This document shows, in pieces, positions 1 to 64,000 of a DNA stretch of 64,000 nucleotides (position 1 is the stretch's first letter; each line of letters opens with the position of its first letter). This DNA comes from Clostridiales bacterium (lineage in GTDB: Bacteria; Bacillota; Clostridia; Christensenellales; Borkfalkiaceae). The notes beneath the pieces were generated by a model. That model ran no database searches and was not told the origin of the DNA. It saw only the letters and a program-made list of their open reading frames with translations. Position numbers and translations under genes: made by a program. The stretch lies in contig SVIP01000001.1 in NCBI GenBank assembly GCA_015069425.1, forward strand, positions 310,001-374,000, given 5' to 3'.

Positions 1-1126
1 ATTTCCCAAAGTAAATGTAATTACCCTCTCTACCATAAAGGTGAACTTCTCTTTCATTACACCATTTACAATAACCATTGACATATACACATGAGGCTAG
101 CGTTCCGTAAGCCTCGTTACAAACTTGGCACAACGCCTTACTTTTACAAGTCGCTTTTCCGCCTTTATGCCCTTCTAAACCATCGACCTCACCGCACTCA
201 CACTCAGTCCAATGCTGTATTTCGTTATACTTTATTTGTTCAAATTTATGCTTATCTTTTTCAACAATTATACTATTCTCATCGGTTATTTCCGTTGTAG
301 CACTACTATCTAAGAACCATTTTCCGCAAGAACAAACATAATACTCAATACGTCCCTCTTCAGTGCAAGATTGGGGCTTAGCATCTTGTTTGATTAAATT
401 TTCACTATGCACGTGTCCTAACGCAGGAGTTATAATAATACCACACTCTGTGCAAGTTTGCTCAGTTGTTTCCGTTGCCTCGTCTCCTGGAATATGAAGA
501 GCTATTCTTTCTTTTTCACCACAATCACACTCATACCAGTGTTCGGTCTGATTAAATTTAAGTTGATTAAATTTATGTTCGTGTGGTTTAACTATGTGTT
601 TTGTCATACCACAATCAAAACACATTTCAGTATCTTCAGAAACAGACGTCCATTGGTGCGGAGCAACACCTTTTTTGTTACCACAAGAACACTCCATCCA
701 ATGGCTTTCGGCATTGTACTTTAGTTCATTATAGTTACAAACGTGTTCTTCTTTTAATTTTTCATAACCACATTCACACACGCCATTTATAAAAATATGT
801 TCGCTTTCCGTACTCTTATCGCCACATATACATTCTTTCCAGTGAACTTCTTCTCTACTATTCCAGTTTGTATATTGGTGTTCTTTTAAGTCGCCGAATA
901 AAAAGGTTTCATCTCCCTTTTCTCCGCATTCACACGAATAATAATATTTTGCTTGTTCCGTACATGTCGCATCACTTTCCTTAAACGCTTCTTTAACTAC
1001 TTGCTTGTTGAATTCATGATTGTGCATTGGTTTTTGATTTTCCCCACCATTACACGCCGTAAAAAATGATAGCACTGAACACAGTGCTATACAAAAAATC
1101 AAGAACTTTACAAATACCTTTTTCAT
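1..1126 (-). CDS. Cys/His-rich surface lipoprotein, partial (C-terminus beyond window)
   Basis: The frame is open from the ATG at 1126 to the window edge with no stop, giving the first 375 residues of a longer protein. Residues 1-25 are a lipoprotein signal: basic start, hydrophobic stretch and lipobox FTAC with Cys25 as the likely lipidated residue. The rest is hydrophilic and built from repeated short modules with paired cysteines. The pattern H-W-x-E-C-x-C-G occurs four times (HWKECICG, HWMECSCG, HWYECDCG, HWTECECG), with further CxCG and CxxC pairs and regularly spaced histidines, suggesting many small zinc-knuckle-like units. A GGGG-rich ribosome site precedes the start. It resembles in style, but does not copy, the large lipoprotein at 33508-36546. 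Function is unknown; export and lipid anchoring are inferred from the signal. Confidence 0.8.
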   Translation of the reverse strand, partial: MKKVFVKFLIFCIALCSVLSFFTACNGGENQKPMHNHEFNKQVVKEAFKESDATCTEQAKYYYSCECGEKGDETFLFGDLKEHQYTNWNSREEVHWKECICGDKSTESEHIFINGVCECGYEKLKEEHVCNYNELKYNAESHWMECSCGNKKGVAPHQWTSVSEDTEMCFDCGMTKHIVKPHEHKFNQLKFNQTEHWYECDCGEKERIALHIPGDEATETTEQTCTECGIIITPALGHVHSENLIKQDAKPQSCTEEGRIEYYVCSCGKWFLDSSATTEITDENSIIVEKDKHKFEQIKYNEIQHWTECECGEVDGLEGHKGGKATCKSKALCQVCNEAYGTLASCVYVNGYCKWCNEREVHLYGREGNYIYFGK

Positions 1127-1171
1127 AATTTACTTACCCCTTATCATATGCATAATATAAAACAATTTATA

Positions 1172-2068
1172 TTAGAACATACCCTCAATAAATTCTTTTG
1201 CATCAAAATCTTCTATATCGTCAATCTTCTCACCCGTTCCCACAAACGCAACTGGGACTTCTAATTCGTATGAAAGAGAAATTATAAATCCTCCTTTAGC
1301 CGTACCATCAAGTTTAGTTAAAATTATGCCATCTATACCAACCGCCTCGTTAAATACTTCCACTTGATTGTAAGCATTTTGACCAGTTGTAGCGTCTAGC
1401 GCAATAAGTTTATAGTAGTTTGCCTCAGGATATTCACGCTTAACAACCCTATCCATCTTTTTAAGTTCTTCCATAAGATTGGCTTTAACGTGTAATCTTC
1501 CAGCGGTATCAATTATTAAAACGTCGGTTTTTCTAGCCTTGCTAGACTCAATTGCATCAAATACGACAGCGGAAGCATCTGCCCCCTCAGAGTGCTTAAC
1601 AATTCTAACCTTAGCCCGCTCAGCCCATACGGAAAGTTGGTCTGATGCTGCCGCACGGAAAGTATCCGCCGCCGCAATAGTAACGCTTTTACCCTCTTTA
1701 ACTAACTTATTTGCAAGTTTACCTATAGTAGTAGTTTTACCAACACCATTTACACCAACCACCATAATAACAGCAGGGGTTTTAATAGAAAGTGCGTCCG
1801 CATAATTAATCGTGTCAAAAAGTTCGGTTTTTAAGAGTTCAACGACGTAATCTTTGTCTTTACATTTTTCCTTTATAGCAGTATCTCTTATTTCGTCCAC
1901 AATTTCCATAGTGGTTTTAACCGAAACGTCTGCAGAAATTAAAATATCTTCAAGTTCATCATAAAAATCATCACCGATTTTATCTTTTGAAAATAATTCG
2001 TTAAGTTTTTTGCTTAATCCGTCGCGAGTTTTACTTAAAACCGCTTTTAATTTACTAAATAATCCCAT
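1172..2068 (-). CDS. ftsY: Signal recognition particle receptor FtsY
   Basis: SRP receptor GTPase that docks ribosome-nascent chain-SRP complexes at the membrane for co-translational insertion. The 298-aa protein is nearly all NG domain: an N-terminal four-helix bundle, then the GTPase with P-loop GVNGVGKTT near residue 105, the I-box [16 protein letters not shown], and [10 protein letters not shown] as the guanine-specificity loop. The acidic A domain found in enterobacterial FtsY is absent, as is usual in Firmicutes. It is the last gene of the asnS-plsX-rnc-smc-ftsY run and starts 17 bases after the smc stop. The rnc-smc-ftsY order is common in Firmicutes, which supports the assignment. Nothing unusual seen. 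Confidence 0.97.
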
Positions 2069-2085
2069 TTTATTCCTTAATTTAC

Positions 2086-5000
2086 CTAAGCTAAAGTTGA
2101 GTCGCCTGTAATTTCCGCAACGTCTGCAAGTTTAACGGAAACCATCTTTGAAACGCCTTTTTCTTGCATCGTAACACCAAAAAGTGCGTCCGCAAGTTCC
2201 ATCGTCGGCTTTCTGTGCGTGATAACTATAAACTGCGTTTCTTGGCTAAATTTTTTAAGATATCTTGCAAATCTATCTACGTTAGCCTCGTCAAGAGCCG
2301 CTTCAATTTCGTCAAGTACACAGAATGGCATAGGACGCAGTTTTAAGATTGCAAAAAGTATTGCAATAGCAGTAAGTGCCTTTTCGCCACCAGATAAAAG
2401 TGAAAGTTTTTGCAATTTCTTTCCCGGTGGTTCGGCAACGATTTCCACACCTGCCTCGAGCCTATCTTCCACTTGCGTATAATCCATTTGGAGCATTGCC
2501 CTACCACCACCAAAGAGTTCTTTAAATATTCTTTGGAAGTTTTCGTTAATCTTAGTAAAGCCCTCGTCAAATTGAGTGAGCATTTCCCCTTTAATCTTAT
2601 CAATGGCCTCTTTAAGGTCCTTTTCTGCTTTTTCAAGGTCCTCTTTTTGAGTGGTCATTTCTTCATAACGTTCTTTAAGTGCTTTACAGTCGTCAATAGC
2701 CGTCGCATTAATTGCACCAAGTGACGAACGCTTGCGTCTTAATCGGTTTATCTCCGTTTCTCCAAAGCTTGCATCGTAATTTTCCTCTCTAACCTTAACC
2801 GCAGTCTCGTAAGTCTCTTGATAGTCTTCCCAAATACTTTGTTGCAAATATTCTAAGTCAGAGTCAATTTTTGCAAGCGCAATTTCTTCTGCGTGTTTTT
2901 TCTCGGAAAGTTCGTTGATTTGATTTGTTAAAGTAGCTTTCTTTTCGTCATTTTTATTTAACCTATCACGAAGTTCCGTCTTGTAATTTTCAATGTTTTC
3001 AATCTTGTCACGAATACCATTAATGTAGTCTTGTTCTTCTTTGGTAAGAGCAACCTTTTCTTGGTCTCGACGAAGTTCTTCTATAATACTTTCCGCACCA
3101 ACGTTACTCTTTTTAAGATTTTCATTATTAAACTCGGCCTCGGCTATAACTTTATTAAAGCGTTCGTTCTCCGTTACTAATGAATTTATTTTTCCTTTAA
3201 GTTCGGTAATAGCAACTTGCAGTTCGGTACTCTCTGTAGAAATTTCCTCTCTTTCTTTTCTTAACGCATCATATTCAGCTTGTTGAATATCCGCCGTCTT
3301 AGATGCACTTTCCCTATCTTGTTCTAACTTTTTGCCACCACTTTGAACAGCCTCAAAATCCGAATCAAGTTTGTTTATTCTTGCCCTTACCTCATCAATA
3401 AGGTCGGTCATTGACTCTATTTCACGGCCAATTTCAGAAAGAGATTTTTCGCAAGATGCTTGCTTTTCACGTTCAACAAGAATTTGTTGACGCTTTCCAT
3501 TATAAAGGTCACCAAGCATGGTAAGTTCGTCCATCGCTCTATCACGCTTTTTCTCAAGCGCAACCTTGCCCTCTTTAAGCGATTGCATTTCTTCTCTTTT
3601 TTCTTTTAATTGCAATGCGTTGTCTTCTATCTTTCTATCGCTTGACAAAAGCCCAACCGTATCAGTTCTTCTAGAGCCACCAGTCATTGCACCTTGAGTA
3701 GTAAACACATCGCCATCTAAGGTAACCATTTTAAACGCAAAGCGATACTTATCCGCAATTCTAGTCGCATTTTCTAAAGTATCAACGATAAGCGTGTTTC
3801 CTAAAAGATTGGAAATTACGTTTTCATACTCTTTATCATAAGTAACCAACTTGTTTGCGACACCTAAAGCCCCTCTTTCAGAAAGTGCGTTTGTCACGGA
3901 AATGCTTTGTTCTCTAGGTTTAACAGAAGTTATCGGAAGGAAAGTCATTCTTCCCATCTTATTAACTTTTAAGTATTCAATTAAATATTTAGCGTCGTCA
4001 GGAGTTGCAGTAACAACGTTTTGTGCCGCCGCACTAAGTGCCGTTTCCAGCGCAATATCGAACTTTTTATCGCTCTTAATAAGTTCTGCAACAACGCCTT
4101 TAATACGCTTTTTAAGTTCGCCGTTTTCTTTTGCTTTATTTAGTAAGTTTTTAACGGCGGGAGCATACCCTTCGTAATTATCCTTTAATGATTTATAGAA
4201 ATTATCTTTAGTTACAAGGGTTGCAACGATTGAGTTAAGAGAATAAATACTGTTGTCCGCTTTAGCAACTTCTTCATTACACTCTCTAACTTGATTTTCC
4301 TTTTCTTCAATTTGATTTTTAAAATCAAAAACAGAACGGTCAAGTTCATTGATAGAATTATCAACTCTTTCCTTTTCATTAAAGAGCGAATCTCTCTTGA
4401 CTGAAAGTTCGTCAATCTTAGCAGTAAGCTCATTTAGTTTATCAACTAAATTATTCTTTTCAATCGACATCGCCCCTTTATTAAGTTTAATATCAGAAAG
4501 AGACTCTATTGATTCGATAATCTTTTTACGGTTAGCATTTGCAAGTTCTTCACCAAGCGTAATCTTTTCGGTTAGTGTCAACAACCTTTTGGAAAGCTTT
4601 TCTGCTTTTTCTTGTAATTTAACCAATTTTTCTCTATCTTCAGCAAGCGTTTGCTCATTGTTTTTTAAAGACAAACCGCACTCGTCAACTAACTTCTTAT
4701 TTTCTTCAATTTCTTTTTCAGCACGCTCAATTTGCCCTAAAAGATAAGAAATTTTCTGTTCGTAAAGTTGCTTTGCGCCCGAAGATTTTTCCATACTAAC
4801 GCGCTTTTCTAAAAGTTCATCATTTAGATTTTTAAGACGAATATCCGCATCTGATATATCAGCAAAAATCTTATCGTACTCTTGTTGGGCGTCATTTAAT
4901 TCGCCTTGACGGAGAGCGTTTGCCTCGTCAAGACCTTTAATTCTTGTATAAATTTTATTCTTAGCACTTTCTACACCGTCTACTTTTGCTATGTAAGTAT

Positions 5001-5682
5001 TGAGTTCGTGATGCTTTAATTGTGCAGAAAGTTCGTTAAACTCTTTTGCCTTTTCGGCTTGTCTTTCAAGTGGTGCAAGTTGGTTCTCAATTTCAGTCAA
5101 AATATCAACGTATCTAACAAGATTTTCGTGCGTACGTTCTAATTTTCTTTCCGACTCGTTCTTTCTCGTCTTAAATTTAGCAATACCTGTTGCTTCTTCA
5201 AAAATTAAACGACGGTCTTCGGGTTTTGCGGACATAATTTCTTCAACTTTACCTTGTCCAATAATAGAATAACCCTCTTTACCGATACCGCATTCGTGTA
5301 AAAGTTCGACAATGTCACGAAGTCTTGCCGGTTGCTTGTTAATATAATATTCACTCTCCCCACTACGGAAAAGTTTACGCGTTATAATTAGTTCATTATA
5401 ATCTATGCTGAACATTCTGTTAGAGTTGTCAAAGTATAAAGAAACTTCGCAATAAGAAAGCGATTTTCTCCCTTGTGTACCACTAAATATAACGTCTTGC
5501 ATGCTAGAGCCACGCAAAGTCTTAGCAGACTGTTCACCAAGCACCCAACGAATAGCATCGGCAACGTTACTTTTACCGCATCCGTTAGGTCCAACTATAC
5601 CTGTTATACCGTCCCCGAACTTAATTTCGGCTTTGTCGGCAAACGATTTAAATCCGTAAATTTCAACCTTTTCGAAATTCAC
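2086..5682 (-). CDS. smc: Chromosome condensation ATPase SMC
   Basis: Structural maintenance of chromosomes protein, the ATPase core of the SMC-ScpAB condensin that compacts and segregates the nucleoid. The 1198 residues show the full architecture: N-terminal ATPase half with Walker A GPNGCGKSN, a long coiled coil rich in Glu/Lys/Leu, a hinge around residues 500-670 (starting near YEGYAPAVKNLL, with GAMTGGS at its end), a second coiled coil, and the C-terminal half with the ABC signature LLSGGEKALTA and Walker B VLDEIEAALDEAN. Length matches Bacillus SMC. The start codon overlaps the end of rnc by four bases, indicating translational coupling. scpA and scpB are not in this window. Confidence 0.98.
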   Translation of the reverse strand: MNFEKVEIYGFKSFADKAEIKFGDGITGIVGPNGCGKSNVADAIRWVLGEQSAKTLRGSSMQDVIFSGTQGRKSLSYCEVSLYFDNSNRMFSIDYNELIITRKLFRSGESEYYINKQPARLRDIVELLHECGIGKEGYSIIGQGKVEEIMSAKPEDRRLIFEEATGIAKFKTRKNESERKLERTHENLVRYVDILTEIENQLAPLERQAEKAKEFNELSAQLKHHELNTYIAKVDGVESAKNKIYTRIKGLDEANALRQGELNDAQQEYDKIFADISDADIRLKNLNDELLEKRVSMEKSSGAKQLYEQKISYLLGQIERAEKEIEENKKLVDECGLSLKNNEQTLAEDREKLVKLQEKAEKLSKRLLTLTEKITLGEELANANRKKIIESIESLSDIKLNKGAMSIEKNNLVDKLNELTAKIDELSVKRDSLFNEKERVDNSINELDRSVFDFKNQIEEKENQVRECNEEVAKADNSIYSLNSIVATLVTKDNFYKSLKDNYEGYAPAVKNLLNKAKENGELKKRIKGVVAELIKSDKKFDIALETALSAAAQNVVTATPDDAKYLIEYLKVNKMGRMTFLPITSVKPREQSISVTNALSERGALGVANKLVTYDKEYENVISNLLGNTLIVDTLENATRIADKYRFAFKMVTLDGDVFTTQGAMTGGSRRTDTVGLLSSDRKIEDNALQLKEKREEMQSLKEGKVALEKKRDRAMDELTMLGDLYNGKRQQILVEREKQASCEKSLSEIGREIESMTDLIDEVRARINKLDSDFEAVQSGGKKLEQDRESASKTADIQQAEYDALRKEREEISTESTELQVAITELKGKINSLVTENERFNKVIAEAEFNNENLKKSNVGAESIIEELRRDQEKVALTKEEQDYINGIRDKIENIENYKTELRDRLNKNDEKKATLTNQINELSEKKHAEEIALAKIDSDLEYLQQSIWEDYQETYETAVKVREENYDASFGETEINRLRRKRSSLGAINATAIDDCKALKERYEEMTTQKEDLEKAEKDLKEAIDKIKGEMLTQFDEGFTKINENFQRIFKELFGGGRAMLQMDYTQVEDRLEAGVEIVAEPPGKKLQKLSLLSGGEKALTAIAILFAILKLRPMPFCVLDEIEAALDEANVDRFARYLKKFSQETQFIVITHRKPTMELADALFGVTMQEKGVSKMVSVKLADVAEITGDSTLA

Positions 5683-6395
5683 TTGTTTTTACCACCCTGT
5701 TTAGTTATTTTTTTGAGCGCAACACTCGCTGCTTGCATTTCTGCAATCTTTTTACTTGCCCCTTCCCCCTCTGAAAGCCTTGCTCCGTTAAGCGTTACCA
5801 CTACACGAAAGGTCGGCTTATGGTCGGGCCCTTTTTTCCATAAAAGGTCGTACGCTATGCTTCCTAACTTATTTTTTTGAACGTATTCTTGAAGTTTACT
5901 TTTGTAGTCGGCATTAGATGCACTCTTTTCTTTTTTCTCTTTAATTTTTTTATTGGTTTCGTATTCTTTTATAAGCGTGTTTTTAATAAAATTTTTGGCG
6001 GCGATTATTCCACCGTCAATATAAATTCCCGCAACCAACGCTTCATAAATACTAGAATATAATTTTTCTTCCAAACGGTTATTGTTTTCCAGCCCCTTAC
6101 CAAGTAAAACAAACTCGTATAATCCAAGTTTTAATACCGCTGTTAGTAATGGTTTCTTAGAAACGACTTCCGCACGTTCTACCGTGAGTTTTCCCTCGTC
6201 TCCCCTACCGTTTTTGTATAAATACTCGGTGACAACGAATTCCAAAATAGAATCCCCAAAAAACTCTAAGAGTTCATTATCGTTTTCACCATGTTCATAA
6301 GCGTAAGAAGAATGTGTAAAACATTGTCTAAGGAGCATTTTGTCCTTAAAATGATAACCTATTCTTTCTTCACACCCGTCAATATCGAATATCAT
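5679..6395 (-). CDS. rnc: Ribonuclease III, with one acidic active-site residue replaced by Ser
   Basis: Double-strand-specific endoribonuclease for rRNA and mRNA processing. The 238-aa length is typical. Residues 1-145 are the RNase III domain with signature NELLEFFGDS (Glu41, Glu44, Asp48); residues 165-232 are a double-stranded RNA binding domain ending KKIAEMQAASVALKKI. In the second catalytic motif, where the family reads A-D-x-x-E-A, this protein reads S-S-I-Y-E-A: Glu118 is kept, but the position of E. coli Asp114 is Ser115 (codon AGT at 6053-6051). Asp114 helps coordinate metal in characterised enzymes, so activity could be reduced or altered. The surrounding frame is intact and lies between plsX and smc as in many Firmicutes. 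Identity is secure; full catalysis is not. Confidence 0.93.
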   Translation of the reverse strand: MIFDIDGCEERIGYHFKDKMLLRQCFTHSSYAYEHGENDNELLEFFGDSILEFVVTEYLYKNGRGDEGKLTVERAEVVSKKPLLTAVLKLGLYEFVLLGKGLENNNRLEEKLYSSIYEALVAGIYIDGGIIAAKNFIKNTLIKEYETNKKIKEKKEKSASNADYKSKLQEYVQKNKLGSIAYDLLWKKGPDHKPTFRVVVTLNGARLSEGEGASKKIAEMQAASVALKKITKQGGKNK

Positions 6396-6396
6396 A

Positions 6397-7416
6397 TCAT
6401 TCCCCGATTTTTATTTCTTCTTGATTAAGTTTTTCGGTTATTTTTTCTGAAATGTTAAATTTAGCATACTCAACCGCCTGTAAAACGGTGTTTTTGATTG
6501 CCAAACGCTTTGAAGAACCGTGCGCTTTAATAACTGGTTTATTAACTCCTAAAAACAATGCACCACCTTTGTTATTATAATCAAGTTTATCCTTTAAGGA
6601 AGAAAAGGTTTTTTTCAAAAATAAACCGCCGATTTTCCCTTTAATAGAGCCGTAAACGCCTTGTTTTATACTCTTTAACACAACGCCAATGGCACCTTCC
6701 ATAGACTTGAGAGCAACGTTTCCTGAAAATCCGTCGGCAACGATTACGTCGTATTCCCCTGAAAGGATATCTCTAGCCTCACAGTTTCCAACAAAGTTTA
6801 TACTCTTAAGTGATTTTAGTACTGGAAAAACTTCGTGATTTAATGCATTGCCCTTTTCGTCCTCCGTTCCGTTAGATAAAAGAGCGATTTTTGGGTTTTT
6901 AACGCCTAAGCTTTCCGCATATGCTGAGCCCATAAGCGCAAATTGAACCATATTTATAGGCTTACAATCCGCATTTGCACCAGAATCTAAAAGTAAAACT
7001 TGTTTTCCATCAACAATTGTAGGAAGTAATGGACAGAGCGCAGGGCGATTCACCCCTTTAATTCTACCAAGTTTTAAGGTCGCACCAACAAGTACCGCTC
7101 CCGTAGAACCAGCAGACACGAACGCACCTGCCTCAGAGTTTTCTTTAAGTTCCTTAAATGCAACTGATATTGAACTGTTCGGTTTTCTTCTAATAGCAAC
7201 CGTCGGCTCTTCTTCGCAAGTTATAACCTCTTCTGCATTTAAAATACTCACACGTTCACTATCAAAGGAATAGCCTTTGAGTTCTTCTTCAATTATTTCT
7301 TTCTTTCCAACAAGCACTAACTCAAATTCTTTATTCTCTTCAAGTGCGCTGATTGAACCGGCAATTATCTCCTTTGGAGAATTATCACCACCGAAAGCGT
7401 CAACTAAAATTTTCAT
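6397..7416 (-). CDS. plsX: Phosphate acyltransferase PlsX
   Basis: Converts acyl-ACP and phosphate to acyl-phosphate, the donor for PlsY in phosphatidic acid synthesis. The 339-aa protein starts MKILVDAFGGDNSP, the conserved PlsX opening (family: D-x-x-GGD-x-x-P), and carries VSAGSTGAVLVGA, LLDSGANADCKP and the late block GALFLGVNKPVIKAHGSS, all family signatures. It is followed one base after its stop by rnc and preceded by asnS. In many Firmicutes plsX sits with fapR, fabD, fabG and acpP; none is present here, so plsX has been separated from the rest of fatty acid synthesis. Confidence 0.96.
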   Translation of the reverse strand: MKILVDAFGGDNSPKEIIAGSISALEENKEFELVLVGKKEIIEEELKGYSFDSERVSILNAEEVITCEEEPTVAIRRKPNSSISVAFKELKENSEAGAFVSAGSTGAVLVGATLKLGRIKGVNRPALCPLLPTIVDGKQVLLLDSGANADCKPINMVQFALMGSAYAESLGVKNPKIALLSNGTEDEKGNALNHEVFPVLKSLKSINFVGNCEARDILSGEYDVIVADGFSGNVALKSMEGAIGVVLKSIKQGVYGSIKGKIGGLFLKKTFSSLKDKLDYNNKGGALFLGVNKPVIKAHGSSKRLAIKNTVLQAVEYAKFNISEKITEKLNQEEIKIGE

Positions 7417-7437
7417 AACATTTCACCGTAATTTTCT

Positions 7438-8829
7438 TTAGTTTTCAAGTGTTCCAACCGTTCTTGGGAAAGGTAGAACGTCACGAATATTAGAAATACC
7501 CGTTAGGTACATAATCATTCTCTCAAAGCCTAAGCCGAAACCAGAGTGGATTACACCACCGTATTTACGAAGATCAAGATATGACTTATAATCTTCTGCA
7601 TTAAGTCCGCATTCAGCCATTCTCTTTTCTAAAATTTCCATTCTTTCTTCACGCTGACTACCGCCAATAAGTTCGCCAATACCAGGCACTAAAAGGTCGC
7701 TTGCAGCAACCGTCTTATTGTCGTCGTTTAGACGCATATAAAACGCTTTTATTTCCTTTGGATAATCGGTTAAGAAAACTGGCTTTTTAAATACTTCTTC
7801 GGTAATATATCTCTCGTGTTCGCTTTGAAGGTCACACCCCCAATAAACAGGTGCATCAAAGCGGTCTTTTACCTTTTCTAAAATTTCAATAGCCTCAGTA
7901 TAAGTTAAACGCTTAAACTCGTTGTTTTTAACGTTGTTAAGTCTTTCAATAAGTCCTTTGTCAACGAAGTTATTAAGGAAATTAAGTTCTTCTTCGCAAG
8001 TATTCATAACTCTTTCGATAATGTATTTAACCATAGCCTCCGCACAGTCCATATCGTCAGAGAGGTCTGCAAAGGCAAGTTCAGGCTCAATCATCCAAAA
8101 TTCCGCTGCGTGACGAACGGTATTAGAGTGTTCGGCTCTAAAGGTGGGTCCAAAAGTATAAACGTTTGCGTACGCCATAGCAAAGTTTTCCACGTCTAGT
8201 TGTCCTGAAACGGTAAGACTTGCTTTTTTTCCAAAAAAGTCTTGCTTATAATCACACCCGCCGTTCTCTAAAGGAACGCTGTCAAGGTCAAGCGTAGTTA
8301 CTTGAAACATTGCCCCAGCACCTTCGCAGTCACTGCCAGTAATAATCGGAGTATGAACGTAAACGAAGCCTCTTTCGTTAAAGAAACTATGAATAGCAAA
8401 AGCCGCCTCACTTCTAATCTTAAACACTGCATTAAAAGTGTTAGTTCTTGGACGCAAATGTGGCATACTTCTTAAAAACTCTAAAGTATGTCTTTTCTTT
8501 TGCAAGGGGTATTCGGGAGTAGAAGTTCCCAAAACTTCAACCTTGTCTGCATTAATTTCAAACGGTTGTTTGTTTTCGGGTGTTAAAATAAGAGTACCCG
8601 TAACCATAAGACACGCACCAACGTTTTGTTTTGCTATTTCATCATAGTTACTAACCTTTTCACGATCAAAAACTATCTGACAGTTCTTAAAATAAGAGCC
8701 GTCGTTAAGTTCGATAAACCCGAAAGACTTGCTGTCTCTTATAGTTCTTGCCCAACCGCAAACGGTTACTTTTTGCCCGCCGAAATCACCAGCTGATTTG
8801 AAAATTTTTCTTAATTCGGTTCTTTTCAT
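7438..8829 (-). CDS. asnS: Asparaginyl-tRNA synthetase
   Basis: Class IIb synthetase that charges tRNA-Asn. The 463-aa protein has an N-terminal OB-fold anticodon-binding domain (about 15-110, with [19 protein letters not shown]) and a class II catalytic domain with motif 2 around [21 protein letters not shown]... (FRAEHSNT core) and motif 3 [15 protein letters not shown]. The start chosen is the ATG at 8829 because AAGGTG lies six bases upstream; an in-frame ATG nine bases earlier has no comparable site. It leads the asnS-plsX-rnc-smc-ftsY operon behind the promoter at 8871-8899. No T-box leader is present, unlike many clostridial synthetase genes. Confidence 0.97.
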
Positions 8830-8857
8830 AATATGCACCTTTCCATAGTACTTTAAA

Positions 8858-8899
8858 ATAATACTTAAGTATTATACCACTATTTAAAAGGAATTTCAA
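8858..8899 (-). promoter_or_regulatory. asnS operon promoter with overlapping 18-bp palindrome
   Basis: Reading the minus strand: TTGAAA (8899-8894), 17-base spacer, TATAAT (8876-8871), a near-consensus sigma-A promoter about 40 bases from the asnS start. A perfect 18-bp palindrome, ATAATACTTAAGTATTAT (8858-8875), covers most of the -10 box and the start site, so a dimeric repressor could block initiation. The regulator is unknown. Confidence 0.75.
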
Positions 8900-8939
8900 G
8901 AATTTTTATACGCATTTTCCTTAATTTGCCTTAAAAGCA

Positions 8940-8965
8940 AAAAACACGGCGTGTATGCCGTGTTC
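8940..8965 (-). terminator. Rho-independent terminator after the 44-aa gene
   Basis: On the minus strand ACACGGC and GCCGTGT form a stem with a short loop, followed by TTTTTTGCTTTT. It lies just past the stop of the small gene at 8977-9111 and upstream of the asnS promoter, separating the two transcription units. Confidence 0.8.
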
Positions 8966-8976
8966 TTTTCAACTTT

Positions 8977-9111
8977 TTATTCTTGGTTTTTTTCTTCTTT
9001 TTGCGTTTGCTCTACAAGTTTTGGTGGGCGTTCATCTTTTAACGCCATAATATATGCTCCGTACTGTTCGTCGGTAAGTTTCACAACCTTATTTTTCTTC
9101 TTTTTAGACAT
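8977..9111 (-). CDS. Small basic protein of 44 aa, unknown function
   Basis: A 44-codon frame with a strong ribosome site (AGGAGGAG, about 7 bases before ATG) that ends just before a terminator, so I regard it as real. The product begins MSKKKKNKVVKLTDEQYGAY and ends with a Glu/Gln/Lys-rich tail. It has no signal peptide, membrane segment or cysteine. The N-terminal lysine cluster could bind nucleic acid or acidic partners, but I recognise no family. It sits between the asnS operon and the chromate-type transporter genes. Length and composition alone do not allow a function. Confidence 0.65.
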   Translation of the reverse strand: MSKKKKNKVVKLTDEQYGAYIMALKDERPPKLVEQTQKEEKNQE

Positions 9112-9160
9112 AAATACTCCTCCTAATGGTTAAGAGTATTATAATCCTTATCGCAAATTT

Positions 9161-9739
9161 TTATACGAAACTAAGTAGATAATATATTGCACCCCCAACT
9201 ATTCCCGTAAGTAAAATCATCAAAATAGGATTGACTTTGGTTTTTCTTATCAAAACAAAAGTCCCTACACCTAAAATCAGATTTATCCAATCAAAAGAAA
9301 AGGCAGTTTTAAATGCAGAAAAAGTATTAGCACCAAACACGGCAAAAATTAAAATAGTGAGGCCAGCGGAAGATATAACACCTGAAACGGCAGGTCTTAT
9401 CCCTTGCATAAAGCCATCCACCATTCGTGCGTTTTTAAACTTTCTTATTAGTAAATAAATGGACAAACAGACTGCTACTGACGGCAATAAAAAACCTAGT
9501 GTAGAGATAATTCCTCCTAAAATCCCCGCCATTTTTAATCCTACGTAAGTTGCAGAGTTTACAGAAAACGGACCAGGTGTCATTTCTGAGATTGTTATCA
9601 TATCGGTAAACTCTTTTAAGTTTAACCAGCCCATAGCATCCACAACCACGCTCTGTGCAACGGGAATAGATGCGTGCCCACCGCCAATTGAAAACAAACC
9701 TATTTGTAAATATGCAAAAAACAACTCAAGATATATCAT
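9161..9739 (-). CDS. Chromate transporter family subunit (half-size), second of pair
   Basis: Membrane protein of the CHR family, half-size (192 aa) form. Motifs near the N-terminus are FSIGGGHASIP and MTPGPFSVNSATYVG, followed by about five hydrophobic segments. In the family, two short homologous subunits encoded by adjacent genes form the transporter that longer ChrA proteins make as one chain. Its start overlaps the end of the preceding gene (9726-10352) by 14 bases, consistent with coupled translation. Substrate is uncertain: chromate export is established for some members, but clostridial homologues without chromate exposure may move another oxyanion. Confidence 0.88.
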   Translation of the reverse strand: MIYLELFFAYLQIGLFSIGGGHASIPVAQSVVVDAMGWLNLKEFTDMITISEMTPGPFSVNSATYVGLKMAGILGGIISTLGFLLPSVAVCLSIYLLIRKFKNARMVDGFMQGIRPAVSGVISSAGLTILIFAVFGANTFSAFKTAFSFDWINLILGVGTFVLIRKTKVNPILMILLTGIVGGAIYYLLSFV

Positions 9740-10352
9740 TACTTCCCTCCTTGTCTTTTACCTCTTTTTTAATAAGAGAATAGGTTGCGCCAAGCGCTCC
9801 GCTTAAAATAATAGTATAAATAACGACACTTAAAGAAAAGAAAAACAAGCATAAAGCGTTTACTAAAAAACTTACTGCTAACAAAACTATAGCAAAAGCA
9901 TCTTTACTTTTTATAACGGCACGCCACGAGTCTACTATGAGGCTTAAAACCACCGCCCACACCCCTGCTTGCATTGCTCTCATAACCATAGCGATAAAAA
10001 CAAACTCTTTGATAGCATCGTAAAAATAATAAAGCGCAGTGATAACTAACATTGGCGGTATAATACTTCCGATAACCGAAAAAATTGCACCTAATATTCC
10101 TGCTATTTTATATCCCGTAAGCATTGTTGTGTTTATGGCGATTGCACCAGGAGAGGCTTGAGCCAAAGAGTTTATATCGGTCATATCTTTATCAGTAACC
10201 CACTTTAATTTTTTAACGAAAGTTTCACGGGTTAAAGATATGGAAACAAAACCGCCCCCAAAAGACACGGCACTTATATAAAAAGCAAAGCAAAACAATC
10301 TTAAAACCGTCTTGAAATTAACTTTTCTATTTCCAACATTTTCTTTTTCCAC
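9726..10352 (-). CDS. Chromate transporter family subunit (half-size), first of pair
   Basis: The 208-aa partner of the overlapping downstream gene, with the family motifs VSFGGGFVSISLTRE and ASPGAIAINTTMLTGYKIAG and about six membrane segments. The start is GTG at 10352, with GAGG five bases upstream; no better ATG fits. Together with its neighbour it would form one transporter of inverted or parallel homologous halves, as known for short-chain CHR pairs. No regulator of the chrB type is nearby, and the upstream genes are unrelated housekeeping functions, so metal-resistance context is lacking. The family call is firm; the substrate is not. Confidence 0.87.
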   Translation of the reverse strand: MEKENVGNRKVNFKTVLRLFCFAFYISAVSFGGGFVSISLTRETFVKKLKWVTDKDMTDINSLAQASPGAIAINTTMLTGYKIAGILGAIFSVIGSIIPPMLVITALYYFYDAIKEFVFIAMVMRAMQAGVWAVVLSLIVDSWRAVIKSKDAFAIVLLAVSFLVNALCLFFFSLSVVIYTIILSGALGATYSLIKKEVKDKEGSNDIS

Positions 10353-10414
10353 TTTCGCCTCGTAAAAAATAAGGAAGTTACATTATTTTACGTAAACTCC
10401 CTTAATTTTGCTAA

Positions 10415-11224
10415 TTAATTTTTTATGCGCTTATAAGTTTTATCTTTAGAAAAATCACGTTCTTTTTTATATTCGCCACCTAGCGCCTCAATAGCAAACC
10501 TAAGTTCTTCAAAATCGGCATAACTGATATTTTCTCGCTCTATTGACGCCATTAAAAAGGGCAACGCCCTCTCGTCTCCGTACTTTGCTAAATACCCAGC
10601 ATAAATAGGCACGTTATCCTGTCTTTTCATAAACTCAGCCACTAAAATATCGAACACCCTATCATCATTTTTACATCCGGAAAGTATTTCGGTTAAATAC
10701 GCCTTAATACCATCAGTAACCTCCGCAAACAAGGCTAACACTTCTTCTTTTACTTGCTCTGCCATTTCTTTAAGAAGTTCTGTTGCAAGTTCTTTTATAG
10801 GCTCGCTATAATCCCACGCAATAAACTCAAGATAGCGTCTTAAGGGTTTATTTGAACCTAATTCACCTAGCATATTCATTAAATATAAAATAAACTCTTC
10901 ATCGTTTTCCTTTGAAAGAGCATTTGTCAAAGCATCTTCGTTTTTCTTGTCACAAGTTATCGCCTCACACAAAAAATCAGATACCGCAACGCCTTTTTCT
11001 AGGTGCTTTTTAAGACAATCAATGAGTTCTTCTGCCGAAAAACTTTTATAATATTCGTTAGGCGTTTTACCTCCAAGTTCTTTAAGTTTCGTGTCCCCAA
11101 ATTCAAGATATAACTCAGGAATTTTGTTTTCTATCTCTTCGGGTTTAACCTTTCCTATATTACCGTAAACGTAATCGGAAATATATTTATCAAAAAGAAC
11201 ATCAACGTCTATAACTTTAATCAT
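10415..11224 (-). CDS. HEAT-like helical repeat protein, unknown function
   Basis: A soluble, acidic 269-aa protein, all-helical in composition. Middle and C-terminal parts read like degenerate HEAT repeats: paired amphipathic helices around LMNMLGELGSNKPLRRYLEF, LATELLKEMAEQVKEEVLALF and FLMASIERE, with the motif GDERALPFL typical of HEAT proteins. No signal peptide, membrane segment or catalytic motif is visible. It overlaps the end of the TPR gene (11217-12899) by eight bases and so is probably co-translated with it; the two may work together as scaffold proteins. I do not recognise a named family. Confidence 0.7.
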   Translation of the reverse strand: MIKVIDVDVLFDKYISDYVYGNIGKVKPEEIENKIPELYLEFGDTKLKELGGKTPNEYYKSFSAEELIDCLKKHLEKGVAVSDFLCEAITCDKKNEDALTNALSKENDEEFILYLMNMLGELGSNKPLRRYLEFIAWDYSEPIKELATELLKEMAEQVKEEVLALFAEVTDGIKAYLTEILSGCKNDDRVFDILVAEFMKRQDNVPIYAGYLAKYGDERALPFLMASIERENISYADFEELRFAIEALGGEYKKERDFSKDKTYKRIKN

Positions 11225-12899
11225 CTTTTTCTCCTTTTAATAGTTGTTTTAACTTGTCAAATTTATCTTTTTTCACGTCAAAAAACCGCATAACAGCATT
11301 GTCGTCAGACAGCCTTTTAAGTTTCCCCTCAGACAAGATTAGAGCACCCAACTCTTCGTTGGTCAATTCGTCTGGAGAAAGTTTATCACTTAAAGATTTA
11401 TATACCCTATCACAAGAATATGCCAGTTTATCTAAATCCTCAACGTCGTTAAAAATAATCCTTGAAACACAAAGTGCGTAAGAGGACAAATAAATTCCAC
11501 CGTCAGGCTTTTTCTCACAGACTAATTTTTTGGGTTTGAACTTTAGATAAAAACTGCCTGCAACCAGTCCGAATTTTTCCTTTTCTCCCTTAAGAATTAA
11601 AATATATACTAAAAGTCTTTTTAATTCTTCTCCTCCATCTGGATTAAGAAGAGCATCTAATATCACCCTTTTACAGTACGGAGAGTAGACTGTAGATAAT
11701 ATAAACGCACTATCACGCATAACCGCGCTATCGTTATTAAATAGCCCCCAGACAATCATATCCTTAAATTCGGACTTTTTAACCATCGAGGACATTTTTT
11801 CTGAATTTTTAGCAGTGTCACGAATTTTTTTCTTCCACTTTTTTTCTTTACTTTCGGGAAGTTCTTTAACGTATTTAAATGGTAATAAATTTTCGCTATC
11901 GTTTCCACTCTCATTCATAGCGGTTATTATTTTTAAGAACTCTTTTATTACTACGTCATCGGGATTTAATTTATAGGCGTATTTTAATTGTTCTTCTGCG
12001 CCAAAAAAATCCCCTAAGTTAGCAAAAGATAGCCCTAAGAAAAACCGCATAAGCAATTCGTACGGGCGTTCTTCAACTATTTTTTTAAGGCACTCGTTAG
12101 CAGTTATATGGTCTTCTCTTTCTATTGAGCAAGTGGCGATTTTATAGACCTCGCCTTTATCACCTTTCCTTACTGAAAGCGCCTTGCGGTAATAAAATTC
12201 ACTGTTGTCAAGGTCTTCTTTCATATCGAAAACAGTGGAAAGATTACAATATGCAGTTACGTTTTCGCCATGGGCTAAAAGTGAGTATCTACAAACTTTT
12301 TCCGCTTCGTCAAGTTCATCACTCATAAATAAAGAAACGGCTAAATCTCCACTTGTTTCTTCATCTCTACACTCTTCGGGAATATCCTTTAATATCTTCA
12401 CCGCCTCAGAAAAAGCGCCAACTGATATTGCCCTTTTTGCACGCTTTTTGTCAAAAGAAAAATCGGCTTTATCAAATGGGTAAACAACCCTATACGCAGA
12501 GCGCTTTAACTCCTCGCCAGAAAAAAAGTCTAAAATTTCTTGACCTAAGCCCTCTTTATTAATAAATCCGTCAACCGACAACTTTTGATGAAAATAAAAA
12601 CTTGACGCAAGATAATTATCCATATAAAAATAATTTATGGCTAACTCTTCGTACGCTACGGAAACCTTATCTTTCGGTGCTTTATCTAAATAAATATACC
12701 AATATTTATTCGATAATTCAAGCAACCCCATATCGGCGTAAAGGTCGGCAATATCGACTATAACGTCAAGGTTAAAAGAGATATTTTTCGCAGAAAGTAA
12801 AAACTCCAATGCACGCAAAAAATTTTCATTTTCAGCAAAACTATCGGCAATTTTCCTATACGGCTTTACGTTTTTATCTAACAGTATAACTTTGCCCAT
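11217..12899 (-). CDS. Tetratricopeptide-repeat protein, unknown function
   Basis: A 560-aa cytoplasmic protein. The N-terminal 330 residues contain several TPR-like helix pairs, for example around ALEFLLSAKNI, LAVSLFMSDELDEAEKVCR, NSEFYYRKALSVRKGDKGEV and LGDFFGAEEQLKYAYKLNPDD, the last being a near-canonical TPR. The remainder is helical without clear repeats and rich in Lys/Glu/Asp. No enzyme motif is seen. It starts two bases after the hslO stop and overlaps the HEAT-like gene downstream, so hslO, this gene and the HEAT-like gene probably share a transcript. A scaffold or chaperone-adaptor role is possible but unsupported. Confidence 0.75.
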   Translation of the reverse strand: MGKVILLDKNVKPYRKIADSFAENENFLRALEFLLSAKNISFNLDVIVDIADLYADMGLLELSNKYWYIYLDKAPKDKVSVAYEELAINYFYMDNYLASSFYFHQKLSVDGFINKEGLGQEILDFFSGEELKRSAYRVVYPFDKADFSFDKKRAKRAISVGAFSEAVKILKDIPEECRDEETSGDLAVSLFMSDELDEAEKVCRYSLLAHGENVTAYCNLSTVFDMKEDLDNSEFYYRKALSVRKGDKGEVYKIATCSIEREDHITANECLKKIVEERPYELLMRFFLGLSFANLGDFFGAEEQLKYAYKLNPDDVVIKEFLKIITAMNESGNDSENLLPFKYVKELPESKEKKWKKKIRDTAKNSEKMSSMVKKSEFKDMIVWGLFNNDSAVMRDSAFILSTVYSPYCKRVILDALLNPDGGEELKRLLVYILILKGEKEKFGLVAGSFYLKFKPKKLVCEKKPDGGIYLSSYALCVSRIIFNDVEDLDKLAYSCDRVYKSLSDKLSPDELTNEELGALILSEGKLKRLSDDNAVMRFFDVKKDKFDKLKQLLKGEKDD

Positions 12900-12900
12900 A

Positions 12901-13758
12901 TTATTTTATTAACCCGTCAACGTCCTCTTTTGTAAATTCATATTTATTGTCACAAAATTGGCAGTCCACCGTAATTTTACCTTCTTTATCAATTATATCG
13001 TAAAGTTCTTCTTTTCCTAACGAGATAAGCACCTTTTCTATATAATCTCTACTACAAAGACACTTATATTCTGGGTAATATTCGTTATAAGAAACGTCGC
13101 CAAAGTATTTTTTAATTATGCCCTCCGCCCCTATTTCTTGAATAAGCGTAGAAACGTTTTTCAACTCATTTGCCACGTTTTCCGCTTTAATCAGTGCATC
13201 TTCACTAGCACCAGGGAGTGCTTGCATAATAACACCGCCAGCACCTATGCATTTTAAGTCAGTACCAATTTTAACACCCAATGCGATGGCTGTAGGCTGT
13301 TGTTCACTAAATGCGTAATACGCCGTAAAATCCTCCGCAATCTCGCCTGAAACCAGTTCACTGCTTCCCGAATACGGCTCTTTAAGTCCCATGCTCCTAA
13401 TAACGGTAAGTCTGCCCGTTCTTCCAACAACACCGCCCACGTCGAGTTTCCCATCAAGTCTTAATGGAAGATCTGCTTGTGGGTTGTCAATAAAACCACG
13501 CATGTTTAAATCGCCATTACCACAAACGGTTATCTTTCCACCAACACCGTCCCCCGCAATAGTTACCGAAAGTTTATCCGATTTATTTTTAAGGTTGCTA
13601 GACATAAAGGTACACACAGTAAGTGTACGCCCTAGTGCAGCAGCACAAACTGGCGATAATTTGTGAATATCTATCGCCTTATTAACCATCTCTGTAGTGT
13701 CGAGTACGGAAAGTGTAATTTGATTGTCAAATACTATAGTTTTAAGTAGTTTATTCAT
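12901..13758 (-). CDS. hslO: Redox-regulated holdase chaperone Hsp33
   Basis: Hsp33 binds unfolding proteins when oxidative stress forms disulfides in its zinc centre. The 285-aa length is typical. Residues 1-225 are the substrate-binding domain, with GDGVGGKITVCGNG and the family-typical region GVVGRTGRLTVIRSMGLKEPYSG...; the C-terminal switch carries CLC (in YKCLCSRDY) and CQFC (in VDCQFCDNKYEF), the CxC plus CxxC set that holds zinc. All four cysteines are present, so redox switching should be intact. A chaperone for oxidative stress fits an anaerobe. It is followed by the TPR and HEAT-like genes. Confidence 0.96.
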   Translation of the reverse strand: MNKLLKTIVFDNQITLSVLDTTEMVNKAIDIHKLSPVCAAALGRTLTVCTFMSSNLKNKSDKLSVTIAGDGVGGKITVCGNGDLNMRGFIDNPQADLPLRLDGKLDVGGVVGRTGRLTVIRSMGLKEPYSGSSELVSGEIAEDFTAYYAFSEQQPTAIALGVKIGTDLKCIGAGGVIMQALPGASEDALIKAENVANELKNVSTLIQEIGAEGIIKKYFGDVSYNEYYPEYKCLCSRDYIEKVLISLGKEELYDIIDKEGKITVDCQFCDNKYEFTKEDVDGLIK

Positions 13759-13773
13759 AAAAGCCTTTAAGTT

Positions 13774-13801
13774 AAAACGCTTTGGAAAACCAAAGCGTTT
13801 T
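13774..13801 (-). terminator. Terminator-like hairpin between the DUF624 gene and hslO
   Basis: AAAACGCTTTGG (13774-13785) pairs perfectly with CCAAAGCGTTTT (13790-13801) around a four-base loop. On the minus strand the run of four T is part of the stem, so termination may be partial. Only about 15 bases separate it from the hslO start, leaving no room for a separate hslO promoter downstream; hslO may depend on read-through or on a promoter inside the upstream gene. Confidence 0.65.
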
Positions 13802-13844
13802 GAAATTTATTTGGTTTTATCACCAAAAAGGTAACAATTTTAAT

Positions 13845-15119
13845 TTATTTATCTTTACGTTTTGAAAGTTCTTTCTTTGCTTTTTCAATACGTTTACGTC
13901 TTTCTTCTTGTTCCTTTTCCATCTGTTTTTCTTCTTCAGTTTGTTGGAATTCTGGATCGTTTTTGTGTTCTTCAACGTAACGTTCGTGATCTTCGTAAAT
14001 AGCACGCTTGCTTTGGTTTAATTTTTCAATGTCGTTACGGTTAAACGATACTGGAAGTTCGGCTATTGTTAATTCCTCATCGGTAATAGGTTTAATCGGC
14101 TTAGAACTTAACGAACTACGCCCAGCAAGTGCCATTTGTTCCCTATACTGTTTGAGAGCACCGGAGTCGCTTTCCTTAATCTTTTCGTAAATACCTCTAT
14201 TTTTCTGTGCACCTGGAACTTTGTCGTTGATAAATTTATCATACGACCATTGACAAAAGTCCGTCCATATTAAAAGTAACATAGAAAAACCGAAAAGTAA
14301 AATCAAAATTACGCCCATAGCCACAAAGAAAGTTCCAAACAACAAGAGCAAGAAAGGAATAGCGCCTAATACTAAGAAAAACACGTTTTGTGGTAAAAGC
14401 CCGATAGTGAATAAAAATGAGTTTCTAATTAATTGAGCAATCTTTAAGTCATAAGTTACGCACATAGTTATCATGTGGAAAGCCATAATGGTAAAAATCG
14501 CTAAAAACAAATATGAGATAACTTGTGAAATAATAAAAAGCCACTTTTTACTTTGGTTGATTGCAAGTATCCAATCAGCGAAAGACGTCGTTATGGTCGT
14601 AAGATAAAATACCAAAGAATATAGAAGTGCTATTATAATTATTTGCTTAACGTTTTGTTTAATTCCACGCCAAAAATCGTTTGAAACAAAAATACCCTCC
14701 GTCCAAACCATATTTCTTATAACGTATGCACCACCAGCCACACCAATTGCAGCAATTATAGCAACTATCGGTAAAAATAAAAGCGTGATTGAGTTTACGG
14801 TAAAAATGATATTTTCAGAATATCCCGTCATATTCTCCATCGCTTGAAAGCCCATACCAAATGGTTGGTTAAAGGGATAGATTGCCCCGTAATTTGCAAG
14901 AGATACGTATCTAACAAACAACAACAAGAACAACGGAATAAAGAACACGAGCATAAGAAGATTTATAGTGACAAGTTTTCCAAATCTTCCTTTAAAAATA
15001 TCCCAAAAGAGTTCCCATCTATTCGACGGAAGAGAGGCTCTTGCATAACCCTCCGACTTCTCTTTACCCATTATAAGGCGGTTTATTAATCCACCGTTTT
15101 TCTTCCTATAATTACCCAT
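13845..15119 (-). CDS. DUF624 / YesL-like membrane protein with charged C-terminal tail
   Basis: A 424-aa membrane protein. Around residue 35 it has the DUF624-type opening WELFWDIFKGRFGKLVTINLL followed by five or six hydrophobic segments up to about residue 285; the remaining 140 residues are cytoplasmic and very rich in Glu, Lys and Arg, ending in a coiled-coil-like run. DUF624 proteins in Firmicutes often accompany sugar uptake genes, but none is present here and the role is unknown. The start at 15119 is preferred over an ATG 15 bases earlier because GGAG lies six bases before it. The likely promoter is at 15204-15232. Confidence 0.75.
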   Translation of the reverse strand: MGNYRKKNGGLINRLIMGKEKSEGYARASLPSNRWELFWDIFKGRFGKLVTINLLMLVFFIPLFLLLFVRYVSLANYGAIYPFNQPFGMGFQAMENMTGYSENIIFTVNSITLLFLPIVAIIAAIGVAGGAYVIRNMVWTEGIFVSNDFWRGIKQNVKQIIIIALLYSLVFYLTTITTSFADWILAINQSKKWLFIISQVISYLFLAIFTIMAFHMITMCVTYDLKIAQLIRNSFLFTIGLLPQNVFFLVLGAIPFLLLLFGTFFVAMGVILILLFGFSMLLLIWTDFCQWSYDKFINDKVPGAQKNRGIYEKIKESDSGALKQYREQMALAGRSSLSSKPIKPITDEELTIAELPVSFNRNDIEKLNQSKRAIYEDHERYVEEHKNDPEFQQTEEEKQMEKEQEERRKRIEKAKKELSKRKDK

Positions 15120-15203
15120 TATAATCTCCGTCATATTTTTTAGCAGTATTAAATATCCGCTAAATTATTACTTAAAGTTATCCAAATTAAAAGTCTTTCT
15201 TAT

Positions 15204-15232
15204 AATATATACTAATTTTCAATATTTTACAA
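15204..15232 (-). promoter_or_regulatory. Promoter of the DUF624 gene
   Basis: On the minus strand TTGTAA, a 17-base spacer and TATATT. The rest of 15120-15323 is AT-rich divergent spacer. On the plus strand a TATAAT at 15298-15303 precedes asd but has no good -35 box at the right distance; no lysine riboswitch is visible upstream of asd. Confidence 0.5.
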
Positions 15233-15323
15233 ATAAAAATCGGCTATTAGGCAAAAAAAACTTTACTTTTTTTAATTAGTTTGTTACACTAAGCGTATAT
15301 AATGTATTAGGAGACGAATAAGT

Positions 15324-16331
15324 ATGAAAAAGTACAACGTAGCAGTTGTAGGCGCAACTGGAATGGTCGGAAGAAAATTCTTACAAGTATTGAGTGAAAA
15401 AAATCTTCCTGTAGAAAATTATTATCTCTTTGCTTCTGCAAAGTCTGCGGGAAAAACTATAGACTTTATGGGTAAACCCCATGAAATTATTGAACTTGCG
15501 GAAAAAAATCTTGAGGGCAAAAATATTGACATTGCACTCTTCTCTGCTGGTGGTGACGTTAGTAAGGAATTTGCACCTATCTTCGCAAAACACGGCATTT
15601 TAGTTATCGACAACTCTAGTGCTTGGAGAAGAGACGAAAAAGTTCCGCTAGTAGTTCCAGAATGTAATGCCGACGATATTTTATGGCACAACAACATCAT
15701 TGCAAACCCAAACTGTTCTACTATTCAAGCAATGGTAGTTTTAAAGCCACTTCACGAGGCATTTAAAATTAAAAGAGTAATTTACTCAACCTATCAAGCC
15801 GTTTCAGGTGCAGGCGTTAAAGGTTTTAACGACCTTAAAGGTGGAATTTGCGGTGAAGCACCTCAAAAATTTCCATACCCCATCTTTGGCAACTGTATTC
15901 CCCACATTGACGTGTTTATGGATAACGGATATACCAAAGAAGAAGACAAAATGATTTTTGAAACCAAGAAAATCTTAAACGACCAATCCATAAAAGTAAC
16001 GGCAACTTGCGTTCGTGTTCCCGTTTATTATGGACACAGCGAATCTATCAACATTGAGTTTGAAAAGGCTTGCACCGTTGAAGAAGTTAAGGCTGTTCTT
16101 GCAAACGCTGAAGGCGTTGTTATTCAAGACGACGTTAAAAACAACGTTTATCCTATGGCATTAACCGCAGAAGACAAAAACGAAGTTTTCGTTGGAAGAA
16201 TTAGAAAGGACGAAACTGTTGAAAGTGGTATTAACTTGTGGTGTGTTGCCGATAATATTAGAAAAGGTGCCGCAACCAACGCAGTTCAAATTGCAGAAAA
16301 AGCAATCGCACTTAACGCATTTAAAAAATAA
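15324..16331 (+). CDS. asd: Aspartate-semialdehyde dehydrogenase
   Basis: Reduces aspartyl phosphate to aspartate semialdehyde with NADPH, the branch point to lysine/diaminopimelate, threonine and methionine. The 335-aa protein has the nucleotide-binding start VAVVGATGMVG, the catalytic cysteine in NPNCSTIQ, a glutamine-containing loop QAVSGAG, and the substrate-binding histidine region RVPVYYGHSESI. AGGAG lies nine bases before the ATG. It leads a plus-strand operon asd-dapA-dapB-yggS-sepF with gaps of at most about 20 bases. Its upstream partner aspartokinase (lysC) is at 40781-42103. Confidence 0.97.
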   Translation: MKKYNVAVVGATGMVGRKFLQVLSEKNLPVENYYLFASAKSAGKTIDFMGKPHEIIELAEKNLEGKNIDIALFSAGGDVSKEFAPIFAKHGILVIDNSSAWRRDEKVPLVVPECNADDILWHNNIIANPNCSTIQAMVVLKPLHEAFKIKRVIYSTYQAVSGAGVKGFNDLKGGICGEAPQKFPYPIFGNCIPHIDVFMDNGYTKEEDKMIFETKKILNDQSIKVTATCVRVPVYYGHSESINIEFEKACTVEEVKAVLANAEGVVIQDDVKNNVYPMALTAEDKNEVFVGRIRKDETVESGINLWCVADNIRKGAATNAVQIAEKAIALNAFKK

Positions 16332-16349
16332 TTCCTTTTAGGAGCAAGT

Positions 16350-17237
16350 ATGAATAAAACAATTTTTAAGGGAACTTGTACTGCCGCTATTACACCTTTT
16401 ACAGAAGACGGTGTGGATTATGATGCACTCGGCAGACAAATAGAATATCAGATAAACAACGATATAGACGCTATTTGTATTTTGGGAACTACTGGCGAAG
16501 CCCCCACTATTACTGATGCAGAATATGATAGAATTGCAAAATTCTCTTATGATAAAATTGCAGGCAGAGTTAAATTTATTTTAGGTTCAGGCAGTAACTG
16601 TACTAAAAAAGCAATAGAAAAAAGCCAACTTGCCCAAAAAATCGGTGCAGACGGTTTGCTTGTCGTTACACCTTACTACAATAAATGTACTCAAAAAGGT
16701 TTAGTAAAGTATTATAACGATATTTGTGATAACGTCGATATTCCCGTTCTATGCTATAACGTTCCTGCAAGAACAGGTGTAAATATTCTCCCACGCACAA
16801 TGGAAGAAATAGCAGAGCACAAAAACATTGGTGGAATAAAAGAGGCATGTGGCAATATGGAGCAAATTTGTGAAACCGCACGTTTAATCCGTGGCAAGAC
16901 GGCTCTTTATTCAGGTGACGACAACTTAAACCTTGCAATGATGTCAATCGGCTCTATGGGCTTAATTTCGGTTGCATCAAATATTGCACCAAAAGAAGTT
17001 GGCGACGTTGCAAGATTATATTTTGCTGGAAAAAATAAAGAGGCGTATGAGCTTCAAGAAAGGCTCCTCCCGCTTATAGACATTATGTTCGTTGAAGTAA
17101 ATCCAATACCTGTAAAGAAAGCATCAGAATTAATCGGATTAGGCAAAGGTATCGTTCGTGCTCCCCTAACCGAATTAGAGCCAGAACATACTGCCGATAT
17201 GATTAGAATTTTGAAAGATTTTGGATACAACATTTAG
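16350..17237 (+). CDS. dapA: 4-hydroxy-tetrahydrodipicolinate synthase
   Basis: Condenses aspartate semialdehyde with pyruvate, the first committed step to diaminopimelate and lysine. The 295-aa TIM-barrel protein shows the family motifs LGTTGEAPT, a tyrosine-bearing VVTPYYNKCTQKG, LYNVPARTG-like CYNVPARTGVN, and the Schiff-base lysine in GIKEACGN. These residues (Thr pair, Tyr, Lys, Arg of PARTG) are the standard catalytic set. It starts 18 bases after asd behind AGGAG. DapA is usually feedback-inhibited by lysine in some bacteria; the sequence alone does not settle this. Confidence 0.97.
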   Translation: MNKTIFKGTCTAAITPFTEDGVDYDALGRQIEYQINNDIDAICILGTTGEAPTITDAEYDRIAKFSYDKIAGRVKFILGSGSNCTKKAIEKSQLAQKIGADGLLVVTPYYNKCTQKGLVKYYNDICDNVDIPVLCYNVPARTGVNILPRTMEEIAEHKNIGGIKEACGNMEQICETARLIRGKTALYSGDDNLNLAMMSIGSMGLISVASNIAPKEVGDVARLYFAGKNKEAYELQERLLPLIDIMFVEVNPIPVKKASELIGLGKGIVRAPLTELEPEHTADMIRILKDFGYNI

Positions 17238-17245
17238 GAGTTATT

Positions 17246-18001
17246 ATGATTAACCTATTAATCTCAGGTGCAAACGGAAGAATGGGAAAAAAAGTTTTCG
17301 AATCGGTAGCCGTTGCGGACGATATTAAGGCTGTTTGCGGTGTAGATATTAAAGAAGACTTCTCTAACTCTAATTACCCAATTTACGACAACTTTAATAG
17401 TATAAAGGAAAAAGTAGACGTCGTTGTGGACTTTTCCGCACCCGTTTGTCTTGATAATATTTTAAGTTTTTGCTTAGAAAATAATATCCCTGCCGTTCTT
17501 TGTGCAACTGGTTACACTGCAGAACAGATAGAAAAAATCAAAACTGCAAGTGAAAAAATTGCAGTTTTCCGTTCTGGTAATATGTCGCTCGGCGTTAACG
17601 TTTTAATTGACCTTGTTAAAAAGGCAGCAGAAGCACTCTCTCTTTTCGACGTGGAAATAATTGAAAAACACCACAACAATAAAGTTGATGCACCAAGTGG
17701 CACGGCTTTAATGCTTGCAGACGCAGTTAAAGAAGTTGATAGCGACAAATTTTACGTTTACGGCAGAGAAGGGATTTGTGGAAAGCGCAATGCAAATGAA
17801 ATCGGTATTCACGCAGTTAGGGGTGGAAATATCGTCGGTGAACACGAAGTTATCTTTGCAGGTAATTTTGAAACCATTACACTTTCCCATCAAGCAACCG
17901 ATAGAAGTGTCTTTGCAGAGGGCGCTGTTAAAGCAGCAAAATATTTAGTTAACAAAAAAGTTGGACTATATAATATGTCCGATGTTATTAACGGAAGATA
18001 A
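17246..18001 (+). CDS. dapB: 4-hydroxy-tetrahydrodipicolinate reductase
   Basis: Reduces the DapA product to tetrahydrodipicolinate using NAD(P)H. The 251-aa protein begins with the Rossmann motif ISGANGRMGK and carries the catalytic block IEKHHNNKVDAPSGTA, where the two histidines and the lysine correspond to the E. coli catalytic and binding residues, and the late motif HAVRGGNIVGEHEV. The start lies eight bases after dapA with AGGAG upstream. Later diaminopimelate genes (dapL or dapD/E/F) are not in this window. Confidence 0.97.
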   Translation: MINLLISGANGRMGKKVFESVAVADDIKAVCGVDIKEDFSNSNYPIYDNFNSIKEKVDVVVDFSAPVCLDNILSFCLENNIPAVLCATGYTAEQIEKIKTASEKIAVFRSGNMSLGVNVLIDLVKKAAEALSLFDVEIIEKHHNNKVDAPSGTALMLADAVKEVDSDKFYVYGREGICGKRNANEIGIHAVRGGNIVGEHEVIFAGNFETITLSHQATDRSVFAEGAVKAAKYLVNKKVGLYNMSDVINGR

Positions 18002-18002
18002 A

Positions 18003-18677
18003 ATGCTTAAAGAAAACCTTGAAAAAGTATTAAACGAAATATCAAGCGGAAATAATTTAGGCGAAGAAATAACACTTGTTGGCGCTACTAAAACTATGAC
18101 CTATGAAACAATAAACGAGGCAATCTCTTATGGACTAAAGGTAGTCGCTGAAAATAAAGTACAAGAATTTAATCAAAAAACTGAGTTCATTAGTGGTGCG
18201 TCACAGCACTTTATAGGGCATTTGCAAACTAATAAGGTTAAGTATTTAGTGGGAAAAGTTGAACTTATCCACTCTGTTGATAGCATACATCTAGCCGAAG
18301 AAATTGATAAAGTCGCAAAAAAGAGAAATCTTATACAAGACGTTTTAATAGAGGTTAATATCGGAGGTGAACTTTCTAAAAGTGGCTTTGACTTTTCTAA
18401 CGCTAAAGAAAACGTTCTTGAAATTGCTAGCAAATATTCTAACATACGCATTATTGGGCTTATGGCAATGCTTCCCCACTCTGATAACCAACAACTCTTA
18501 GCAGAGTTAACAAAAAAAATGCGTAATTTGTTTGATGAAATTAAAGTTAAAGGGTTACCGTTTACCTATCTTTCAGTTGGAATGAGTAACGATTATAAAA
18601 TCGCTATACAAAACGGAAGTAACATGATAAGACTTGGACGGACTATATTTGGAGAAAGAAACTACGGAGTAAAATAA
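18003..18677 (+). CDS. PLP homeostasis protein (YggS/YlmE family)
   Basis: Pyridoxal-phosphate-binding TIM-barrel protein of the YggS/YlmE/PROSC family, which buffers intracellular PLP and has no known catalytic reaction. The 224-aa length fits. The PLP lysine lies in VGATKTM; further motifs are ENKVQEF, HFIGHLQTNKVKY, VLIEVNIGGELSKSG, GLMAMLPHS and the phosphate-binding LSVGMSNDYKIAIQNGSNMIRLG. The start at 18003 is two bases after the dapB stop; an upstream in-frame ATG would overlap dapB by 41 bases and has no ribosome site. Next to sepF it matches the Firmicute ylmE-sepF arrangement in the cell-division region. Confidence 0.95.
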   Translation: MLKENLEKVLNEISSGNNLGEEITLVGATKTMTYETINEAISYGLKVVAENKVQEFNQKTEFISGASQHFIGHLQTNKVKYLVGKVELIHSVDSIHLAEEIDKVAKKRNLIQDVLIEVNIGGELSKSGFDFSNAKENVLEIASKYSNIRIIGLMAMLPHSDNQQLLAELTKKMRNLFDEIKVKGLPFTYLSVGMSNDYKIAIQNGSNMIRLGRTIFGERNYGVK

Positions 18678-18679
18678 AT

Positions 18680-19003
18680 ATGGGATTATTCGATATTTTT
18701 GGGAAAGAACCTAAAACAAAAACCGACCGCACTTCAAGGCTAAGTTTTAACGATACTTTAGAAACTGGAAAAGATGCGCCTGTTGCTGTATTTAGTCCTG
18801 AAAGTTATAAAGATATTGAAGTTATAATCGACACTTTACGTTCGGGAAAAAATGCGATTGTTCATTTAACTATGCTTAAGACCGATACCGCTATAAGAGT
18901 TTTAGACATGCTATCTGGCGCAATTTACGCTTTGGGCGGTGGTGTGTATGAAATGGGAAAAAATATTTTTATGTTTTCCCCCTCTGGCGTAGAAGTTCTG
19001 TAA
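18680..19003 (+). CDS. sepF: Cell division protein SepF
   Basis: Membrane-associated FtsZ partner that tethers and bundles the Z-ring in Gram-positive bacteria. The 107-aa protein has a short N-terminal amphipathic anchor (MGLFDIFG), a linker, and the compact SepF core from about residue 30 with SFNDT..., the SGKN-like loop RSGKNAIVHL and the C-terminal GGGVYEMGKNIFMFSPSGVEV. It is shorter than Bacillus SepF (about 150 aa), mainly in the linker. It starts three bases after yggS and ends the operon at the terminator 19028-19054. Confidence 0.95.
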   Translation: MGLFDIFGKEPKTKTDRTSRLSFNDTLETGKDAPVAVFSPESYKDIEVIIDTLRSGKNAIVHLTMLKTDTAIRVLDMLSGAIYALGGGVYEMGKNIFMFSPSGVEVL

Positions 19004-19027
19004 ATTAATATTCAAATTTTCATATAC

Positions 19028-19054
19028 AAAAAGGCAGGTGAAACCTGCCTTTTT
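19028..19054 (+). terminator. Terminator of the asd-sepF operon
   Basis: AAAAAGGCAGG pairs with CCTGCCTTTTT around GTGAAA-type loop bases, followed by GTCTTTT. The symmetrical A/T tracts let it serve aspA, which converges from the right, as well. Confidence 0.85.
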
Positions 19055-19103
19055 GTCTTTTCTACGCAAAATATTATGACGACCTTTGCGAGAAACAACG
19101 AAA

Positions 19104-20483
19104 TTAAATCATATTCTTTGGATTTAATATTTTGTCTAATTCTTCAACCGAGGCTATGTTTTCGCTAATCAAAATTTCTCTAACGTTCTTTTTTTCCTTT
19201 AACGCTTTTTTAGCTATTTTAGATGCCTTGGTATAACCTATGTAAGGGCAAAGAGCGGTAATGATACCAATACTCCTTTCAACCTCGTCTTCGCAGTTAT
19301 CTACATTTACAGTAATTCCATCAATACAATCCTTTTTAAATACCTTGACACCATTAGTAAGGGTTTCAAGGGATTCAAATAAACAATGGAAAATTATAGG
19401 TTCAAATGCATTTAATTCTAACTGTCCCCCCTCAACTGCAAGTGTTATTGTAGTATCGTTACCGATCACATTAAATGCTATTTGATTTATTACCTCTGGA
19501 ATAACAGGATTAATCTTTCCAGGCATTATCGATGAACCATTTTGTTTTGGCGGTAAATTAATTTCAGAAAAACCCGTTCTTGGTCCTGAAGACATAAGTC
19601 TTAAATCGTTTGCAATTTTAGAAAGTGTTGTAGCGCAAGATTTGACAATCCCTGAAACGTATACAAAACCATCTAAATTTTGTGTAGCATCTATAAGATC
19701 ATCTGCTTGCGACAAATCCAAACCAGTAATCTTGACAAGATTTGGTACGATTTTTTTGATATAATCCTTATCAGCGTTAATACCAGTACCAATTGCCGTT
19801 CCGCCCATATTAATTTTAGACAATTCTTTTTTAGCTTTCTTAAAACGGATTATATCACGTTTAATTGCTGATGCATAAGCAGAAAAACTTTGCCCGAAAC
19901 TAATTGGCACTGCATCTTGCATTTCAGTTCTTCCCATCTTTATAACAGATTTAAATTCTTTTGCTTTTCTTTGCAAAGCAGTATAAAAATCTGAAAGTGC
20001 AACTATAGCCTTGTCTAACAATCTAATCGTCGCAATCTTACCTGCACTTGGGAAAACATCGTTTGTCGATTGTCCACAATTTACGTGGTCATTTGGATGT
20101 ACAATCGCATAGTCGCCCTTATTTCCACCTAAAATCTCAATTGCTCGATTTGCAACAACCTCATTTGCGTTCATATTCAAAGAAGTTCCTGCTCCGCCTT
20201 GTATTGCATCAACCAAAAAATTATCTAAGAACTTCCCGCTTAGTATTTCTTCACATGCTTGCACCATTGCTTCAACGATTTTTTTATCAATAATATTAAC
20301 TTCACCGTTAGTAATAGCGCTCGCCTTTTTGATTTCAATAATAGCCCTAATAAATTCTGAATGTACTTTTGTTCCGCTTATCCTAAAATTTTCATAAGCC
20401 CTTAATGTTTGTACGCCATAATACGCATCAATTGGTACTTCTTTACTACCTATAGAATCATTTTCTAGTCTAAATTCACACAT
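19104..20483 (-). CDS. aspA: Aspartate ammonia-lyase (aspartase)
   Basis: Converts L-aspartate to fumarate and ammonia. The 459-aa protein belongs to the fumarase/aspartase superfamily: family blocks are VHPNDHVNCGQSTND (substrate loop), MGRTEMQDAVPI, and the catalytic-loop signature GSSIMPGKINPVIPE. Assignment to aspartase rather than class II fumarase rests on the ERDxxG-like N-terminal region (RLENDSIGSKEVP), overall fit and the lysine of GKINPV; fumarase cannot be fully excluded. It lies alone, divergent from a LysR gene, and both are read from the symmetric promoter at 20518-20549. The ribosome site is weak (GGAT). Confidence 0.9.
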   Translation of the reverse strand: MCEFRLENDSIGSKEVPIDAYYGVQTLRAYENFRISGTKVHSEFIRAIIEIKKASAITNGEVNIIDKKIVEAMVQACEEILSGKFLDNFLVDAIQGGAGTSLNMNANEVVANRAIEILGGNKGDYAIVHPNDHVNCGQSTNDVFPSAGKIATIRLLDKAIVALSDFYTALQRKAKEFKSVIKMGRTEMQDAVPISFGQSFSAYASAIKRDIIRFKKAKKELSKINMGGTAIGTGINADKDYIKKIVPNLVKITGLDLSQADDLIDATQNLDGFVYVSGIVKSCATTLSKIANDLRLMSSGPRTGFSEINLPPKQNGSSIMPGKINPVIPEVINQIAFNVIGNDTTITLAVEGGQLELNAFEPIIFHCLFESLETLTNGVKVFKKDCIDGITVNVDNCEDEVERSIGIITALCPYIGYTKASKIAKKALKEKKNVREILISENIASVEELDKILNPKNMI

Positions 20484-20517
20484 TTATAAAATCCAAAATA
20501 ATTTTTCTTTCTATGAC

Positions 20518-20549
20518 TTGATTATACTACAAAAATGTGATATAATCAA
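20518..20549. promoter_or_regulatory. Symmetric divergent promoter shared by aspA and lysR
   Basis: TTGATTATA (20518-20526) and TATAATCAA (20541-20549) are perfect inverted arms 14 bases apart. Read rightwards they give TTGATT, 17-base spacer, TATAAT for lysR; read leftwards exactly the same set for aspA. The two promoters are superimposed, so polymerase can occupy only one direction at a time. The palindrome (ATTAT-N-ATAAT, T-N-A type ends) is also a likely LysR operator. Confidence 0.8.
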
Positions 20550-20598
20550 ATACATATAAAATCATAATTATTATAACTTTTAAGTTATTGGTGTAAAA

Positions 20599-21534
20599 AT
20601 GTTTAGGAACAAAGAATACGTTTTAACAGTAGTAAAAGAAAAAGGATTTACAAAGGCGGCGGAAACTCTGTTTGTTTCACAGCCCTCGCTTTCCTCTTCA
20701 ATTAAAAGGATTGAAGAAAAGATAGGCTCTCCTATATTCGACAGGTCAAGCACACCCGTAACGTTGACTGAAGTTGGACAAGAATACGTTAAATACGCAT
20801 TAGAAATTGAAGAGAAAGAAAATGATTTTGCTAGATACGTTTCTGACCATACAAATCTGCTCGCCGGCACAATTAAGCTTGGCGGAAGTAGTTTCTTTGC
20901 CTCTTTTATGCTACCTGAAATGGTATCAGAATTTAACAAAAAACACCCTAAAATTAAGTTTGAAATTTTCGAAGACAGCACCAAAAATTTAATGAATAAA
21001 CTAAGTATGGGAAATCTTGATTTAGTTATCGACAATGCCACTGTAACTGACGAAAATATAATTTCTGAAATTTACACAACTGAGAGAATTTTGCTTGCCG
21101 TTCCTAAAAAATTAGAAATCAACAACCAATTAAGCAAATACCGTATGTCTGCGGAAGATATTAAGTTAGATAAACACTTAGAAAATGCTAAAAGCGTAGA
21201 ACTTGAAAAGTTTAGAAATGAAAAATTTATATTATTAAATCACGAAAACGACACAGGTAAACGAGCCGAAAAACTGTTTAGAAAGTACGGAATTGAACCT
21301 AAAACCATATTCCACTTAGACCAACAGGTAACCGCTTATAACGTTTCTTGCACAGGTATGGGCATTTCATTTGTTAGCGACACATTAGTTAAACGTATCG
21401 GCGCCTCGCCTGAAATTTACTACTATAAACTTCCCGACAAGTCGACAGTCAGAAATATATATTTATATCAAAAGAAAAATCATTACCTCTCGCTTTCAGC
21501 AAGAAAATTTATCGAATACAATATAAAACAATAA
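20599..21534 (+). CDS. LysR-family transcriptional regulator
   Basis: LysR-type regulator of 311 aa. Residues 1-60 form the winged helix-turn-helix (FTKAAETLFVSQPSLSSSIKRIEEKIGSPIFDRS, shown here only in part: AAETLFVSQPSLSSSIKRIE); residues 88-300 are the two-lobed effector domain. A short Lys/Glu insertion (residues 170-205) is unusual compared with the family. Divergent orientation from aspA with a common palindromic promoter is the classic LysR layout, so aspA is the predicted target, with aspartate, fumarate or another dicarboxylate as possible coinducer. The permease gene at 21585-22943 converges on it and is not obviously co-regulated. Confidence 0.9.
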   Translation: MFRNKEYVLTVVKEKGFTKAAETLFVSQPSLSSSIKRIEEKIGSPIFDRSSTPVTLTEVGQEYVKYALEIEEKENDFARYVSDHTNLLAGTIKLGGSSFFASFMLPEMVSEFNKKHPKIKFEIFEDSTKNLMNKLSMGNLDLVIDNATVTDENIISEIYTTERILLAVPKKLEINNQLSKYRMSAEDIKLDKHLENAKSVELEKFRNEKFILLNHENDTGKRAEKLFRKYGIEPKTIFHLDQQVTAYNVSCTGMGISFVSDTLVKRIGASPEIYYYKLPDKSTVRNIYLYQKKNHYLSLSARKFIEYNIKQ

Positions 21535-21567
21535 AAAATCGCACGGAAATTCTCCGTGCGATTTTTT
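21535..21567. terminator. Bidirectional terminator between lysR and the permease gene
   Basis: AAAATCGCACGGA and TCCGTGCGATTTT form a long stem with a five-base loop, flanked by A and T runs. It serves lysR on the plus strand and the converging permease gene on the minus strand. Confidence 0.85.
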
Positions 21568-21584
21568 ATTCTATTAATGACAAA

Positions 21585-22943
21585 TTATAATCCCCATACC
21601 AACCAAGTTAATATATATCCACCAAGTACGGCAACTAACGTAAATGGTATTCCAATTTTAAAGAAGTCTGATGATTTAACTTTATACCCCTCTTTATTAA
21701 GCATACCGATAGCGACAACGTTTGCAGACGCCCCAACAGGTGTAATATTCCCGCCAAGCGTTGCACCACATAAAAGACCGAAGTATAGCAAATAAGCCGT
21801 AGAAGATGGTGCATTTAAGCCAGCAACTAAACCTTGGATTACCGGCAACATTGTTGCCACGTAGGGAATATTATCAATAAATGCAGAAATAAGAACAGAT
21901 GCAAAAACAATGAGAGTATATAGTAAGAATATATTTTTACTACCAACTTTAACGAACATTTCGCTTATATCGTTGATAATTCCCACAGATTCTACCGCTC
22001 TAATTATAATAAATAAGAAAATTAAGAATAAAACGGTTGGGAAATCGATAGTTCCTATAACGGTTTTAACCGCTTGTCTCTTTCCACCAATAAACTCTGT
22101 ATTACCATAATCATTGCCATTTTGAACCCTCTTTGCCGTTGCAATATGATAAATTAAACATATTATACCAAACCCTAGACAAACTAAACCATTTATATGA
22201 CTAGAAACAAAGCCCTCAGGAAAAGGAATAAACGAACATGCCATCAAGCACAATATATTCAAAATCAACATGTAGGTAGGAAAAAGTGTTGTAACTTTGA
22301 TTTGTTCTGAAATATATTCAAATTTTTTATTTTGTTTTCTAAAAATAAATACTAGAACTGGAACAGTTAAAAGCGCGCCTAATTCTACCGCAAAGAAAAT
22401 AGAAATTTTACCGTCAAGCACGAAAAACTCCATAAAATCCATATCGGCAAAACCGCCAAGCATAACAGAGGTTGTATCCCCTACTAAGGTTGCTGCACCT
22501 TGCAAATTACTTGAAACAGCAATACTTATTAAAACAGGAATAGGTGAAACGCCAACTTTTTTAGCAACTGCAAGACCGATAGGTGCGAGCATTAAAACGG
22601 TAGCAACGTTATCAACAAACGCAGAAATTACTCCGCTTAAAACTGAAAGCAATACCAAAACCCACATAGCGTTAGGTATACTTGATATTAGTTTATCTGC
22701 AAGTTTATTGGGCATACCCGATTCAGAAAAAAGTCCAACAGTAATCATTATCCCAACAAGCATCATTACAACATTATAATTGATTGCACCGCTAACCGCC
22801 TCATGCCAAAGCATATCGCCAGAAATCGAGCAAGCGACTGCCAAAATCAAGGCTGTTACACCCGTTACGTACGGCTTATATTTGGGCAATGCAATTACCA
22901 AAATATACATTATAACAAATAAAATTAAAACAAAAATCTTCAT
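21585..22943 (-). CDS. ArsB/NhaD-type ion permease (IT superfamily)
   Basis: A 452-aa inner-membrane carrier with about 11-12 hydrophobic segments. Two related halves each contain a signature turn: SAFVDNVATVLMLAPIG and SAFIDNIPYVATMLPVI, plus NLQGAATLVGDTTS and GATLGGNITPVGASANV, all typical of the ArsB/NhaD/SLC13-like ion transporter superfamily. Members move arsenite, Na+/H+ or dicarboxylates; the substrate cannot be read here. No arsenic genes are near. The proximity of aspA makes a carboxylate or sodium role plausible. The start at 22943 is preferred because GGAG lies seven bases upstream; a TTG four codons earlier overlaps that site. Confidence 0.85.
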   Translation of the reverse strand: MKIFVLILFVIMYILVIALPKYKPYVTGVTALILAVACSISGDMLWHEAVSGAINYNVVMMLVGIMITVGLFSESGMPNKLADKLISSIPNAMWVLVLLSVLSGVISAFVDNVATVLMLAPIGLAVAKKVGVSPIPVLISIAVSSNLQGAATLVGDTTSVMLGGFADMDFMEFFVLDGKISIFFAVELGALLTVPVLVFIFRKQNKKFEYISEQIKVTTLFPTYMLILNILCLMACSFIPFPEGFVSSHINGLVCLGFGIICLIYHIATAKRVQNGNDYGNTEFIGGKRQAVKTVIGTIDFPTVLFLIFLFIIIRAVESVGIINDISEMFVKVGSKNIFLLYTLIVFASVLISAFIDNIPYVATMLPVIQGLVAGLNAPSSTAYLLYFGLLCGATLGGNITPVGASANVVAIGMLNKEGYKVKSSDFFKIGIPFTLVAVLGGYILTWLVWGL

Positions 22944-22982
22944 TTGAAACTCCAATTATTTTCTTTAAGTATAACCAAAAAA

Positions 22983-23015
22983 AAGACTTTTATTGCAGAT
23001 AGCAATAAAAGTCTT
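22983..23015 (-). terminator. Terminator of the LDH/MDH gene
   Basis: AAGACTTTTATTGC (22983-22996) pairs perfectly with GCAATAAAAGTCTT (23002-23015); on the minus strand it is followed by eight T. It lies about 100 bases past the dehydrogenase stop. Confidence 0.85.
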
Positions 23016-23116
23016 GTTAAAATCACTACAAAGTAACTTTGCATTACCGGACAAAAGTCGTTCTGACGATAATGCACACGCAAAATTGCGCTAACTACTC
23101 CCTTTTACACTCCAAA
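23016..23116 (-). other. Structured 3' untranslated stretch of the LDH/MDH gene
   Basis: Between the stop and the terminator the minus strand contains nested inverted repeats: TGCATTA with TAATGCA (about 23042-23080) enclosing a small TCGT/ACGA hairpin, and CGCAA with TTGCG next to it. No coding frame is apparent. It may stabilise the mRNA or be processed to a small RNA. Confidence 0.4.
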
Positions 23117-24082
23117 CTATCTAACGTTCAATGCGTTAAACGTTGCATCAAGAGATGCAAGTTTTTCAGAGAATAATTTCATTTCTTCTTCAGGTAGCGG
23201 AACTTCGATAATTTCCTTTAAGCCACAGCCACCAACCTTACAAAGAACACCCGTGCAAAGGTCTTTTGCTCCATATTCACCGTCAAGATAAGTTGCAAGT
23301 GATAAAATAGTTTCAGTATCAGAAACCAATGCCTTAACTAATTGAACGGTAGATGCTGCGATTGCATAGAAAGTTGCACCCTTAGCCTTAATAACTTTTG
23401 AACCTGCAGCAACCATTCCTGTATAAATATTGCTAAGTTCAGTTTCAAGTTCATCTTCTTTTACGCCCATAATCTTTGTGCAGTATTCTCTAATGTTCAT
23501 ACCGCAAACGGTACAAAGACTCCAAGGAGACATACAAGCATCACCGTGTTCACCGAACACGTAAGCATTTACGTTAGATGCATCTACTTTACAGTATGAA
23601 GCAACTGCTTGGATAAGACGGTTAGAATCAAGCAAAGTACCAGTACCGATTACTTGTTCTTTTCTTAAACCAGCATCTTTCATTAAAACATAGGTCATAA
23701 CGTCAACTGGGTTAGAAACAACTACGTATAAAGCGTCAGGAGCAATTTTCTTAAAATCATTTGCCTTAATAACGCTCTTTAAGATACCAACGTTAATTCC
23801 AGCCAAATCTAATCTTGTTTGACCAGGCTTTCTACCAACGCCAAAAGTTAAAATAACTATATCAGAACCTGCAACGTCTGCATAATCCCCACACCAAATT
23901 TTACAAGCAGGTACACAAGCGGCACATTGAGTAATGTCAAGTGCTTCACCCTCTGCCTTTTCTTTATTAATATCAACTAAAACTATTTCTGAACAAACCC
24001 CTTGAAGTGTCAATGCATATGCAATTGTTGCACCTACGTTACCTGCGCCTAAAATCGAAATCTTTCTCTTTTTCTGTATCAT
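23117..24082 (-). CDS. ldh: L-lactate/malate dehydrogenase family enzyme
   Basis: NAD-dependent 2-hydroxyacid dehydrogenase of 321 aa. The Rossmann start is ISILGAGNVGATIAYAL; the catalytic histidine lies in GEHGDACMSPW and substrate-binding arginines in GQTRLDLAG (Arg90) and DSNRLIQAV. The loop before Arg90 reads GVGRKPGQTR: the specificity position that is Gln in classical LDH (NQKPGETR) is Arg84, the residue used by malate dehydrogenases to bind the second carboxylate. Other positions (TRLDL, KGATFYAIA) are LDH-like. The same mixed loop occurs in clostridial proteins usually annotated as LDH, so the substrate may be pyruvate or oxaloacetate. The ribosome site is AGGAGAG. It is transcribed alone. 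Confidence 0.85.
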   Translation of the reverse strand: MIQKKRKISILGAGNVGATIAYALTLQGVCSEIVLVDINKEKAEGEALDITQCAACVPACKIWCGDYADVAGSDIVILTFGVGRKPGQTRLDLAGINVGILKSVIKANDFKKIAPDALYVVVSNPVDVMTYVLMKDAGLRKEQVIGTGTLLDSNRLIQAVASYCKVDASNVNAYVFGEHGDACMSPWSLCTVCGMNIREYCTKIMGVKEDELETELSNIYTGMVAAGSKVIKAKGATFYAIAASTVQLVKALVSDTETILSLATYLDGEYGAKDLCTGVLCKVGGCGLKEIIEVPLPEEEMKLFSEKLASLDATFNALNVR

Positions 24083-24212
24083 TTTGCCGATTCTCTCCTA
24101 TTATGTTTATTACTTATATGATACACTAAAAGTGCGTTTTTTACAAATGTTTTTTGCTTTTTTTGGAAAAATCTTGCATAAATTTTAGGTTATAATAGAT
24201 ATATCTTTTTTA

Positions 24213-25568
24213 CTATGACTTGTCTTTATTGATTATTTCCTTTGAAATTTCGTAAATATCTCCCGCTCCTAAAAATATTATCTTTTTTACTTTATCATCT
24301 ATTTGTCCGATTTTTTCTTCTAATTCATCTTTATTTAAGGCGAGCATTGCTTGACGATTTTTTTCAAATATTTTTTCAAACAACACACTTTCGCTCCCCT
24401 CTCTATCAAATTTCTCACGAGCAGGATAAGTTTTATAAATAATTGTTTTTTCTTTTTCTAAAACTTTTACAAAATCCACCATTAAACTTTTTGTTCTCGA
24501 ATATGTATGCGGTTGAAACACAACGGCAAAATCCTCCCCTAAATCACGAAAGGCATTTAAAGTCGCAAGTATTTCTCGTGGGTGATGTGCGTAATCTGCA
24601 AAGCATTCTACTTCTTTTATCTTCCCTAAATATTCCGCACGTCGTTTTATACCGCCAAAGTTTTCCAAAGCGTCTTTAACAACTAAAAAAGGAACATTTA
24701 ATACTTGAGAAAGCGCAAAAGTAGCAAGTGCATTATAAACGTTGTGTCTGCCTATTAATGACAGCTTGATCCTGCCAACTGGGCGGTCATAAGCACACAC
24801 TGTGAAAGAATACCCCTTACCGTTATAAGATAGATTTTTAGCACTAAAATTAGCTCTATTTTCTATACCAAAAGTAACGGTAGACTGATTAAAAAATTCA
24901 TCAGCGTGTTTATCGTCCGCATTTATTAGACATAAAGTATCTTTTGAAAAGGTCTTAAAAGCATTAACAATCTCTTGTTCATTTTTATAACAATCCGTAT
25001 GGTCGTTATCAACGTTTAATATAACTGAAATATCTGGTCTTAAGTCAAGAAAATTTCGCTGATATTCACAGGCTTCCGCCACTATCAAATCTTTTTCACC
25101 TAACCTATAATTTCCAAAAGAACTACTTTCCCCACCCAAGAATACCGTTGGATTCATGTTTGATAAAATGAGCATATCTGCAATCATTGCAGTTGCCGTA
25201 GTTTTTCCGTGACTACCCGACACCGCAATCGAACGCTTGTACTCCTCCATTATTCTGCCAAGCAGTTCGCTCCTTTTAATTAAAGGAATATTTTTTCGCT
25301 TAGCAAACTTTATTTCAGGATTTGATTGACCTACTGCAGAAGTATAGACTACTGCGTCAGCGTTTTTAGCGTAACTTGCAGAGTGTTTTGAATAAACGGT
25401 TATTCCTAATTCAGACAACTTTGAAAAATTCTCGTTTTTATTAATATCTGAACCACTAACAATAAGTCCTTGCTCCGATAAAAAACAAGCAAGACCGCTC
25501 ATAGATACACCGCCAATACCAGTAAAATGAATTTTAACTTTTTTATTATTCAATAAAATCTTGTCCAT
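24213..25568 (-). CDS. murC: UDP-N-acetylmuramate--L-alanine ligase
   Basis: Adds the first amino acid, L-alanine, to UDP-MurNAc in peptidoglycan synthesis. The 451-aa Mur ligase has the N-terminal domain with HFTGIGGVSMSGLA, the ATP-binding central domain with GSHGKTTATAMIADML (P-loop), ACEYQRNFLDL and NVDNDHTDCY, and the C-terminal domain with FADYAHHPREI and VFQPHTYSRTKSL, all diagnostic of MurC. It stands alone, divergent from spoVG across an AT-rich gap. A clear promoter for it was not identified. Confidence 0.97.
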   Translation of the reverse strand: MDKILLNNKKVKIHFTGIGGVSMSGLACFLSEQGLIVSGSDINKNENFSKLSELGITVYSKHSASYAKNADAVVYTSAVGQSNPEIKFAKRKNIPLIKRSELLGRIMEEYKRSIAVSGSHGKTTATAMIADMLILSNMNPTVFLGGESSSFGNYRLGEKDLIVAEACEYQRNFLDLRPDISVILNVDNDHTDCYKNEQEIVNAFKTFSKDTLCLINADDKHADEFFNQSTVTFGIENRANFSAKNLSYNGKGYSFTVCAYDRPVGRIKLSLIGRHNVYNALATFALSQVLNVPFLVVKDALENFGGIKRRAEYLGKIKEVECFADYAHHPREILATLNAFRDLGEDFAVVFQPHTYSRTKSLMVDFVKVLEKEKTIIYKTYPAREKFDREGSESVLFEKIFEKNRQAMLALNKDELEEKIGQIDDKVKKIIFLGAGDIYEISKEIINKDKS

Positions 25569-25642
25569 ACGATATTTTATGCGTTTTTTGAGGGTTTTAT
25601 GGCAAAAACTTTAAAAAAATTAATATTTTTTTTAAAAACCTA

Positions 25643-25671
25643 TTGAAATTAATATAATAATATGATAAAAT
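25643..25671 (+). promoter_or_regulatory. spoVG promoter
   Basis: TTGAAA (25643-25648), 17-base spacer, TAAAAT (25666-25671), about 30 bases before the spoVG start; a good sigma-A-type promoter. No sigma-H-like elements were recognised. Confidence 0.7.
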
Positions 25672-25703
25672 ATATATAATATTTGTTAAGGAAGGTAACG
25701 AAA

Positions 25704-25976
25704 ATGAAAATCACAGACGTAAGAGTACGCATTGTCAAAAAAGACGACAGCAAATTAAAAGCTGTTGCATCAGTTACCTTTGATGACTGTTTTGTAGTTC
25801 ACGACATCAAGGTTATCGAAGGCAACGAAGGTTATTTTATTGCTATGCCATCAAGAAAAACAGGCGACGGCGAATATAAAGATATTGCGCACCCGATTAA
25901 AACGGAAACAAGAGAAGAACTTATCAAAGTTATTCTTTCAGCGTTTGAAGAAGAAAAAGCAAAACCCGTTGAATAA
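25704..25976 (+). CDS. spoVG: SpoVG family RNA/DNA-binding regulator
   Basis: Small (90 aa) regulator conserved in Firmicutes; in Bacillus it affects asymmetric septation, and in Listeria and Staphylococcus it binds RNA or DNA. The sequence [20 protein letters not shown] (opening), [17 protein letters not shown] and YFIAMPSRK is the canonical SpoVG core; the C-terminal [18 protein letters not shown] completes it. The start at 25704 has GGAAGG upstream; an in-frame ATG 21 bases earlier lacks a site. It is monocistronic with a terminator at 26107-26130. Presence does not prove sporulation, since non-spore-formers also keep it. Confidence 0.96.
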
Positions 25977-26106
25977 TTTCCGTATTAAATCAGTATCCTA
26001 CGTCTTAAGCCGTCAAGAAATCTTCTCGGCTTTGTTGTAGTATAATCGGAAAAGTTTAACCGCTTACAAAAAAACAACTAGCTATAAAAACATATTGCTA
26101 AACTTT

Positions 26107-26130
26107 AACACCTGTATCTGGTGTTTTTTT
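26107..26130 (+). terminator. spoVG terminator
   Basis: AACACC (26107-26112) and GGTGTT (26120-26125) flank a seven-base loop and are followed by a run of T. Confidence 0.75.
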
Positions 26131-26339
26131 GTTTTAAAAGCATGCAGTTAACATACATTTACAAAAAAAAGAGCGAGAATTACCGCTCTTCCATTAGGGA
26201 TTTTAATATTAATAAGGAAAATTCTTTTATAATTAAACTCAACTGCCAGTTGAGTTTTTTATATTTTAATTATTTTAAATAACTTTATAATTCAAATAAA
26301 ATGTTATATAATATATAAAAAAAGAATTTTAGGTGTGAA
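26131..26339. other. Intergenic stretch with two hairpins and a promoter before the serine dehydratase gene
   Basis: No gene was found. AAGAGCG/CGCTCTT (26169-26190) is followed on the minus strand by eight T, like a terminator without an obvious minus-strand gene. AAACTCAACT/AGTTGAGTTT (26235-26257) is a plus-strand terminator-like hairpin with a T run. TTTATA, 17-base spacer, TATAAT (26284-26312) is a plausible promoter for the gene at 26340. Confidence 0.5.
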
Positions 26340-27779
26340 ATGTGTTATATTAATGTAGATTTGATAAAAACTTTAAGAAAAAATAAAAATCTTTCTCAAA
26401 AAGAACTTGGGAAATTGTTAGGCATTAGCGATAGAGCCGTATCGCGATGGGAACTTGGCGAAACTAAACCAACAGCTAAAAATCTTTCTTTATTATCTAA
26501 AATATTTGGTGTGTCTATAAACGATTTTTTTTATGAAAGTTCTTCAAAAACTAATAACGAAGAAATTAAAGGGATGAACTCTCTAATCGAGTTGTATAAA
26601 ATCGGAAGAGGACCATCAAGTTCACATACTATTGGACCAGAACGTGCTTGCAAAATATTTAGAGATAGAAATAAGAATGCTCTAAAATTTAAGGCAATTC
26701 TTTTTGGTTCCTTAGCAAAAACTGGAAAAGGACATGGTACAGACGTTGTTATTAAAAAAACTTTATCCCCAACGCATTGTGAGGTTGAATTTAATATAAT
26801 TAAAACTGATATTCCACATCCAAATACTATGGAGTTATATGCTTTAGGTGCTAATGATATAATTATCGATAAGGTGCAAGTTTTAAGTATTGGTGGAGGT
26901 AGTTTAATTTTTAATGGTGAACAAATAGAGCACAAAATAGTATATAAAGAAACGAAATTTAGTGAAATTTCTAAATATTGCAAAGAAAATAACTTAAAAC
27001 TTTATCAATACGTAATAGAAAAAGAGAGTAATAATATCGTTGAATACGTAAAACAAATTTGGGATGCAATGAAAAATTCCATAAAAAAGGGATTGCAAGA
27101 CGAAGGCTACCTTCCTGGCGGACTTAATGTTAGAAAGAGAGCAAAAATCCTCTTTGCAAACGAACACATTGATGAAACAAACGAAACTAAAGAAAATAGA
27201 TTGGTCTGTGCCTATGCCTTTGCAGTAGGAGAACAAAATGCTTCTGGTGAAACAATTGTAACCGCTCCCACTTGTGGTGCTGCGGGTGTTTTACCTGCGG
27301 TATTATTATATCAGCAAAAAAAACATAATTATAGTGATGCAAAAATCATAGAAGCGATTTTAACGGCTGGTTTAATAGGAAACTTAATTAAAACAAATGC
27401 ATCTATATCAGGCGCTGAGTGTGGCTGTCAAGCAGAGATTGGAACAGCTTGCGCTATGACCGCTGCAGCATTGGCAGAACTTAAAAATTTAAGTATTGAT
27501 AAAATTGAATATGCGGCAGAGATTGCAATTGAGCATCATTTAGGTCTTACATGTGATCCTATTTGTGGTCTTGTTCAAATTCCATGCATAGAAAGAAACG
27601 CTGTTGCTGCAATGAGAGCAATTAACGCCGCAAATCTTTCAAGTTTTTTATGGGGGTCAAGAAAAATTTCATTTGATGATGTTGTTGTTGCAATGAAAGA
27701 GACAGGTAAGGATATTTTATCATCCTATAGAGAAACTTCCGAAGCCGGACTTGCAAAAATTAAATTGCATAAATTCTAA
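26340..27779 (+). CDS. HTH-L-serine dehydratase fusion (iron-sulfur type)
   Basis: A 479-aa three-part protein. Residues 8-63 are an XRE-type helix-turn-helix (LSQKELGKLLGISDRAVSRW with WELGETKP after it). From about 80 to 220 comes the serine dehydratase beta domain, beginning SLIELYKIGRGPSSSHTIGP, and from about 235 the alpha domain with PGGLNVRKRAK, TAPTCGAAG, SGAECGCQAEIG and CDPICGLVQIPCIERN, whose cysteines hold the [4Fe-4S] cluster. The enzyme part deaminates L-serine to pyruvate and ammonia. Single-chain beta-alpha fusions are common; the extra DNA-binding domain is not, and suggests a trigger enzyme that controls its own gene or others in response to serine. All cluster cysteines are present, so catalysis is expected. 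Confidence 0.9.
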   Translation: MCYINVDLIKTLRKNKNLSQKELGKLLGISDRAVSRWELGETKPTAKNLSLLSKIFGVSINDFFYESSSKTNNEEIKGMNSLIELYKIGRGPSSSHTIGPERACKIFRDRNKNALKFKAILFGSLAKTGKGHGTDVVIKKTLSPTHCEVEFNIIKTDIPHPNTMELYALGANDIIIDKVQVLSIGGGSLIFNGEQIEHKIVYKETKFSEISKYCKENNLKLYQYVIEKESNNIVEYVKQIWDAMKNSIKKGLQDEGYLPGGLNVRKRAKILFANEHIDETNETKENRLVCAYAFAVGEQNASGETIVTAPTCGAAGVLPAVLLYQQKKHNYSDAKIIEAILTAGLIGNLIKTNASISGAECGCQAEIGTACAMTAAALAELKNLSIDKIEYAAEIAIEHHLGLTCDPICGLVQIPCIERNAVAAMRAINAANLSSFLWGSRKISFDDVVVAMKETGKDILSSYRETSEAGLAKIKLHKF

Positions 27780-27843
27780 ATTAAAAAGTGTAGCACACTA
27801 TACTTTGCAGGCAAAGTTGTGTGTTTTGCAAGGCAAAAAATGA

Positions 27844-27871
27844 AAAGACTAACGAAAATTTTCGTTAGTCT
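27844..27871. terminator. Terminator of the serine dehydratase gene
   Basis: AAGACTAACGAAAA with TTTTCGTTAGTCTT forms a perfect 28-base palindrome followed by TTTAT. A second hairpin, GAGCG/CGCTC at about 27900-27920 with A and T runs on both sides, likely ends the converging ligase gene. Confidence 0.85.
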
Positions 27872-27929
27872 TTTATCTTGGCTAAAAAATCCCTAAAAGA
27901 AGAGCGCTTTTTCTCGCTCTTTTTTATAA

Positions 27930-30224
27930 TTATAACTTATTTCTCTGTATCTTACCGCTAACAGTTTTAGGAAGTTCATCACGGAACACAACAATTCTTG
28001 GATACTTATAGGGCGCAGTTTTCGCCTTAACGTAAGCTTGAATTTCCTTCTTAAGCTCTTCTGTCGGCACAGTGCCTTTAACAAGTACTATACTTGCCTT
28101 TACGACTTGTCCACGCACTTCGTCTGGCTCAGCCGAAACACCACACTCTAGAACGTAAGGAAGTTCCATAATAACACTTTCGATTTCAAATGGTCCTATG
28201 CGGTAACCGCTTGATTTAATAACGTCATCTACACGGCCAACGTACCAATAGAAACCATCCTCGTCTCTCCAAGCAGTATCACCAGTGTGATAAAATCCGT
28301 CATGCCAAACTTCTTTGGTCTTTTCTTCGTCACGATAGTAACCGCAGAATAAACCACAAGGTGCACCTTCTTTAACGTTTACAACAATTTCACCAACTTC
28401 ACCATCGGGAACTGAATTGCCATTTTCGTCAATAATATCAATGTCGTAAACAGGTGCAGGTTTACCCATAGATCCAATCTTATGCGGTTTACCGACAAGA
28501 TTACCTATAAGCATTGTCGTTTCGGATTGACCAAAGCCCTCTTTAATTTGAAGTCCTGTAAGTTTTTCAAACTGACTGTACACTTCTGGGTTAAGAGCCT
28601 CACCAGCAGTAGACATATGTTTAACTGAACTAAAATCATATTGTGATATATCTTGTTTAATAAGCATTCTGAGCATTGTTGGAGGTGCACAGAAAGTGGT
28701 TATTTTATATTTAGCAAACATAGGCAAAATATCTGCGGCATCAAAGCGGTCAAAATCATAAACAAAAGTTGCCGCTTCACAAAGCCATTGCCCATAAAGT
28801 TTACCCCACATTGATTTTGCCCAACCGGTATCAGATATTGTAAAATGCAATCCATCTGGATCAACATTGTGCCAATATTTAGCCGTGTGGAAATGACCTA
28901 AAGGATACTTATGGTTGTGAAGTGCCATTTTCGGATAGCCACTTGTACCAGAAGTAAAGAACATCAACATAGGATCGTCGCCACAAGGCGTCTCGGCTGT
29001 TCTCTTAAAATGCGTAGAATAAAGAAGATATTCTTCGTCAAAGTTTCTCCAACCATCTCTAACGCCATTAACCATGATTTTATGTTTCATGTCAGGGCAT
29101 TTTTCCATCGCAATTTCTGCTTGGTGCGCAGTATCGCCATCTGCAGTACAAATAATTGCACTAGCACCAGCCGCTTTAAATCTATATTCAAAATCATGTT
29201 CTTGAAGTTGATTGGTTGCTAAAATCGCAATCGCGCCAAGTTTATTAAGCGCAATCATAGCAAACCAGAACTGATAATGACGCTTTAAGACTAAAACGAC
29301 CTTGTCCCCTTTCTTTATGCCTAAAGACTTAAAGTAGTTAGCACAACGGTTAGATTCTCTCTTTATATCCTTAAAAGTAAATCTACGCTCTGTTTTATCT
29401 CTAGAAACGTGCAACATTGCAAGTTTTTCAGGTTCTCTGTCAGCAAGTTCATCCACTAAATCAAATGCAAAATTAAACTTTTCAGTGTTTTTAAATTTGA
29501 TAGAAGTGGGCGTTCCATCCTCATCTTCAATAGTATCAATGTAATTTTTATAAATGCGTGCTTTGTCATCTTTAACAACTTTGGTTTCTTTTTTGCTAAT
29601 AAGTTTTTGAGATTCAGAAAGTTCAGGAATAGGCTCTCCCGTAGGATTTAAAACTATAGCATAAAAGACACAGTCTCTACCATTAACCGCAATCATGCCA
29701 TGCGGAGTATCACTATCATAATAAATACTGTCCCCAGGACCTAAAACTTCTTTATGTTCGCCAACTTGAACCATAAGATAGCCATCAACGACGATATCGC
29801 ATTCTTGTCCAGCGTGAGTAGTTAGTTCAATATCTTTGCCTTGTGCATCTTCACTATAGGTACTGCGCACATAAAGAGGCTCAGCAATCCTGTTTTGGAA
29901 AGCATAGGCAAGGTTATAATAAGTCATACCATGTGCCTTAGCGATTTCCTGCCCAGCGCCTAAACGTGTAACAGTATAACCTTTAAGTTTAGGGCTATAG
30001 CCCTCAATAATATCGGTAACATTTACCCCGAGAGCTAAAGCACAGCGATAAATAAAGGCAAAGTTAAGGTCTTTTTGCCCATTTTCACAAATCAAATACT
30101 CTTGCTCGGATACACCAGTTTTATTAGCCATATCGCTAACAGAAAGCCCAACGATATCACGAAGTTCTCTGATACGCCCCGCCATCTCCTTAATCTTAAA
30201 ATCAAGACCGGTTAATTTTTCCAT
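27930..30224 (-). CDS. HTH-cupin-acyl-CoA ligase (T-box controlled, predicted valine-linked)
   Basis: A 764-aa protein of three parts. Residues 15-72 are an XRE-type HTH (ELRDIVGLSVSDMANKTGVS), about 125-200 a cupin (THAGQECDIVVDGYLMVQVG, then GDSIYYDSDTPHG), and about 235-764 an AMP-forming acyl-CoA ligase with P-loop TSGTSGYPK, GFGQSET, YHTGDTAWRDEDG, the hinge block YWYVGRVDDVIKSSGYRIGP and the catalytic lysine in SGKIQR. The C-terminal block ECGVSAEPDEVRGQVVKA is typical of medium-chain (MACS/ACSM) ligases, some of which prefer branched short acids. The start at 30224 has AGGAG upstream. A T-box (30244-30508), read as valine-specific, precedes it. The close paralogue at 55971-58238 has the same layout. 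Activation of isobutyrate is the favoured, unproved, role. Confidence 0.88.
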   Translation of the reverse strand: MEKLTGLDFKIKEMAGRIRELRDIVGLSVSDMANKTGVSEQEYLICENGQKDLNFAFIYRCALALGVNVTDIIEGYSPKLKGYTVTRLGAGQEIAKAHGMTYYNLAYAFQNRIAEPLYVRSTYSEDAQGKDIELTTHAGQECDIVVDGYLMVQVGEHKEVLGPGDSIYYDSDTPHGMIAVNGRDCVFYAIVLNPTGEPIPELSESQKLISKKETKVVKDDKARIYKNYIDTIEDEDGTPTSIKFKNTEKFNFAFDLVDELADREPEKLAMLHVSRDKTERRFTFKDIKRESNRCANYFKSLGIKKGDKVVLVLKRHYQFWFAMIALNKLGAIAILATNQLQEHDFEYRFKAAGASAIICTADGDTAHQAEIAMEKCPDMKHKIMVNGVRDGWRNFDEEYLLYSTHFKRTAETPCGDDPMLMFFTSGTSGYPKMALHNHKYPLGHFHTAKYWHNVDPDGLHFTISDTGWAKSMWGKLYGQWLCEAATFVYDFDRFDAADILPMFAKYKITTFCAPPTMLRMLIKQDISQYDFSSVKHMSTAGEALNPEVYSQFEKLTGLQIKEGFGQSETTMLIGNLVGKPHKIGSMGKPAPVYDIDIIDENGNSVPDGEVGEIVVNVKEGAPCGLFCGYYRDEEKTKEVWHDGFYHTGDTAWRDEDGFYWYVGRVDDVIKSSGYRIGPFEIESVIMELPYVLECGVSAEPDEVRGQVVKASIVLVKGTVPTEELKKEIQAYVKAKTAPYKYPRIVVFRDELPKTVSGKIQRNKL

Positions 30225-30243
30225 AAAAACTCCTTTTTGGACG

Positions 30244-30508
30244 AAAAAAACTCGCCCCAAAGATTTTCTTTGAGACGAGCGTTATAATCCACACCCGCGG
30301 TACCACTCAAATTGCGGAAAACCCGCCACTCTCGGAATCCATCAATTCCTATGCATTAACGCAGCAATCACGGAGAAGTTCTACTTGCACAAGCTTTCTT
30401 CTTCCCGACTCAGAAGCTACATCAACGAAAAACCACCTAGCGATTCACACCAACCACCACCTCTCTAAAAGGAAATTAATCGTGAACTCTTCTTCAACGT
30501 CTTTATTC
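30244..30508 (-). promoter_or_regulatory. T-box riboswitch, specifier read as GTA (Val)
   Basis: Minus-strand leader with the full T-box plan. AGAAG/CTTCT (around 30493-30489 and 30416-30412) forms the lower Stem I helix; the bases before it on the 3' side are GTA (30420-30418) plus a purine, placing valine in the specifier position. The AGAGAG bulge and GGTTGGTGTGAA distal loop are present. The T-box is TTTGAGTGGTACCGCGG (about 30311-30295), whose UGGU fits a tRNA with discriminator A. The terminator CTCGTCTCAAAG/CTTTGGGGCGAG (30279-30251) ends in seven T, and TTTGAG can pair with CTCAAA as antiterminator. The specifier was assigned by hand alignment with B. subtilis glyQS. Confidence 0.88.
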
Positions 30509-30514
30509 TACAGT

Positions 30515-30543
30515 ATTTTAACATAATATTATAGTTTTGTCAA
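30515..30543 (-). promoter_or_regulatory. Promoter of the first T-box/ligase unit
   Basis: Minus strand TTGACA (30543-30538), 17-base spacer, TAAAAT (30520-30515); start site expected near 30508, at the head of the T-box. Confidence 0.8.
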
Positions 30544-30591
30544 CGGATTTTATATAAATATGCGCAATCATTAGTGTACTAGAATTAAAGT

Positions 30592-31869
30592 TTAATCGTT
30601 ACAGAAGAAAGAAGTTGACGGTGCAGCATTAGGCTTTCTTCCAACCGAAGTATTATCTTCTCTGCGGTCTCTAAGCTCAGGGATAGGATTGGGAGCGGTT
30701 TGATAACGATAATCAGCGCCACGACGACGAATTGAATTCTCAATTACGTTATGTGACGGAACAATATCCGTAGTTGGATTAACAATATTTTGATAACGGA
30801 AAAAATCCGCATCTTTATTAAGAGAAGAAACTTTAACGTAATTTTCTCTGTTAGAAGTAAACTGTACAGTATCGCCCAATATCCTTCTAACATAGTCAAT
30901 GTTTTCGTGTAAAACTATAGGCGCTGGGAATTCACAATCTTTAATAACGGAATTGTAATCTTTCCCTTCGTATTTTTCGAGAAGTTCTACTGCTTTATGT
31001 AAATGTGCAATTTCGAAGAGCAAATTTTCTTCCCAAAGATTTTTTATGTAAGCATCAGTTTCGGTTAAATAACACGACCAGTATAAATAACACTCACAAT
31101 ACTCGTGCCACAATAACATTTCAAGCCAAGTAGCCGTTCCGTCCATTAAAGATTCGTACTGAGTTACGTGCTCCTCTTCAACTAGAGCAATTTCTTCATA
31201 TAAACGTCTGCCAATATCCGAATTCGCAAAATTAGTCACGTTCATATAATAATTCATTGTCTGTTGCTCTGCTGCTGTTATTATCATTGTATTAAGAACG
31301 GTCTGCACGTCACTCGTTTTAGAATTTATGCATCTTTTTACGTTATCTTTCGGATATCTGTGATGAGAAATTGTAGGTCTACCAGGCATAATCTCAGTAT
31401 ATCTCCCAACAAGCCACTCAGCATAAACCCCTTGTTCCATTTCAAGTAGGTTTGCATATCTGTACAAATGGTCAAAGTCCTCAAGTAATGCAAAATCAAG
31501 CGCAGTTTTAACGTCACAATCAAGTTCACGCTTAGCAAGTTCACTTGTCAAGTCAACGGCTAACTGTTCATAACCAATAGTATGTTCTAAAATACTCTCG
31601 TCCTTTGGCTTAAGTAAAGAAATTTTAATTTGTTGCTGTTTTTCAACCGCACGAGTTAGTGCAATTTCTTGCCTTAACTCATTGTCACAAGTATGCCTTG
31701 CAAGTTGGTGTGAAAACCAGTTCGCCTCAAATTCCGTACCGTTCATTAAAATTATACGGCACTTAGTGTATGGGTCAACCTCTCTTTTGTCATAAGGTTT
31801 AGGATATAACTGTTGCCAATTTTGAAAAGATTTTTCAATACTTTTCGGTTTTTCTTTAAACGGATTCAT
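30592..31869 (-). CDS. Ferritin-like (di-iron fold) protein, unknown function
   Basis: A soluble 425-aa protein. The central 330 residues are helical with carboxylate and histidine patterns of the ferritin-like superfamily: EDFDHLYRYANLLEMEQG, ITAAEQQTMNYYMN, EEIALVEEEHVTQYE, LLWHEYCECYLYWS and LFEIAHLHKAVELLEKYE, with two E-x-x-H motifs that could hold di-iron sites, possibly in two tandem four-helix bundles. The N- and C-terminal 50-60 residues are extended and polar, ending SFFCND. I do not recognise a named family. It lies between the T-box of the ligase gene and an MFS gene, with AGGAG before the ATG. Iron storage, peroxide reduction or a spore-coat manganese-catalase-like role are all possible. 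Confidence 0.65.
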   Translation of the reverse strand: MNPFKEKPKSIEKSFQNWQQLYPKPYDKREVDPYTKCRIILMNGTEFEANWFSHQLARHTCDNELRQEIALTRAVEKQQQIKISLLKPKDESILEHTIGYEQLAVDLTSELAKRELDCDVKTALDFALLEDFDHLYRYANLLEMEQGVYAEWLVGRYTEIMPGRPTISHHRYPKDNVKRCINSKTSDVQTVLNTMIITAAEQQTMNYYMNVTNFANSDIGRRLYEEIALVEEEHVTQYESLMDGTATWLEMLLWHEYCECYLYWSCYLTETDAYIKNLWEENLLFEIAHLHKAVELLEKYEGKDYNSVIKDCEFPAPIVLHENIDYVRRILGDTVQFTSNRENYVKVSSLNKDADFFRYQNIVNPTTDIVPSHNVIENSIRRRGADYRYQTAPNPIPELRDRREDNTSVGRKPNAAPSTSFFCND

Positions 31870-31937
31870 TATAAACTCCTTTTTTATTTTTCCATTTAAT
31901 AGTTTATGAAAAAAGGAAGTTTATTGTGAAAATTAAA

Positions 31938-31962
31938 AAAACCGCTCTTTTAGAACGGTTTA
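31938..31962 (-). terminator. Terminator of the MFS gene
   Basis: AAACCG and CGGTTT flank a partly paired TCT/AGA loop; on the minus strand TTTTTTTAATTTT follows. Confidence 0.7.
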
Positions 31963-31975
31963 TTTTAGTTAAATT

Positions 31976-33304
31976 TTATTGTAATTTTTTATTAGAGTTT
32001 GTCACGCACACATTAACAATAAAAGTTATAATTAAAGTAACTAACGCAACTATAAATATGGTAAGATAAGCAGTCTGCCAACCAGATGCATCAATTATAG
32101 CACCTATAACAGTTGGCGCAACCCCTGCAGCAATAGATGCAACTGCGTTCGTGATTGCACTAAACGCCGCTGTATTTAATTGATTTTTCATTTTGAAAGC
32201 AATTATACTAATACAAATTGCTTTAATTCCATTTGCAAGTACAACAAATGCAAGGACTAAAATTAGTGCTATAATAATATTCACATTATATAAGAAATAT
32301 AAAAGTATAGGTATAGGCAATAAAATTGACAGAAAAATAACACCTTGTCTTATAAAGTTTTTATCTTTTTCACAAGAAGATATGGTCATCATAGGCCCTA
32401 AAAATATTGCAATGGGCGCAATAATTGAAACGTATATTGAAATATTATCAGGCAGTTTATATATACCAACTAGCAAGGTTGTAACGTAGTTCATAACTGA
32501 ATAATATAAAGACGTTACTAAAAAAGTGATTAATAAAAGCAATGTGTAAAATATTATTGTTTTAGATTTAGTATCAATAGAAATTAAAGGCTTGTCGACA
32601 TTGGCGTCTTTTTTCTTTTCCTCTAGTAAAATTTTAGCATCCATCATTTCGTTGATGTGTTTAAATCTTTTTGCTTTATTTAAAACCAAAGCAAACACTA
32701 AAACGGAAAGCAAGAACATTCCGCCTATTATAAAATAAGGTAAACGCCACAATCCTTCTTGATTAAAACTTAAACTTAACGCACAAATTGAATATGCTAA
32801 AACCGTGCCTAGAGCGTAAGCCGTGTTCATAACCATATTTGCCGTAGTGCAGAGTTTGGTGGGTAGATTTTGTGTTAATGCATAGTTACATCCACAATAA
32901 ATTGCTCCTTGAAATAAGCCACTGAGCCCAAAGTAAATCCAAATTTGATAAATGTTGGTTGCTGTACCGATTAAAATAGTTGAAACAGCAGCAATCGGAA
33001 CAGTAATAATTACGTATTTGAAAATGTTTATTTTCTTCATAATGAAAAATAAAACAATTTGAATTAAACCATAAGGCACAAAATAGAAAGTATTCGCCAT
33101 ACTAGCAAGACGATTTTGACCGTTAAGCCATAAATCAGCAATATACTTTTGTTCCGCAGCAAAAATACCTTTTGCAGCCATACTTGACATATAAATGAAA
33201 AAGCAAGCAAAGATAAGAAGATACCCGTACTTACATCTATTCTTGTCAATGTTTTGTAGATTTATGCGTTCAGAACGTTCAATATGTATGTTAAAAAACT
33301 TCAT
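31976..33304 (-). CDS. Major facilitator superfamily transporter
   Basis: A 442-aa membrane protein with 12 predicted segments in two halves separated by a charged loop (about residues 200-225, rich in Lys/Asp). The N-terminal half contains GRLA-like and small-residue-rich helices; the closing region AAGVAPTVIGAIIDASGWQTAY is typical of MFS carriers of the phosphate/organic-anion or sugar-phosphate antiporter type. No substrate motif is decisive. The start at 33304 is chosen because AGGAG lies six bases upstream; an ATG 21 codons earlier lacks a site and would add a polar extension. Promoter: TTGCTT, 17-base spacer, TATAAT at 33384-33356. Confidence 0.85.
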   Translation of the reverse strand: MKFFNIHIERSERINLQNIDKNRCKYGYLLIFACFFIYMSSMAAKGIFAAEQKYIADLWLNGQNRLASMANTFYFVPYGLIQIVLFFIMKKINIFKYVIITVPIAAVSTILIGTATNIYQIWIYFGLSGLFQGAIYCGCNYALTQNLPTKLCTTANMVMNTAYALGTVLAYSICALSLSFNQEGLWRLPYFIIGGMFLLSVLVFALVLNKAKRFKHINEMMDAKILLEEKKKDANVDKPLISIDTKSKTIIFYTLLLLITFLVTSLYYSVMNYVTTLLVGIYKLPDNISIYVSIIAPIAIFLGPMMTISSCEKDKNFIRQGVIFLSILLPIPILLYFLYNVNIIIALILVLAFVVLANGIKAICISIIAFKMKNQLNTAAFSAITNAVASIAAGVAPTVIGAIIDASGWQTAYLTIFIVALVTLIITFIVNVCVTNSNKKLQ

Positions 33305-33355
33305 AACACACTCCTTTGTTACTTGTTCAATATTAGTTTTTGAGCAACAAATATT

Positions 33356-33384
33356 ATTATAATACAATAAATAAATTAAAGCAA
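33356..33384 (-). promoter_or_regulatory. MFS gene promoter
   Basis: Minus strand TTGCTT (33384-33379), 17-base spacer, TATAAT (33361-33356). Confidence 0.65.
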
Positions 33385-33420
33385 ATAATTAGTATAAAAA
33401 TATTTATGAATTTAAGCAAA

Positions 33421-33453
33421 AAAAGTGACACTCAAAAGAGTATCACTTTTTTT
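33421..33453 (-). terminator. Terminator of the large lipoprotein gene
   Basis: AAAAGTGA-c-ACTC and GAGT-a-TCACTTTT pair around AAAA; on the minus strand a run of T follows. A second small hairpin, AACCGC/GCGGTT, lies at about 33458-33473. Confidence 0.75.
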
Positions 33454-33507
33454 GTTTAACCGCAAAAGCGGTTTTTTCTATTTCTTCTACTTACGCAGCA
33501 GGAGTCA

Positions 33508-36500
33508 TTATTTTTTGATTTCGACAATGAAAGCCTTTTCTTCGTCACCGCATACAACAACCTTGATTTCGCCATTGTTGTAAACTTCAGTAAGTTCATG
33601 GTTTTCAGCATCAGCACATGCACCGTCAGCTATGTTATACTTAGCAACAAGTACGTATCTAGCATCATCGTTTGCACCGTCATTGTCCAAATCTTGACCA
33701 TTACCATTATAACACCATACAAATACGTAAACTACTTTTGCATCAAAGTCAACATAAGTTGCAAGTTTTGCAGGATTAAAATCATGATCACCAGTTATAG
33801 GCATTACAATTGAGTCAGTATGTACTTTTACATCAGCAGAATCAATAACACCATTAGCATTTACATCATGATAATATTCATAGGTATGAACACCAGCATA
33901 ACAACAAGTAGCTTCACGAGATTGAGCGTCAACTTTCTTAGCTAGTGCTACTGGCTTATAAGTACAAGGAGCATTTAATTCTGCATTACATACAGCTTTA
34001 TATACACCAGGATTTGAAACGTTATTTGCTACAGACATATTTGTAGTGAACTTCCAAGAAAGTTCGTGTCCAGTAGCTTTATCAGTAGCAGTTAGGATAT
34101 AAGTCTTACATGCAGTACAGTAAGTTTTAGTCCAACCATCTTCAGTACAAGTCTTGTGTTTTACATCAGTATTAGTTACATCATATTCATGGTGACCTTT
34201 TAAGTTAAATACAACTGTTACACCACAATCTTCACATTTGAATACAGCAAGTTTAGCTTCTGTACAGTTACCAGGTTTACCAATATTCCAAGTAATTTTA
34301 CCAGCATCAATTAAAGCTTCAATTTCAGGTGTTGACTCAGTATTAGCAGAGGTAATCGTATACTTCCAGTCACCTACTCTATGAGTACCAGTTGTATCTG
34401 AATATTCATAAGTCTTAGTAAATACTTTATCAAGAGTCCACTTAGAAGAATCATCTTCATCAAGAGCTGCTTGAACTTTATATTCATGCTTAAATTCAAA
34501 AGTATAAATCTTACCAGTTACACAACCAGTAGCGTCCGCAGTTGACTTAATCTTAGCTTCAAGGTTGATTTCCTTAGAAGTGGTTTCAGTACACTTGCAA
34601 ACAAACTTAACTATATCACCTGCGTCTGGATCAGCAATAAATGCGTTCCAAGAAGTTTCATCAGCAACAAATGTATGACCCTTTGCATCTACAGAATCGA
34701 TAACAACATCGTTTGTGCAAACAGAACATTTTTTAGTTGTAGTACCACGAACGTCGCATCCTGGAGCATTTACAGTAGGATCACCAGTAAGTTGATGTTC
34801 ACCTTTTAAGCTGATAACTATACTCTTGTTACAATCATCGCACTTGTAAACAGCATAAGCACTATGCATACAATCACCAGGATCACCGTTGTTCCAACTT
34901 AACTTATATTCGTCATTATCATCAAAGAAATCAGCTAATCTTGGATCAAAATCATAAGTTCTATTTCCGATAGCGCCTACAGTATCACTGAATGCATAGA
35001 ATTTAAATTCAGTTCCTCTTAATGAATGTTGTAATTCAGGGAAAACTTCGTGCTTATGTTCAATAACAACTTCTTTAGCAAGATCAACACCGTTTGTTAA
35101 GCCAGTAGTCTTATATGCTTCATATGCCTTAGATTGACAGTTTTCAGCTTCAACATCTTTTTCAGGAACACGAACAGCGTTTACAGTTTCTGTTCCTTTA
35201 CATACAGAACATTCAACGGTTATTGTTTGAGCACTGGCATTGAAAGACTTAAATCCCCAAACGTGACCAGTTGCTTTTTGATCATCTGCGGTATACCAAC
35301 CATTACATTCAGAACAGGTATATTTACCATCATCAGTACAAGTCTTTTTGGTTTCAACATAGTTGTGTTTGAAATTCAACTTGATAATTACAGTCTTACC
35401 ACATTCGTCATTACCACAAGTAAATACAGCAAAGTTTGCATCTTTACAGTTTGGCTCTTTATCTACGTTCCAAGCAATCGTTTCGTCAGCAAACAAAGCA
35501 TCTAATGCTTCTTGTCTTTCAACGGTATATTCTTCAGTTACAGGCGCCTTATCATCATAAGCTTTGAAACCTAAAGTATAAGTACCATTAGTAAGAACGT
35601 GTTCACCGGTAGCACCAGTTTCATTCTTCTTAATAACTGCAGATGATTCAGCGTAATTAACATCAACACCTTTCTTTAAGCCATTGTTGAAAGAATATTC
35701 ATATTCATCATAACCGCCATTTAAGCAGTCAGCCTTAACAGATTCAGCTTCACCAGCATCTTTAACGGCTTTAACAACAGTTGTTTCAGGGCAATCTTTA
35801 CACTTAAGAGTCACATTGAACTCTTTGCAACCAGCAGTTGCATAATCATCACTCGCATATTCAAAGCTATGACCTTTTGCTGGAGACGGATGAATTTCGC
35901 TAACATGTACACCACATTTTACACAAACATCAATAACTAAACTTTCTGCAGTACAAGGGTTGCTTTCAAAAACAGGAACCTCTTCCGTTTCTGCATGAGC
36001 CTTTAAATCAGCTTTACAAAGGTTACAAGTCTGTTCAGGACAAGCCTTCATTGCTATTTCTAATTCAGTTTGTGGATGATCTGTGATATCTTTGGTCTCT
36101 TCTTCAACGTAGAAACCAGCATCATTTTGTACCCATTCATACTTAACGTGATTATTAGAATTCTTTTCACCAACTACAACTTCGTAGCCATTGCACTTTG
36201 TACAGATATTCAAGAGAATTTGTTCTTGAGTACATGTTGCAGTACGTACTTCGTGCATCACGTAATCACAATCACATTCTGAATCAAAAGTGCCACCTTG
36301 GTCACCCTTGTCACCTTTAACTATACCAGCATTCTTTTCAGTTCCGTCGGTAAGTTTGATAACAAGCTCGCCATCTTCATTGATGTAAACGCTCTCAATA
36401 CTTACACCGTCTTTACCGTCTTTACCATTAGCACCATCTTTACCATCGGCGGCGCAACCGACCATACCAAATGCCAATGCGAAGGTACAGAAGACAACGG

Positions 36501-36546
36501 TAAGCAATACAAGAAGCTTCATCAAAAATGATTTTCTTTTTTGCAT
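33508..36546 (-). CDS. Large Cys-rich repeat lipoprotein with collagen-like stub and Ca-binding motifs
   Basis: A 1012-aa predicted surface lipoprotein. The start at 36546 has GGAGAAAAATAAT before it; an ATG 21 codons earlier would add a polar prefix. Residues 1-31 are a signal with lipobox MVGC (Cys31), followed by a short Gly-x-y stretch (DGKDGANGKDGKDG), common after the lipid anchor in Firmicute surface proteins. The body consists of about nine modules with paired CxxC (CTKCNGYE, CNLCKAD, CVKCGVH, CKDCPET, CSECNGWY, CDDCNKS, CEDCGVT and others), each usually preceded by a C-T or T-C turn and followed by a GH or H. Near the C-terminus DVNANGVIDSADV looks dockerin-like and DLDNDGANDD like a calcium-binding Asp-rich loop. 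It probably binds zinc and calcium; role unknown. Confidence 0.8.
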   Translation of the reverse strand: MQKRKSFLMKLLVLLTVVFCTFALAFGMVGCAADGKDGANGKDGKDGVSIESVYINEDGELVIKLTDGTEKNAGIVKGDKGDQGGTFDSECDCDYVMHEVRTATCTQEQILLNICTKCNGYEVVVGEKNSNNHVKYEWVQNDAGFYVEEETKDITDHPQTELEIAMKACPEQTCNLCKADLKAHAETEEVPVFESNPCTAESLVIDVCVKCGVHVSEIHPSPAKGHSFEYASDDYATAGCKEFNVTLKCKDCPETTVVKAVKDAGEAESVKADCLNGGYDEYEYSFNNGLKKGVDVNYAESSAVIKKNETGATGEHVLTNGTYTLGFKAYDDKAPVTEEYTVERQEALDALFADETIAWNVDKEPNCKDANFAVFTCGNDECGKTVIIKLNFKHNYVETKKTCTDDGKYTCSECNGWYTADDQKATGHVWGFKSFNASAQTITVECSVCKGTETVNAVRVPEKDVEAENCQSKAYEAYKTTGLTNGVDLAKEVVIEHKHEVFPELQHSLRGTEFKFYAFSDTVGAIGNRTYDFDPRLADFFDDNDEYKLSWNNGDPGDCMHSAYAVYKCDDCNKSIVISLKGEHQLTGDPTVNAPGCDVRGTTTKKCSVCTNDVVIDSVDAKGHTFVADETSWNAFIADPDAGDIVKFVCKCTETTSKEINLEAKIKSTADATGCVTGKIYTFEFKHEYKVQAALDEDDSSKWTLDKVFTKTYEYSDTTGTHRVGDWKYTITSANTESTPEIEALIDAGKITWNIGKPGNCTEAKLAVFKCEDCGVTVVFNLKGHHEYDVTNTDVKHKTCTEDGWTKTYCTACKTYILTATDKATGHELSWKFTTNMSVANNVSNPGVYKAVCNAELNAPCTYKPVALAKKVDAQSREATCCYAGVHTYEYYHDVNANGVIDSADVKVHTDSIVMPITGDHDFNPAKLATYVDFDAKVVYVFVWCYNGNGQDLDNDGANDDARYVLVAKYNIADGACADAENHELTEVYNNGEIKVVVCGDEEKAFIVEIKK

Positions 36547-36711
36547 ATTATTTTTCTCCTTTTTTATTTCGCAAATATTTTTTCGACAGTCTACTGTCAT
36601 CTTCGTCACACACCGCCCAATTGTTAAGCCCTAAAACCTACCAACAAACCGTATGTAGACAATATTTTTCGATAATGTTACAACCTGCTGCGCCACAAAG
36701 TCTACACCATC
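36547..36711 (-). promoter_or_regulatory. Structured 165-nt leader of the large lipoprotein gene
   Basis: From the expected start near 36711 to the ATG, the minus strand contains TGTAGAC paired with GTCTACA across about 45 bases and a second perfect hairpin GACAGT-AG-ACTGTC near the ribosome site. GC content is above the surroundings. It matches no riboswitch class I can recognise. The second hairpin could mask or present the ribosome site. Confidence 0.45.
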
Positions 36712-36717
36712 GTTAAT

Positions 36718-36746
36718 ATTTTAATACATTAATAAATAGATGTCAA
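36718..36746 (-). promoter_or_regulatory. Promoter of the large lipoprotein gene
   Basis: Minus strand TTGACA (36746-36741), 17-base spacer, TAAAAT (36723-36718). Confidence 0.75.
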
Positions 36747-36794
36747 GTGTTTTTTCATAAAAAATACTATTTTGTTAAGGTATTTTTTGGGAAA

Positions 36795-36974
36795 CAAAAA
36801 AAACACAACCTTATCAATTTAAGGTCTTGCTAAAAACTAATTATTCCCTATTTCCGCCACGCAATAAACACCCAAAGTTTTTGCGCTATTTCTTTTGATG
36901 TAATGCACACGGACTTTTTTCTGATAGTATACTTGGATTAATTTTTACCTTTTTTTGGCAAAATTCCAAGCCAT
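36795..36974 (-). ncRNA. Candidate small RNA of about 180 nt, class unknown
   Basis: A self-contained unit on the minus strand in a gene-free region. Its promoter is TTTACA (37010-37005), 18-base spacer, TATAAT (36986-36981). The RNA can fold into a hairpin closed by CTTGGA/TCCAAG with inner TTTTGCC/GGTAAAA, a second long hairpin closed by TCCG/CGGA and containing CGCAA/TTGCG, and ends with ACCTTA/TAAGGT (36825-36808) followed by TGTG and eight T. No open frame of note lies inside. It is upstream of, and separate from, the lipoprotein promoter. It could be a trans-acting small RNA or an attenuated leader. Confidence 0.5.
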
Positions 36975-37232
36975 CGACTATTATACTATATGCACCGAAA
37001 GTTTGTAAAGCGTTTAATTGAAAATTTTTTTATTTTTTCTTTAAGTTTTTTATCATTTTCAGCATTGAAATCATGTTTTCAACAATCGCTGCAAAGTTAT
37101 CAACAATTTGTTAAATATTTCCAAGCCGTTTTTCAAACCCCGAATTAAGCCCTCTCTCATGCGCGTATATATAATATATATAATGTTTATGACAAAGTCA
37201 ACTTTTTATTACTGAAATTTTTTATTTTTTCA

Positions 37233-37270
37233 AAAAGCAAGCGTAAAGAAAAATCTTTACGCTTGCTTTT
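37233..37270 (-). terminator. putP terminator
   Basis: AAAAGCAAGCGTAAAG (37233-37248) pairs perfectly with CTTTACGCTTGCTTTT (37255-37270). The stretch 37011-37232 upstream in coordinates is AT-rich and holds no recognisable gene. Confidence 0.85.
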
Positions 37271-37307
37271 ATAGTTAAATTATTTAATTCGATATTTTTA
37301 ATCTTAA

Positions 37308-38897
37308 TTAAATAGCGGTTTGCAATTCGCCCTTTTTAGCCTTGTCAAATTCGTCGGTTATTTCTTTATCTGGTTTTTTGCTAAGCAATGATGCTACCAC
37401 GATAGCGATGCTTGAAATTATAAACGCAGGGAGAAGTTCGTAAATACCAAATATAGAAATCGTTCCTGAAAGGAATTTGTTTAACACTAATTTCCATACG
37501 AATACGCTTACAGCACCTGCAACCATGCCTGCTATTGCGCCAGAACGTGTAGTTCTCTTCCAGAAGAGAGAGAATAGCATAATCGGTCCAAAAGTTGCAC
37601 CAAAACCAGCCCATGCAAACGATACTAAGTTAAAGATAACACTATTTTCGTTCCACGCGATAATAATACCTACCAATGCGATAACTACTAAGGTAATTCT
37701 TGAAAGCCACATAACTTGTTTATCGGTTGCCTTGTCCTTTTTAACAATCCCCTTATATATATTGACTGAAACTGAAGAAGATGCAATAAGGAGATACGAA
37801 TCTGACGAAGATATCGTAGCGGCGAGAATACCCGCCATAATAAGTCCTGCAACTATTAAGGGAAGATATTCGGTTGACATAACAATAATTATACTTTCGG
37901 CTTTTGAGGCGGTATTGAGTGATTCGCTTGCGGGGAAAAGCGTTCTTCCAATTATACCAATCATTACTGCTGCAGCTAAAGAAATTACGCACCAAACGGT
38001 AGCGATAATTCTTGAACGTTTAATTTCCGACGGCTTACGGATAGCCATAAAACGAAGAAGTACTTGCGGAACGCCAAAGTATCCAAGTCCCCAAGCAAGC
38101 ATAGACACCATGCTTAATACACTATAATTATTTGCAGACCCAAAAAGCGGAACACCTGCAATATTTTGTTGCACTTTGTTACCATCAACAATTGGATTAG
38201 CAATTTCACCAAGAGATAAGAAACCGTCAATGTTTTTAGCATTTTCCACGACTGCGCCAAAGCCACCAGCGTTTACTATGCCAACAACAATCATTGCAAC
38301 AAGTGCGAGTATCATTACTATTGCTTGCATGAAGTCTGACACACTTTCTGCCAAGAAACCACCAATAAGTGTATAAGCAACAACGAAGAGCGCACCTACT
38401 ATAAGTGTAGCGTGATAATCAAAACCAAAAAGAGTATTGAATAGTTTACCAACTGTTACAAAGCAACTTGACGCATATACCGTAAAGAATATAAGAATAA
38501 ATAATGCGGAAATCCCGAGCAAAATTTTCTTTTTTTCTTTAAATCTGTTAGAAATAAAGTCTGGGATTGTAATTGAATTACCCGCAATTTGCGAATAGTT
38601 ACGCAATCTCTTTGCTACAATAAGCCAGTTTACATACGTACCGATAGCAAGACCGAGAGCCGTCCAAAAAGCATCCGCAAGACCACACCAGTAAGCAACA
38701 CCAGGAAGCCCCATAAGTAGCCACCCACTCATGTCCGATGCCTCTGCACTCATTGCTGCTACCCATGGCCCTAAAGAACGTCCACCCAAAAAGTAGTTCT
38801 CAGAACTTTTTTGTGCTCTTTTATAAAAATAAACACCTATTCCTACAACGACGCACATATAGAGCACCATAATAATAAAAATTTCAGGATTGTCCAT
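37308..38897 (-). CDS. putP: Sodium/proline symporter
   Basis: Sodium:solute symporter family (SSS) carrier of 529 aa with about 13 membrane segments. Motifs include the TM1-2 region YFLGGRSLGPWVAAMSAEAS and DMSGWLLMGLPG, ITIPDFISNRF, GYFGVPQVLLRFMAIRKPSE and GILAATISSSDSYLLIASS, which match PutP closely; the Asp of DMSGW corresponds to the sodium-site aspartate of E. coli PutP. It imports proline with Na+, either as nutrient (Stickland acceptor) or osmolyte. It is monocistronic, with promoter TTGACT, 17-base spacer, TAAAAT (38957-38929). Related SSS carriers for pantothenate or other acids fit less well. Confidence 0.92.
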   Translation of the reverse strand: MDNPEIFIIMVLYMCVVVGIGVYFYKRAQKSSENYFLGGRSLGPWVAAMSAEASDMSGWLLMGLPGVAYWCGLADAFWTALGLAIGTYVNWLIVAKRLRNYSQIAGNSITIPDFISNRFKEKKKILLGISALFILIFFTVYASSCFVTVGKLFNTLFGFDYHATLIVGALFVVAYTLIGGFLAESVSDFMQAIVMILALVAMIVVGIVNAGGFGAVVENAKNIDGFLSLGEIANPIVDGNKVQQNIAGVPLFGSANNYSVLSMVSMLAWGLGYFGVPQVLLRFMAIRKPSEIKRSRIIATVWCVISLAAAVMIGIIGRTLFPASESLNTASKAESIIIVMSTEYLPLIVAGLIMAGILAATISSSDSYLLIASSSVSVNIYKGIVKKDKATDKQVMWLSRITLVVIALVGIIIAWNENSVIFNLVSFAWAGFGATFGPIMLFSLFWKRTTRSGAIAGMVAGAVSVFVWKLVLNKFLSGTISIFGIYELLPAFIISSIAIVVASLLSKKPDKEITDEFDKAKKGELQTAI

Positions 38898-38928
38898 ATC
38901 TTTCTCCTAAATTAGTAAAATAAGCATT

Positions 38929-38957
38929 ATTTTATCATAAATACTTACATAAGTCAA
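38929..38957 (-). promoter_or_regulatory. putP promoter
   Basis: Minus strand TTGACT (38957-38952), 17-base spacer, TAAAAT (38934-38929). Confidence 0.75.
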
Positions 38958-39014
38958 GCAATATTATTTGCTTGGTTCGGTACTACAAGAGTTCGCGTAA
39001 TAAATTACTCAAAT

Positions 39015-39051
39015 AAAAGGATAGAGTAGGCAATAACCTACTCTATCCTTT
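39015..39051 (-). terminator. Terminator of tRNA-Pro
   Basis: AAAAGGATAGAGTAGG (39015-39030) pairs with CCTACTCTATCCTTTT (39037-39052), starting right at the CCA end of the tRNA. Confidence 0.8.
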
Positions 39052-39127
39052 TGGTCGGAGTGACGTGATTTGAACACGCGACCTCTTGGTCCCGAACCAA
39101 GCGCGCTACCAACTGCGCTACACCCCG
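39052..39127 (-). tRNA. tRNA-Pro (anticodon CGG)
   Basis: Full cloverleaf on the minus strand: acceptor CGGGGTG/CACTCCG, D-arm with AGTTGGTAG, anticodon stem CTTGG/CCAAG with loop TTCGGGA (anticodon CGG, reads CCG), T-loop TTCAAAT, discriminator A and encoded CCA. Its first 19 bases recur 164 bp upstream (39273-39291). Confidence 0.95.
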
Positions 39128-39339
39128 TAATTTACTTTGCTTTTAATTTATATTTCATCTCGCTACCACATTCTAATGGTAGCACCCAAGGCGCTCCCGC
39201 CCTCGTGTCATAAGGACACTCGTGGGCTTTAGCTACAAACCGTCCACTGGACGCTTTGCTTAACGCGTCGCCCCAACTGCGCTACACCCCGTTATTTACT
39301 TTTTATCTAATCAATCTTTCATCTCGCTACTTAGCATTA
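39109..39339 (-). repeat. Duplicated tRNA-Pro 5' part and upstream flank
   Basis: The first 19 bases of the tRNA (39109-39127) are repeated exactly at 39273-39291, and the adjoining 45-50 bases of upstream flank (up to TTTCATCTCGCTAC) are repeated in diverged form at 39292-39339. Between the copies, 39176-39272 is GC-rich and hairpin-rich: CGTCCA/TGGACG, GTGTC/GACAC and GGCG/CGCC on the minus strand. The second copy lacks the rest of the tRNA and cannot function. No gene lies in 39128-39466. Confidence 0.75.
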
Positions 39340-39466
39340 GATATTATATATGTTTTACTTTAAAAATGCAAGGCTTTAAGCCGACTTTTTTAGCAAAAAT
39401 AATACCTAATTTTTAAAATTATTCCCTTTAGCGGTTTTATTCGCTAAAGGGAAGTACTATTTATAT

Positions 39467-40648
39467 TTAAATTCTGTTTACACCAGTCTTGATTGCGGCA
39501 TCTTTTACAGCTTTAGCAACAGTTGGCCCAACACGCTTATCAAAAGGCGTTGGTATAATATACTCCGATTTAAGTTCTTCGTCAGAAACTAACGAGGCTA
39601 TGGCTTTCGCTGCAGCAATCTTCATTTCTTCATTAATATCTGTCGCTCTGCAGTCAAGCGCACCGCGGAATATTCCAGGGAATGCTAAAACGTTGTTTAT
39701 TTGATTTGGGAAGTCACTTCTACCAGTACCTACAACTTTTGCGCCTGCCTCCAATGCTAAGTCTGGCATAATCTCCGGAACTGGGTTTGCCATTGCCATA
39801 ACGATGGCGTCTTTTTTCATGGTTTTAACCATTTCTTGAGTTAAAACTCCAGGTGAACTTACACCCACGAAAATGTCAGCATTAACAACGGCGTCTTTAA
39901 GTGAACCTTTTTTGTTAAGTTTATTGGTAAACTCTGCAATTTCTTCCTTTGCAGAATTCATTCCTTCAGGTCTTCCCTTGTATATAATTCCACGACTGTC
40001 ACACATAACGACGTCTTTTGCGCCCATAGATATCATAAGTTTTGCGATGGCCTCGCCCGCAGCTCCCGCACCACTAAATACAATGCTTACATCTTCCCAT
40101 TTCTTATTTACAAGCTTTAATGCATTTATACAAGCCGCAACACAAACTACAGCCGTTCCATGTTGATCGTCGTGGAAAATTGGAATATCAACTTCGGGAT
40201 CTTCTTTTAATCTTTTTTCAATCTCAAAACATCTAGGTGCTGAAATATCTTCTAAGTTTACACCACCAAAACTTCCCGCTAAAAGTTTAACAGTTTGAAC
40301 TATCTCGTCAACGTTTTTACTTCTAACACAAAGAGGAATAGCGTCAACGTTACCAAAACTCTTAAATAATACGCATTTACCCTCCATAACAGGCATACCC
40401 GCCTCAGGTCCAATATCTCCAAGCCCTAAAACAGCCGTACCGTCAGTTATTACCGCAACAGTGTTCCCCCTTGCCGTAAGTTCAAAAGACTTATTATAAT
40501 CTTTTTGTATTTCCAAACATGGTTGCGCCACCCCCGGAGTGTACGCCAATGACAGATCTTCTTTACTCTCTACCTTTACTTTGGAAACAACTTCAATTTT
40601 ACCTTTCCAAAGCCCATGCAATTTTAATGATTCTTTTGCGTAGTCCAT
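39467..40648 (-). CDS. NAD(P)-dependent malic enzyme
   Basis: Decarboxylates malate to pyruvate. The 393-aa length is that of the small bacterial malic enzymes. Motifs: AYTPGVAQPCLEI, the catalytic tyrosine in this block, VITDGTAVLGLGDIGPEAGMP, EDISAPRCFEIE with metal-binding carboxylates, HDDQHGTAVV, the Rossmann motif VFSGAGAAGEAIAKL and MANPVPEI. The start at 40648 suits both the ribosome site GGAG ten bases upstream and the usual MDYAKESL opening; an ATG three codons earlier lies too close to GGAG. Cofactor choice is not certain. A hairpin TTCCCTTTAGCG/CGCTAAAGGGAA at 39421-39452 may end the transcript. Confidence 0.95.
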   Translation of the reverse strand: MDYAKESLKLHGLWKGKIEVVSKVKVESKEDLSLAYTPGVAQPCLEIQKDYNKSFELTARGNTVAVITDGTAVLGLGDIGPEAGMPVMEGKCVLFKSFGNVDAIPLCVRSKNVDEIVQTVKLLAGSFGGVNLEDISAPRCFEIEKRLKEDPEVDIPIFHDDQHGTAVVCVAACINALKLVNKKWEDVSIVFSGAGAAGEAIAKLMISMGAKDVVMCDSRGIIYKGRPEGMNSAKEEIAEFTNKLNKKGSLKDAVVNADIFVGVSSPGVLTQEMVKTMKKDAIVMAMANPVPEIMPDLALEAGAKVVGTGRSDFPNQINNVLAFPGIFRGALDCRATDINEEMKIAAAKAIASLVSDEELKSEYIIPTPFDKRVGPTVAKAVKDAAIKTGVNRI

Positions 40649-40780
40649 TTTATTCATTCTCCATATATTTATTATCGCTTTTTTCTCAGCTACTTTTTAC
40701 ACTTATATTTTAACACAAACCCAAACCTTAAAGTTTATAAGTTTTAACACTAATTTTACACAAAAAGCCACTCTTTAATA

Positions 40781-42103
40781 CTATTTTATGAAAGCATTAT
40801 AAATAGCGTTTATACATTTTTCATAATCGCTGTTGTTTACACCGATAATAATATTAAGCTCGCTAGAACCTTGGTCAATCATTTTAATATTTATGTTTGC
40901 ATTTGCAAGTGCAGTAAACAATGTTGCAGCGGTACCCGTTCTTCTCGCCATGCCGTGTCCAACGGTTGCAATTAATGAAATGTTTTCAATAACGTGAACG
41001 TAATCAGGCTTAACGTTCTCTCTTATTTCGTTTACAAGATCAGTTAATACACCCTCTTTTAACTGACTACTTTCAACTACTACTGATAAAGTATCAATAC
41101 CAGATGGTAAATGTTCAACACAAATATCGTAATGCTCGACTACCGATAAAACACGACGAATAAATCCGACCTCTGAGTTCATCATTGATTTTTCAATCAA
41201 TAAAACGGTGAAATCTTTTTTTCCTGCAATACCAGTAATTACCGAGTCGTTAGCATCGGGCTTATATTGGTCGTTAGGAACAATCATAGTACCCTTATCT
41301 TCCGGCTTAAAGGTGTTTTTAATATTTATAGGAATTTTCTTTCTCATTACTGGTGCGATTGCCTCTGCGTGAAGCACTGATGCACCCATATAAGAAAGTT
41401 CACGAACTTCTTTATATGTAATTTGATTAATAACTTTTGGATTTTCAACCAATCTTGGATCACAAACTAAAAAGCCACTAACGTCAGTCCAGTTCTCGTA
41501 AAGATCTGCTTTAACACCGTGTGCTATAATTGAACCAGTGATGTCACTACCCCCACGAGAGAAAGTCATAATGTCGCCTTGGAAATTTTTGCCGTAAAAA
41601 CCAGGAATTACTGCTCTTTCTGAGTTTGCAAGCCTGCTTGAAACTTTATCATCCGTATAGTCAACGTTTAATTTACCGTGACTGTCAAAACGAATAATCT
41701 CTGCGGCATCAACAAATTCAACGCCCAAGAAAGCAGATACGACAATTGCACTCAAATATTCTCCACGAGATGCAGAAAAACCTGCACTTTTAATTTCGTT
41801 AATTTGATTTTCAGTTTGATCAAGAATACTTTCGATATCAAGGTCTATCCCCAAATCTTTAACAATTTCAACAAATCTCTCACGAATAATGGCAAAACTT
41901 TTCGCACAAGAACCGCACTCTACAACTTCATCATAACAACGATAAAGCGTATCAGTGATTTTAATATCGTTTTTAAAACGTTTACCTGGTGCAGAAACAA
42001 CTATAAACTTTCTGCTACTGTCAGAATCTATTATACTTTTTACTTGTCTAATTGCGTTTGCGTCCGCCATAGACGTTCCGCCGAATTTACATACCTTTAT
42101 CAT
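40781..42103 (-). CDS. lysC: Aspartate kinase
   Basis: Phosphorylates aspartate, the entry step to lysine, threonine and methionine. The 440-aa protein begins VCKFGGTSMAD (nucleotide binding), has SARGEYLSA and FSRGGSDITGSIIA in the kinase domain, and two ACT domains from about residue 295, including the allosteric block IATVGHGMARRTGTAATLFTA. The start overlaps the stop of the DUF1015 gene by four bases, so it is probably the last gene of the comEC-holA-cdaA operon. It is far from asd-dapA-dapB, and no lysine riboswitch precedes it, so feedback control is probably at the protein level. Confidence 0.95.
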   Translation of the reverse strand: MIKVCKFGGTSMADANAIRQVKSIIDSDSSRKFIVVSAPGKRFKNDIKITDTLYRCYDEVVECGSCAKSFAIIRERFVEIVKDLGIDLDIESILDQTENQINEIKSAGFSASRGEYLSAIVVSAFLGVEFVDAAEIIRFDSHGKLNVDYTDDKVSSRLANSERAVIPGFYGKNFQGDIMTFSRGGSDITGSIIAHGVKADLYENWTDVSGFLVCDPRLVENPKVINQITYKEVRELSYMGASVLHAEAIAPVMRKKIPINIKNTFKPEDKGTMIVPNDQYKPDANDSVITGIAGKKDFTVLLIEKSMMNSEVGFIRRVLSVVEHYDICVEHLPSGIDTLSVVVESSQLKEGVLTDLVNEIRENVKPDYVHVIENISLIATVGHGMARRTGTAATLFTALANANINIKMIDQGSSELNIIIGVNNSDYEKCINAIYNAFIK

Positions 42104-43329
42104 TTCGTAATCCTTCTTCCTTCTAAATAATATCTTTTCTCAATACCTTCCCCCATAGAGAACGTTTTTCTTGGAAACGCTCCATTTGCAGAAACGTATT
42201 TAAATAATTCTGATTTGTCTAATTTTTCAAACAATATTCCAACCGCATCATTTCTATCATCTACAAGTTTTTTAATATTGCTTTCACCGTGAACGTAATC
42301 AACCGTTCCACCGTTTTCAATTAAATATTGTTTAACGAACGCATCTACCGAACGAATGCCTTCAGGCAAACTATTTTTTCCGTCATAACAGGTTTCCTTT
42401 CCGTCAGCGTACACTTTCATCTTTCCGCCGTCAATTGATTTTAACCCGTTAATAAATTTATCGACGTCTACTCCAAAAACAAACCTGTATATTGGTTCAA
42501 AATAAATTCCGTCGTCATAAATATTGTTAAACTCAACCAAAGCGTATCTTGCAGGGTGGTTTGCTTTCTGCTCTTCCGTTAAAGTTTGTTTTAGATTGTT
42601 CCAATGAGTTTTTGCCGTTGCTAAAGAATGATTTCCGTCGCCAACCGCAAACAAGAATTTATCGTCTTTACCGTATTTTTTAACCAATCTGTCAGTTTCA
42701 AGTAGTTTTTCAAACTTTCCTAAAACCTCTTCATAATCATTTATAAAATACCCTTCAATACTACCGCCACCCATATTAAGTGTAAAATCGTAAACTTTCT
42801 TATAGTCGGCTCTTTTTTCATAGAGTTTTTCAGTTATCTCACGTTTTTCATCGTCAAATAAAACCATAACGTGTGGGAATTCTACGTCTGCATCTTTTCT
42901 GATTTTTAGACGAGGCGGAATTCTCTCCTCAATAGTTCCCTCTGTTGCCCTAACTAAAGAATTGCTCTTTGGCTTATATTCATATTCCTCAAGGTCCACT
43001 ACCCCAACAAGCCCAATTCTGCGTTCAACGAACGGAGTTTTTCTAACCGTTAAAATAAATCCCTTTCCGTATGATTTAAATACGTTTGAATTTAAATATT
43101 CTTTAATATTTGAATTTATTTTTGCTATTCTATCTTCTTCACTACCATCAAGGTAAATTTCAGGTAAAACCAAATCTAAAGTAGTACGCTTACCACTAAC
43201 AAAACGCTCTACTTCCTGCCAGTATTCTTTTTCGCTAGTAAACTGGTCACACGCTATACACGCCCACGCTGACATATCGTCAACTTTCGGTAATAAAATT
43301 TCATCTGCACCAATAGCCAAGTTTTTCAT
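42100..43329 (-). CDS. DUF1015 family protein
   Basis: A 409-aa soluble protein of the DUF1015 family, widespread in anaerobes. Recognisable blocks are ACDQFTSEKEYW, RIGLVGVVDLEEYEY, EERIPPRLKIRKDADVEFPHVMVLFDD, FAVGDGNHSLATAKTHWN (the most conserved motif) and HPARYALVEFNNIYDDGI. The histidine and aspartate of GDGNHS suggest a catalytic or metal site, but the reaction is not established to my knowledge. It lies between the 46-aa membrane protein and lysC with which it overlaps. Amino-acid metabolism is suggested by neighbours only. Confidence 0.88.
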   Translation of the reverse strand: MKNLAIGADEILLPKVDDMSAWACIACDQFTSEKEYWQEVERFVSGKRTTLDLVLPEIYLDGSEEDRIAKINSNIKEYLNSNVFKSYGKGFILTVRKTPFVERRIGLVGVVDLEEYEYKPKSNSLVRATEGTIEERIPPRLKIRKDADVEFPHVMVLFDDEKREITEKLYEKRADYKKVYDFTLNMGGGSIEGYFINDYEEVLGKFEKLLETDRLVKKYGKDDKFLFAVGDGNHSLATAKTHWNNLKQTLTEEQKANHPARYALVEFNNIYDDGIYFEPIYRFVFGVDVDKFINGLKSIDGGKMKVYADGKETCYDGKNSLPEGIRSVDAFVKQYLIENGGTVDYVHGESNIKKLVDDRNDAVGILFEKLDKSELFKYVSANGAFPRKTFSMGEGIEKRYYLEGRRITK

Positions 43330-43336
43330 AATGTCC

Positions 43337-43477
43337 CTATCTATTAAAATTTAATACTACAACGGTTACAATTGCTAAAACTAATGCAATAGCAACGTAT
43401 CCGATATGTTTCCAAAATATTTTTGCTCTGCTTTTTCCTTCCTGTGTTTCAGGCGATTGAAAATTTTTATCGTTCAT
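43337..43477 (-). CDS. 46-aa single-span membrane protein
   Basis: A short frame with GGAG before its ATG, filling the gap between cdaA and the DUF1015 gene. The first 24 residues are polar (MNDKNFQSPETQEGKSRAKI), then one hydrophobic helix of about 18 residues (YVAIALVLAIVTVVVLNF) reaches the C-terminus, so it would be a tail-anchored protein with its N-terminus inside. In many Firmicutes the gene after cdaA is cdaR, a membrane regulator of the cyclase with YbbR repeats; this protein lacks those repeats, so any regulatory link is only positional. Confidence 0.6.
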   Translation of the reverse strand: MNDKNFQSPETQEGKSRAKIFWKHIGYVAIALVLAIVTVVVLNFNR

Positions 43478-43488
43478 AACCTTACTCC

Positions 43489-44322
43489 TTACTTTCTTGC
43501 ACTTTCAAGTTCTTGCCAATAGTAGTGTGCAAGCGTTTTCTTTAACGCTTCTGAATCTGCGTATCTAGTAATTTTTCCTGCTCTTGCAATAGAGATAATA
43601 CCCGTTTCTTCTGAAACAATTAACGAAATAACGTCAATCGTTTCGGTAACGCCTATACCAGCCCTATGACGAGTACCTAAATCTTTAGGAATATTATCAA
43701 CGTTTTGAGAGAGTGGTAAAAAGCACCCTGCTGAAACTATTTTAGTTCCATTAATTATCATTGCTCCGTCGTGAAGTGGAGTTTTTGGGAAAAACACGCT
43801 CTCTATTAGTTCGCTTGAAATATCGCTCTCTAAACGTACGCCACTATCTAAAATTTGCGACGGAACGTTTCCTGTAGACAAAACGACAATCGCCCCCACG
43901 TCGTTTTTAGACATGTTTTGAAGAGCACGAATTATCTCTGAAATACATTTTTGAATTCGTTCTTCGTCATAAGATATGCCGTCTCCGTGTTTTATATCGG
44001 TAAATTTAGAGTTTTTATGAGCCCAAATTATACGCTTTATTTCCACAGAGTATAAGACCATAATCGCAATGATAAACATTGCTGGAATTATAAGATAAAT
44101 GGCGCTATTAATATTTTCCACAAAAGATAAAACCGCTGCCCCAATTATCATAGAAAAACATAGGAGCATTACCATCGAGCCAGAATTGTTATCAAACAAG
44201 AACTTTATCATATAGTAATAAAGAACGGTAAAGACAGCAATACTTGCAAGAACTGCAATCATTATATCCGTAGAACCTAAAAAACTGTTCCATACGGCAG
44301 AAACCTTCTCGATTAAATTCAT
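43489..44322 (-). CDS. cdaA: Diadenylate cyclase CdaA
   Basis: Makes cyclic di-AMP, which controls potassium and osmolyte uptake and wall integrity. The 277-aa protein has three N-terminal membrane helices (about 20-110) and a DAC domain with the catalytic motifs DGAMIING and GTRHRAGIG. Length and order are those of CdaA (DacA). In most Firmicutes it is followed by cdaR and glmM; here a 46-aa membrane protein and a DUF1015 gene follow, and the phosphohexomutase lies elsewhere (50498-52000). The ribosome site is AAAGGAG. It starts ten bases after holA. Confidence 0.95.
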   Translation of the reverse strand: MNLIEKVSAVWNSFLGSTDIMIAVLASIAVFTVLYYYMIKFLFDNNSGSMVMLLCFSMIIGAAVLSFVENINSAIYLIIPAMFIIAIMVLYSVEIKRIIWAHKNSKFTDIKHGDGISYDEERIQKCISEIIRALQNMSKNDVGAIVVLSTGNVPSQILDSGVRLESDISSELIESVFFPKTPLHDGAMIINGTKIVSAGCFLPLSQNVDNIPKDLGTRHRAGIGVTETIDVISLIVSEETGIISIARAGKITRYADSEALKKTLAHYYWQELESARK

Positions 44323-44332
44323 TTTTTCTCCT

Positions 44333-45295
44333 TTAATCAGTCATAATTTTAAATACCGAATACCACATCATTTCATCTGCATCGTTTCGTCCGCTCTTTA
44401 TTCGGTAGTCCGCATCTGTCAAAGTATCCACCGCACTTTTAAGGGCACGCTTTTTGAACTTTGCAGATTGTTCTAAAAGTTTTTTTGCGGGATATTCTTT
44501 AATACTAAAACATTTTGCTAATTCAGTAGCGGTCATATTGCTAATTGACGCATGCAAAAGTCGTCTAAAGTAATTATACACAGAAGTTATTATCATCTGT
44601 GCCGATTCGCCTTTTGAGAGCATATCCTTAATAACAAAAAGCGCCAAATCAAACTGCTTTTTTGCTATATAATCGGTCATCTCGTAAATTTTATAATCGG
44701 TATCCCTAGAAACCATTTCGTCAATTTCCGTCTTAGTAATTGCACCGCCCTCGCCAACGTAACAGCAAAGTTTATTCGTTTCGGTTTCTATCCTAGTCAT
44801 ATCTGATGAACAATATTCAGCCAGAACACTTGCCGTCTCAGCGTCAATTGTAACCGAATTTTTAGCACATTCCCCTTTTATCCAACGAACGAGTAAGGGC
44901 ATTTCCGCCTTATTGCATTCAACTACACAAACACAGTCAAATTTTTTAAACGCGTCCAAAGTTTTATCATTTATAATAACCAAAACACTATAATCCGACG
45001 GGTTTTCTAAATAATTATTAAGTCCACCCTTAAAAAAATCTTGTTTTGGATAGAAATCTCTTATAACGGTCATTCTTTTCTCGCTCATAAACGGATAGCC
45101 GTTAAGAGAAGTTATAAGTTCATCACAAGAACAATCTGACGGAAGGGTTACCAAATTAAGATTAGGCTCTGATACAAATTTATTTACGAGCAAACTTAAA
45201 CCGCGTTCTTTAAAAAACGCGTCCTCGCCCTCTAATAAATATACAGGGAAACTCTTTCCTTCCCCCAATGCCAATTTAAACTCAGTATATTTCAA
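44333..45295 (-). CDS. holA: DNA polymerase III subunit delta
   Basis: Clamp-loader delta subunit that opens the sliding clamp. The 320-aa form assumed here starts at TTG (45295), seven bases after GGGAG, giving MKYTEFKLALGEGKSFPVYL, which matches the usual HolA opening; an ATG ten codons upstream (45325) has no ribosome site and remains an alternative. Domain I is degenerate AAA+ with VYLLEGEDAFFKERGL, then EYCSSDMTRIETETNKLCCY and a C-terminal collar (AQMIITSVYNYFRRLLHA, AKKLLEQSAKFKKRALKSAV). It follows comEC, the common Firmicute order (comEC-holA). Confidence 0.93.
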   Translation of the reverse strand: MKYTEFKLALGEGKSFPVYLLEGEDAFFKERGLSLLVNKFVSEPNLNLVTLPSDCSCDELITSLNGYPFMSEKRMTVIRDFYPKQDFFKGGLNNYLENPSDYSVLVIINDKTLDAFKKFDCVCVVECNKAEMPLLVRWIKGECAKNSVTIDAETASVLAEYCSSDMTRIETETNKLCCYVGEGGAITKTEIDEMVSRDTDYKIYEMTDYIAKKQFDLALFVIKDMLSKGESAQMIITSVYNYFRRLLHASISNMTATELAKCFSIKEYPAKKLLEQSAKFKKRALKSAVDTLTDADYRIKSGRNDADEMMWYSVFKIMTD

Positions 45296-45401
45296 AGCCA
45301 AACTCCCACAAATATATTTTATCATTTTTATTTTGCTTTTGCAACGATATTAGTCGGCTTTTATTTTAAATATTTTTATAATCAGTATAATAATTAAGTT
45401 A

Positions 45402-47540
45402 TCACTGGTCGAATTTATAGGTCAAATTTCCATTAGTTTCTGCATCAATGTTAGTTATTGAGCGTCGATAAGAAATTTTATCCTTTGCCGAATAAACGGC
45501 AAAAATACGTTCATATAGTTTTCCACCTATTATTAGGTCATAATTTTTATCAGTGTTCACAAACGGCTCGTCTAAACTTGGAACGGAAAATATCAATACG
45601 CTTTTATCTTCTATTTCACAGTCGAGAATTCTACCATCGTAAAGATAAGCACATTCAAAACTATTAATAGGCAATTTCTCGTCAAAAAACGAGTACATCT
45701 TAATCTCAGGGAAAGATTTATCAATAATATTTTCTTGATTTTCATTCTTTTCACCATAATAAAACACCTTATCTAATGCAAAACACGTTCTAAGTTTGGT
45801 TAAAAAGACTTGTGCATCCACGTTATATCCGTTCATTAAAATAACGTTATCTATTTTTGTAATGCCAAAATTGTTTATTCTTTTTAATCTAGAAATATTA
45901 AAAACATAATTTAAGTCACTAACGATTAAAGTGTTTTCGCTCGGGGTATAAATCATAGTTGCAGAAATCGTCCCCGTCCCAATTACGTACGCTTTTGTGG
46001 TATTATACTCTTTAAAATTAACCCAAACCGTACCCACTAAACAGATGACAACAGATAACAAAATACTCACAATTTTTGCAATTTTTCTAAAATTTATAAT
46101 ATCGCTTGCAATTATTATTGCAACATAATAAAACACAGAAAAGACGGACAAAGTAAACCCGCCAACTATAAAAATATCGTAGTCCAATATAGTAATACAA
46201 TAATTCACAAGCATTAACACGTACTTTACAGGGAACAACACGATGGTGGCGATATTAAATGCGCCACCTATTAAAACGGAGATTATTAAAATGACGAATA
46301 TAGCCGAAACAATAGGTATAAATACTAGGTTTGCAATTATCGAAATAAAAGAAAACCAACCGAAAGTATAAAGACTTATTGGGATTGCGGAAACTTGAGC
46401 AGATAAAACTGTACTCAAAACAGTAGCTAGTTTGTTCGGCAAAAAGTGCAGAAGTCTTGATATCGGTTTAGATAAAATCATCATTCCTAATACTACAGTA
46501 AAAGAAAGTTGAAACCCAACGTAGAACAACTGCACAGGAGAATATATTAAAACTATTAACGCTGATATTGCAATAGAAGTCAACCCGTCATACCTTTCTC
46601 CAGTGATGGCGACAAGCAGAGACACGGTAACCATTATGGTTGCTCTAATTGATGATGCCGAAAAACCACACACACCAGAATAAAAAAGCAAGATTGGGAA
46701 AATTATGATTACCCTTAAAAGTCTGTTAACTCTAAATTTAGCAAGCAAAAACCCAATTGCCGTTGCTAAAAATCCTATATGCAAACCAGAAACCGCAAAT
46801 ATGTGTGCAACACCCGCCTTTCGATAAGAAGTCAAGGTGTCGTCACCCATAAATTCCGAGTGTCCTGTTAAAAGTGCGTATGCTACGCCAAATTCATCTC
46901 CACTTAAGCCATTAGACAGTGTGTTTTTTATAAACAAATTTGTCTTTTCAAAAATATTTGGACGATTGTCAATAATTTTTACCTCTTCTTCATATAGCGT
47001 TGCAGTATACTTTATCTTCCGCAACAAGGTTGTAGCAGAAAATCTTCCCTCGTAAATGAGTTTATTGTCACTAAAAGAAGTATTAAAAGAAATAACCTTT
47101 CCCATTTCTATATTCGTGTTCTTACTTAAGTAAAGGTAAGCGTTATATTTTAGTTTGCCTTTTACATTACCGTCAACTTCAATATCCCCTAGTAAAACTC
47201 TAATGCCCAAATCTGTATTCGCTATCTCTTTTACCTTTCCAACAACAGAATAAGCGTGTCCATTTAAGTCCGCCTTTTCAAAGTCCTTTATAGCAAAATT
47301 AAAGTTGAACGCACCAAACACGAAAAATAAAACCAACAAAAAAGAAAACACCGCTTTTATCTTTAACTTATCCCCTCTTTTATAAGGAATAAAATATAAA
47401 ACCAATGCGGTGACAAACAATATAGATAAGATTATGCCGTAAAAGATAGAGGAAAAGAGAAAAAGAAAAGCACAAAAAATCCCCAAGCAAAAACTTACGG
47501 CAATAAAAAGAATTAACCTAAAATTAACCAATCTTTCCAT
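45402..47540 (-). CDS. comEC: ComEC/Rec2-type DNA uptake channel, with degenerate C-terminal domain
   Basis: Polytopic membrane protein of 712 aa in the ComEC/Rec2 family, the channel that takes single-stranded DNA across the membrane in competence. After three N-terminal helices comes an OB-like soluble domain (about 70-200), then the competence core with GVAHIFAVSGLHIGFLA and GFSASSIRATIM, both signature blocks. The last 180 residues occupy the place of the metallo-beta-lactamase nuclease domain but lack the opening DVGQGD and the HxHxDH metal ligands, so the nuclease is probably inactive. Other competence genes are not in the window. It heads the operon with holA and cdaA. Confidence 0.9.
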   Translation of the reverse strand: MERLVNFRLILFIAVSFCLGIFCAFLFLFSSIFYGIILSILFVTALVLYFIPYKRGDKLKIKAVFSFLLVLFFVFGAFNFNFAIKDFEKADLNGHAYSVVGKVKEIANTDLGIRVLLGDIEVDGNVKGKLKYNAYLYLSKNTNIEMGKVISFNTSFSDNKLIYEGRFSATTLLRKIKYTATLYEEEVKIIDNRPNIFEKTNLFIKNTLSNGLSGDEFGVAYALLTGHSEFMGDDTLTSYRKAGVAHIFAVSGLHIGFLATAIGFLLAKFRVNRLLRVIIIFPILLFYSGVCGFSASSIRATIMVTVSLLVAITGERYDGLTSIAISALIVLIYSPVQLFYVGFQLSFTVVLGMMILSKPISRLLHFLPNKLATVLSTVLSAQVSAIPISLYTFGWFSFISIIANLVFIPIVSAIFVILIISVLIGGAFNIATIVLFPVKYVLMLVNYCITILDYDIFIVGGFTLSVFSVFYYVAIIIASDIINFRKIAKIVSILLSVVICLVGTVWVNFKEYNTTKAYVIGTGTISATMIYTPSENTLIVSDLNYVFNISRLKRINNFGITKIDNVILMNGYNVDAQVFLTKLRTCFALDKVFYYGEKNENQENIIDKSFPEIKMYSFFDEKLPINSFECAYLYDGRILDCEIEDKSVLIFSVPSLDEPFVNTDKNYDLIIGGKLYERIFAVYSAKDKISYRRSITNIDAETNGNLTYKFDQ

Positions 47541-47608
47541 AATTTTACAACTTTTTCAAAAATCTAATAAAATTTTAAAACAATACCTTAAAAAAGTCAA
47601 ACTAATCG

Positions 47609-47637
47609 TTGCAAAATATCAAAGAATTTGATACAAT
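47609..47637 (+). promoter_or_regulatory. Promoter of the 6S-like RNA
   Basis: TTGCAA (47609-47614), 17-base spacer, TACAAT (47632-47637); start expected near 47644. Confidence 0.7.
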
Positions 47638-47643
47638 AATTTT

Positions 47644-47848
47644 AGCCTTCATGGTGCGATAGAGAAAGCTAAAAAAATCCACAGATAATATAAAAGAAGA
47701 CCGTTTGTCTATATTGAATAGCGGTGCTCTTAACCGTCGCTTTTTTCCGGTTATTGAAAAAGAGATGCAGACGCAATAAGCGCGGTTTTCGCCTGTTAAC
47801 AAAACGGGTTATTATTTACTTTCTCGTCGGCCAATGCAGGTTATTTTT
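47644..47848 (+). ncRNA. ssrS: Probable 6S RNA
   Basis: A gene-free 205-nt unit with its own promoter and a T-rich end (TTATTTTTT). The two ends pair: AGCCT-CAT-GG with CC-ATG-AGGTT, and GAGAAAG (about 47661-47667) with CTTTCTC (about 47818-47825), forming a long interrupted closing stem. Inward follow a weaker AT stem, an open central bulge with a small GCG/CGC hairpin on its 3' side, and a terminal arm with CGTTTGT/GCAGACG, CTCTT/AAGAG and AACCG/CGGTT. One long hairpin with a central bubble and a length near 200 nt is the 6S RNA design, which sequesters sigma-A polymerase. Identification rests on structure, not sequence match. Confidence 0.6.
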
Positions 47849-47858
47849 TAAAACAGCG

Positions 47859-47896
47859 TGCAAACGTTTGCAAAAACAGAAACATTGTGCTAATAT
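47859..47896 (+). promoter_or_regulatory. tRNA-Glu promoter with LacI/cre-like palindrome
   Basis: TTGCAA (47868-47873), 17-base spacer, TAATAT (47891-47896). The perfect palindrome TGCAAACGTTTGCA (47859-47872) covers the -35 box; it has the central CG and half-sites of LacI-family operators and is close to the CcpA cre consensus. A leader of about 90 bases with a TCTCC/GGAGA hairpin separates it from the tRNA. Confidence 0.6.
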
Positions 47897-47993
47897 ATAA
47901 AAGTCAAAATAAAAATAAAAATTTTCTCGCAAAAAGTGTTGTCTCTCCGTAAAAGGAGAAGCGAACTCTAACAGAAACAACTTAATATTTTAC

Positions 47994-48068
47994 GCCCTCA
48001 TGGTCAAGCGGTTAAGACGCCGCCCTCTCACGGCGGAAACAGGAGTTCGATTCTCCTTGGGGGTGCCA
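47994..48068 (+). tRNA. tRNA-Glu (anticodon CTC)
   Basis: Cloverleaf: acceptor GCCCTCA/TGGGGGT (first pair G-U), anticodon stem CCGCC/GGCGG with loop CTCTCAC (anticodon CTC, reads GAG), T-arm AGGAG/CTCCT with TTCGATT, discriminator G and encoded CCA. A hairpin AAAAAAGTAGTC/GACTACTTTTTT follows as terminator. Confidence 0.94.
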
Positions 48069-48434
48069 AAACAAAAAAGTAGTCATCAGACTACTTTTTT
48101 ATTTTACTCTCGGTTGGAAATCAACTTGGTTCGGACGCCTTTTGACGGACATCCTTGACGGACTTAGTCCTGCGTAGCAATTTGTTGCGGAGCAGTCTCT
48201 CCTTGGGGGTGCCAAAACAAAAAAGTAGTCATCAGACTACTTTTTTGTTTTACTCTCGGTTGGAAATCAACTTGGTTCGGACACCTTTTGACGGACATCC
48301 TTGACGGACTTAGTCCTGCGTAGCAATTAGTTGCGGAGCAGTCTCTCCTTGGGGGTGCCAAAACAAAAAAGTAGTCATCGGACTACTTTTTTGTTTTACT
48401 CTCGGTTGGAAATCAACTTGGTTCGGACACCTTG
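48052..48434 (+). repeat. 146-bp tandem repeats containing the tRNA-Glu 3' end and terminator
   Basis: The unit starts with the last 17 bases of the tRNA (TCTCCTTGGGGGTGCCA), followed by its terminator hairpin, a stretch with GGTTGG/CCAA-like pairs, two TTGACGGAC copies, GGACTTAGTCC and GCAA/TTGC hairpins. Copies begin at 48052, 48198 and 48344, exactly 146 bp apart; the third breaks off at about 48434. Copies differ at only a few positions. The extra tRNA ends lack the rest of the tRNA, so they are not genes. A 65-codon minus-strand frame inside is a by-product of the repeat. Confidence 0.92.
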
Positions 48435-48455
48435 GGGCTTATTTTAAAGAAAGTA

Positions 48456-48484
48456 TTGCATTTTTATTGCTTTTAAAGTACAAT
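48456..48484 (+). promoter_or_regulatory. Nucleoside hydrolase promoter
   Basis: TTGCAT (48456-48461), 17-base spacer, TACAAT (48479-48484). Confidence 0.65.
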
Positions 48485-48537
48485 ATAATAAGAAAGAAAA
48501 TTTATCCGTTCGATATACTGGCTTAAAAGGAGTGCTT

Positions 48538-49473
48538 ATGAACGAAAAAAAATTAAAACTAATAATTGACACAGATCCTGGTGTTGACGATACCGTGTGT
48601 TTAATCTACGCACTATTTAGCGAAAAAGTAGACGTTAAACTTTTGAGCACAGTCGCTGGAAACGTCAGCATTGAAAAAGCGACACGCAATCTTTTACACC
48701 TTTTAGATATTTTGGACGTAGACGTTTCCGTCGCCAAAGGTTCAGACGTACCAATGGAACGAATTAGCGAAAATGCAGAATTTATCCACCAAGAAAGTGG
48801 ACTTGGTGGCTACACACCAAAAGGTCAAACCAAACACAAAGTAGTAACGACACACGCTGTTGATGAAATTTATAGAATAATATCTAATGGCGACGGAGAT
48901 ATAATCCCACTCGTCTTAGGACCTCAAACAAACTTCGGTCTATTAATAAAAAAATATCCAGACGTAGTTAATAAAATTCCACTCATTGCTTTTATGGGTG
49001 GCTCTCCGTACGGAGTGAAAGGATATCCCGACCACATTTCATTTAACATATCCTTTGACCCAGAGGCTTTTAAGATTGTACTTGACAGCAAAATTCCATT
49101 ACTAATGTTGCCGTCAAACGTAGGCAGACGAATTGCGCACTTGGACGAAAAATACGTAGATGGACTTAAAGAAATAAACGACGTAGGAAAACTTATGAAT
49201 AAAATGTATTCTATGTATTGGGAACCTAATTTCCCCGACAAACGAGTGGCAACTAATGACGTATGCGCACTTTTAGCACTTACACATCCAGAAATTTTTA
49301 CTACTGAAAAAGTTAACGTAACCGTTAATTTAACCGACGCACCTGGTAAAACACTAGTAGAATTTACTAAAGATGGGCAAGTCGATTTAGTAACAGGGGT
49401 TGACAGAGAGGCTTTCTTAAATTTATTAAATACAGAACTTTCTAAACTTAATCATATAAAAATAGACTTTTAA
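48538..49473 (+). CDS. Inosine/uridine-preferring nucleoside hydrolase family protein
   Basis: Hydrolyses the N-glycosidic bond of ribonucleosides, feeding base salvage. The 311-aa protein has the calcium-binding signature IIDTDPGVDDTVC (family DxDxGxDD), the blocks STVAGNVSIEKATRN, IPLVLGPQTNFGLL, FMGGSPYGVKGYPDH and FNISFDPEAFKIVL, where the Asn and Asp complete the metal and ribose site. The late histidine seen in some subgroups is not obvious (NDVCALL region), so substrate range is open. The start at 48538 has AAAAGGAG five bases upstream; an ATG two codons earlier overlaps that spacing. Single gene with its own promoter. Confidence 0.92.
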   Translation: MNEKKLKLIIDTDPGVDDTVCLIYALFSEKVDVKLLSTVAGNVSIEKATRNLLHLLDILDVDVSVAKGSDVPMERISENAEFIHQESGLGGYTPKGQTKHKVVTTHAVDEIYRIISNGDGDIIPLVLGPQTNFGLLIKKYPDVVNKIPLIAFMGGSPYGVKGYPDHISFNISFDPEAFKIVLDSKIPLLMLPSNVGRRIAHLDEKYVDGLKEINDVGKLMNKMYSMYWEPNFPDKRVATNDVCALLALTHPEIFTTEKVNVTVNLTDAPGKTLVEFTKDGQVDLVTGVDREAFLNLLNTELSKLNHIKIDF

Positions 49474-49486
49474 TTGTAAAAACCTA

Positions 49487-49548
49487 TTGACAAACTGATA
49501 AATTATTAGTAAAATACTCCTATCTTTGATTTTAAAATCTTAGATAGG
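49487..49548 (+). promoter_or_regulatory. Promoter and 5' hairpin of the YwaF-like gene
   Basis: TTGACA (49487-49492), 17-base spacer, TAAAAT (49510-49515). The predicted start site falls at the edge of a 30-base inverted repeat, CCTATCT-tt-GATTTT with AAAATC-tt-AGATAGG (49519-49548), which in RNA would cap the 5' end with a strong hairpin and in DNA could be an operator. Confidence 0.65.
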
Positions 49549-49571
49549 ATTATTCTTAAGAGGAAAAGTTT

Positions 49572-50435
49572 ATGATTATTAAATTGTTTAACGTTTGGTA
49601 CTTTTTTTGGTTAATTCTTTCAGCGGGCGCAATAGTCGGCTTATATTTTGCATTAAGAAATAAAAGCGATAAAACTAAAAATACTGTTCTATTTTCTTTT
49701 CTTGCATTAGGATTATTGTTACACTTTTTAAAAGTGTTTATACCCCCTTATTCCGTAAAAGAATCGGTCAAATTAAGCGAATCTTGGTTTGTTAATATTT
49801 GCGGTGCTAATATTGCCCTTTTCCCTTTCTTGTTTTTCTCAAAAAACAAAGGCGTTAAAGATTATATGTTTTATATCGGTGTAATCAGTGGCTTTCTTGC
49901 ACTCATTTATCCAGTTGAGCCTATTGAAAAAGTAGACAAGATTGGCGAAACTTTAGATACGATAAGGTTTTATTACCATCACTGGATGTTGCTTGCCGTA
50001 CCATTACTTATGGTTTTGCTTAAAGTACATACTATTTCATATAAAAGAATTTTCTGCGCTCCAACAGGCTTACTAGCACTTATGCTTTTTATAATTATAA
50101 ATCAAGTATTGCAAAGCGAGTTAGGATTTATTCCTTTAAGAAACTCGGATATGTTTAATATAAATTGGAGAAATAATTCCTTTATTTGGGGACCAGACGA
50201 CGGAATTGGCAAATTGTTTACACCTTTCTGTCCAGATTTCTTCAAAACAATTCCAGTCGGTGAATTTGCAGGGCAGGAAAAATATTGGCCATGGTTCTGG
50301 ATGATTTTCCCAGTATTTATTCTTGTAACGCCACTGTCATTTGCACTTTCAATGATTTTCGAACACAAAAATTTTGCAAATGACGTTAAAGCGTTCTATA
50401 AATGTATGCGCAGTTATGTTTATAAAAAGAATTAA
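49572..50435 (+). CDS. YwaF-like integral membrane protein
   Basis: A 287-aa polytopic membrane protein with about seven hydrophobic segments, resembling the YwaF/TIGR02206 family. Features are a cluster WFVNICGANIALFPFLFF in the middle, FYYHHWMLLAVPLLMVLLK with paired histidines, and NSDMFNINWRNNSFIWGPDDG in a loop. Function of the family is unknown; distant similarity to membrane acyl-transfer proteins has been suggested, which I cannot test here. It is monocistronic with AAGAGG before the ATG and ends at a shared bidirectional terminator. Confidence 0.65.
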   Translation: MIIKLFNVWYFFWLILSAGAIVGLYFALRNKSDKTKNTVLFSFLALGLLLHFLKVFIPPYSVKESVKLSESWFVNICGANIALFPFLFFSKNKGVKDYMFYIGVISGFLALIYPVEPIEKVDKIGETLDTIRFYYHHWMLLAVPLLMVLLKVHTISYKRIFCAPTGLLALMLFIIINQVLQSELGFIPLRNSDMFNINWRNNSFIWGPDDGIGKLFTPFCPDFFKTIPVGEFAGQEKYWPWFWMIFPVFILVTPLSFALSMIFEHKNFANDVKAFYKCMRSYVYKKN

Positions 50436-50444
50436 AATACAACT

Positions 50445-50484
50445 AAAATGGGTGAGCATATATGATATATGCTCACCCATTTTT
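50445..50484. terminator. Bidirectional terminator
   Basis: AAAATGGGTGAGCATATAT pairs with ATATATGCTCACCCATTTT, ending the YwaF-like gene (plus) and the phosphohexomutase gene (minus). Confidence 0.88.
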
Positions 50485-50497
50485 ATTTATCTCTATA

Positions 50498-52000
50498 TTA
50501 TTTTACAAATTCTAAAAGAGATTTAGCATCGAGTTTATCGTAATTCTTAATAAATTCTGCAAGTTCAGTAGCAATCTTTTTTGCACCGCTCTTATCGTTA
50601 CTTTCGATATTTAACGGTAACAACGGATCGTGAAGCGATAACCTGAGCAAGAACCAACCGTTTCCGTGGTCTTTATCAAGATTTACTCTCACACCCTCAT
50701 AATTGTTTTCCGCAAGTGACCAACCGTCCTTTTTCATTGCGTATAAGTTTAGTTCATCAATTACCTTTTGTCCGTAAGTCTTAAAATCTTCTAATAAAAT
50801 ATTCATTCTAAACTCAACGCTTTCTGCTGGTTCAGCAAGTGTTTCTATCAAAGATTCTAAGGTATAACCCTCTTTTCTTCCGCGTGCAAGTTCGATTAAA
50901 AGTTTTGTTACTAAATATGCACCGTCGTCTAAAAAGTAGTTTTCTTTTAACGCACCGTGTCCGCTAGTTTCAATAGCCAGTTGGCTATCTTGCCCCAATC
51001 CGTTTAGACGGATAGACTCGTTTATAACGTTACGGTAACCCCTCTTAAAGCGGTGATGAATACCACCTTTTTCTTTAATAAAATCTGCAAGTCCCGTTGA
51101 AGTTATAGAGTCGGTAACAATAGTCGTTCCAGGATATTCTCTTAATAAAATTGCAGAAAGCATTGCAATAATTCTATTACGATTAAGTTCGCTTCCGTCT
51201 GATAAAACTGCGCCAGCACGGTCAACGTCGGTGTCAAAAATTATACCTAGGTCAGCATTGTTTTCTCTTACCGCTTCAGTAATACTTTCCATTGCTTCTT
51301 TATTTTCAGGATTAGGAATGTGGTTGGGAAAACTTCCGTCCGGTTCTAAATAACGGCTACCAGTAGTGTCCGCTCCTAAAGGCTTAAGCACTTTGTCAAC
51401 GTAAAAACCTCCAGCACCATTACCAGCGTCTACAACGATTTTAAATCCGTCAAGTGGTTTATCTTCACCAGTTGCCGAGCGAATTTTATCGGCAAGAATT
51501 TTTGAATATGTATTCATAAATTCACCGTTCGCTAACGAGCCAACATTAAGTCCCGTAACTTCGTCGCTTTCAGCAAAGGCTAAAATTTGTTTAATATCTT
51601 CCTTTTCAAGCCCACCGTTTGCCGTAAAAAATTTAAATCCGTTACGGTTAAATGGTAAGTGGCTGGCGGTAATCATGACCGAACCGTCAAAATTATATCC
51701 GTCAGTTACCGTAGACATAAACATAGCAGGGGTGCTTGCCATACCGAAATCAGTCACTTTAATTCCACTTTCAACCATTGCAGAACAAATCCAATTACAA
51801 AGTTTTTCACCAGATAATCTACTATCTCTACCAACCGCAACTCTTAAATCGGTTTTGCCAGTCTTTTTAATAAGCCACAAAGCAAAACCTCTACCGATAT
51901 TTAAACAAACATCTTCGGTTAAATTTACGTTTTGTCCCTCAATACCCTCTAAGGCAACGCCACGAATATCACTACCGTTCTGCAACTTTTTATAATCCAT
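50498..52000 (-). CDS. Phosphomannomutase/phosphoglucomutase
   Basis: Alpha-D-phosphohexomutase of 500 aa, interconverting hexose 1- and 6-phosphates. The phosphoserine loop is TASHLPFNRNG, the metal loop DTDVDRAGAV, the sugar-binding loop ETSGHGALKENYFLDDGAY, and the phosphate-binding region lies near the C-terminus (GVRVNLDKD...). The variant serine-loop sequence (family more often TASHNP) defines a clostridial subgroup usually annotated as phosphomannomutase/phosphoglucomutase; glucosamine mutase GlmM is a less likely alternative. Promoter: TTGATT, 17-base spacer, TAAAAT (52059-52031). Confidence 0.93.
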   Translation of the reverse strand: MDYKKLQNGSDIRGVALEGIEGQNVNLTEDVCLNIGRGFALWLIKKTGKTDLRVAVGRDSRLSGEKLCNWICSAMVESGIKVTDFGMASTPAMFMSTVTDGYNFDGSVMITASHLPFNRNGFKFFTANGGLEKEDIKQILAFAESDEVTGLNVGSLANGEFMNTYSKILADKIRSATGEDKPLDGFKIVVDAGNGAGGFYVDKVLKPLGADTTGSRYLEPDGSFPNHIPNPENKEAMESITEAVRENNADLGIIFDTDVDRAGAVLSDGSELNRNRIIAMLSAILLREYPGTTIVTDSITSTGLADFIKEKGGIHHRFKRGYRNVINESIRLNGLGQDSQLAIETSGHGALKENYFLDDGAYLVTKLLIELARGRKEGYTLESLIETLAEPAESVEFRMNILLEDFKTYGQKVIDELNLYAMKKDGWSLAENNYEGVRVNLDKDHGNGWFLLRLSLHDPLLPLNIESNDKSGAKKIATELAEFIKNYDKLDAKSLLEFVK

Positions 52001-52030
52001 TGCTAATCTCCTAAAAAATTAATTATAATT

Positions 52031-52059
52031 ATTTTATCACAACTTTTCTTTAAAATCAA
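52031..52059 (-). promoter_or_regulatory. Phosphohexomutase promoter
   Basis: Minus strand TTGATT (52059-52054), 17-base spacer, TAAAAT (52036-52031). Confidence 0.7.
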
Positions 52060-52089
52060 TAAAACTACAAGACGATAATTATTACTTTA

Positions 52090-53394
52090 TTATTTATTTT
52101 CAGTAACAGTTTTACCGCTTATAATATTTTTAACGCAAGAAGCGTTAATTTTATAAAGTTTATAGAGTTCTTCTGTAGCAAGTCGTGTTTTTGCGACTGG
52201 TATATCTTTTGGCGGAAAACAATAGTATAGCGCATTGTTATCCCCTATACAAATAACGTCGCCAATCTCATACCAATAATAATCGGCATTTAGTCCATAG
52301 GAAGAAATTGCTTTTTGAGTGTAGGAAAGTTTCCCATCGCACCCTGTCAAACAAAAACCCTCTAAAGTATGCTTTAATCGTCCGCTACCCACCATATATA
52401 ACGCTTTATAATCAAGCATTATCCCTATAGAAACAGGAACGTCTAAAGTATATTCCCCTGATAAAAGTTCTTCTCTGACCTTTTGCCTTTCCCATTCGTA
52501 CCAGTCGGGAATATGCGAAAATTCCGTATTACCGTCATCTGCTTTTAGTTCGCCAAATTCAGTTAAAGTATACGACTTACCGCAGTGGTCACAATAAAGT
52601 TTAGTGCCTTCTCCACGCATTTTCCCCTCAGTGTTGCAATTTGCACAGCGATATATAATGCGTTCCAATCCGTCCGCTCTAAACGGCTCCGACACGGAAA
52701 GTCCAGTCTCTTTTTGCCATAAAAAATTATCAAAAGAAAATGCTAGCCTAATTTTCTCATTAATAGTTTCAATGGGAAATTCTTTTATTTGTTCTTTTGT
52801 AAAAAGTTGTTCCACGTGTGCACTTACTGGCACTCTTCTGATTTTAAGACCGTTATATAACGGATCTCGGTGAAACGCCCCTTTAGTTTGAATATAAATA
52901 ACAGGCACGTCTAAAATCTTAAGAAGTCTACCAAAATTTTCAGGAAGAGCAGTGGCTTTTCCGTCAAACGAATACCCCGCTTCAGGATACATCAAAACGC
53001 TTATTTTCTTTTTTTTAAGCGCATATTTCATATCGTTTATAAGGCTAACGTCGCTTACAAATTTTTTTGTAGGTACACAACCGATTCTTGTCATAAGCCA
53101 TTTCTTTCCTACAAGTGCATCGTGTGTGCATACGATAGAAAACGGCATAGGATATAATATTCCGTGCGCAATTTTAAGGTCGATAAAACTTGAGTGATTC
53201 ATTAATATTAAGTAAGGACCTTTACGCTTATCAATTTGACCTGTAAACTTAAACCTTGCTTTTCTTAAATCCATTTGAGAAAGCATGCGCACGAGCGTTC
53301 TAAAAAATATGGACGGTTTTTTAGGCTTAATTTTTTTGGCTTTTGGCAAAGCCATAACTTCATCGTATGATTTATAAACTGTTTTAATCTTCAT
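52090..53394 (-). CDS. PlsC-like acyltransferase with C-terminal zinc ribbon
   Basis: A 434-aa protein. Residues 50-230 are an acylglycerol-phosphate acyltransferase (PlsC) domain with the catalytic NHSSFID (HxxxxD) and YPEAGYSFDGK in place of the usual FPEGTRS. From about 245 a zinc ribbon follows (YRCANCNTEG...LYCDHCG, two CxxC pairs), then a 140-residue beta-rich domain of unknown kind. The added ribbon and C-terminal domain are not part of standard PlsC. It probably makes phosphatidic acid or acylates another glycerol-phosphate lipid at the membrane. Promoter: TTGCTA, 17-base spacer, TAAAAT (53447-53419). Confidence 0.85.
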   Translation of the reverse strand: MKIKTVYKSYDEVMALPKAKKIKPKKPSIFFRTLVRMLSQMDLRKARFKFTGQIDKRKGPYLILMNHSSFIDLKIAHGILYPMPFSIVCTHDALVGKKWLMTRIGCVPTKKFVSDVSLINDMKYALKKKKISVLMYPEAGYSFDGKATALPENFGRLLKILDVPVIYIQTKGAFHRDPLYNGLKIRRVPVSAHVEQLFTKEQIKEFPIETINEKIRLAFSFDNFLWQKETGLSVSEPFRADGLERIIYRCANCNTEGKMRGEGTKLYCDHCGKSYTLTEFGELKADDGNTEFSHIPDWYEWERQKVREELLSGEYTLDVPVSIGIMLDYKALYMVGSGRLKHTLEGFCLTGCDGKLSYTQKAISSYGLNADYYWYEIGDVICIGDNNALYYCFPPKDIPVAKTRLATEELYKLYKINASCVKNIISGKTVTENK

Positions 53395-53418
53395 AATTTC
53401 CCCTTAACTTACTAAATT

Positions 53419-53447
53419 ATTTTACTATATTATAAAGATTTTAGCAA
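53419..53447 (-). promoter_or_regulatory. PlsC-like gene promoter
   Basis: Minus strand TTGCTA (53447-53442), 17-base spacer, TAAAAT (53424-53419). Confidence 0.6.
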
Positions 53448-53470
53448 TAATTTAAACCATTAAAAATAAA

Positions 53471-53497
53471 AAACGGCATCTTTTAAAAAGATACCGC
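53471..53497 (-). terminator. CDF gene terminator
   Basis: CGG-c-ATCTTTT and AAAAGAT-a-CCG pair; on the minus strand TTTTTTATTTTTA follows. Confidence 0.7.
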
Positions 53498-53530
53498 TCT
53501 ATTCCAATTAAACTTTTATTTTTATTGTTA

Positions 53531-54415
53531 TTAATGATGATGGTGACAGTGATTATGCTCGTGCTTTATAACACACTCTTTTTCCAAGCATTTTTCAGAC
53601 ACCGTTTCAATCTCTACCGTTGCGTGCAAAACCCCGTGCTCGTTCAATTCAGCCTTAACCTGATTTTTAATATTTTCGTCATAATTGTTTACAACCACGT
53701 GCAAAGTAGCAATACAATTTTCGCCATCTAATGACCAAGCGTGAAAATGGTGAACGTCAAGCACCCCATCTAGCTCTAAAACATGTTCTTTCAACTGCCC
53801 AACTTCAATCTTTTTTGGAACTTTCAATAAAAACATATCTAAAATCTCACCTAGACTCTTTATTGCATTAAAAAGAACGAATATGGCAACTAAAATTGAT
53901 AAAATACCATCTAAAACATAAAAATTCGTAAATTTCATCACTACTGCGCCAATTAAAATTATAGCCCACCCTAAAAGGTCTTCAATCATATGCAAGTTGA
54001 CGGCTTTTTGATTAATTGAATGCCCACCGTGTGTAAAATATGTAGCAAGAAAATTGACAACAAGCCCTATTATCGCTAAAATTATCATACTATCGTATTC
54101 AATTAAAATAGGATTAAACAGTCTATTAATCGCATTATAAATAACTATTAAAGAGCCTATTGTTAAAATAAGTATAGTTATTACTCCACCTAATACCGAA
54201 TAGCGTACATAGCCGTATGTATAAACTTTATCGGGTTTCCTTTTGCTTATTTTTTCAAACAAATACGAAAGCCCGATACTAACAGCATCGCCAAAATCAT
54301 GCACAGCGTCAGATATTATTGCTATGCTCCCTGTAAATATCCCACCAACAACCTCAACTATTGAGAATAATAAATTTAATATAAATGCTATAAAAATATT
54401 TTTTTCAGTTTTCAT
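53531..54415 (-). CDS. Cation diffusion facilitator (Zn/Cd/Co exporter)
   Basis: Metal/proton antiporter of 294 aa with six membrane helices. Metal-site motifs are ISDAVHDFGDAVSIGLSYL (helix II, H-x-x-x-D type) and HMIEDLLGWAIILIGA (helix V); the cytoplasmic C-terminal domain has VHHFHAWSLDGENCIATLHV, and the protein ends in a His-rich tail (HEHNHCHHHH) that would collect zinc. The start at 54415 has AAAGGAG upstream; an ATG 32 codons earlier has none. It is divergent from the TetR-family gene at 54574, with shared operator-like repeats between, so metal- or toxin-responsive repression is likely. Confidence 0.93.
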   Translation of the reverse strand: MKTEKNIFIAFILNLLFSIVEVVGGIFTGSIAIISDAVHDFGDAVSIGLSYLFEKISKRKPDKVYTYGYVRYSVLGGVITILILTIGSLIVIYNAINRLFNPILIEYDSMIILAIIGLVVNFLATYFTHGGHSINQKAVNLHMIEDLLGWAIILIGAVVMKFTNFYVLDGILSILVAIFVLFNAIKSLGEILDMFLLKVPKKIEVGQLKEHVLELDGVLDVHHFHAWSLDGENCIATLHVVVNNYDENIKNQVKAELNEHGVLHATVEIETVSEKCLEKECVIKHEHNHCHHHH

Positions 54416-54473
54416 TTCTTCTCCTTTGACTTTATTATAACTTTTTAGTACAATAAGTATAATATTGAACATA

Positions 54474-54549
54474 TTGTTCGGTAATATTCTAACATATTTA
54501 ATTGAAATCAAGACTATACAATATTACTAGGAAATTCAATACCGAACAA
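54474..54549. promoter_or_regulatory. Paired operator-like repeats between CDF and tetR genes
   Basis: TTGTTCGGTA (54474-54483) recurs in inverted orientation as TACCGAACAA (54540-54549), 66 bp apart centre to centre. The first copy also sits in a GAACA-tat-TGTTC palindrome. Position between divergent genes suggests TetR operators for both promoters. Confidence 0.6.
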
Positions 54550-54573
54550 ATTCAACAAAAAGTATGGTAAGTT

Positions 54574-55126
54574 ATGGATAGAAGACAACGTAAAACTAGA
54601 GAATCAATATTTAAAGCGTTTATTTTTTTGTTATCAAAGAAAAATTTCAACAACATAACGGTAGGTGAAATAATTAAAATTGCAGACGTTGGCAGAGCCA
54701 CTTTTTACTCGCACTTTGAAACTAAAGATTATTTATTAAAAGACTTATGTTCAGAGTTATTTGACCATATTTTTTACACGGAAACAGATAATAATGCTGA
54801 GCATTTTAATATTTTTTCTTGTGATGCAAATGACTTTGTTTTTTTACACTTATTTAAACATATTAAGAAAAACGACAATAATATTTGTAAACTTTTATCT
54901 TCTAAAAACAATCAACTATTTTTAGAGTATTTTAAAAGCGGTGTCAAAAAGTTAGTAGTAATGCATCTAGGTGAATTTAAAAAAAAGAAAGCCACCGATT
55001 GTCCCTGAAGATTTTTGGATTGACCATATAACTGAAACTTTTATCAATACGCTACGCTGGTGGATTAATAGCAAAATGTCCCAATCCCCTGAATTAATTA
55101 CAGAATATTTTTTACAAACGGTATAA
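54574..55126 (+). pseudogene. TetR-family regulator, frameshifted at an 8-A run
   Basis: The uninterrupted frame (54574-55008) gives 144 aa: a normal TetR helix-turn-helix (TVGEIIKIADVGRATFYSHF, residues 29-48) and most of a ligand domain, ending abnormally KKKKATDCP. At the run of eight A (54979-54986) a change of one base leads into a frame that continues as VPEDFWIDHITETFINTLRW and ends EYFLQTV at 55124-55126. The joined product of about 183 aa has typical TetR length and a typical C-terminal helix. So the gene carries one extra A relative to an intact form, through mutation, assembly error, or a slippery site that yields both products by transcriptional slippage. It is divergent from the CDF exporter. 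Confidence 0.8.
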
Positions 55127-55128
55127 TT

Positions 55129-55163
55129 AAACCGCAGACAGATTTCAAATCTGTCTGCGGTTT
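55129..55163. terminator. Bidirectional terminator
   Basis: AAACCGCAGACAGATTT and AAATCTGTCTGCGGTTT form a perfect 17-bp stem with a one-base gap (as DNA palindrome), serving the tetR gene (plus) and the VTT gene (minus). Confidence 0.88.
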
Positions 55164-55174
55164 CTTTTTTATTA

Positions 55175-55894
55175 TTATTTTTTCTTTTTATGTTTTAGTA
55201 GTTTATTGATAAATTTATCAAAAATACCATTTAGTTTATCCGCATGCTTTATTCCTAATACAAAAATAGCAATACTTATTATGCTAATTAGCGCTATAAA
55301 TACCCAGCCAAATCCATTATAAGGAATAACTTCTCCCGACATAAAAAGTAGCGTTCCACCAATAGAAGTCGCACGAGTTATTAGTTGCATTACTAAAAAT
55401 GCCATAAAACTAATAGGCAAAATTCCCGCAATTGAACAAAGTAAATCGTCTGGGAATAACGGCAATAAAAAGGCAAAAAACAGAAAGACTTTTTCTCTAC
55501 CTTTTAATCTTTTAATCCAACCATCTGCAACTTCTTTTCCCCCTGCCACCCAATTTATAAAAGGTCTACCAATAAGTCTGCCGAGATAAAAGCCTACTAT
55601 TGCCCCTATTAACATTCCTATATACGAGTATAGAAATGATAGCCACGGTCCAAAAATATAATTCCCCGCAAGAATAGTTACCGCCCCTGGTATAGGCACG
55701 AAAGTAACTTGCAAAAAAGAAATTACAATAAACACTAATGGTGCAATCGCACCCGAAGATTCAATATAATCTTGTATTTGCTCTCTTGACAGTTTAGTTA
55801 TACCGTACGCATTAAAAAATATATAGGCAATTACTAAAACGGTTAAAATAACAATACAAGAAAAAACTAATCTTAACACCGATTTTTTATCCAT
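55175..55894 (-). CDS. VTT/DedA-family membrane protein (TVP38/TMEM64 type)
   Basis: A 239-aa membrane protein of the VTT (SNARE-associated, PF09335-type) family, linked in bacteria to undecaprenyl-phosphate or phospholipid flipping. After one N-terminal helix come the family blocks VTFVPIPGAVTILAGNYIFG, GAIVGFYLGRLIGR, and LFPDDLLCSIAGILPISFMAF with the conserved Pro-Asp-Asp. The C-terminus is very basic (LLKHKKKK). It ends at the bidirectional terminator shared with the tetR gene. Substrate is uncertain. Confidence 0.88.
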   Translation of the reverse strand: MDKKSVLRLVFSCIVILTVLVIAYIFFNAYGITKLSREQIQDYIESSGAIAPLVFIVISFLQVTFVPIPGAVTILAGNYIFGPWLSFLYSYIGMLIGAIVGFYLGRLIGRPFINWVAGGKEVADGWIKRLKGREKVFLFFAFLLPLFPDDLLCSIAGILPISFMAFLVMQLITRATSIGGTLLFMSGEVIPYNGFGWVFIALISIISIAIFVLGIKHADKLNGIFDKFINKLLKHKKKK

Positions 55895-55943
55895 AAAACC
55901 CCATAATAATATATTGCCACAAAAATATAAAATTAACCAAAAA

Positions 55944-55965
55944 AAAGGCAGTTTACACTGCCTTT
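55944..55965 (-). terminator. Terminator of the second ligase gene
   Basis: AAAGGCAGT and ACTGCCTTT flank a short loop; eight T follow on the minus strand. Confidence 0.8.
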
Positions 55966-55970
55966 AATCT

Positions 55971-58238
55971 TTATAACTTATTTCTTTGAATTTTACCACT
56001 TATAGTTTTGGGAAGTTCATCACGGAATACTACCACTCTTGGATATTTATAAGGTGCAGTATGGTCTTTAACGTATTTTTGAATTTCTTTCTTTAATTCT
56101 TCAGTGCCTTCAGTGCCTTTTGTTAAAACAATGCTTGCTTTAACAACTTGTCCACGCACTTCGTCAGGAACAGCAGAAACACCACATTCTAAAACGTATG
56201 GAAGTTCCATTATTACACTTTCAATTTCAAATGGTCCGATACGATATCCACTTGACTTAATAACGTCGTCAACACGACCAACGTACCAAAAATATCCGTC
56301 TTCGTCACGCCAAGCAGTATCTCCCGTGTGATATAAACCGTCATGCCAAGCATCGCTAGTTTTTCCTTCGTCACAATAATATTCTCTAAATAAACCACAA
56401 GGAACTTCTTTGTCGGTATGAATAACAATTTCGCCAACTTCACCAGCAGGAACGCTGTTACCGTCAGCGTCAACAACGTCAACGTCGTATTGTGGGTTCG
56501 CCTTACCCATCGCACCGATTTTAGGCGTCGTTCCGTACAGATTTGCGATAGCAAGGGTAGTTTCCGTTTGACCGAATCCTTCCATTATTTCTAAGCCAGT
56601 CGCTTCTTTAAACTTGTTAAATACTTCTGGATTTAATGCTTCTCCAGCGGTAGTCATATGATGTATAGAAGATAAATCATACTTTGAAAGGTCGCCACGA
56701 ATTAACATTCTAAGCATGGTAGGAGGAGCACAGAAAGTTGTGATATTATATTTTGCAAACATAGGAAGCAAGTCGTTTTCATCAAACTTATCAAAGTCAT
56801 AAACGAATACTGCTCCTTCACAAAGCCATTGACCATATAATTTACCCCAAAGTGATTTACCCCAACCAGTATCAGAAATGGTTAAGTGCAATCCATCTCT
56901 TTCGCAACAATGCCAATATTTAGCCGTTACATAGTGACCTAAAGCATAAGTGTGTTTGTGCGATGCCATTTTAGGATTGCCAGTAGTTCCCGAAGTAAAG
57001 AACATAAGTGCTGCTTCATCACCACAAGAAGAATCATTAGAACGCTCGAATTTTCCTGAAAACAAGCAATATTCTTTATCAAAATCGTGCCAACCTTCTT
57101 TCGCCCCGCCAACCATAAGAAGTTTTTCAACTTGCGGACATTTTTTTGCAGCACTTTGCGCATAAGTATAAGTATCTCCATCAGCCGTGCAAACGATTGC
57201 TTTTACGCCAGCCGAATTATATCTATACTCAAAGTCGTGTTCCTTAAGTTGATTAGTTGCAGGGATTGCAACTGCACCGATTTTGTGAAGCGCAACCATA
57301 CAGAACCAGAACTGATAATGACGTTTAAGAACGAGCATGACCTTGTCGCCACGTTTAATTCCAAGAGAAGTAAAATAGTTTGCAACTTGATTTGATGCAC
57401 GCTTAATATCTTTAAACATAAATCTGCGTTCATTTTTATATTTGTCCAAATGCAACATTGCAAGTTTTTCAGGATATTTTTCAGCAATTCCGTCAACGAT
57501 ATCAAAACCAAAGTTAAAAGTTTCCGTGTTCTTAAACTTAATTGACTGTAGCCTACCGTCTGCATCTTCTTTTGTATCAACAAACTTTTCACAAACTAAT
57601 TTTTCGCTTGTTTTTGCGTTCATAACGCTCTTTCTTACAACTGTTTCTGCAGAATTATCACCAGACATAACAACTGCAACGAAAGTGCAATTTTCCCCGT
57701 CAACGGCTATCATACCATGAGGCATAGAAGAATTATAGTAAATGCTATCACCTTCTTCTAAAACCTCCACGTGGTCACCAACTTGAACTTTAAGTTTACC
57801 GCTTAAAACTAGGTCAAACTCTTGACCGCTATGTGTGGTTAAATGTATAGGTTTATTTTGCTGAGATTGAGAATACTCGTAAGTAACGTAATACGGCTCA
57901 GCAAGTTTATCTTTAAATTTTGGAGCAAGATTTGCAATATCAATGCCGTCTTCTTTTGCAGTTTCTTGACCTTGACCTTTTCTAGTCACAGTATAAGTCG
58001 AAAGACGTGCAGAACTACCCTCTAAAAGGTCGGTCATATCAACCTTAAGTGCCAAAGCGCATTTATGAATAAAAGAAAAAGGAATGTCGACCTTTCCACT
58101 TTCATAAGATAAATATTGATTTTCTTCCACATCAGTTTTTTCAGCCATTTCTTTTGTAGAAAAGCCAATAATCTCACGCAACTCCTTAATTCTTGTTGCA
58201 ATCTCCGATAACTGAGTTAAAGTGTTGTTTGTGTTCAT
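55971..58238 (-). CDS. HTH-cupin-acyl-CoA ligase (T-box controlled, predicted isoleucine-linked)
   Basis: A 755-aa paralogue of the protein at 27930-30224, similar along its whole length. Residues 13-70 are an XRE-type HTH (IREL-like core ELREIIGFSTKEMAEKTDV), about 120-195 a cupin (THSGQEFDLVLSGKLKVQVG, then GDSIYYNSSMPHG), and about 225-755 the AMP-forming ligase with TSGTTGNPK, GFGQTET, YHTGDTAWRDEDG, YWYVGRVDDVIKSSGYRIGP-type hinge (here FWYVGRVDDV) and SGKIQR with the catalytic lysine. The ribosome site is AAGGAGG. Its T-box (58271-58542) reads as isoleucine-specific. 2-Methylbutyrate is the favoured substrate by analogy with the isoleucine carbon skeleton and with branched-acid preference in some MACS enzymes; this is inference. 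Confidence 0.88.
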   Translation of the reverse strand: MNTNNTLTQLSEIATRIKELREIIGFSTKEMAEKTDVEENQYLSYESGKVDIPFSFIHKCALALKVDMTDLLEGSSARLSTYTVTRKGQGQETAKEDGIDIANLAPKFKDKLAEPYYVTYEYSQSQQNKPIHLTTHSGQEFDLVLSGKLKVQVGDHVEVLEEGDSIYYNSSMPHGMIAVDGENCTFVAVVMSGDNSAETVVRKSVMNAKTSEKLVCEKFVDTKEDADGRLQSIKFKNTETFNFGFDIVDGIAEKYPEKLAMLHLDKYKNERRFMFKDIKRASNQVANYFTSLGIKRGDKVMLVLKRHYQFWFCMVALHKIGAVAIPATNQLKEHDFEYRYNSAGVKAIVCTADGDTYTYAQSAAKKCPQVEKLLMVGGAKEGWHDFDKEYCLFSGKFERSNDSSCGDEAALMFFTSGTTGNPKMASHKHTYALGHYVTAKYWHCCERDGLHLTISDTGWGKSLWGKLYGQWLCEGAVFVYDFDKFDENDLLPMFAKYNITTFCAPPTMLRMLIRGDLSKYDLSSIHHMTTAGEALNPEVFNKFKEATGLEIMEGFGQTETTLAIANLYGTTPKIGAMGKANPQYDVDVVDADGNSVPAGEVGEIVIHTDKEVPCGLFREYYCDEGKTSDAWHDGLYHTGDTAWRDEDGYFWYVGRVDDVIKSSGYRIGPFEIESVIMELPYVLECGVSAVPDEVRGQVVKASIVLTKGTEGTEELKKEIQKYVKDHTAPYKYPRVVVFRDELPKTISGKIQRNKL

Positions 58239-58270
58239 GGTTACATACCTCCTTAAAAATAATTAAAAAT

Positions 58271-58542
58271 AAAAAATTCGTCTCAAATTTCTTTGAGACG
58301 AATGTATTACACTCGCGGTACCACTCAAATTGTAGTTAAATAATACTACCACTTTAGAGTCCAACAACTCCTATGCACTGACGTAGCAAACACGGAAAAC
58401 GCCTACTCGAAATACTCTTTGGGGTTTTCAGCTCGGAAGTGATAAGATTTCCATCGGTTTTTATCGGGATTACACCGTCCCCGACTCTCTTTGAAAAACG
58501 CTTGACAGAATCCGTCTTCGTCTTAGCTTTTATATTAATAAC
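58271..58542 (-). promoter_or_regulatory. T-box riboswitch, specifier read as ATC (Ile)
   Basis: Minus-strand leader homologous in layout to the one at 30244-30508. Lower Stem I helix GAAG/CTTC, with ATC (58443-58441) plus the conserved purine A just before CTTCC on the 3' side; upper helix GATT/AATC brackets the specifier loop. The AGAGAG bulge and distal loop GGGGACGGTGTAATCCC are present. T-box TTTGAGTGGTACCGCG (about 58329-58314) has UGGU, fitting discriminator A, which excludes Ser or Asn readings. Terminator TTCGTCTCAAA/TTTGAGACGAA (58302-58277) plus six T; TTTGAG can pair with CTCAAA as antiterminator. Confidence 0.88.
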
Positions 58543-58548
58543 ATAAAA

Positions 58549-58577
58549 AGTTTAACATTATCTAAAAAGAATGTCAA
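58549..58577 (-). promoter_or_regulatory. Promoter of the second T-box/ligase unit
   Basis: Minus strand TTGACA (58577-58572), 17-base spacer, TAAACT (58554-58549); start near 58542. Confidence 0.75.
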
Positions 58578-58646
58578 ATATTTTTTAATATAATTTTAAA
58601 TTTTTATTAAAGGGCACTACAAAATTTTCGATAATATTTGAGAGTA

Positions 58647-59432
58647 CTATTTTTCGTTTTTATAAATTTCCTTAAAATATTTGTAGGTATCTACTTTTAA
58701 CTCTCCGCAAGCAGGCTCGTCACATACAATTATTCCATCTTTATGGAGTTGAAGTGCACTTATCGTCCAAGCATGGTCAACGCCACCTTCAACGCAATGA
58801 CGAAGAGCACGTGCTTTGTTATGTCCACTAATCAACAACATAACTTGTTTTGAATCACACACCGTTCCCACGCCAACTGAAAGTGCCGTCTTAGGAACTT
58901 TATTAACGTCGTTATCAAAGAAACGTGAGTTTACAATTAAAGTATCTTCTGTTAACGCACGAACACCCGTTCTTGAAGTCAACGAAGTAAACGGTTCGTT
59001 AAAAGCAATATGTCCGTCAACACCGCTACCGCCCATGAATAGGTCAATTCCGCCGTAAGAGGCAATCTTATCTTCATAACGTTTGCACTCGGCTTCTAAA
59101 TCCTTTGCCATACCATCTAAAATGTTAATATTTTCTGCAGGTATATCAATGTGGTTGAAGAAATTATCGTGCATAAAATACCAGTAACTTTGGTCGTGTT
59201 CTCTTGGAAGTCCTACGTATTCGTCCATATTAAAGGTAACAACGTTTTTAAATGTAACCTTACCTGCTTTATTCATTTCAATAAGTTTTTTATAAACGCC
59301 AAGCGGAGAAGAGCCAGTTGGCAATCCGAGAATAAACGGACGATTTTCCTTGTGACTATTTATAGCGTTAGCAATATGCTCCGCAGCCCAATCGCTCATT
59401 GATAGATAATTTTCTTTAATAATAACTTTCAT
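58647..59432 (-). CDS. nagB: Glucosamine-6-phosphate deaminase
   Basis: Converts glucosamine 6-phosphate to fructose 6-phosphate and ammonia in amino-sugar catabolism. The 261-aa protein has [15 protein letters not shown] (phosphate loop), [20 protein letters not shown] with the catalytic Asp, and [15 protein letters not shown], where the His and Asp complete the proton relay. Family motif is usually GGIGxDGH; here Ser replaces Ile. The length equals Bacillus NagB. It is a single gene with promoter TTTACA, 17-base spacer, TATAAT (59503-59475); nagA is not nearby. Confidence 0.95.
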
Positions 59433-59474
59433 TTTTGCTCCTTACTAATCTAAAAATTTTATGCTTATGATTAA

Positions 59475-59503
59475 ATTATACAACTTATTAATTATTTTGT
59501 AAA
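59475..59503 (-). promoter_or_regulatory. nagB promoter
   Basis: Minus strand TTTACA (59503-59498), 17-base spacer, TATAAT (59480-59475). Confidence 0.75.
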
Positions 59504-59592
59504 GATATTTTATTCATTGTTTAATTTAATAATAACTTAAGCATCTTTTTTTATGTAAACGAAACTTTAGAAAACAAGGAAAATATTACTTA

Positions 59593-60183
59593 TCATTCCT
59601 TAATATTTCCTTTCTCAACGTTTTTTTCTATTAACTCTTTTGCAAACTCCCATATTTCTTGCGAGCCAAATTGGGAAGTTTTTTGTCTATTTAATGCTTG
59701 TGATTTATGTACGCCATGCGCTCTCCAATCTTTACCATCATTGCAATCATTTAGTAAAATTGGTTGTAAATTATCCATAACGTGCGCAAATCTCGATTCT
59801 GGAGTTTCCCCTTTTTCAAACTCTTCAAACAACTCCATCAAATGCTCTTTTTGGTCGCTTGGCAACAACCCAAAAATGCGATTAGCGGCTTTACTTTCCC
59901 GTTCTTTTTGTGTTTGTAAACCTTTCGTATCATACGCATAGGTATCACCAGCATCTATTTCCACAATGTCGTGAATTAGTGCCATCATCATCGCTTTCGC
60001 CACATCGAATTCTTGGTTTGCATATTCTTTAAGTAAATAAATCATCAATGCAATATGCCAAGAATGTTCAGCATCATTTTCTTGACGAATATATCCACTC
60101 AAATGTGACTGACGAAAAATATTTTTCTCTTTGTCCACCTCTAATATAAAATCAAGTTGTTTTTGAAATCTTTTTCTATCCAT
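59593..60183 (-). CDS. HD-domain phosphohydrolase (YfbR/HDDC2-like)
   Basis: A 196-aa HD-superfamily protein. Metal ligands are AEHSWHIALM (first His), LIHDIVEIDAGDTYAYD (the HD pair and following acidic residues) and a late Asp in RFAHVMDNLQPILLND. The set matches 5'-deoxynucleotidases of the YfbR/HDDC2 type, which remove phosphate from nucleoside monophosphates. It starts 12 bases after niaR and so is probably the last gene of the nadA-nadBC-niaR operon; a role in NMN or nucleotide turnover would fit, but a general nucleotide role is equally possible. Confidence 0.85.
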   Translation of the reverse strand: MDRKRFQKQLDFILEVDKEKNIFRQSHLSGYIRQENDAEHSWHIALMIYLLKEYANQEFDVAKAMMMALIHDIVEIDAGDTYAYDTKGLQTQKERESKAANRIFGLLPSDQKEHLMELFEEFEKGETPESRFAHVMDNLQPILLNDCNDGKDWRAHGVHKSQALNRQKTSQFGSQEIWEFAKELIEKNVEKGNIKE

Positions 60184-60195
60184 AAATTTTATACT

Positions 60196-60708
60196 TTATT
60201 CTCCGTCGGCAATATACTTTTTTCGTGATAAGGTTTGTTCAATTTTGTCAAGAATTTCTTTTGAATCAGCACGAACTGTGTGATAATGATATCCACCCGT
60301 AATATTCATCAGTTCAGTAGATTTTCCCGTCCTAACACCTTCTAAAAACTGCTTAACGTGTAATCTCGAAAAGATATTAAGAGTTGCGGAAATTTTACCG
60401 TAAACCTTATGCCAAACGAACACGTCAAATACAGTTCCGCCTAAGTCAACTATCGTATTTAATTCATCTTCCGTTTGCTCAGTCGTATGCTTTAATTTAA
60501 ACACTCGTTCCATCAATGGAGATTTTTGCATAACGTAACCGTTGTGTGTAGAAAGAATTTCGTATCCCATACCTTTTAGCACAGTTATATCTTGCACGAT
60601 AATTTGACGAGACACATTAAATTGTCCAGACAATTCGCCACCCGAAATAGGCGTTTTGCTCGCTAAAAGCAAGTTTACGATTGTCTTACGTCTCTCATTT
60701 ACCTTCAT
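60196..60708 (-). CDS. niaR: NAD biosynthesis repressor NiaR
   Basis: Niacin-responsive repressor of 170 aa. Residues 1-60 are an HTH_11-type winged helix (SGGELSGQFNVSRQIIVQDI), and residues 75-165 the 3H domain, named for three conserved histidines: here HKVYG, HVKQFLEG and GGYHYHTVRA, which hold a metal and bind nicotinic acid. In Firmicutes NiaR (YrxA) represses nadABC and niacin uptake genes. It lies in the same operon as nadA and the nadB-nadC fusion, and its operator is probably the inverted repeat at 63817-63830. Confidence 0.95.
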   Translation of the reverse strand: MKVNERRKTIVNLLLASKTPISGGELSGQFNVSRQIIVQDITVLKGMGYEILSTHNGYVMQKSPLMERVFKLKHTTEQTEDELNTIVDLGGTVFDVFVWHKVYGKISATLNIFSRLHVKQFLEGVRTGKSTELMNITGGYHYHTVRADSKEILDKIEQTLSRKKYIADGE

Positions 60709-60726
60709 TCATTTTCTCCCCTTCAG

Positions 60727-62856
60727 TTAAATTGCGTGTAAATTCTTTAAAGATAAATCGAGAATTGGTGCAGAGTGTGTTAATGCTCCACTTGAAATGT
60801 AATCAACGCCAACATCTACAAGGCGAGCAACGTTTTCTTTAGTTACGTTTCCACTGCATTCTGTTTCCGCCTTACCCTTACAAAGTTTTACCGCCTCTCT
60901 CATATCTTCAATAGACATATTATCGAGCATAATAATATCCGCCCCTGCTTCTAATGCTTCTTTTAACATATCAAGATTTTCAACTTCAATTTCAATTTTC
61001 CTAACAAAAGGAGCATATTCTTTTGCCATCATAATTGCTTGCTTTACGCCACCTGCTGCACCAATATGATTGTCTTTTAATAAAATTCCGTCACTTAAAT
61101 TATATCTATGATTATATCCGCCGCCAACTTTTACGGCATACTTCTCAAAGACTCGCATATTAGGTGTGGTTTTTCTCGTATCTAAAAGTTTGGTTTTCGT
61201 GCCTTCAAATAATCTAGCAATATTACGAGTATAAGTTGCAATACCGCTCATTCTTTGCAAAAAGTTAAGCGCAGTTCTTTCGCCCGATAATAAAACTCTT
61301 ATATCGCCACGAATAACGCCAAGTTTTTGTCCTTTTTTGACGGTATCACCATCTTTGCAATAAAAAATCACTTTAGTATTAACATCTAAAAGTTCAAACA
61401 CTCTTTTGAACACGTCAAGTCCAGCAATAACACCGTCTTGCTTGCAAATAAGTTCCACTTCCCCTTCTTGATACTCTCTCATTACAGAATTTGTTGTAAT
61501 ATCTTCACTTGTAATATCTTCTTTGAGTGCGCTCAAAATTAAATCATCTGCGTTCATTTTCATTGTTACGTTGTTCATTGTAGATTTTCTCCTTTTCTCT
61601 TTTTCAATTGCCAAAAGTACGGCTTGCTTGTATTTTTCTTTATAGTTTTCGTATTGACCTTGGTCGATTGCAATTTGTTCATTAAAATTAGATAAAGTGT
61701 AGTTTTCGACTATGTGCCTTGCTGCTCTTTGTGCCCACACAAGACTTTCAAGCAAGGAATTACTTGCCAGCCTATTCTTACCGTGTACGCCATTACAAGC
61801 AGTTTCGCCCACAGCATATAATCTAGTCATAGACGTTTTTCCATCTTTATCCACGTCTATTCCCCCCATAAAATAGTGTTGTGATGGTACAACCGGTATC
61901 GATTGTTTTGTTACGTCGAAACCGACTTCTAAACAATGTTGATATATGTGTGGAAAATGCGTTTTTATTTCTTCTTCAGGGATTGGCAACATTGAAAGCC
62001 AAACGTGCTGACTCCCCTCTTTTTTCATTTGCTTAAATATTGCATCAGCAACAACGTCACGAGGTTGCAACTCATCAACAAACCTTTCGCCCTTTGCATT
62101 AAGCAAAATTGCTCCTTCACCTCTCACTGATTCCGATATCAAAAACTCACGTCCACACGTTTTATCAAACAACGTGGTTGGGTGTATTTGAATATAATCA
62201 ACGTGTTGTAATTTTATATTATGTTTTAATGCAATAGCAATGGCATCGCCCGTTAAATGCGGATAATTAGTTGAATGGGCAAATAGTCCACCTATCCCAC
62301 CAGTCGCAAATACAGTATAATCGGCTAAAATGCAAGAGTATTTGCCCTCTTTATCGTGCCCTATTATTCCTTTACACGAATTGTTGCGATTAACAATATC
62401 TACCATTGTATACTTTTCAATAAAAGTTACGTTAGGAAGTCCTTTTACAACCTCTAATAAATGTGAAGTGATTTCTCTACCCGTTTCATCTTCATGAAAA
62501 AGTATTCTTGGTCTTGAATGTGCGCCCTCTTTTGTATAAGCAAAGTCATTTCCGTCTTTTTCAAAACGCACACCATATTCTACAAGTTGGTTAATAACTG
62601 AACGCGACGAGCGTATCATTATATCTACTGCTTCTGGATTATTTTCATAATGCCCCGCCCTCATAGTGTCTTCAAAAAAGGCATCATAATCTTTGTCGTC
62701 ATGCAAAACACAGATACCGCCTTGTGCTAAAAAAGAATCGCTCTTTTCAAGACTATCTTTTGTTATTATGACTATGTTCTTTTCTTTGGGTAAGTTTAAC
62801 GCACAAAATAATCCTGCAGCGCCACACCCAACAATTACAACGTCTGTTTTCATCAT
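60727..62856 (-). CDS. nadB-nadC: Fused L-aspartate oxidase and quinolinate phosphoribosyltransferase (NadB-NadC)
   Basis: A 709-aa fusion of two steps of NAD synthesis. Residues 1-about 425 are NadB, oxidising aspartate to iminoaspartate: FAD motif VVIVGCGAAGLFCAL, SFLAQGGICVL, HSRPRILFHEDETG, IQIHPTTL, SVRGEGAILLN and GVHGKNRLASNSLLESLVW. The long C-terminal helical part of E. coli NadB is missing. Residues about 427-709 are a complete NadC: LKEDITSEDIT, SGERTALNFLQRMSGIATYT, LDTRKTTPNMRVFEKYAV, GGGYNHRYNLSDGILLKDNH, EVENLDMLKEAL and SSGALTHS. At the join an internal GGAG (61592-61589) lies ten bases before an in-frame ATG (61578), a complete start site for separate NadC. The start at 62856 follows the nadA stop by one base. 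Confidence 0.93.
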   Translation of the reverse strand: MMKTDVVIVGCGAAGLFCALNLPKEKNIVIITKDSLEKSDSFLAQGGICVLHDDKDYDAFFEDTMRAGHYENNPEAVDIMIRSSRSVINQLVEYGVRFEKDGNDFAYTKEGAHSRPRILFHEDETGREITSHLLEVVKGLPNVTFIEKYTMVDIVNRNNSCKGIIGHDKEGKYSCILADYTVFATGGIGGLFAHSTNYPHLTGDAIAIALKHNIKLQHVDYIQIHPTTLFDKTCGREFLISESVRGEGAILLNAKGERFVDELQPRDVVADAIFKQMKKEGSQHVWLSMLPIPEEEIKTHFPHIYQHCLEVGFDVTKQSIPVVPSQHYFMGGIDVDKDGKTSMTRLYAVGETACNGVHGKNRLASNSLLESLVWAQRAARHIVENYTLSNFNEQIAIDQGQYENYKEKYKQAVLLAIEKEKRRKSTMNNVTMKMNADDLILSALKEDITSEDITTNSVMREYQEGEVELICKQDGVIAGLDVFKRVFELLDVNTKVIFYCKDGDTVKKGQKLGVIRGDIRVLLSGERTALNFLQRMSGIATYTRNIARLFEGTKTKLLDTRKTTPNMRVFEKYAVKVGGGYNHRYNLSDGILLKDNHIGAAGGVKQAIMMAKEYAPFVRKIEIEVENLDMLKEALEAGADIIMLDNMSIEDMREAVKLCKGKAETECSGNVTKENVARLVDVGVDYISSGALTHSAPILDLSLKNLHAI

Positions 62857-62857
62857 C

Positions 62858-63769
62858 TTATTTTGCAAGCTCCAACATCTTGTCAAGTGGCAATATTGCC
62901 TTGTTAATTATTTCTTCGTTTATCTTTATCTCATTTTCTTCGGTTTCTAAAACTTTCAAAAGTTTTTCTAGCGTGTTTAATTTCATATCTACACAACAAG
63001 GCCTCGTTTGAGTAAAATGAAACGTTTTATTAGGATTATCTCGTTCTAATTGATATTTTACCCCATCTTCCGTGCAAATAATAAACTCACTATTCTTTGA
63101 TTGCTTTGCATAATCTATAATTTCTGCCGTACTACCAATAAAATCGGAAAGGTTTAATATTCTTTCTTCACATTCGGGGTGAGTAAGAACAAGGGCATTC
63201 GGATGTAACTTCTTATTTTCTAAAACTTCTTCGGTTGATATTCTAACGTGAATAGGACAATAACCGTCGTTTAATATAATGTTTTTTTCAGGCACTTTCT
63301 CGGCAACAAATTTACCAAGATTTTGGTCAGGAATAAAAAATATATTTTTATTTGGCAAATTTTTCACTATTTTTACAGCGTTTGAAGAGGTAACACAAAC
63401 GTCACTTTGACATTTTAGTTCCGCCGTAGAATTTATGTAACAAACAACGGCTAAATCTTCATATTTCGCCCTCATTTCTTTAATTTTACCTTGCTTTACC
63501 ATTCGTGCCATAGGACAATCAGCACTAATATCGGGCATTAAAACTTTCTTTTTAGGGTTAAGAATTTTTGCACTTTCCCCCATAAAAGAAACACCGCAAA
63601 ATATTATCATATCCGCATCACTATTTTTGGCTATCTTGGCAAGATAAAAGGAATCCCCAACGTAATCAGCAACTTCTTGTATTTCTGACGGAGTATAATA
63701 ATGCGCAAGAATTATAGCATTTTTTTGTTTTTTAAGTTCACGAATTTTCTTTTCCGTCTGCGTTTTCAT
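62858..63769 (-). CDS. nadA: Quinolinate synthase A
   Basis: [4Fe-4S] enzyme that condenses iminoaspartate with dihydroxyacetone phosphate to quinolinate. The 303-aa protein has three homologous segments: AIILAHYYTPSEIQEVADYVG with SFYLAKIAKNSDADMIIFCG, then SADCPMARMV and VCYINSTAELKCQSDVCVTSSNAV, FIPDQNLGKFVAEKVP, HPECEERILNLSDFIGSTAE, and KTFHFTQTRPCCVDMKLNTL. Cysteines for the cluster are those of FCGVSF, SDVCVTSS and the CC of RPCCVDM. It begins the operon and runs directly into the nadB-nadC fusion, giving the order of reactions on one mRNA. Confidence 0.96.
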   Translation of the reverse strand: MKTQTEKKIRELKKQKNAIILAHYYTPSEIQEVADYVGDSFYLAKIAKNSDADMIIFCGVSFMGESAKILNPKKKVLMPDISADCPMARMVKQGKIKEMRAKYEDLAVVCYINSTAELKCQSDVCVTSSNAVKIVKNLPNKNIFFIPDQNLGKFVAEKVPEKNIILNDGYCPIHVRISTEEVLENKKLHPNALVLTHPECEERILNLSDFIGSTAEIIDYAKQSKNSEFIICTEDGVKYQLERDNPNKTFHFTQTRPCCVDMKLNTLEKLLKVLETEENEIKINEEIINKAILPLDKMLELAK

Positions 63770-63801
63770 TTGACCAACCTCGTTTGTACTTATTAGAGTT
63801 A

Positions 63802-63830
63802 ATTATACTACTTATGTTTACATCTGTCAA
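63802..63830 (-). promoter_or_regulatory. nadA operon promoter with probable NiaR operator
   Basis: Minus strand TTGACA (63830-63825), 17-base spacer, TATAAT (63807-63802): full consensus. The near-palindrome TTGACA-GA-TGTAAA (63830-63817) overlaps the -35 box and resembles the TGACA-NN-TGTCA style expected of NiaR, encoded in the same operon; binding there would block polymerase. Confidence 0.75.
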
Positions 63831-63884
63831 CTTAACTGTAAAGGTATTTAATGATTTTAACATATAGTGAGAATGTTTAATAGC

Positions 63885-63922
63885 AAAAGAAAAAGACCAA
63901 CTACTGTTGGTCTTTTTCTTTT
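63885..63922. terminator. Bidirectional terminator upstream of the nad operon
   Basis: AAAAGAAAAAGACCAAC pairs with GTTGGTCTTTTTCTTTT around four bases. It isolates the nad promoter from the next unit; the last 78 bases of the window hold no identifiable gene. Confidence 0.8.
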
Positions 63923-64000
63923 GATGTCTTTCACTCATAAAATAGCTGTTGTGTGGTAAAAAAATGATACGAATGATTGATAAATACAATTATGTTAATT

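Follow-up and report, generated by a model that had tools for sequence, protein, structure and literature searches.

Paired HTH-cupin acyl-CoA ligases behind isoleucine- and valine-type T-boxes in gut Clostridia, and their proposed role in branched-chain amino-acid salvage

The window considered here is a stretch of 64,000 nucleotides from a Clostridiales bacterium (assembly GCA_015069425.1, contig SVIP01000001.1, positions 310,001 to 374,000), the genome of which comprises 1.57 Mb at 94.7% completeness. An open reading frame on the reverse strand of the window (55971..58238, 755 aa) encodes ligase B, in which an XRE-type HTH domain (HTH_19, aa 16-74) is followed by a cupin domain (Cupin_2, aa 134-189) and an AMP-forming acyl-CoA ligase of the Ile type (AMP-binding, aa 252-621; AMP-binding_C, aa 671-749). 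Both ligase domains exceed their cut-offs (213.6 bits against 29.9 and 78 bits against 24.5, respectively), which places the protein in the AMP-forming acyl-CoA synthetase superfamily. Its paralogue, ligase A of the Val type, lies on the same strand at 27930..30224 (764 aa from ATG) and is 65% identical to ligase B. The original prediction of a second HTH-cupin-acyl-CoA ligase at 55971-58238 with a T-box of its own is borne out by these domains and by the RF00230 match described below.

Judged from the domains and a predicted model, the N-terminal part of ligase B consists of an HTH followed by a cupin barrel, as in the XRE-cupin fold, and the cupin residues His136, Glu140 and His174 are the same in all 60 sequences compared. 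A sequence search of the PDB with the HTH-cupin part gave no match at E 0.001. With Foldseek, the predicted model gives 1y9q as its first match (E 6e-15), and XRE-HTH/cupin regulators of this kind share the order of HTH and cupin barrel. They differ in that the TM-score over both domains is low (0.37), so that the relative domain placement differs or is uncertain, and in that the HTH-cupin part is here fused to a ligase. At three loci of relatives (L204, L207 and L219) the HTH-cupin part is encoded just ahead of the ligase as an unfused protein.

The leader of ligase B (58240..58577, reverse strand) extends from a promoter-like site to the ribosome-binding site and contains a T-box at 58291..58533 (RF00230, 90.2 bits, E 1.9e-20; 2.8 bits under the gathering threshold of 93). 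Its specifier, AUC for Ile, is located at 58441..58443 and followed by A58440, with the register taken from an adjoining covarying helix. The antiterminator core TTTGAGTGGTACCGCG (58314..58329) is followed by an intrinsic terminator of 12 pairs and a T-run (58276..58303), both on the reverse strand; two terminator-like sites were found in the leader compared to 0.1 expected. The 60-nt stretch containing the terminator folds with -16.6 kcal/mol and the antiterminator piece with -11.3 kcal/mol, and the arm CGTCTCAAAG is common to both, so the terminator and antiterminator, formed from overlapping arms, are predicted to be mutually exclusive. The claim that the gene has its own promoter stands in so far as a TTGACA-17-TAAACT site is present at 58577-58549, which is weak evidence as two such sites were found with 1.7 expected in shuffled sequences. 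The leader shares with T-box riboswitches a Stem I with specifier loop, the AGAGA/GGUG distal part, the UGGUACCGCG core and an overlapping terminator, while the gene controlled, which encodes an acyl-CoA ligase acting on a carboxylic acid, sets it apart from known members. The term “acyl-CoA” is absent from the main text of a 2008 T-box survey (PMC2494555).

The T-box of ligase A (30268..30506, reverse strand) scores 97.4 bits, above the gathering threshold of 93, and reads GUA for Val at 30420-30418, followed by a G. Within the window, TTTGAGTGGTACCGCG occurs in two places only, the leaders of ligases A and B, as had been proposed for a core common to both. Elsewhere in the genome it is found in two more leaders, those of a third HTH-cupin ligase (ligase C, at C18:4152-6452) and of an ACT-MBL gene. 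These four leaders are 0.56-0.70 identical to each other but 0.42-0.54 identical to the other six of the ten T-box matches in this genome (E 0.001), which fits a common descent of the leaders. The view of the two leaders as duplicates with different tRNA inputs therefore holds, with specifiers that differ in the same covariance register (AUC in B, GUA in A).

That register was established from 83 aligned stem I sequences of relatives, for which RNAalifold gave 14 pairs, 12 of them with pair-keeping changes on both sides. The helix beside the specifier loop (columns 19-22/106-109) is paired in 82-83 of the 83 sequences with both-side changes at all four pairs; this conserved, covarying helix fixes the order of triplet, one base and helix. 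A covariance model built from the stem I alignment (R1) gave 94, 79 and 39 matches in sets of 60, 59 and 80 sources, a total of 212, and 197 of these lie upstream of a ligase gene, corresponding to 194 distinct proteins. The loci are a non-random sample, drawn from the best 80 of 551 relatives, with loci taken for the best 30 each in two sets. Among the 194 ligase genes with an assigned T-box, 127 have an Ile and 67 a Val specifier, and no other amino acid is represented. The triplet is AUC in all 108 type-B and all 4 type-C genes, while the 65 type-A genes carry GUA (55), GUC (9) or GUG (1). Another 17 ligase genes read AUC (12), GUA (2) or TCC (3); the TCC reading (L164, L166 and L173) proved to be AUC shifted by one base ahead of a 5-bp helix, and these leaders were relabelled as Ile. 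A CTG specifier assigned to L089 by a first heuristic was likewise rejected as a register slip. At L118, ahead of P-loop and vor-like genes, the triplet is GAA, with CUG possible if a longer helix is assumed.

The original reading of the specifier as ATC followed by a conserved A describes ligase B correctly, but the A is not conserved in the family: the base after the specifier is A in 65, C in 52, G in 6 and T in 1 of the Ile leaders (plus the three slipped rows), and G in 54, A in 11 and C in 2 of the Val leaders. The matching of one T-box to each ligase is also relaxed: type-A genes that lack a T-box of their own follow a type-B gene within 150 bp at 12 distinct loci (15 rows), at 9 of which the B-A gene pair is preceded by an AUC T-box. 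The ligase pair with Ile and Val inputs is real and widespread in gut Clostridia. Both genes also occur in L091 (Erysipelotrichaceae bacterium NK3D112), a genome whose record does not label it a MAG.

The best solved relative by sequence of the ligase part is 3etc (630 bits for B, 618 bits for A and 732 bits with an A/B/C profile), which we take to be the Macs enzyme of Methanosarcina acetivorans (MacsMa). For this enzyme, a preference for 2-methylbutyrate and a critical role of Trp259 in substrate binding are described (PMC10455477). Trp259 of 3etc is aligned with Trp464 of ligase B, using a numbering offset of 23 deduced from Gly459-Tyr460-Lys461, so that the ligases resemble MacsMa both in homology over the whole length of the ligase part and in the pocket Trp. 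The match does not extend to the HTH-cupin part. Four positions before the aligned Trp lies residue 460 of ligase B (codon at 56859..56861, reverse strand), which is Gly in 3etc as in type B and is replaced by Ala in type A (Ala469 of ligase A). In 180 full-length proteins, no other column of the ligase domain separates the two types as well, with Gly in 122 of 125 Ile and Ala in 55 of 55 Val proteins. When all genes covering the site are counted, Ala is found in 56 of 56 Val and Gly in 124 of 127 Ile genes, the exceptions with Ala despite an Ile specifier being L045, L237 and L238; the residue differs within each of 39 Ile/Val pairs from the same locus. Columns 96, 99, 116 and 187 of the HTH-cupin part separate the types even better. 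The anticipated correlation between specifier and ligase type across genomes is thereby recovered from the 194 tabulated genes. One more methyl group at position 460 in the Val type would fit a smaller acid, and from sequence comparison ligases A and B are predicted to act on isobutyrate and 2-methylbutyrate, respectively.

A tree of the ligase domain shows no clean A and B clades: at least 6 changes of specifier are needed on a weak backbone, and 11 when the pocket columns are omitted, compared to 42-51 for shuffled specifier labels. Trees of single segments are far from uniform. The minimum number of Ile/Val changes is 2 each for residues 1-120, 120-228 and 421-520 and 4 for 521-620, but 13 for 229-320, 12 for 321-420 and 20 for 621-753, with 7 each for the longer segments 229-560 and 560-753. 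The pocket segment thus diverges together with the specifier, as a comparison of acyl-pocket residues between the paralogues was expected to reveal. As a poor tree could also produce differences between segments, nucleotide sequences were compared in the 39 same-locus pairs. In segment 641-753, the identity between A and B within one genome is 0.84, against 0.745 between B genes of different genomes, although shared base composition may account for part of the higher within-genome identity. A gene's own partner is its nearest gene in 46 of 78 cases for 641-753, 18 for 476-560, 11 for 229-320, 5 for 561-640 and 4 each for 321-420 and 421-475, but in none of the 78 for either HTH-cupin segment. 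Gene conversion blurs parts of the ligase gene, the C-terminus most, and the HTH-cupin part is clearly spared. The pocket stretch 421-475 is separated no better in this test than 321-420 or 561-640, and the evidence that it is spared comes from the segment tree and from residue 460.

When the pocket columns are left out of the full-protein tree, only two changes of specifier are needed, and 54 of 55 Val genes form one clade with a support of 99. The remaining gene, L186, is a second, separate switch to Val, which combines GUA and Ala460 with HTH-cupin residues that are mostly Ile-like. The conclusion that the specifier rule fails, which the ligase-domain tree seemed to offer, was rejected on the grounds of the segment trees, the nearest-partner test and the full-protein tree. 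With only two changes, a tree-corrected residue test is unable to reach significance on the full tree (2 independent pairs), and the 5 pairs of the ligase-only tree (p 0.0625) are too few as well.

As to the metabolic setting of the ligases, searches of the window's genome (94.7% complete) returned neither KARI nor DHAD, whereas each was detected in all 14 of 14 controls; a 2-oxoacid:ferredoxin oxidoreductase (VOR) and an aminotransferase are present. KARI occurs in 127 of 396 genomes of the order, but in none of the 54 genomes (including the window's own) with an HTH-cupin ligase above 1000 bits compared to 127 of the 342 others (Fisher 2e-10, kinship ignored, with the 1000-bit cut chosen after the list had been seen). 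At 900-1000 bits, 7 of 20 genomes contain KARI. Of the 12 family codes spanned by the 54 genomes, 9 include KARI-bearing genomes as well. VorB exceeds its cut-off in 51 of the 54 genomes, compared to 151 of the 342 others (202 of 396 in total; Fisher 2e-13, kinship ignored), and is therefore common in the order and nearly universal among the ligase genomes; the counts across the 54 cover KARI and VorB. In at least 24 of the 51 genomes, from 8 family codes and with two ligases scored per genome, VorB is located no more than 5 kb from a ligase.

In the window's genome, VOR genes are found in an operon (C17) encoding a LeuA-like protein (226 bits, cut-off 532), a different acyl-CoA ligase in which a TIM barrel is joined to an AMP-binding domain, a branched-chain aminotransferase (BCAT; 475 bits, cut-off 307), a P-loop protein, VorB (551 bits, cut-off 399) and two further subunits that are VOR-like. 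Two T-boxes precede this operon, one for Leu (CUC) and another that is probably Ile-specific, the AUC of which was read by hand and which is not among the R1 matches. The rule that each ligase restores the acid precursor of the amino acid whose tRNA is uncharged had led to the prediction of a third copy behind a Leu T-box. A third copy does exist, but it is ligase C, with its own T-box and an AUC specifier. Two of the three HTH-cupin copies in the genome consequently share the Ile specifier, which leaves one Ile ligase without an explained role. No Leu-specifier copy was found in a protein search of the genome, which besides ligases A to C listed a single distant ligase (29% identity), that of the C17 operon. 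The extension to Leu holds only as a Leu T-box on an operon with a different ligase. Leu triplets are also seen in stem I elements upstream of type-B genes on the opposite strand (CUC in L098, L099 and L103, CUG in L102); judged by eye, those of L098 and L102 are followed by genes resembling the ones for the LeuA-like and TIM-barrel proteins of C17.

Among NCBIfam models, both ligases match MbcS best (NF047394; 441.7 and 433.4 bits, below the equivalog cut-off of 850). MbcS of S. aureus is described as using 2-methylbutyrate and isobutyrate but hardly isovalerate, and as serving fatty-acid synthesis (PMC10026030); “T-box” does not occur in the main text of that paper. A simple reason for the lack of a Leu copy may be that MbcS takes alpha-methyl acids and hardly isovalerate. 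The same comparison suggests that separate substrates for A and B would not be forced by the family, as a single MbcS handles both acids. That rumen bacteria make amino acids from branched volatile acids has been on record since the 1960s (Allison 1962, cited in PMC7356843), and the sequence of acid, CoA ester, 2-oxo acid and amino acid reported there is the pathway proposed here. What differs is the proposal of particular ligase genes for the activation step, together with an RNA switch that reads tRNA. T-boxes, the Macs/MbcS enzymes and the reductive carboxylation of branched acids (PMC7356843) are already known. By contrast, the combination of ligase and T-box, the matched specificities and the HTH-cupin fusion appear to be undescribed in the open literature; among the matches listed, judged by titles and the beginnings of abstracts, there was no description of a T-box joined to a branched-acid ligase, in agreement with the original statement that no account of the pair was known.

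The most probable explanation, to which we assign a probability of roughly three in four, is that ligases A and B carry out, under the control of starvation, the activation step in a salvage route standing in for the classical synthesis of branched-chain amino acids. Uncharged tRNA-Ile or tRNA-Val would cause the matching T-box to antiterminate, and the ligase would be made. The type-B enzyme (AUC, Gly460) would then convert 2-methylbutyrate and the type-A enzyme (GUA, Ala at the equivalent position) isobutyrate into the CoA esters, which VOR would carboxylate to the 2-oxo acids, from which the branched-chain aminotransferase would form Ile and Val. The T-box anatomy, the specifiers, their correlation with the pocket, the absence of KARI and the presence and linkage of VOR are observed; the response to tRNA, the substrates, the direction of VOR and a role of the HTH-cupin part in acid-specific control are what the explanation would require. 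It is also conceivable, if rather doubtful, that the protein is a double-sensing enzyme, in which the T-box would read the missing amino acid while the HTH-cupin part would sense the matching acid or its product and gate the ligase or its own gene. Much of the catalytic chassis of the twins might then be kept alike by gene conversion, while specifier, HTH-cupin part and acyl pocket would be kept distinct as three islands and evolve as one unit of specificity.

Three other explanations have to be weighed against the salvage route. As MbcS, the best NCBIfam match, provides fatty-acid primers in S. aureus, the ligases could feed branched-chain fatty-acid synthesis, with the T-boxes merely reporting the supply of Ile and Val, which would otherwise be the source of primers. 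The lack of KARI in all 54 genomes, the proximity of VorB and the genome's own BCAT/VOR operon behind branched-chain T-boxes make this unlikely, even though a second use of the ligases would still be compatible with these data. Slightly less likely still is that the agreement of specifier and ligase type is simply inherited from one old duplication, with no functional coupling. This would account for the single clade of 54 Val genes, which leaves few independent replicates, but gene conversion has repeatedly overwritten other parts of the gene (641-753 above all) and spared the HTH-cupin part, the pocket tree follows the specifier, and in L186 specifier and residue have both changed independently.

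The least probable of the three, and a distant contender, is that the Ile-type ligase activates propionate, which would be carboxylated to 2-oxobutyrate and enter the ordinary Ile pathway. Propionate is abundant in the gut, which counts in favour of this idea, but the 2-oxobutyrate route to Ile needs KARI and DHAD, neither of which was found in the 94.7% complete genome of the window, and KARI is found in 0 of the 54 genomes. MacsMa is reported to form propionyl-adenylate (PMC10455477); however, Gly with Ile and Ala with Val would be the opposite of what is expected for a C3 versus a C4 acid.

If the salvage explanation is true, the ligase genes and the RNA switch for the activation step of branched acids, which are reported to be fed to livestock as isoacids, would be named. 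The T-box specifier together with residue 460 would provide a marker, readable from the genome, of which acid is used for which amino acid. The ligases and their leaders would also form a natural collection of matched RNA sensors and enzymes, suited to following switches of specificity.

The ligase gene at locus L186 of a relative (G243:C46:53100-55352) groups with the Ile-type genes apart from its GUA specifier and Ala460, the residue beside the pocket Trp, and is a Val switch independent of the other Val-type genes; VorB, a subunit of the 2-oxoacid:ferredoxin oxidoreductase VOR, lies 1.4 kb from it. In another relative, a related stem I (L118:1277-1388(-)), whose specifier is ambiguous and reads as GAA or CUG, has a type-B gene on one side and, on the other, P-loop/vor-like genes, all sharing one strand. 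The window also holds a 1033-aa ORF (33508-36609(-)), located two genes upstream of ligase A, the Val-type copy; judged by eye, it appears to begin like a lipoprotein and to contain Cys in repeated segments.

Behind ligase C, the third copy in the window's genome, lies a MaoC-like hydratase gene (L015:6491-6919(+)), and therefore ligase C may have a role with a different branched or unsaturated acid as its substrate. The own-genome leader closest to that of ligase B, the Ile-type copy (0.70 in the leader comparison), belongs to an ACT/metallo-beta-lactamase protein gene (L015:14094-15533(-); Pfam ACT, AHAS-small-subunit-like ACT and Lactamase_B) and contains an Ile T-box (L015:15745-15850(-); specifier AUC, then A); the protein may sense or handle Ile. 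The LeuA-like/ligase/BCAT (branched-chain aminotransferase)/VOR operon is preceded by tandem T-boxes (L016:4286-4818), Leu (CUC) and then probably Ile (AUC), which could possibly act as a gate for two amino acids.
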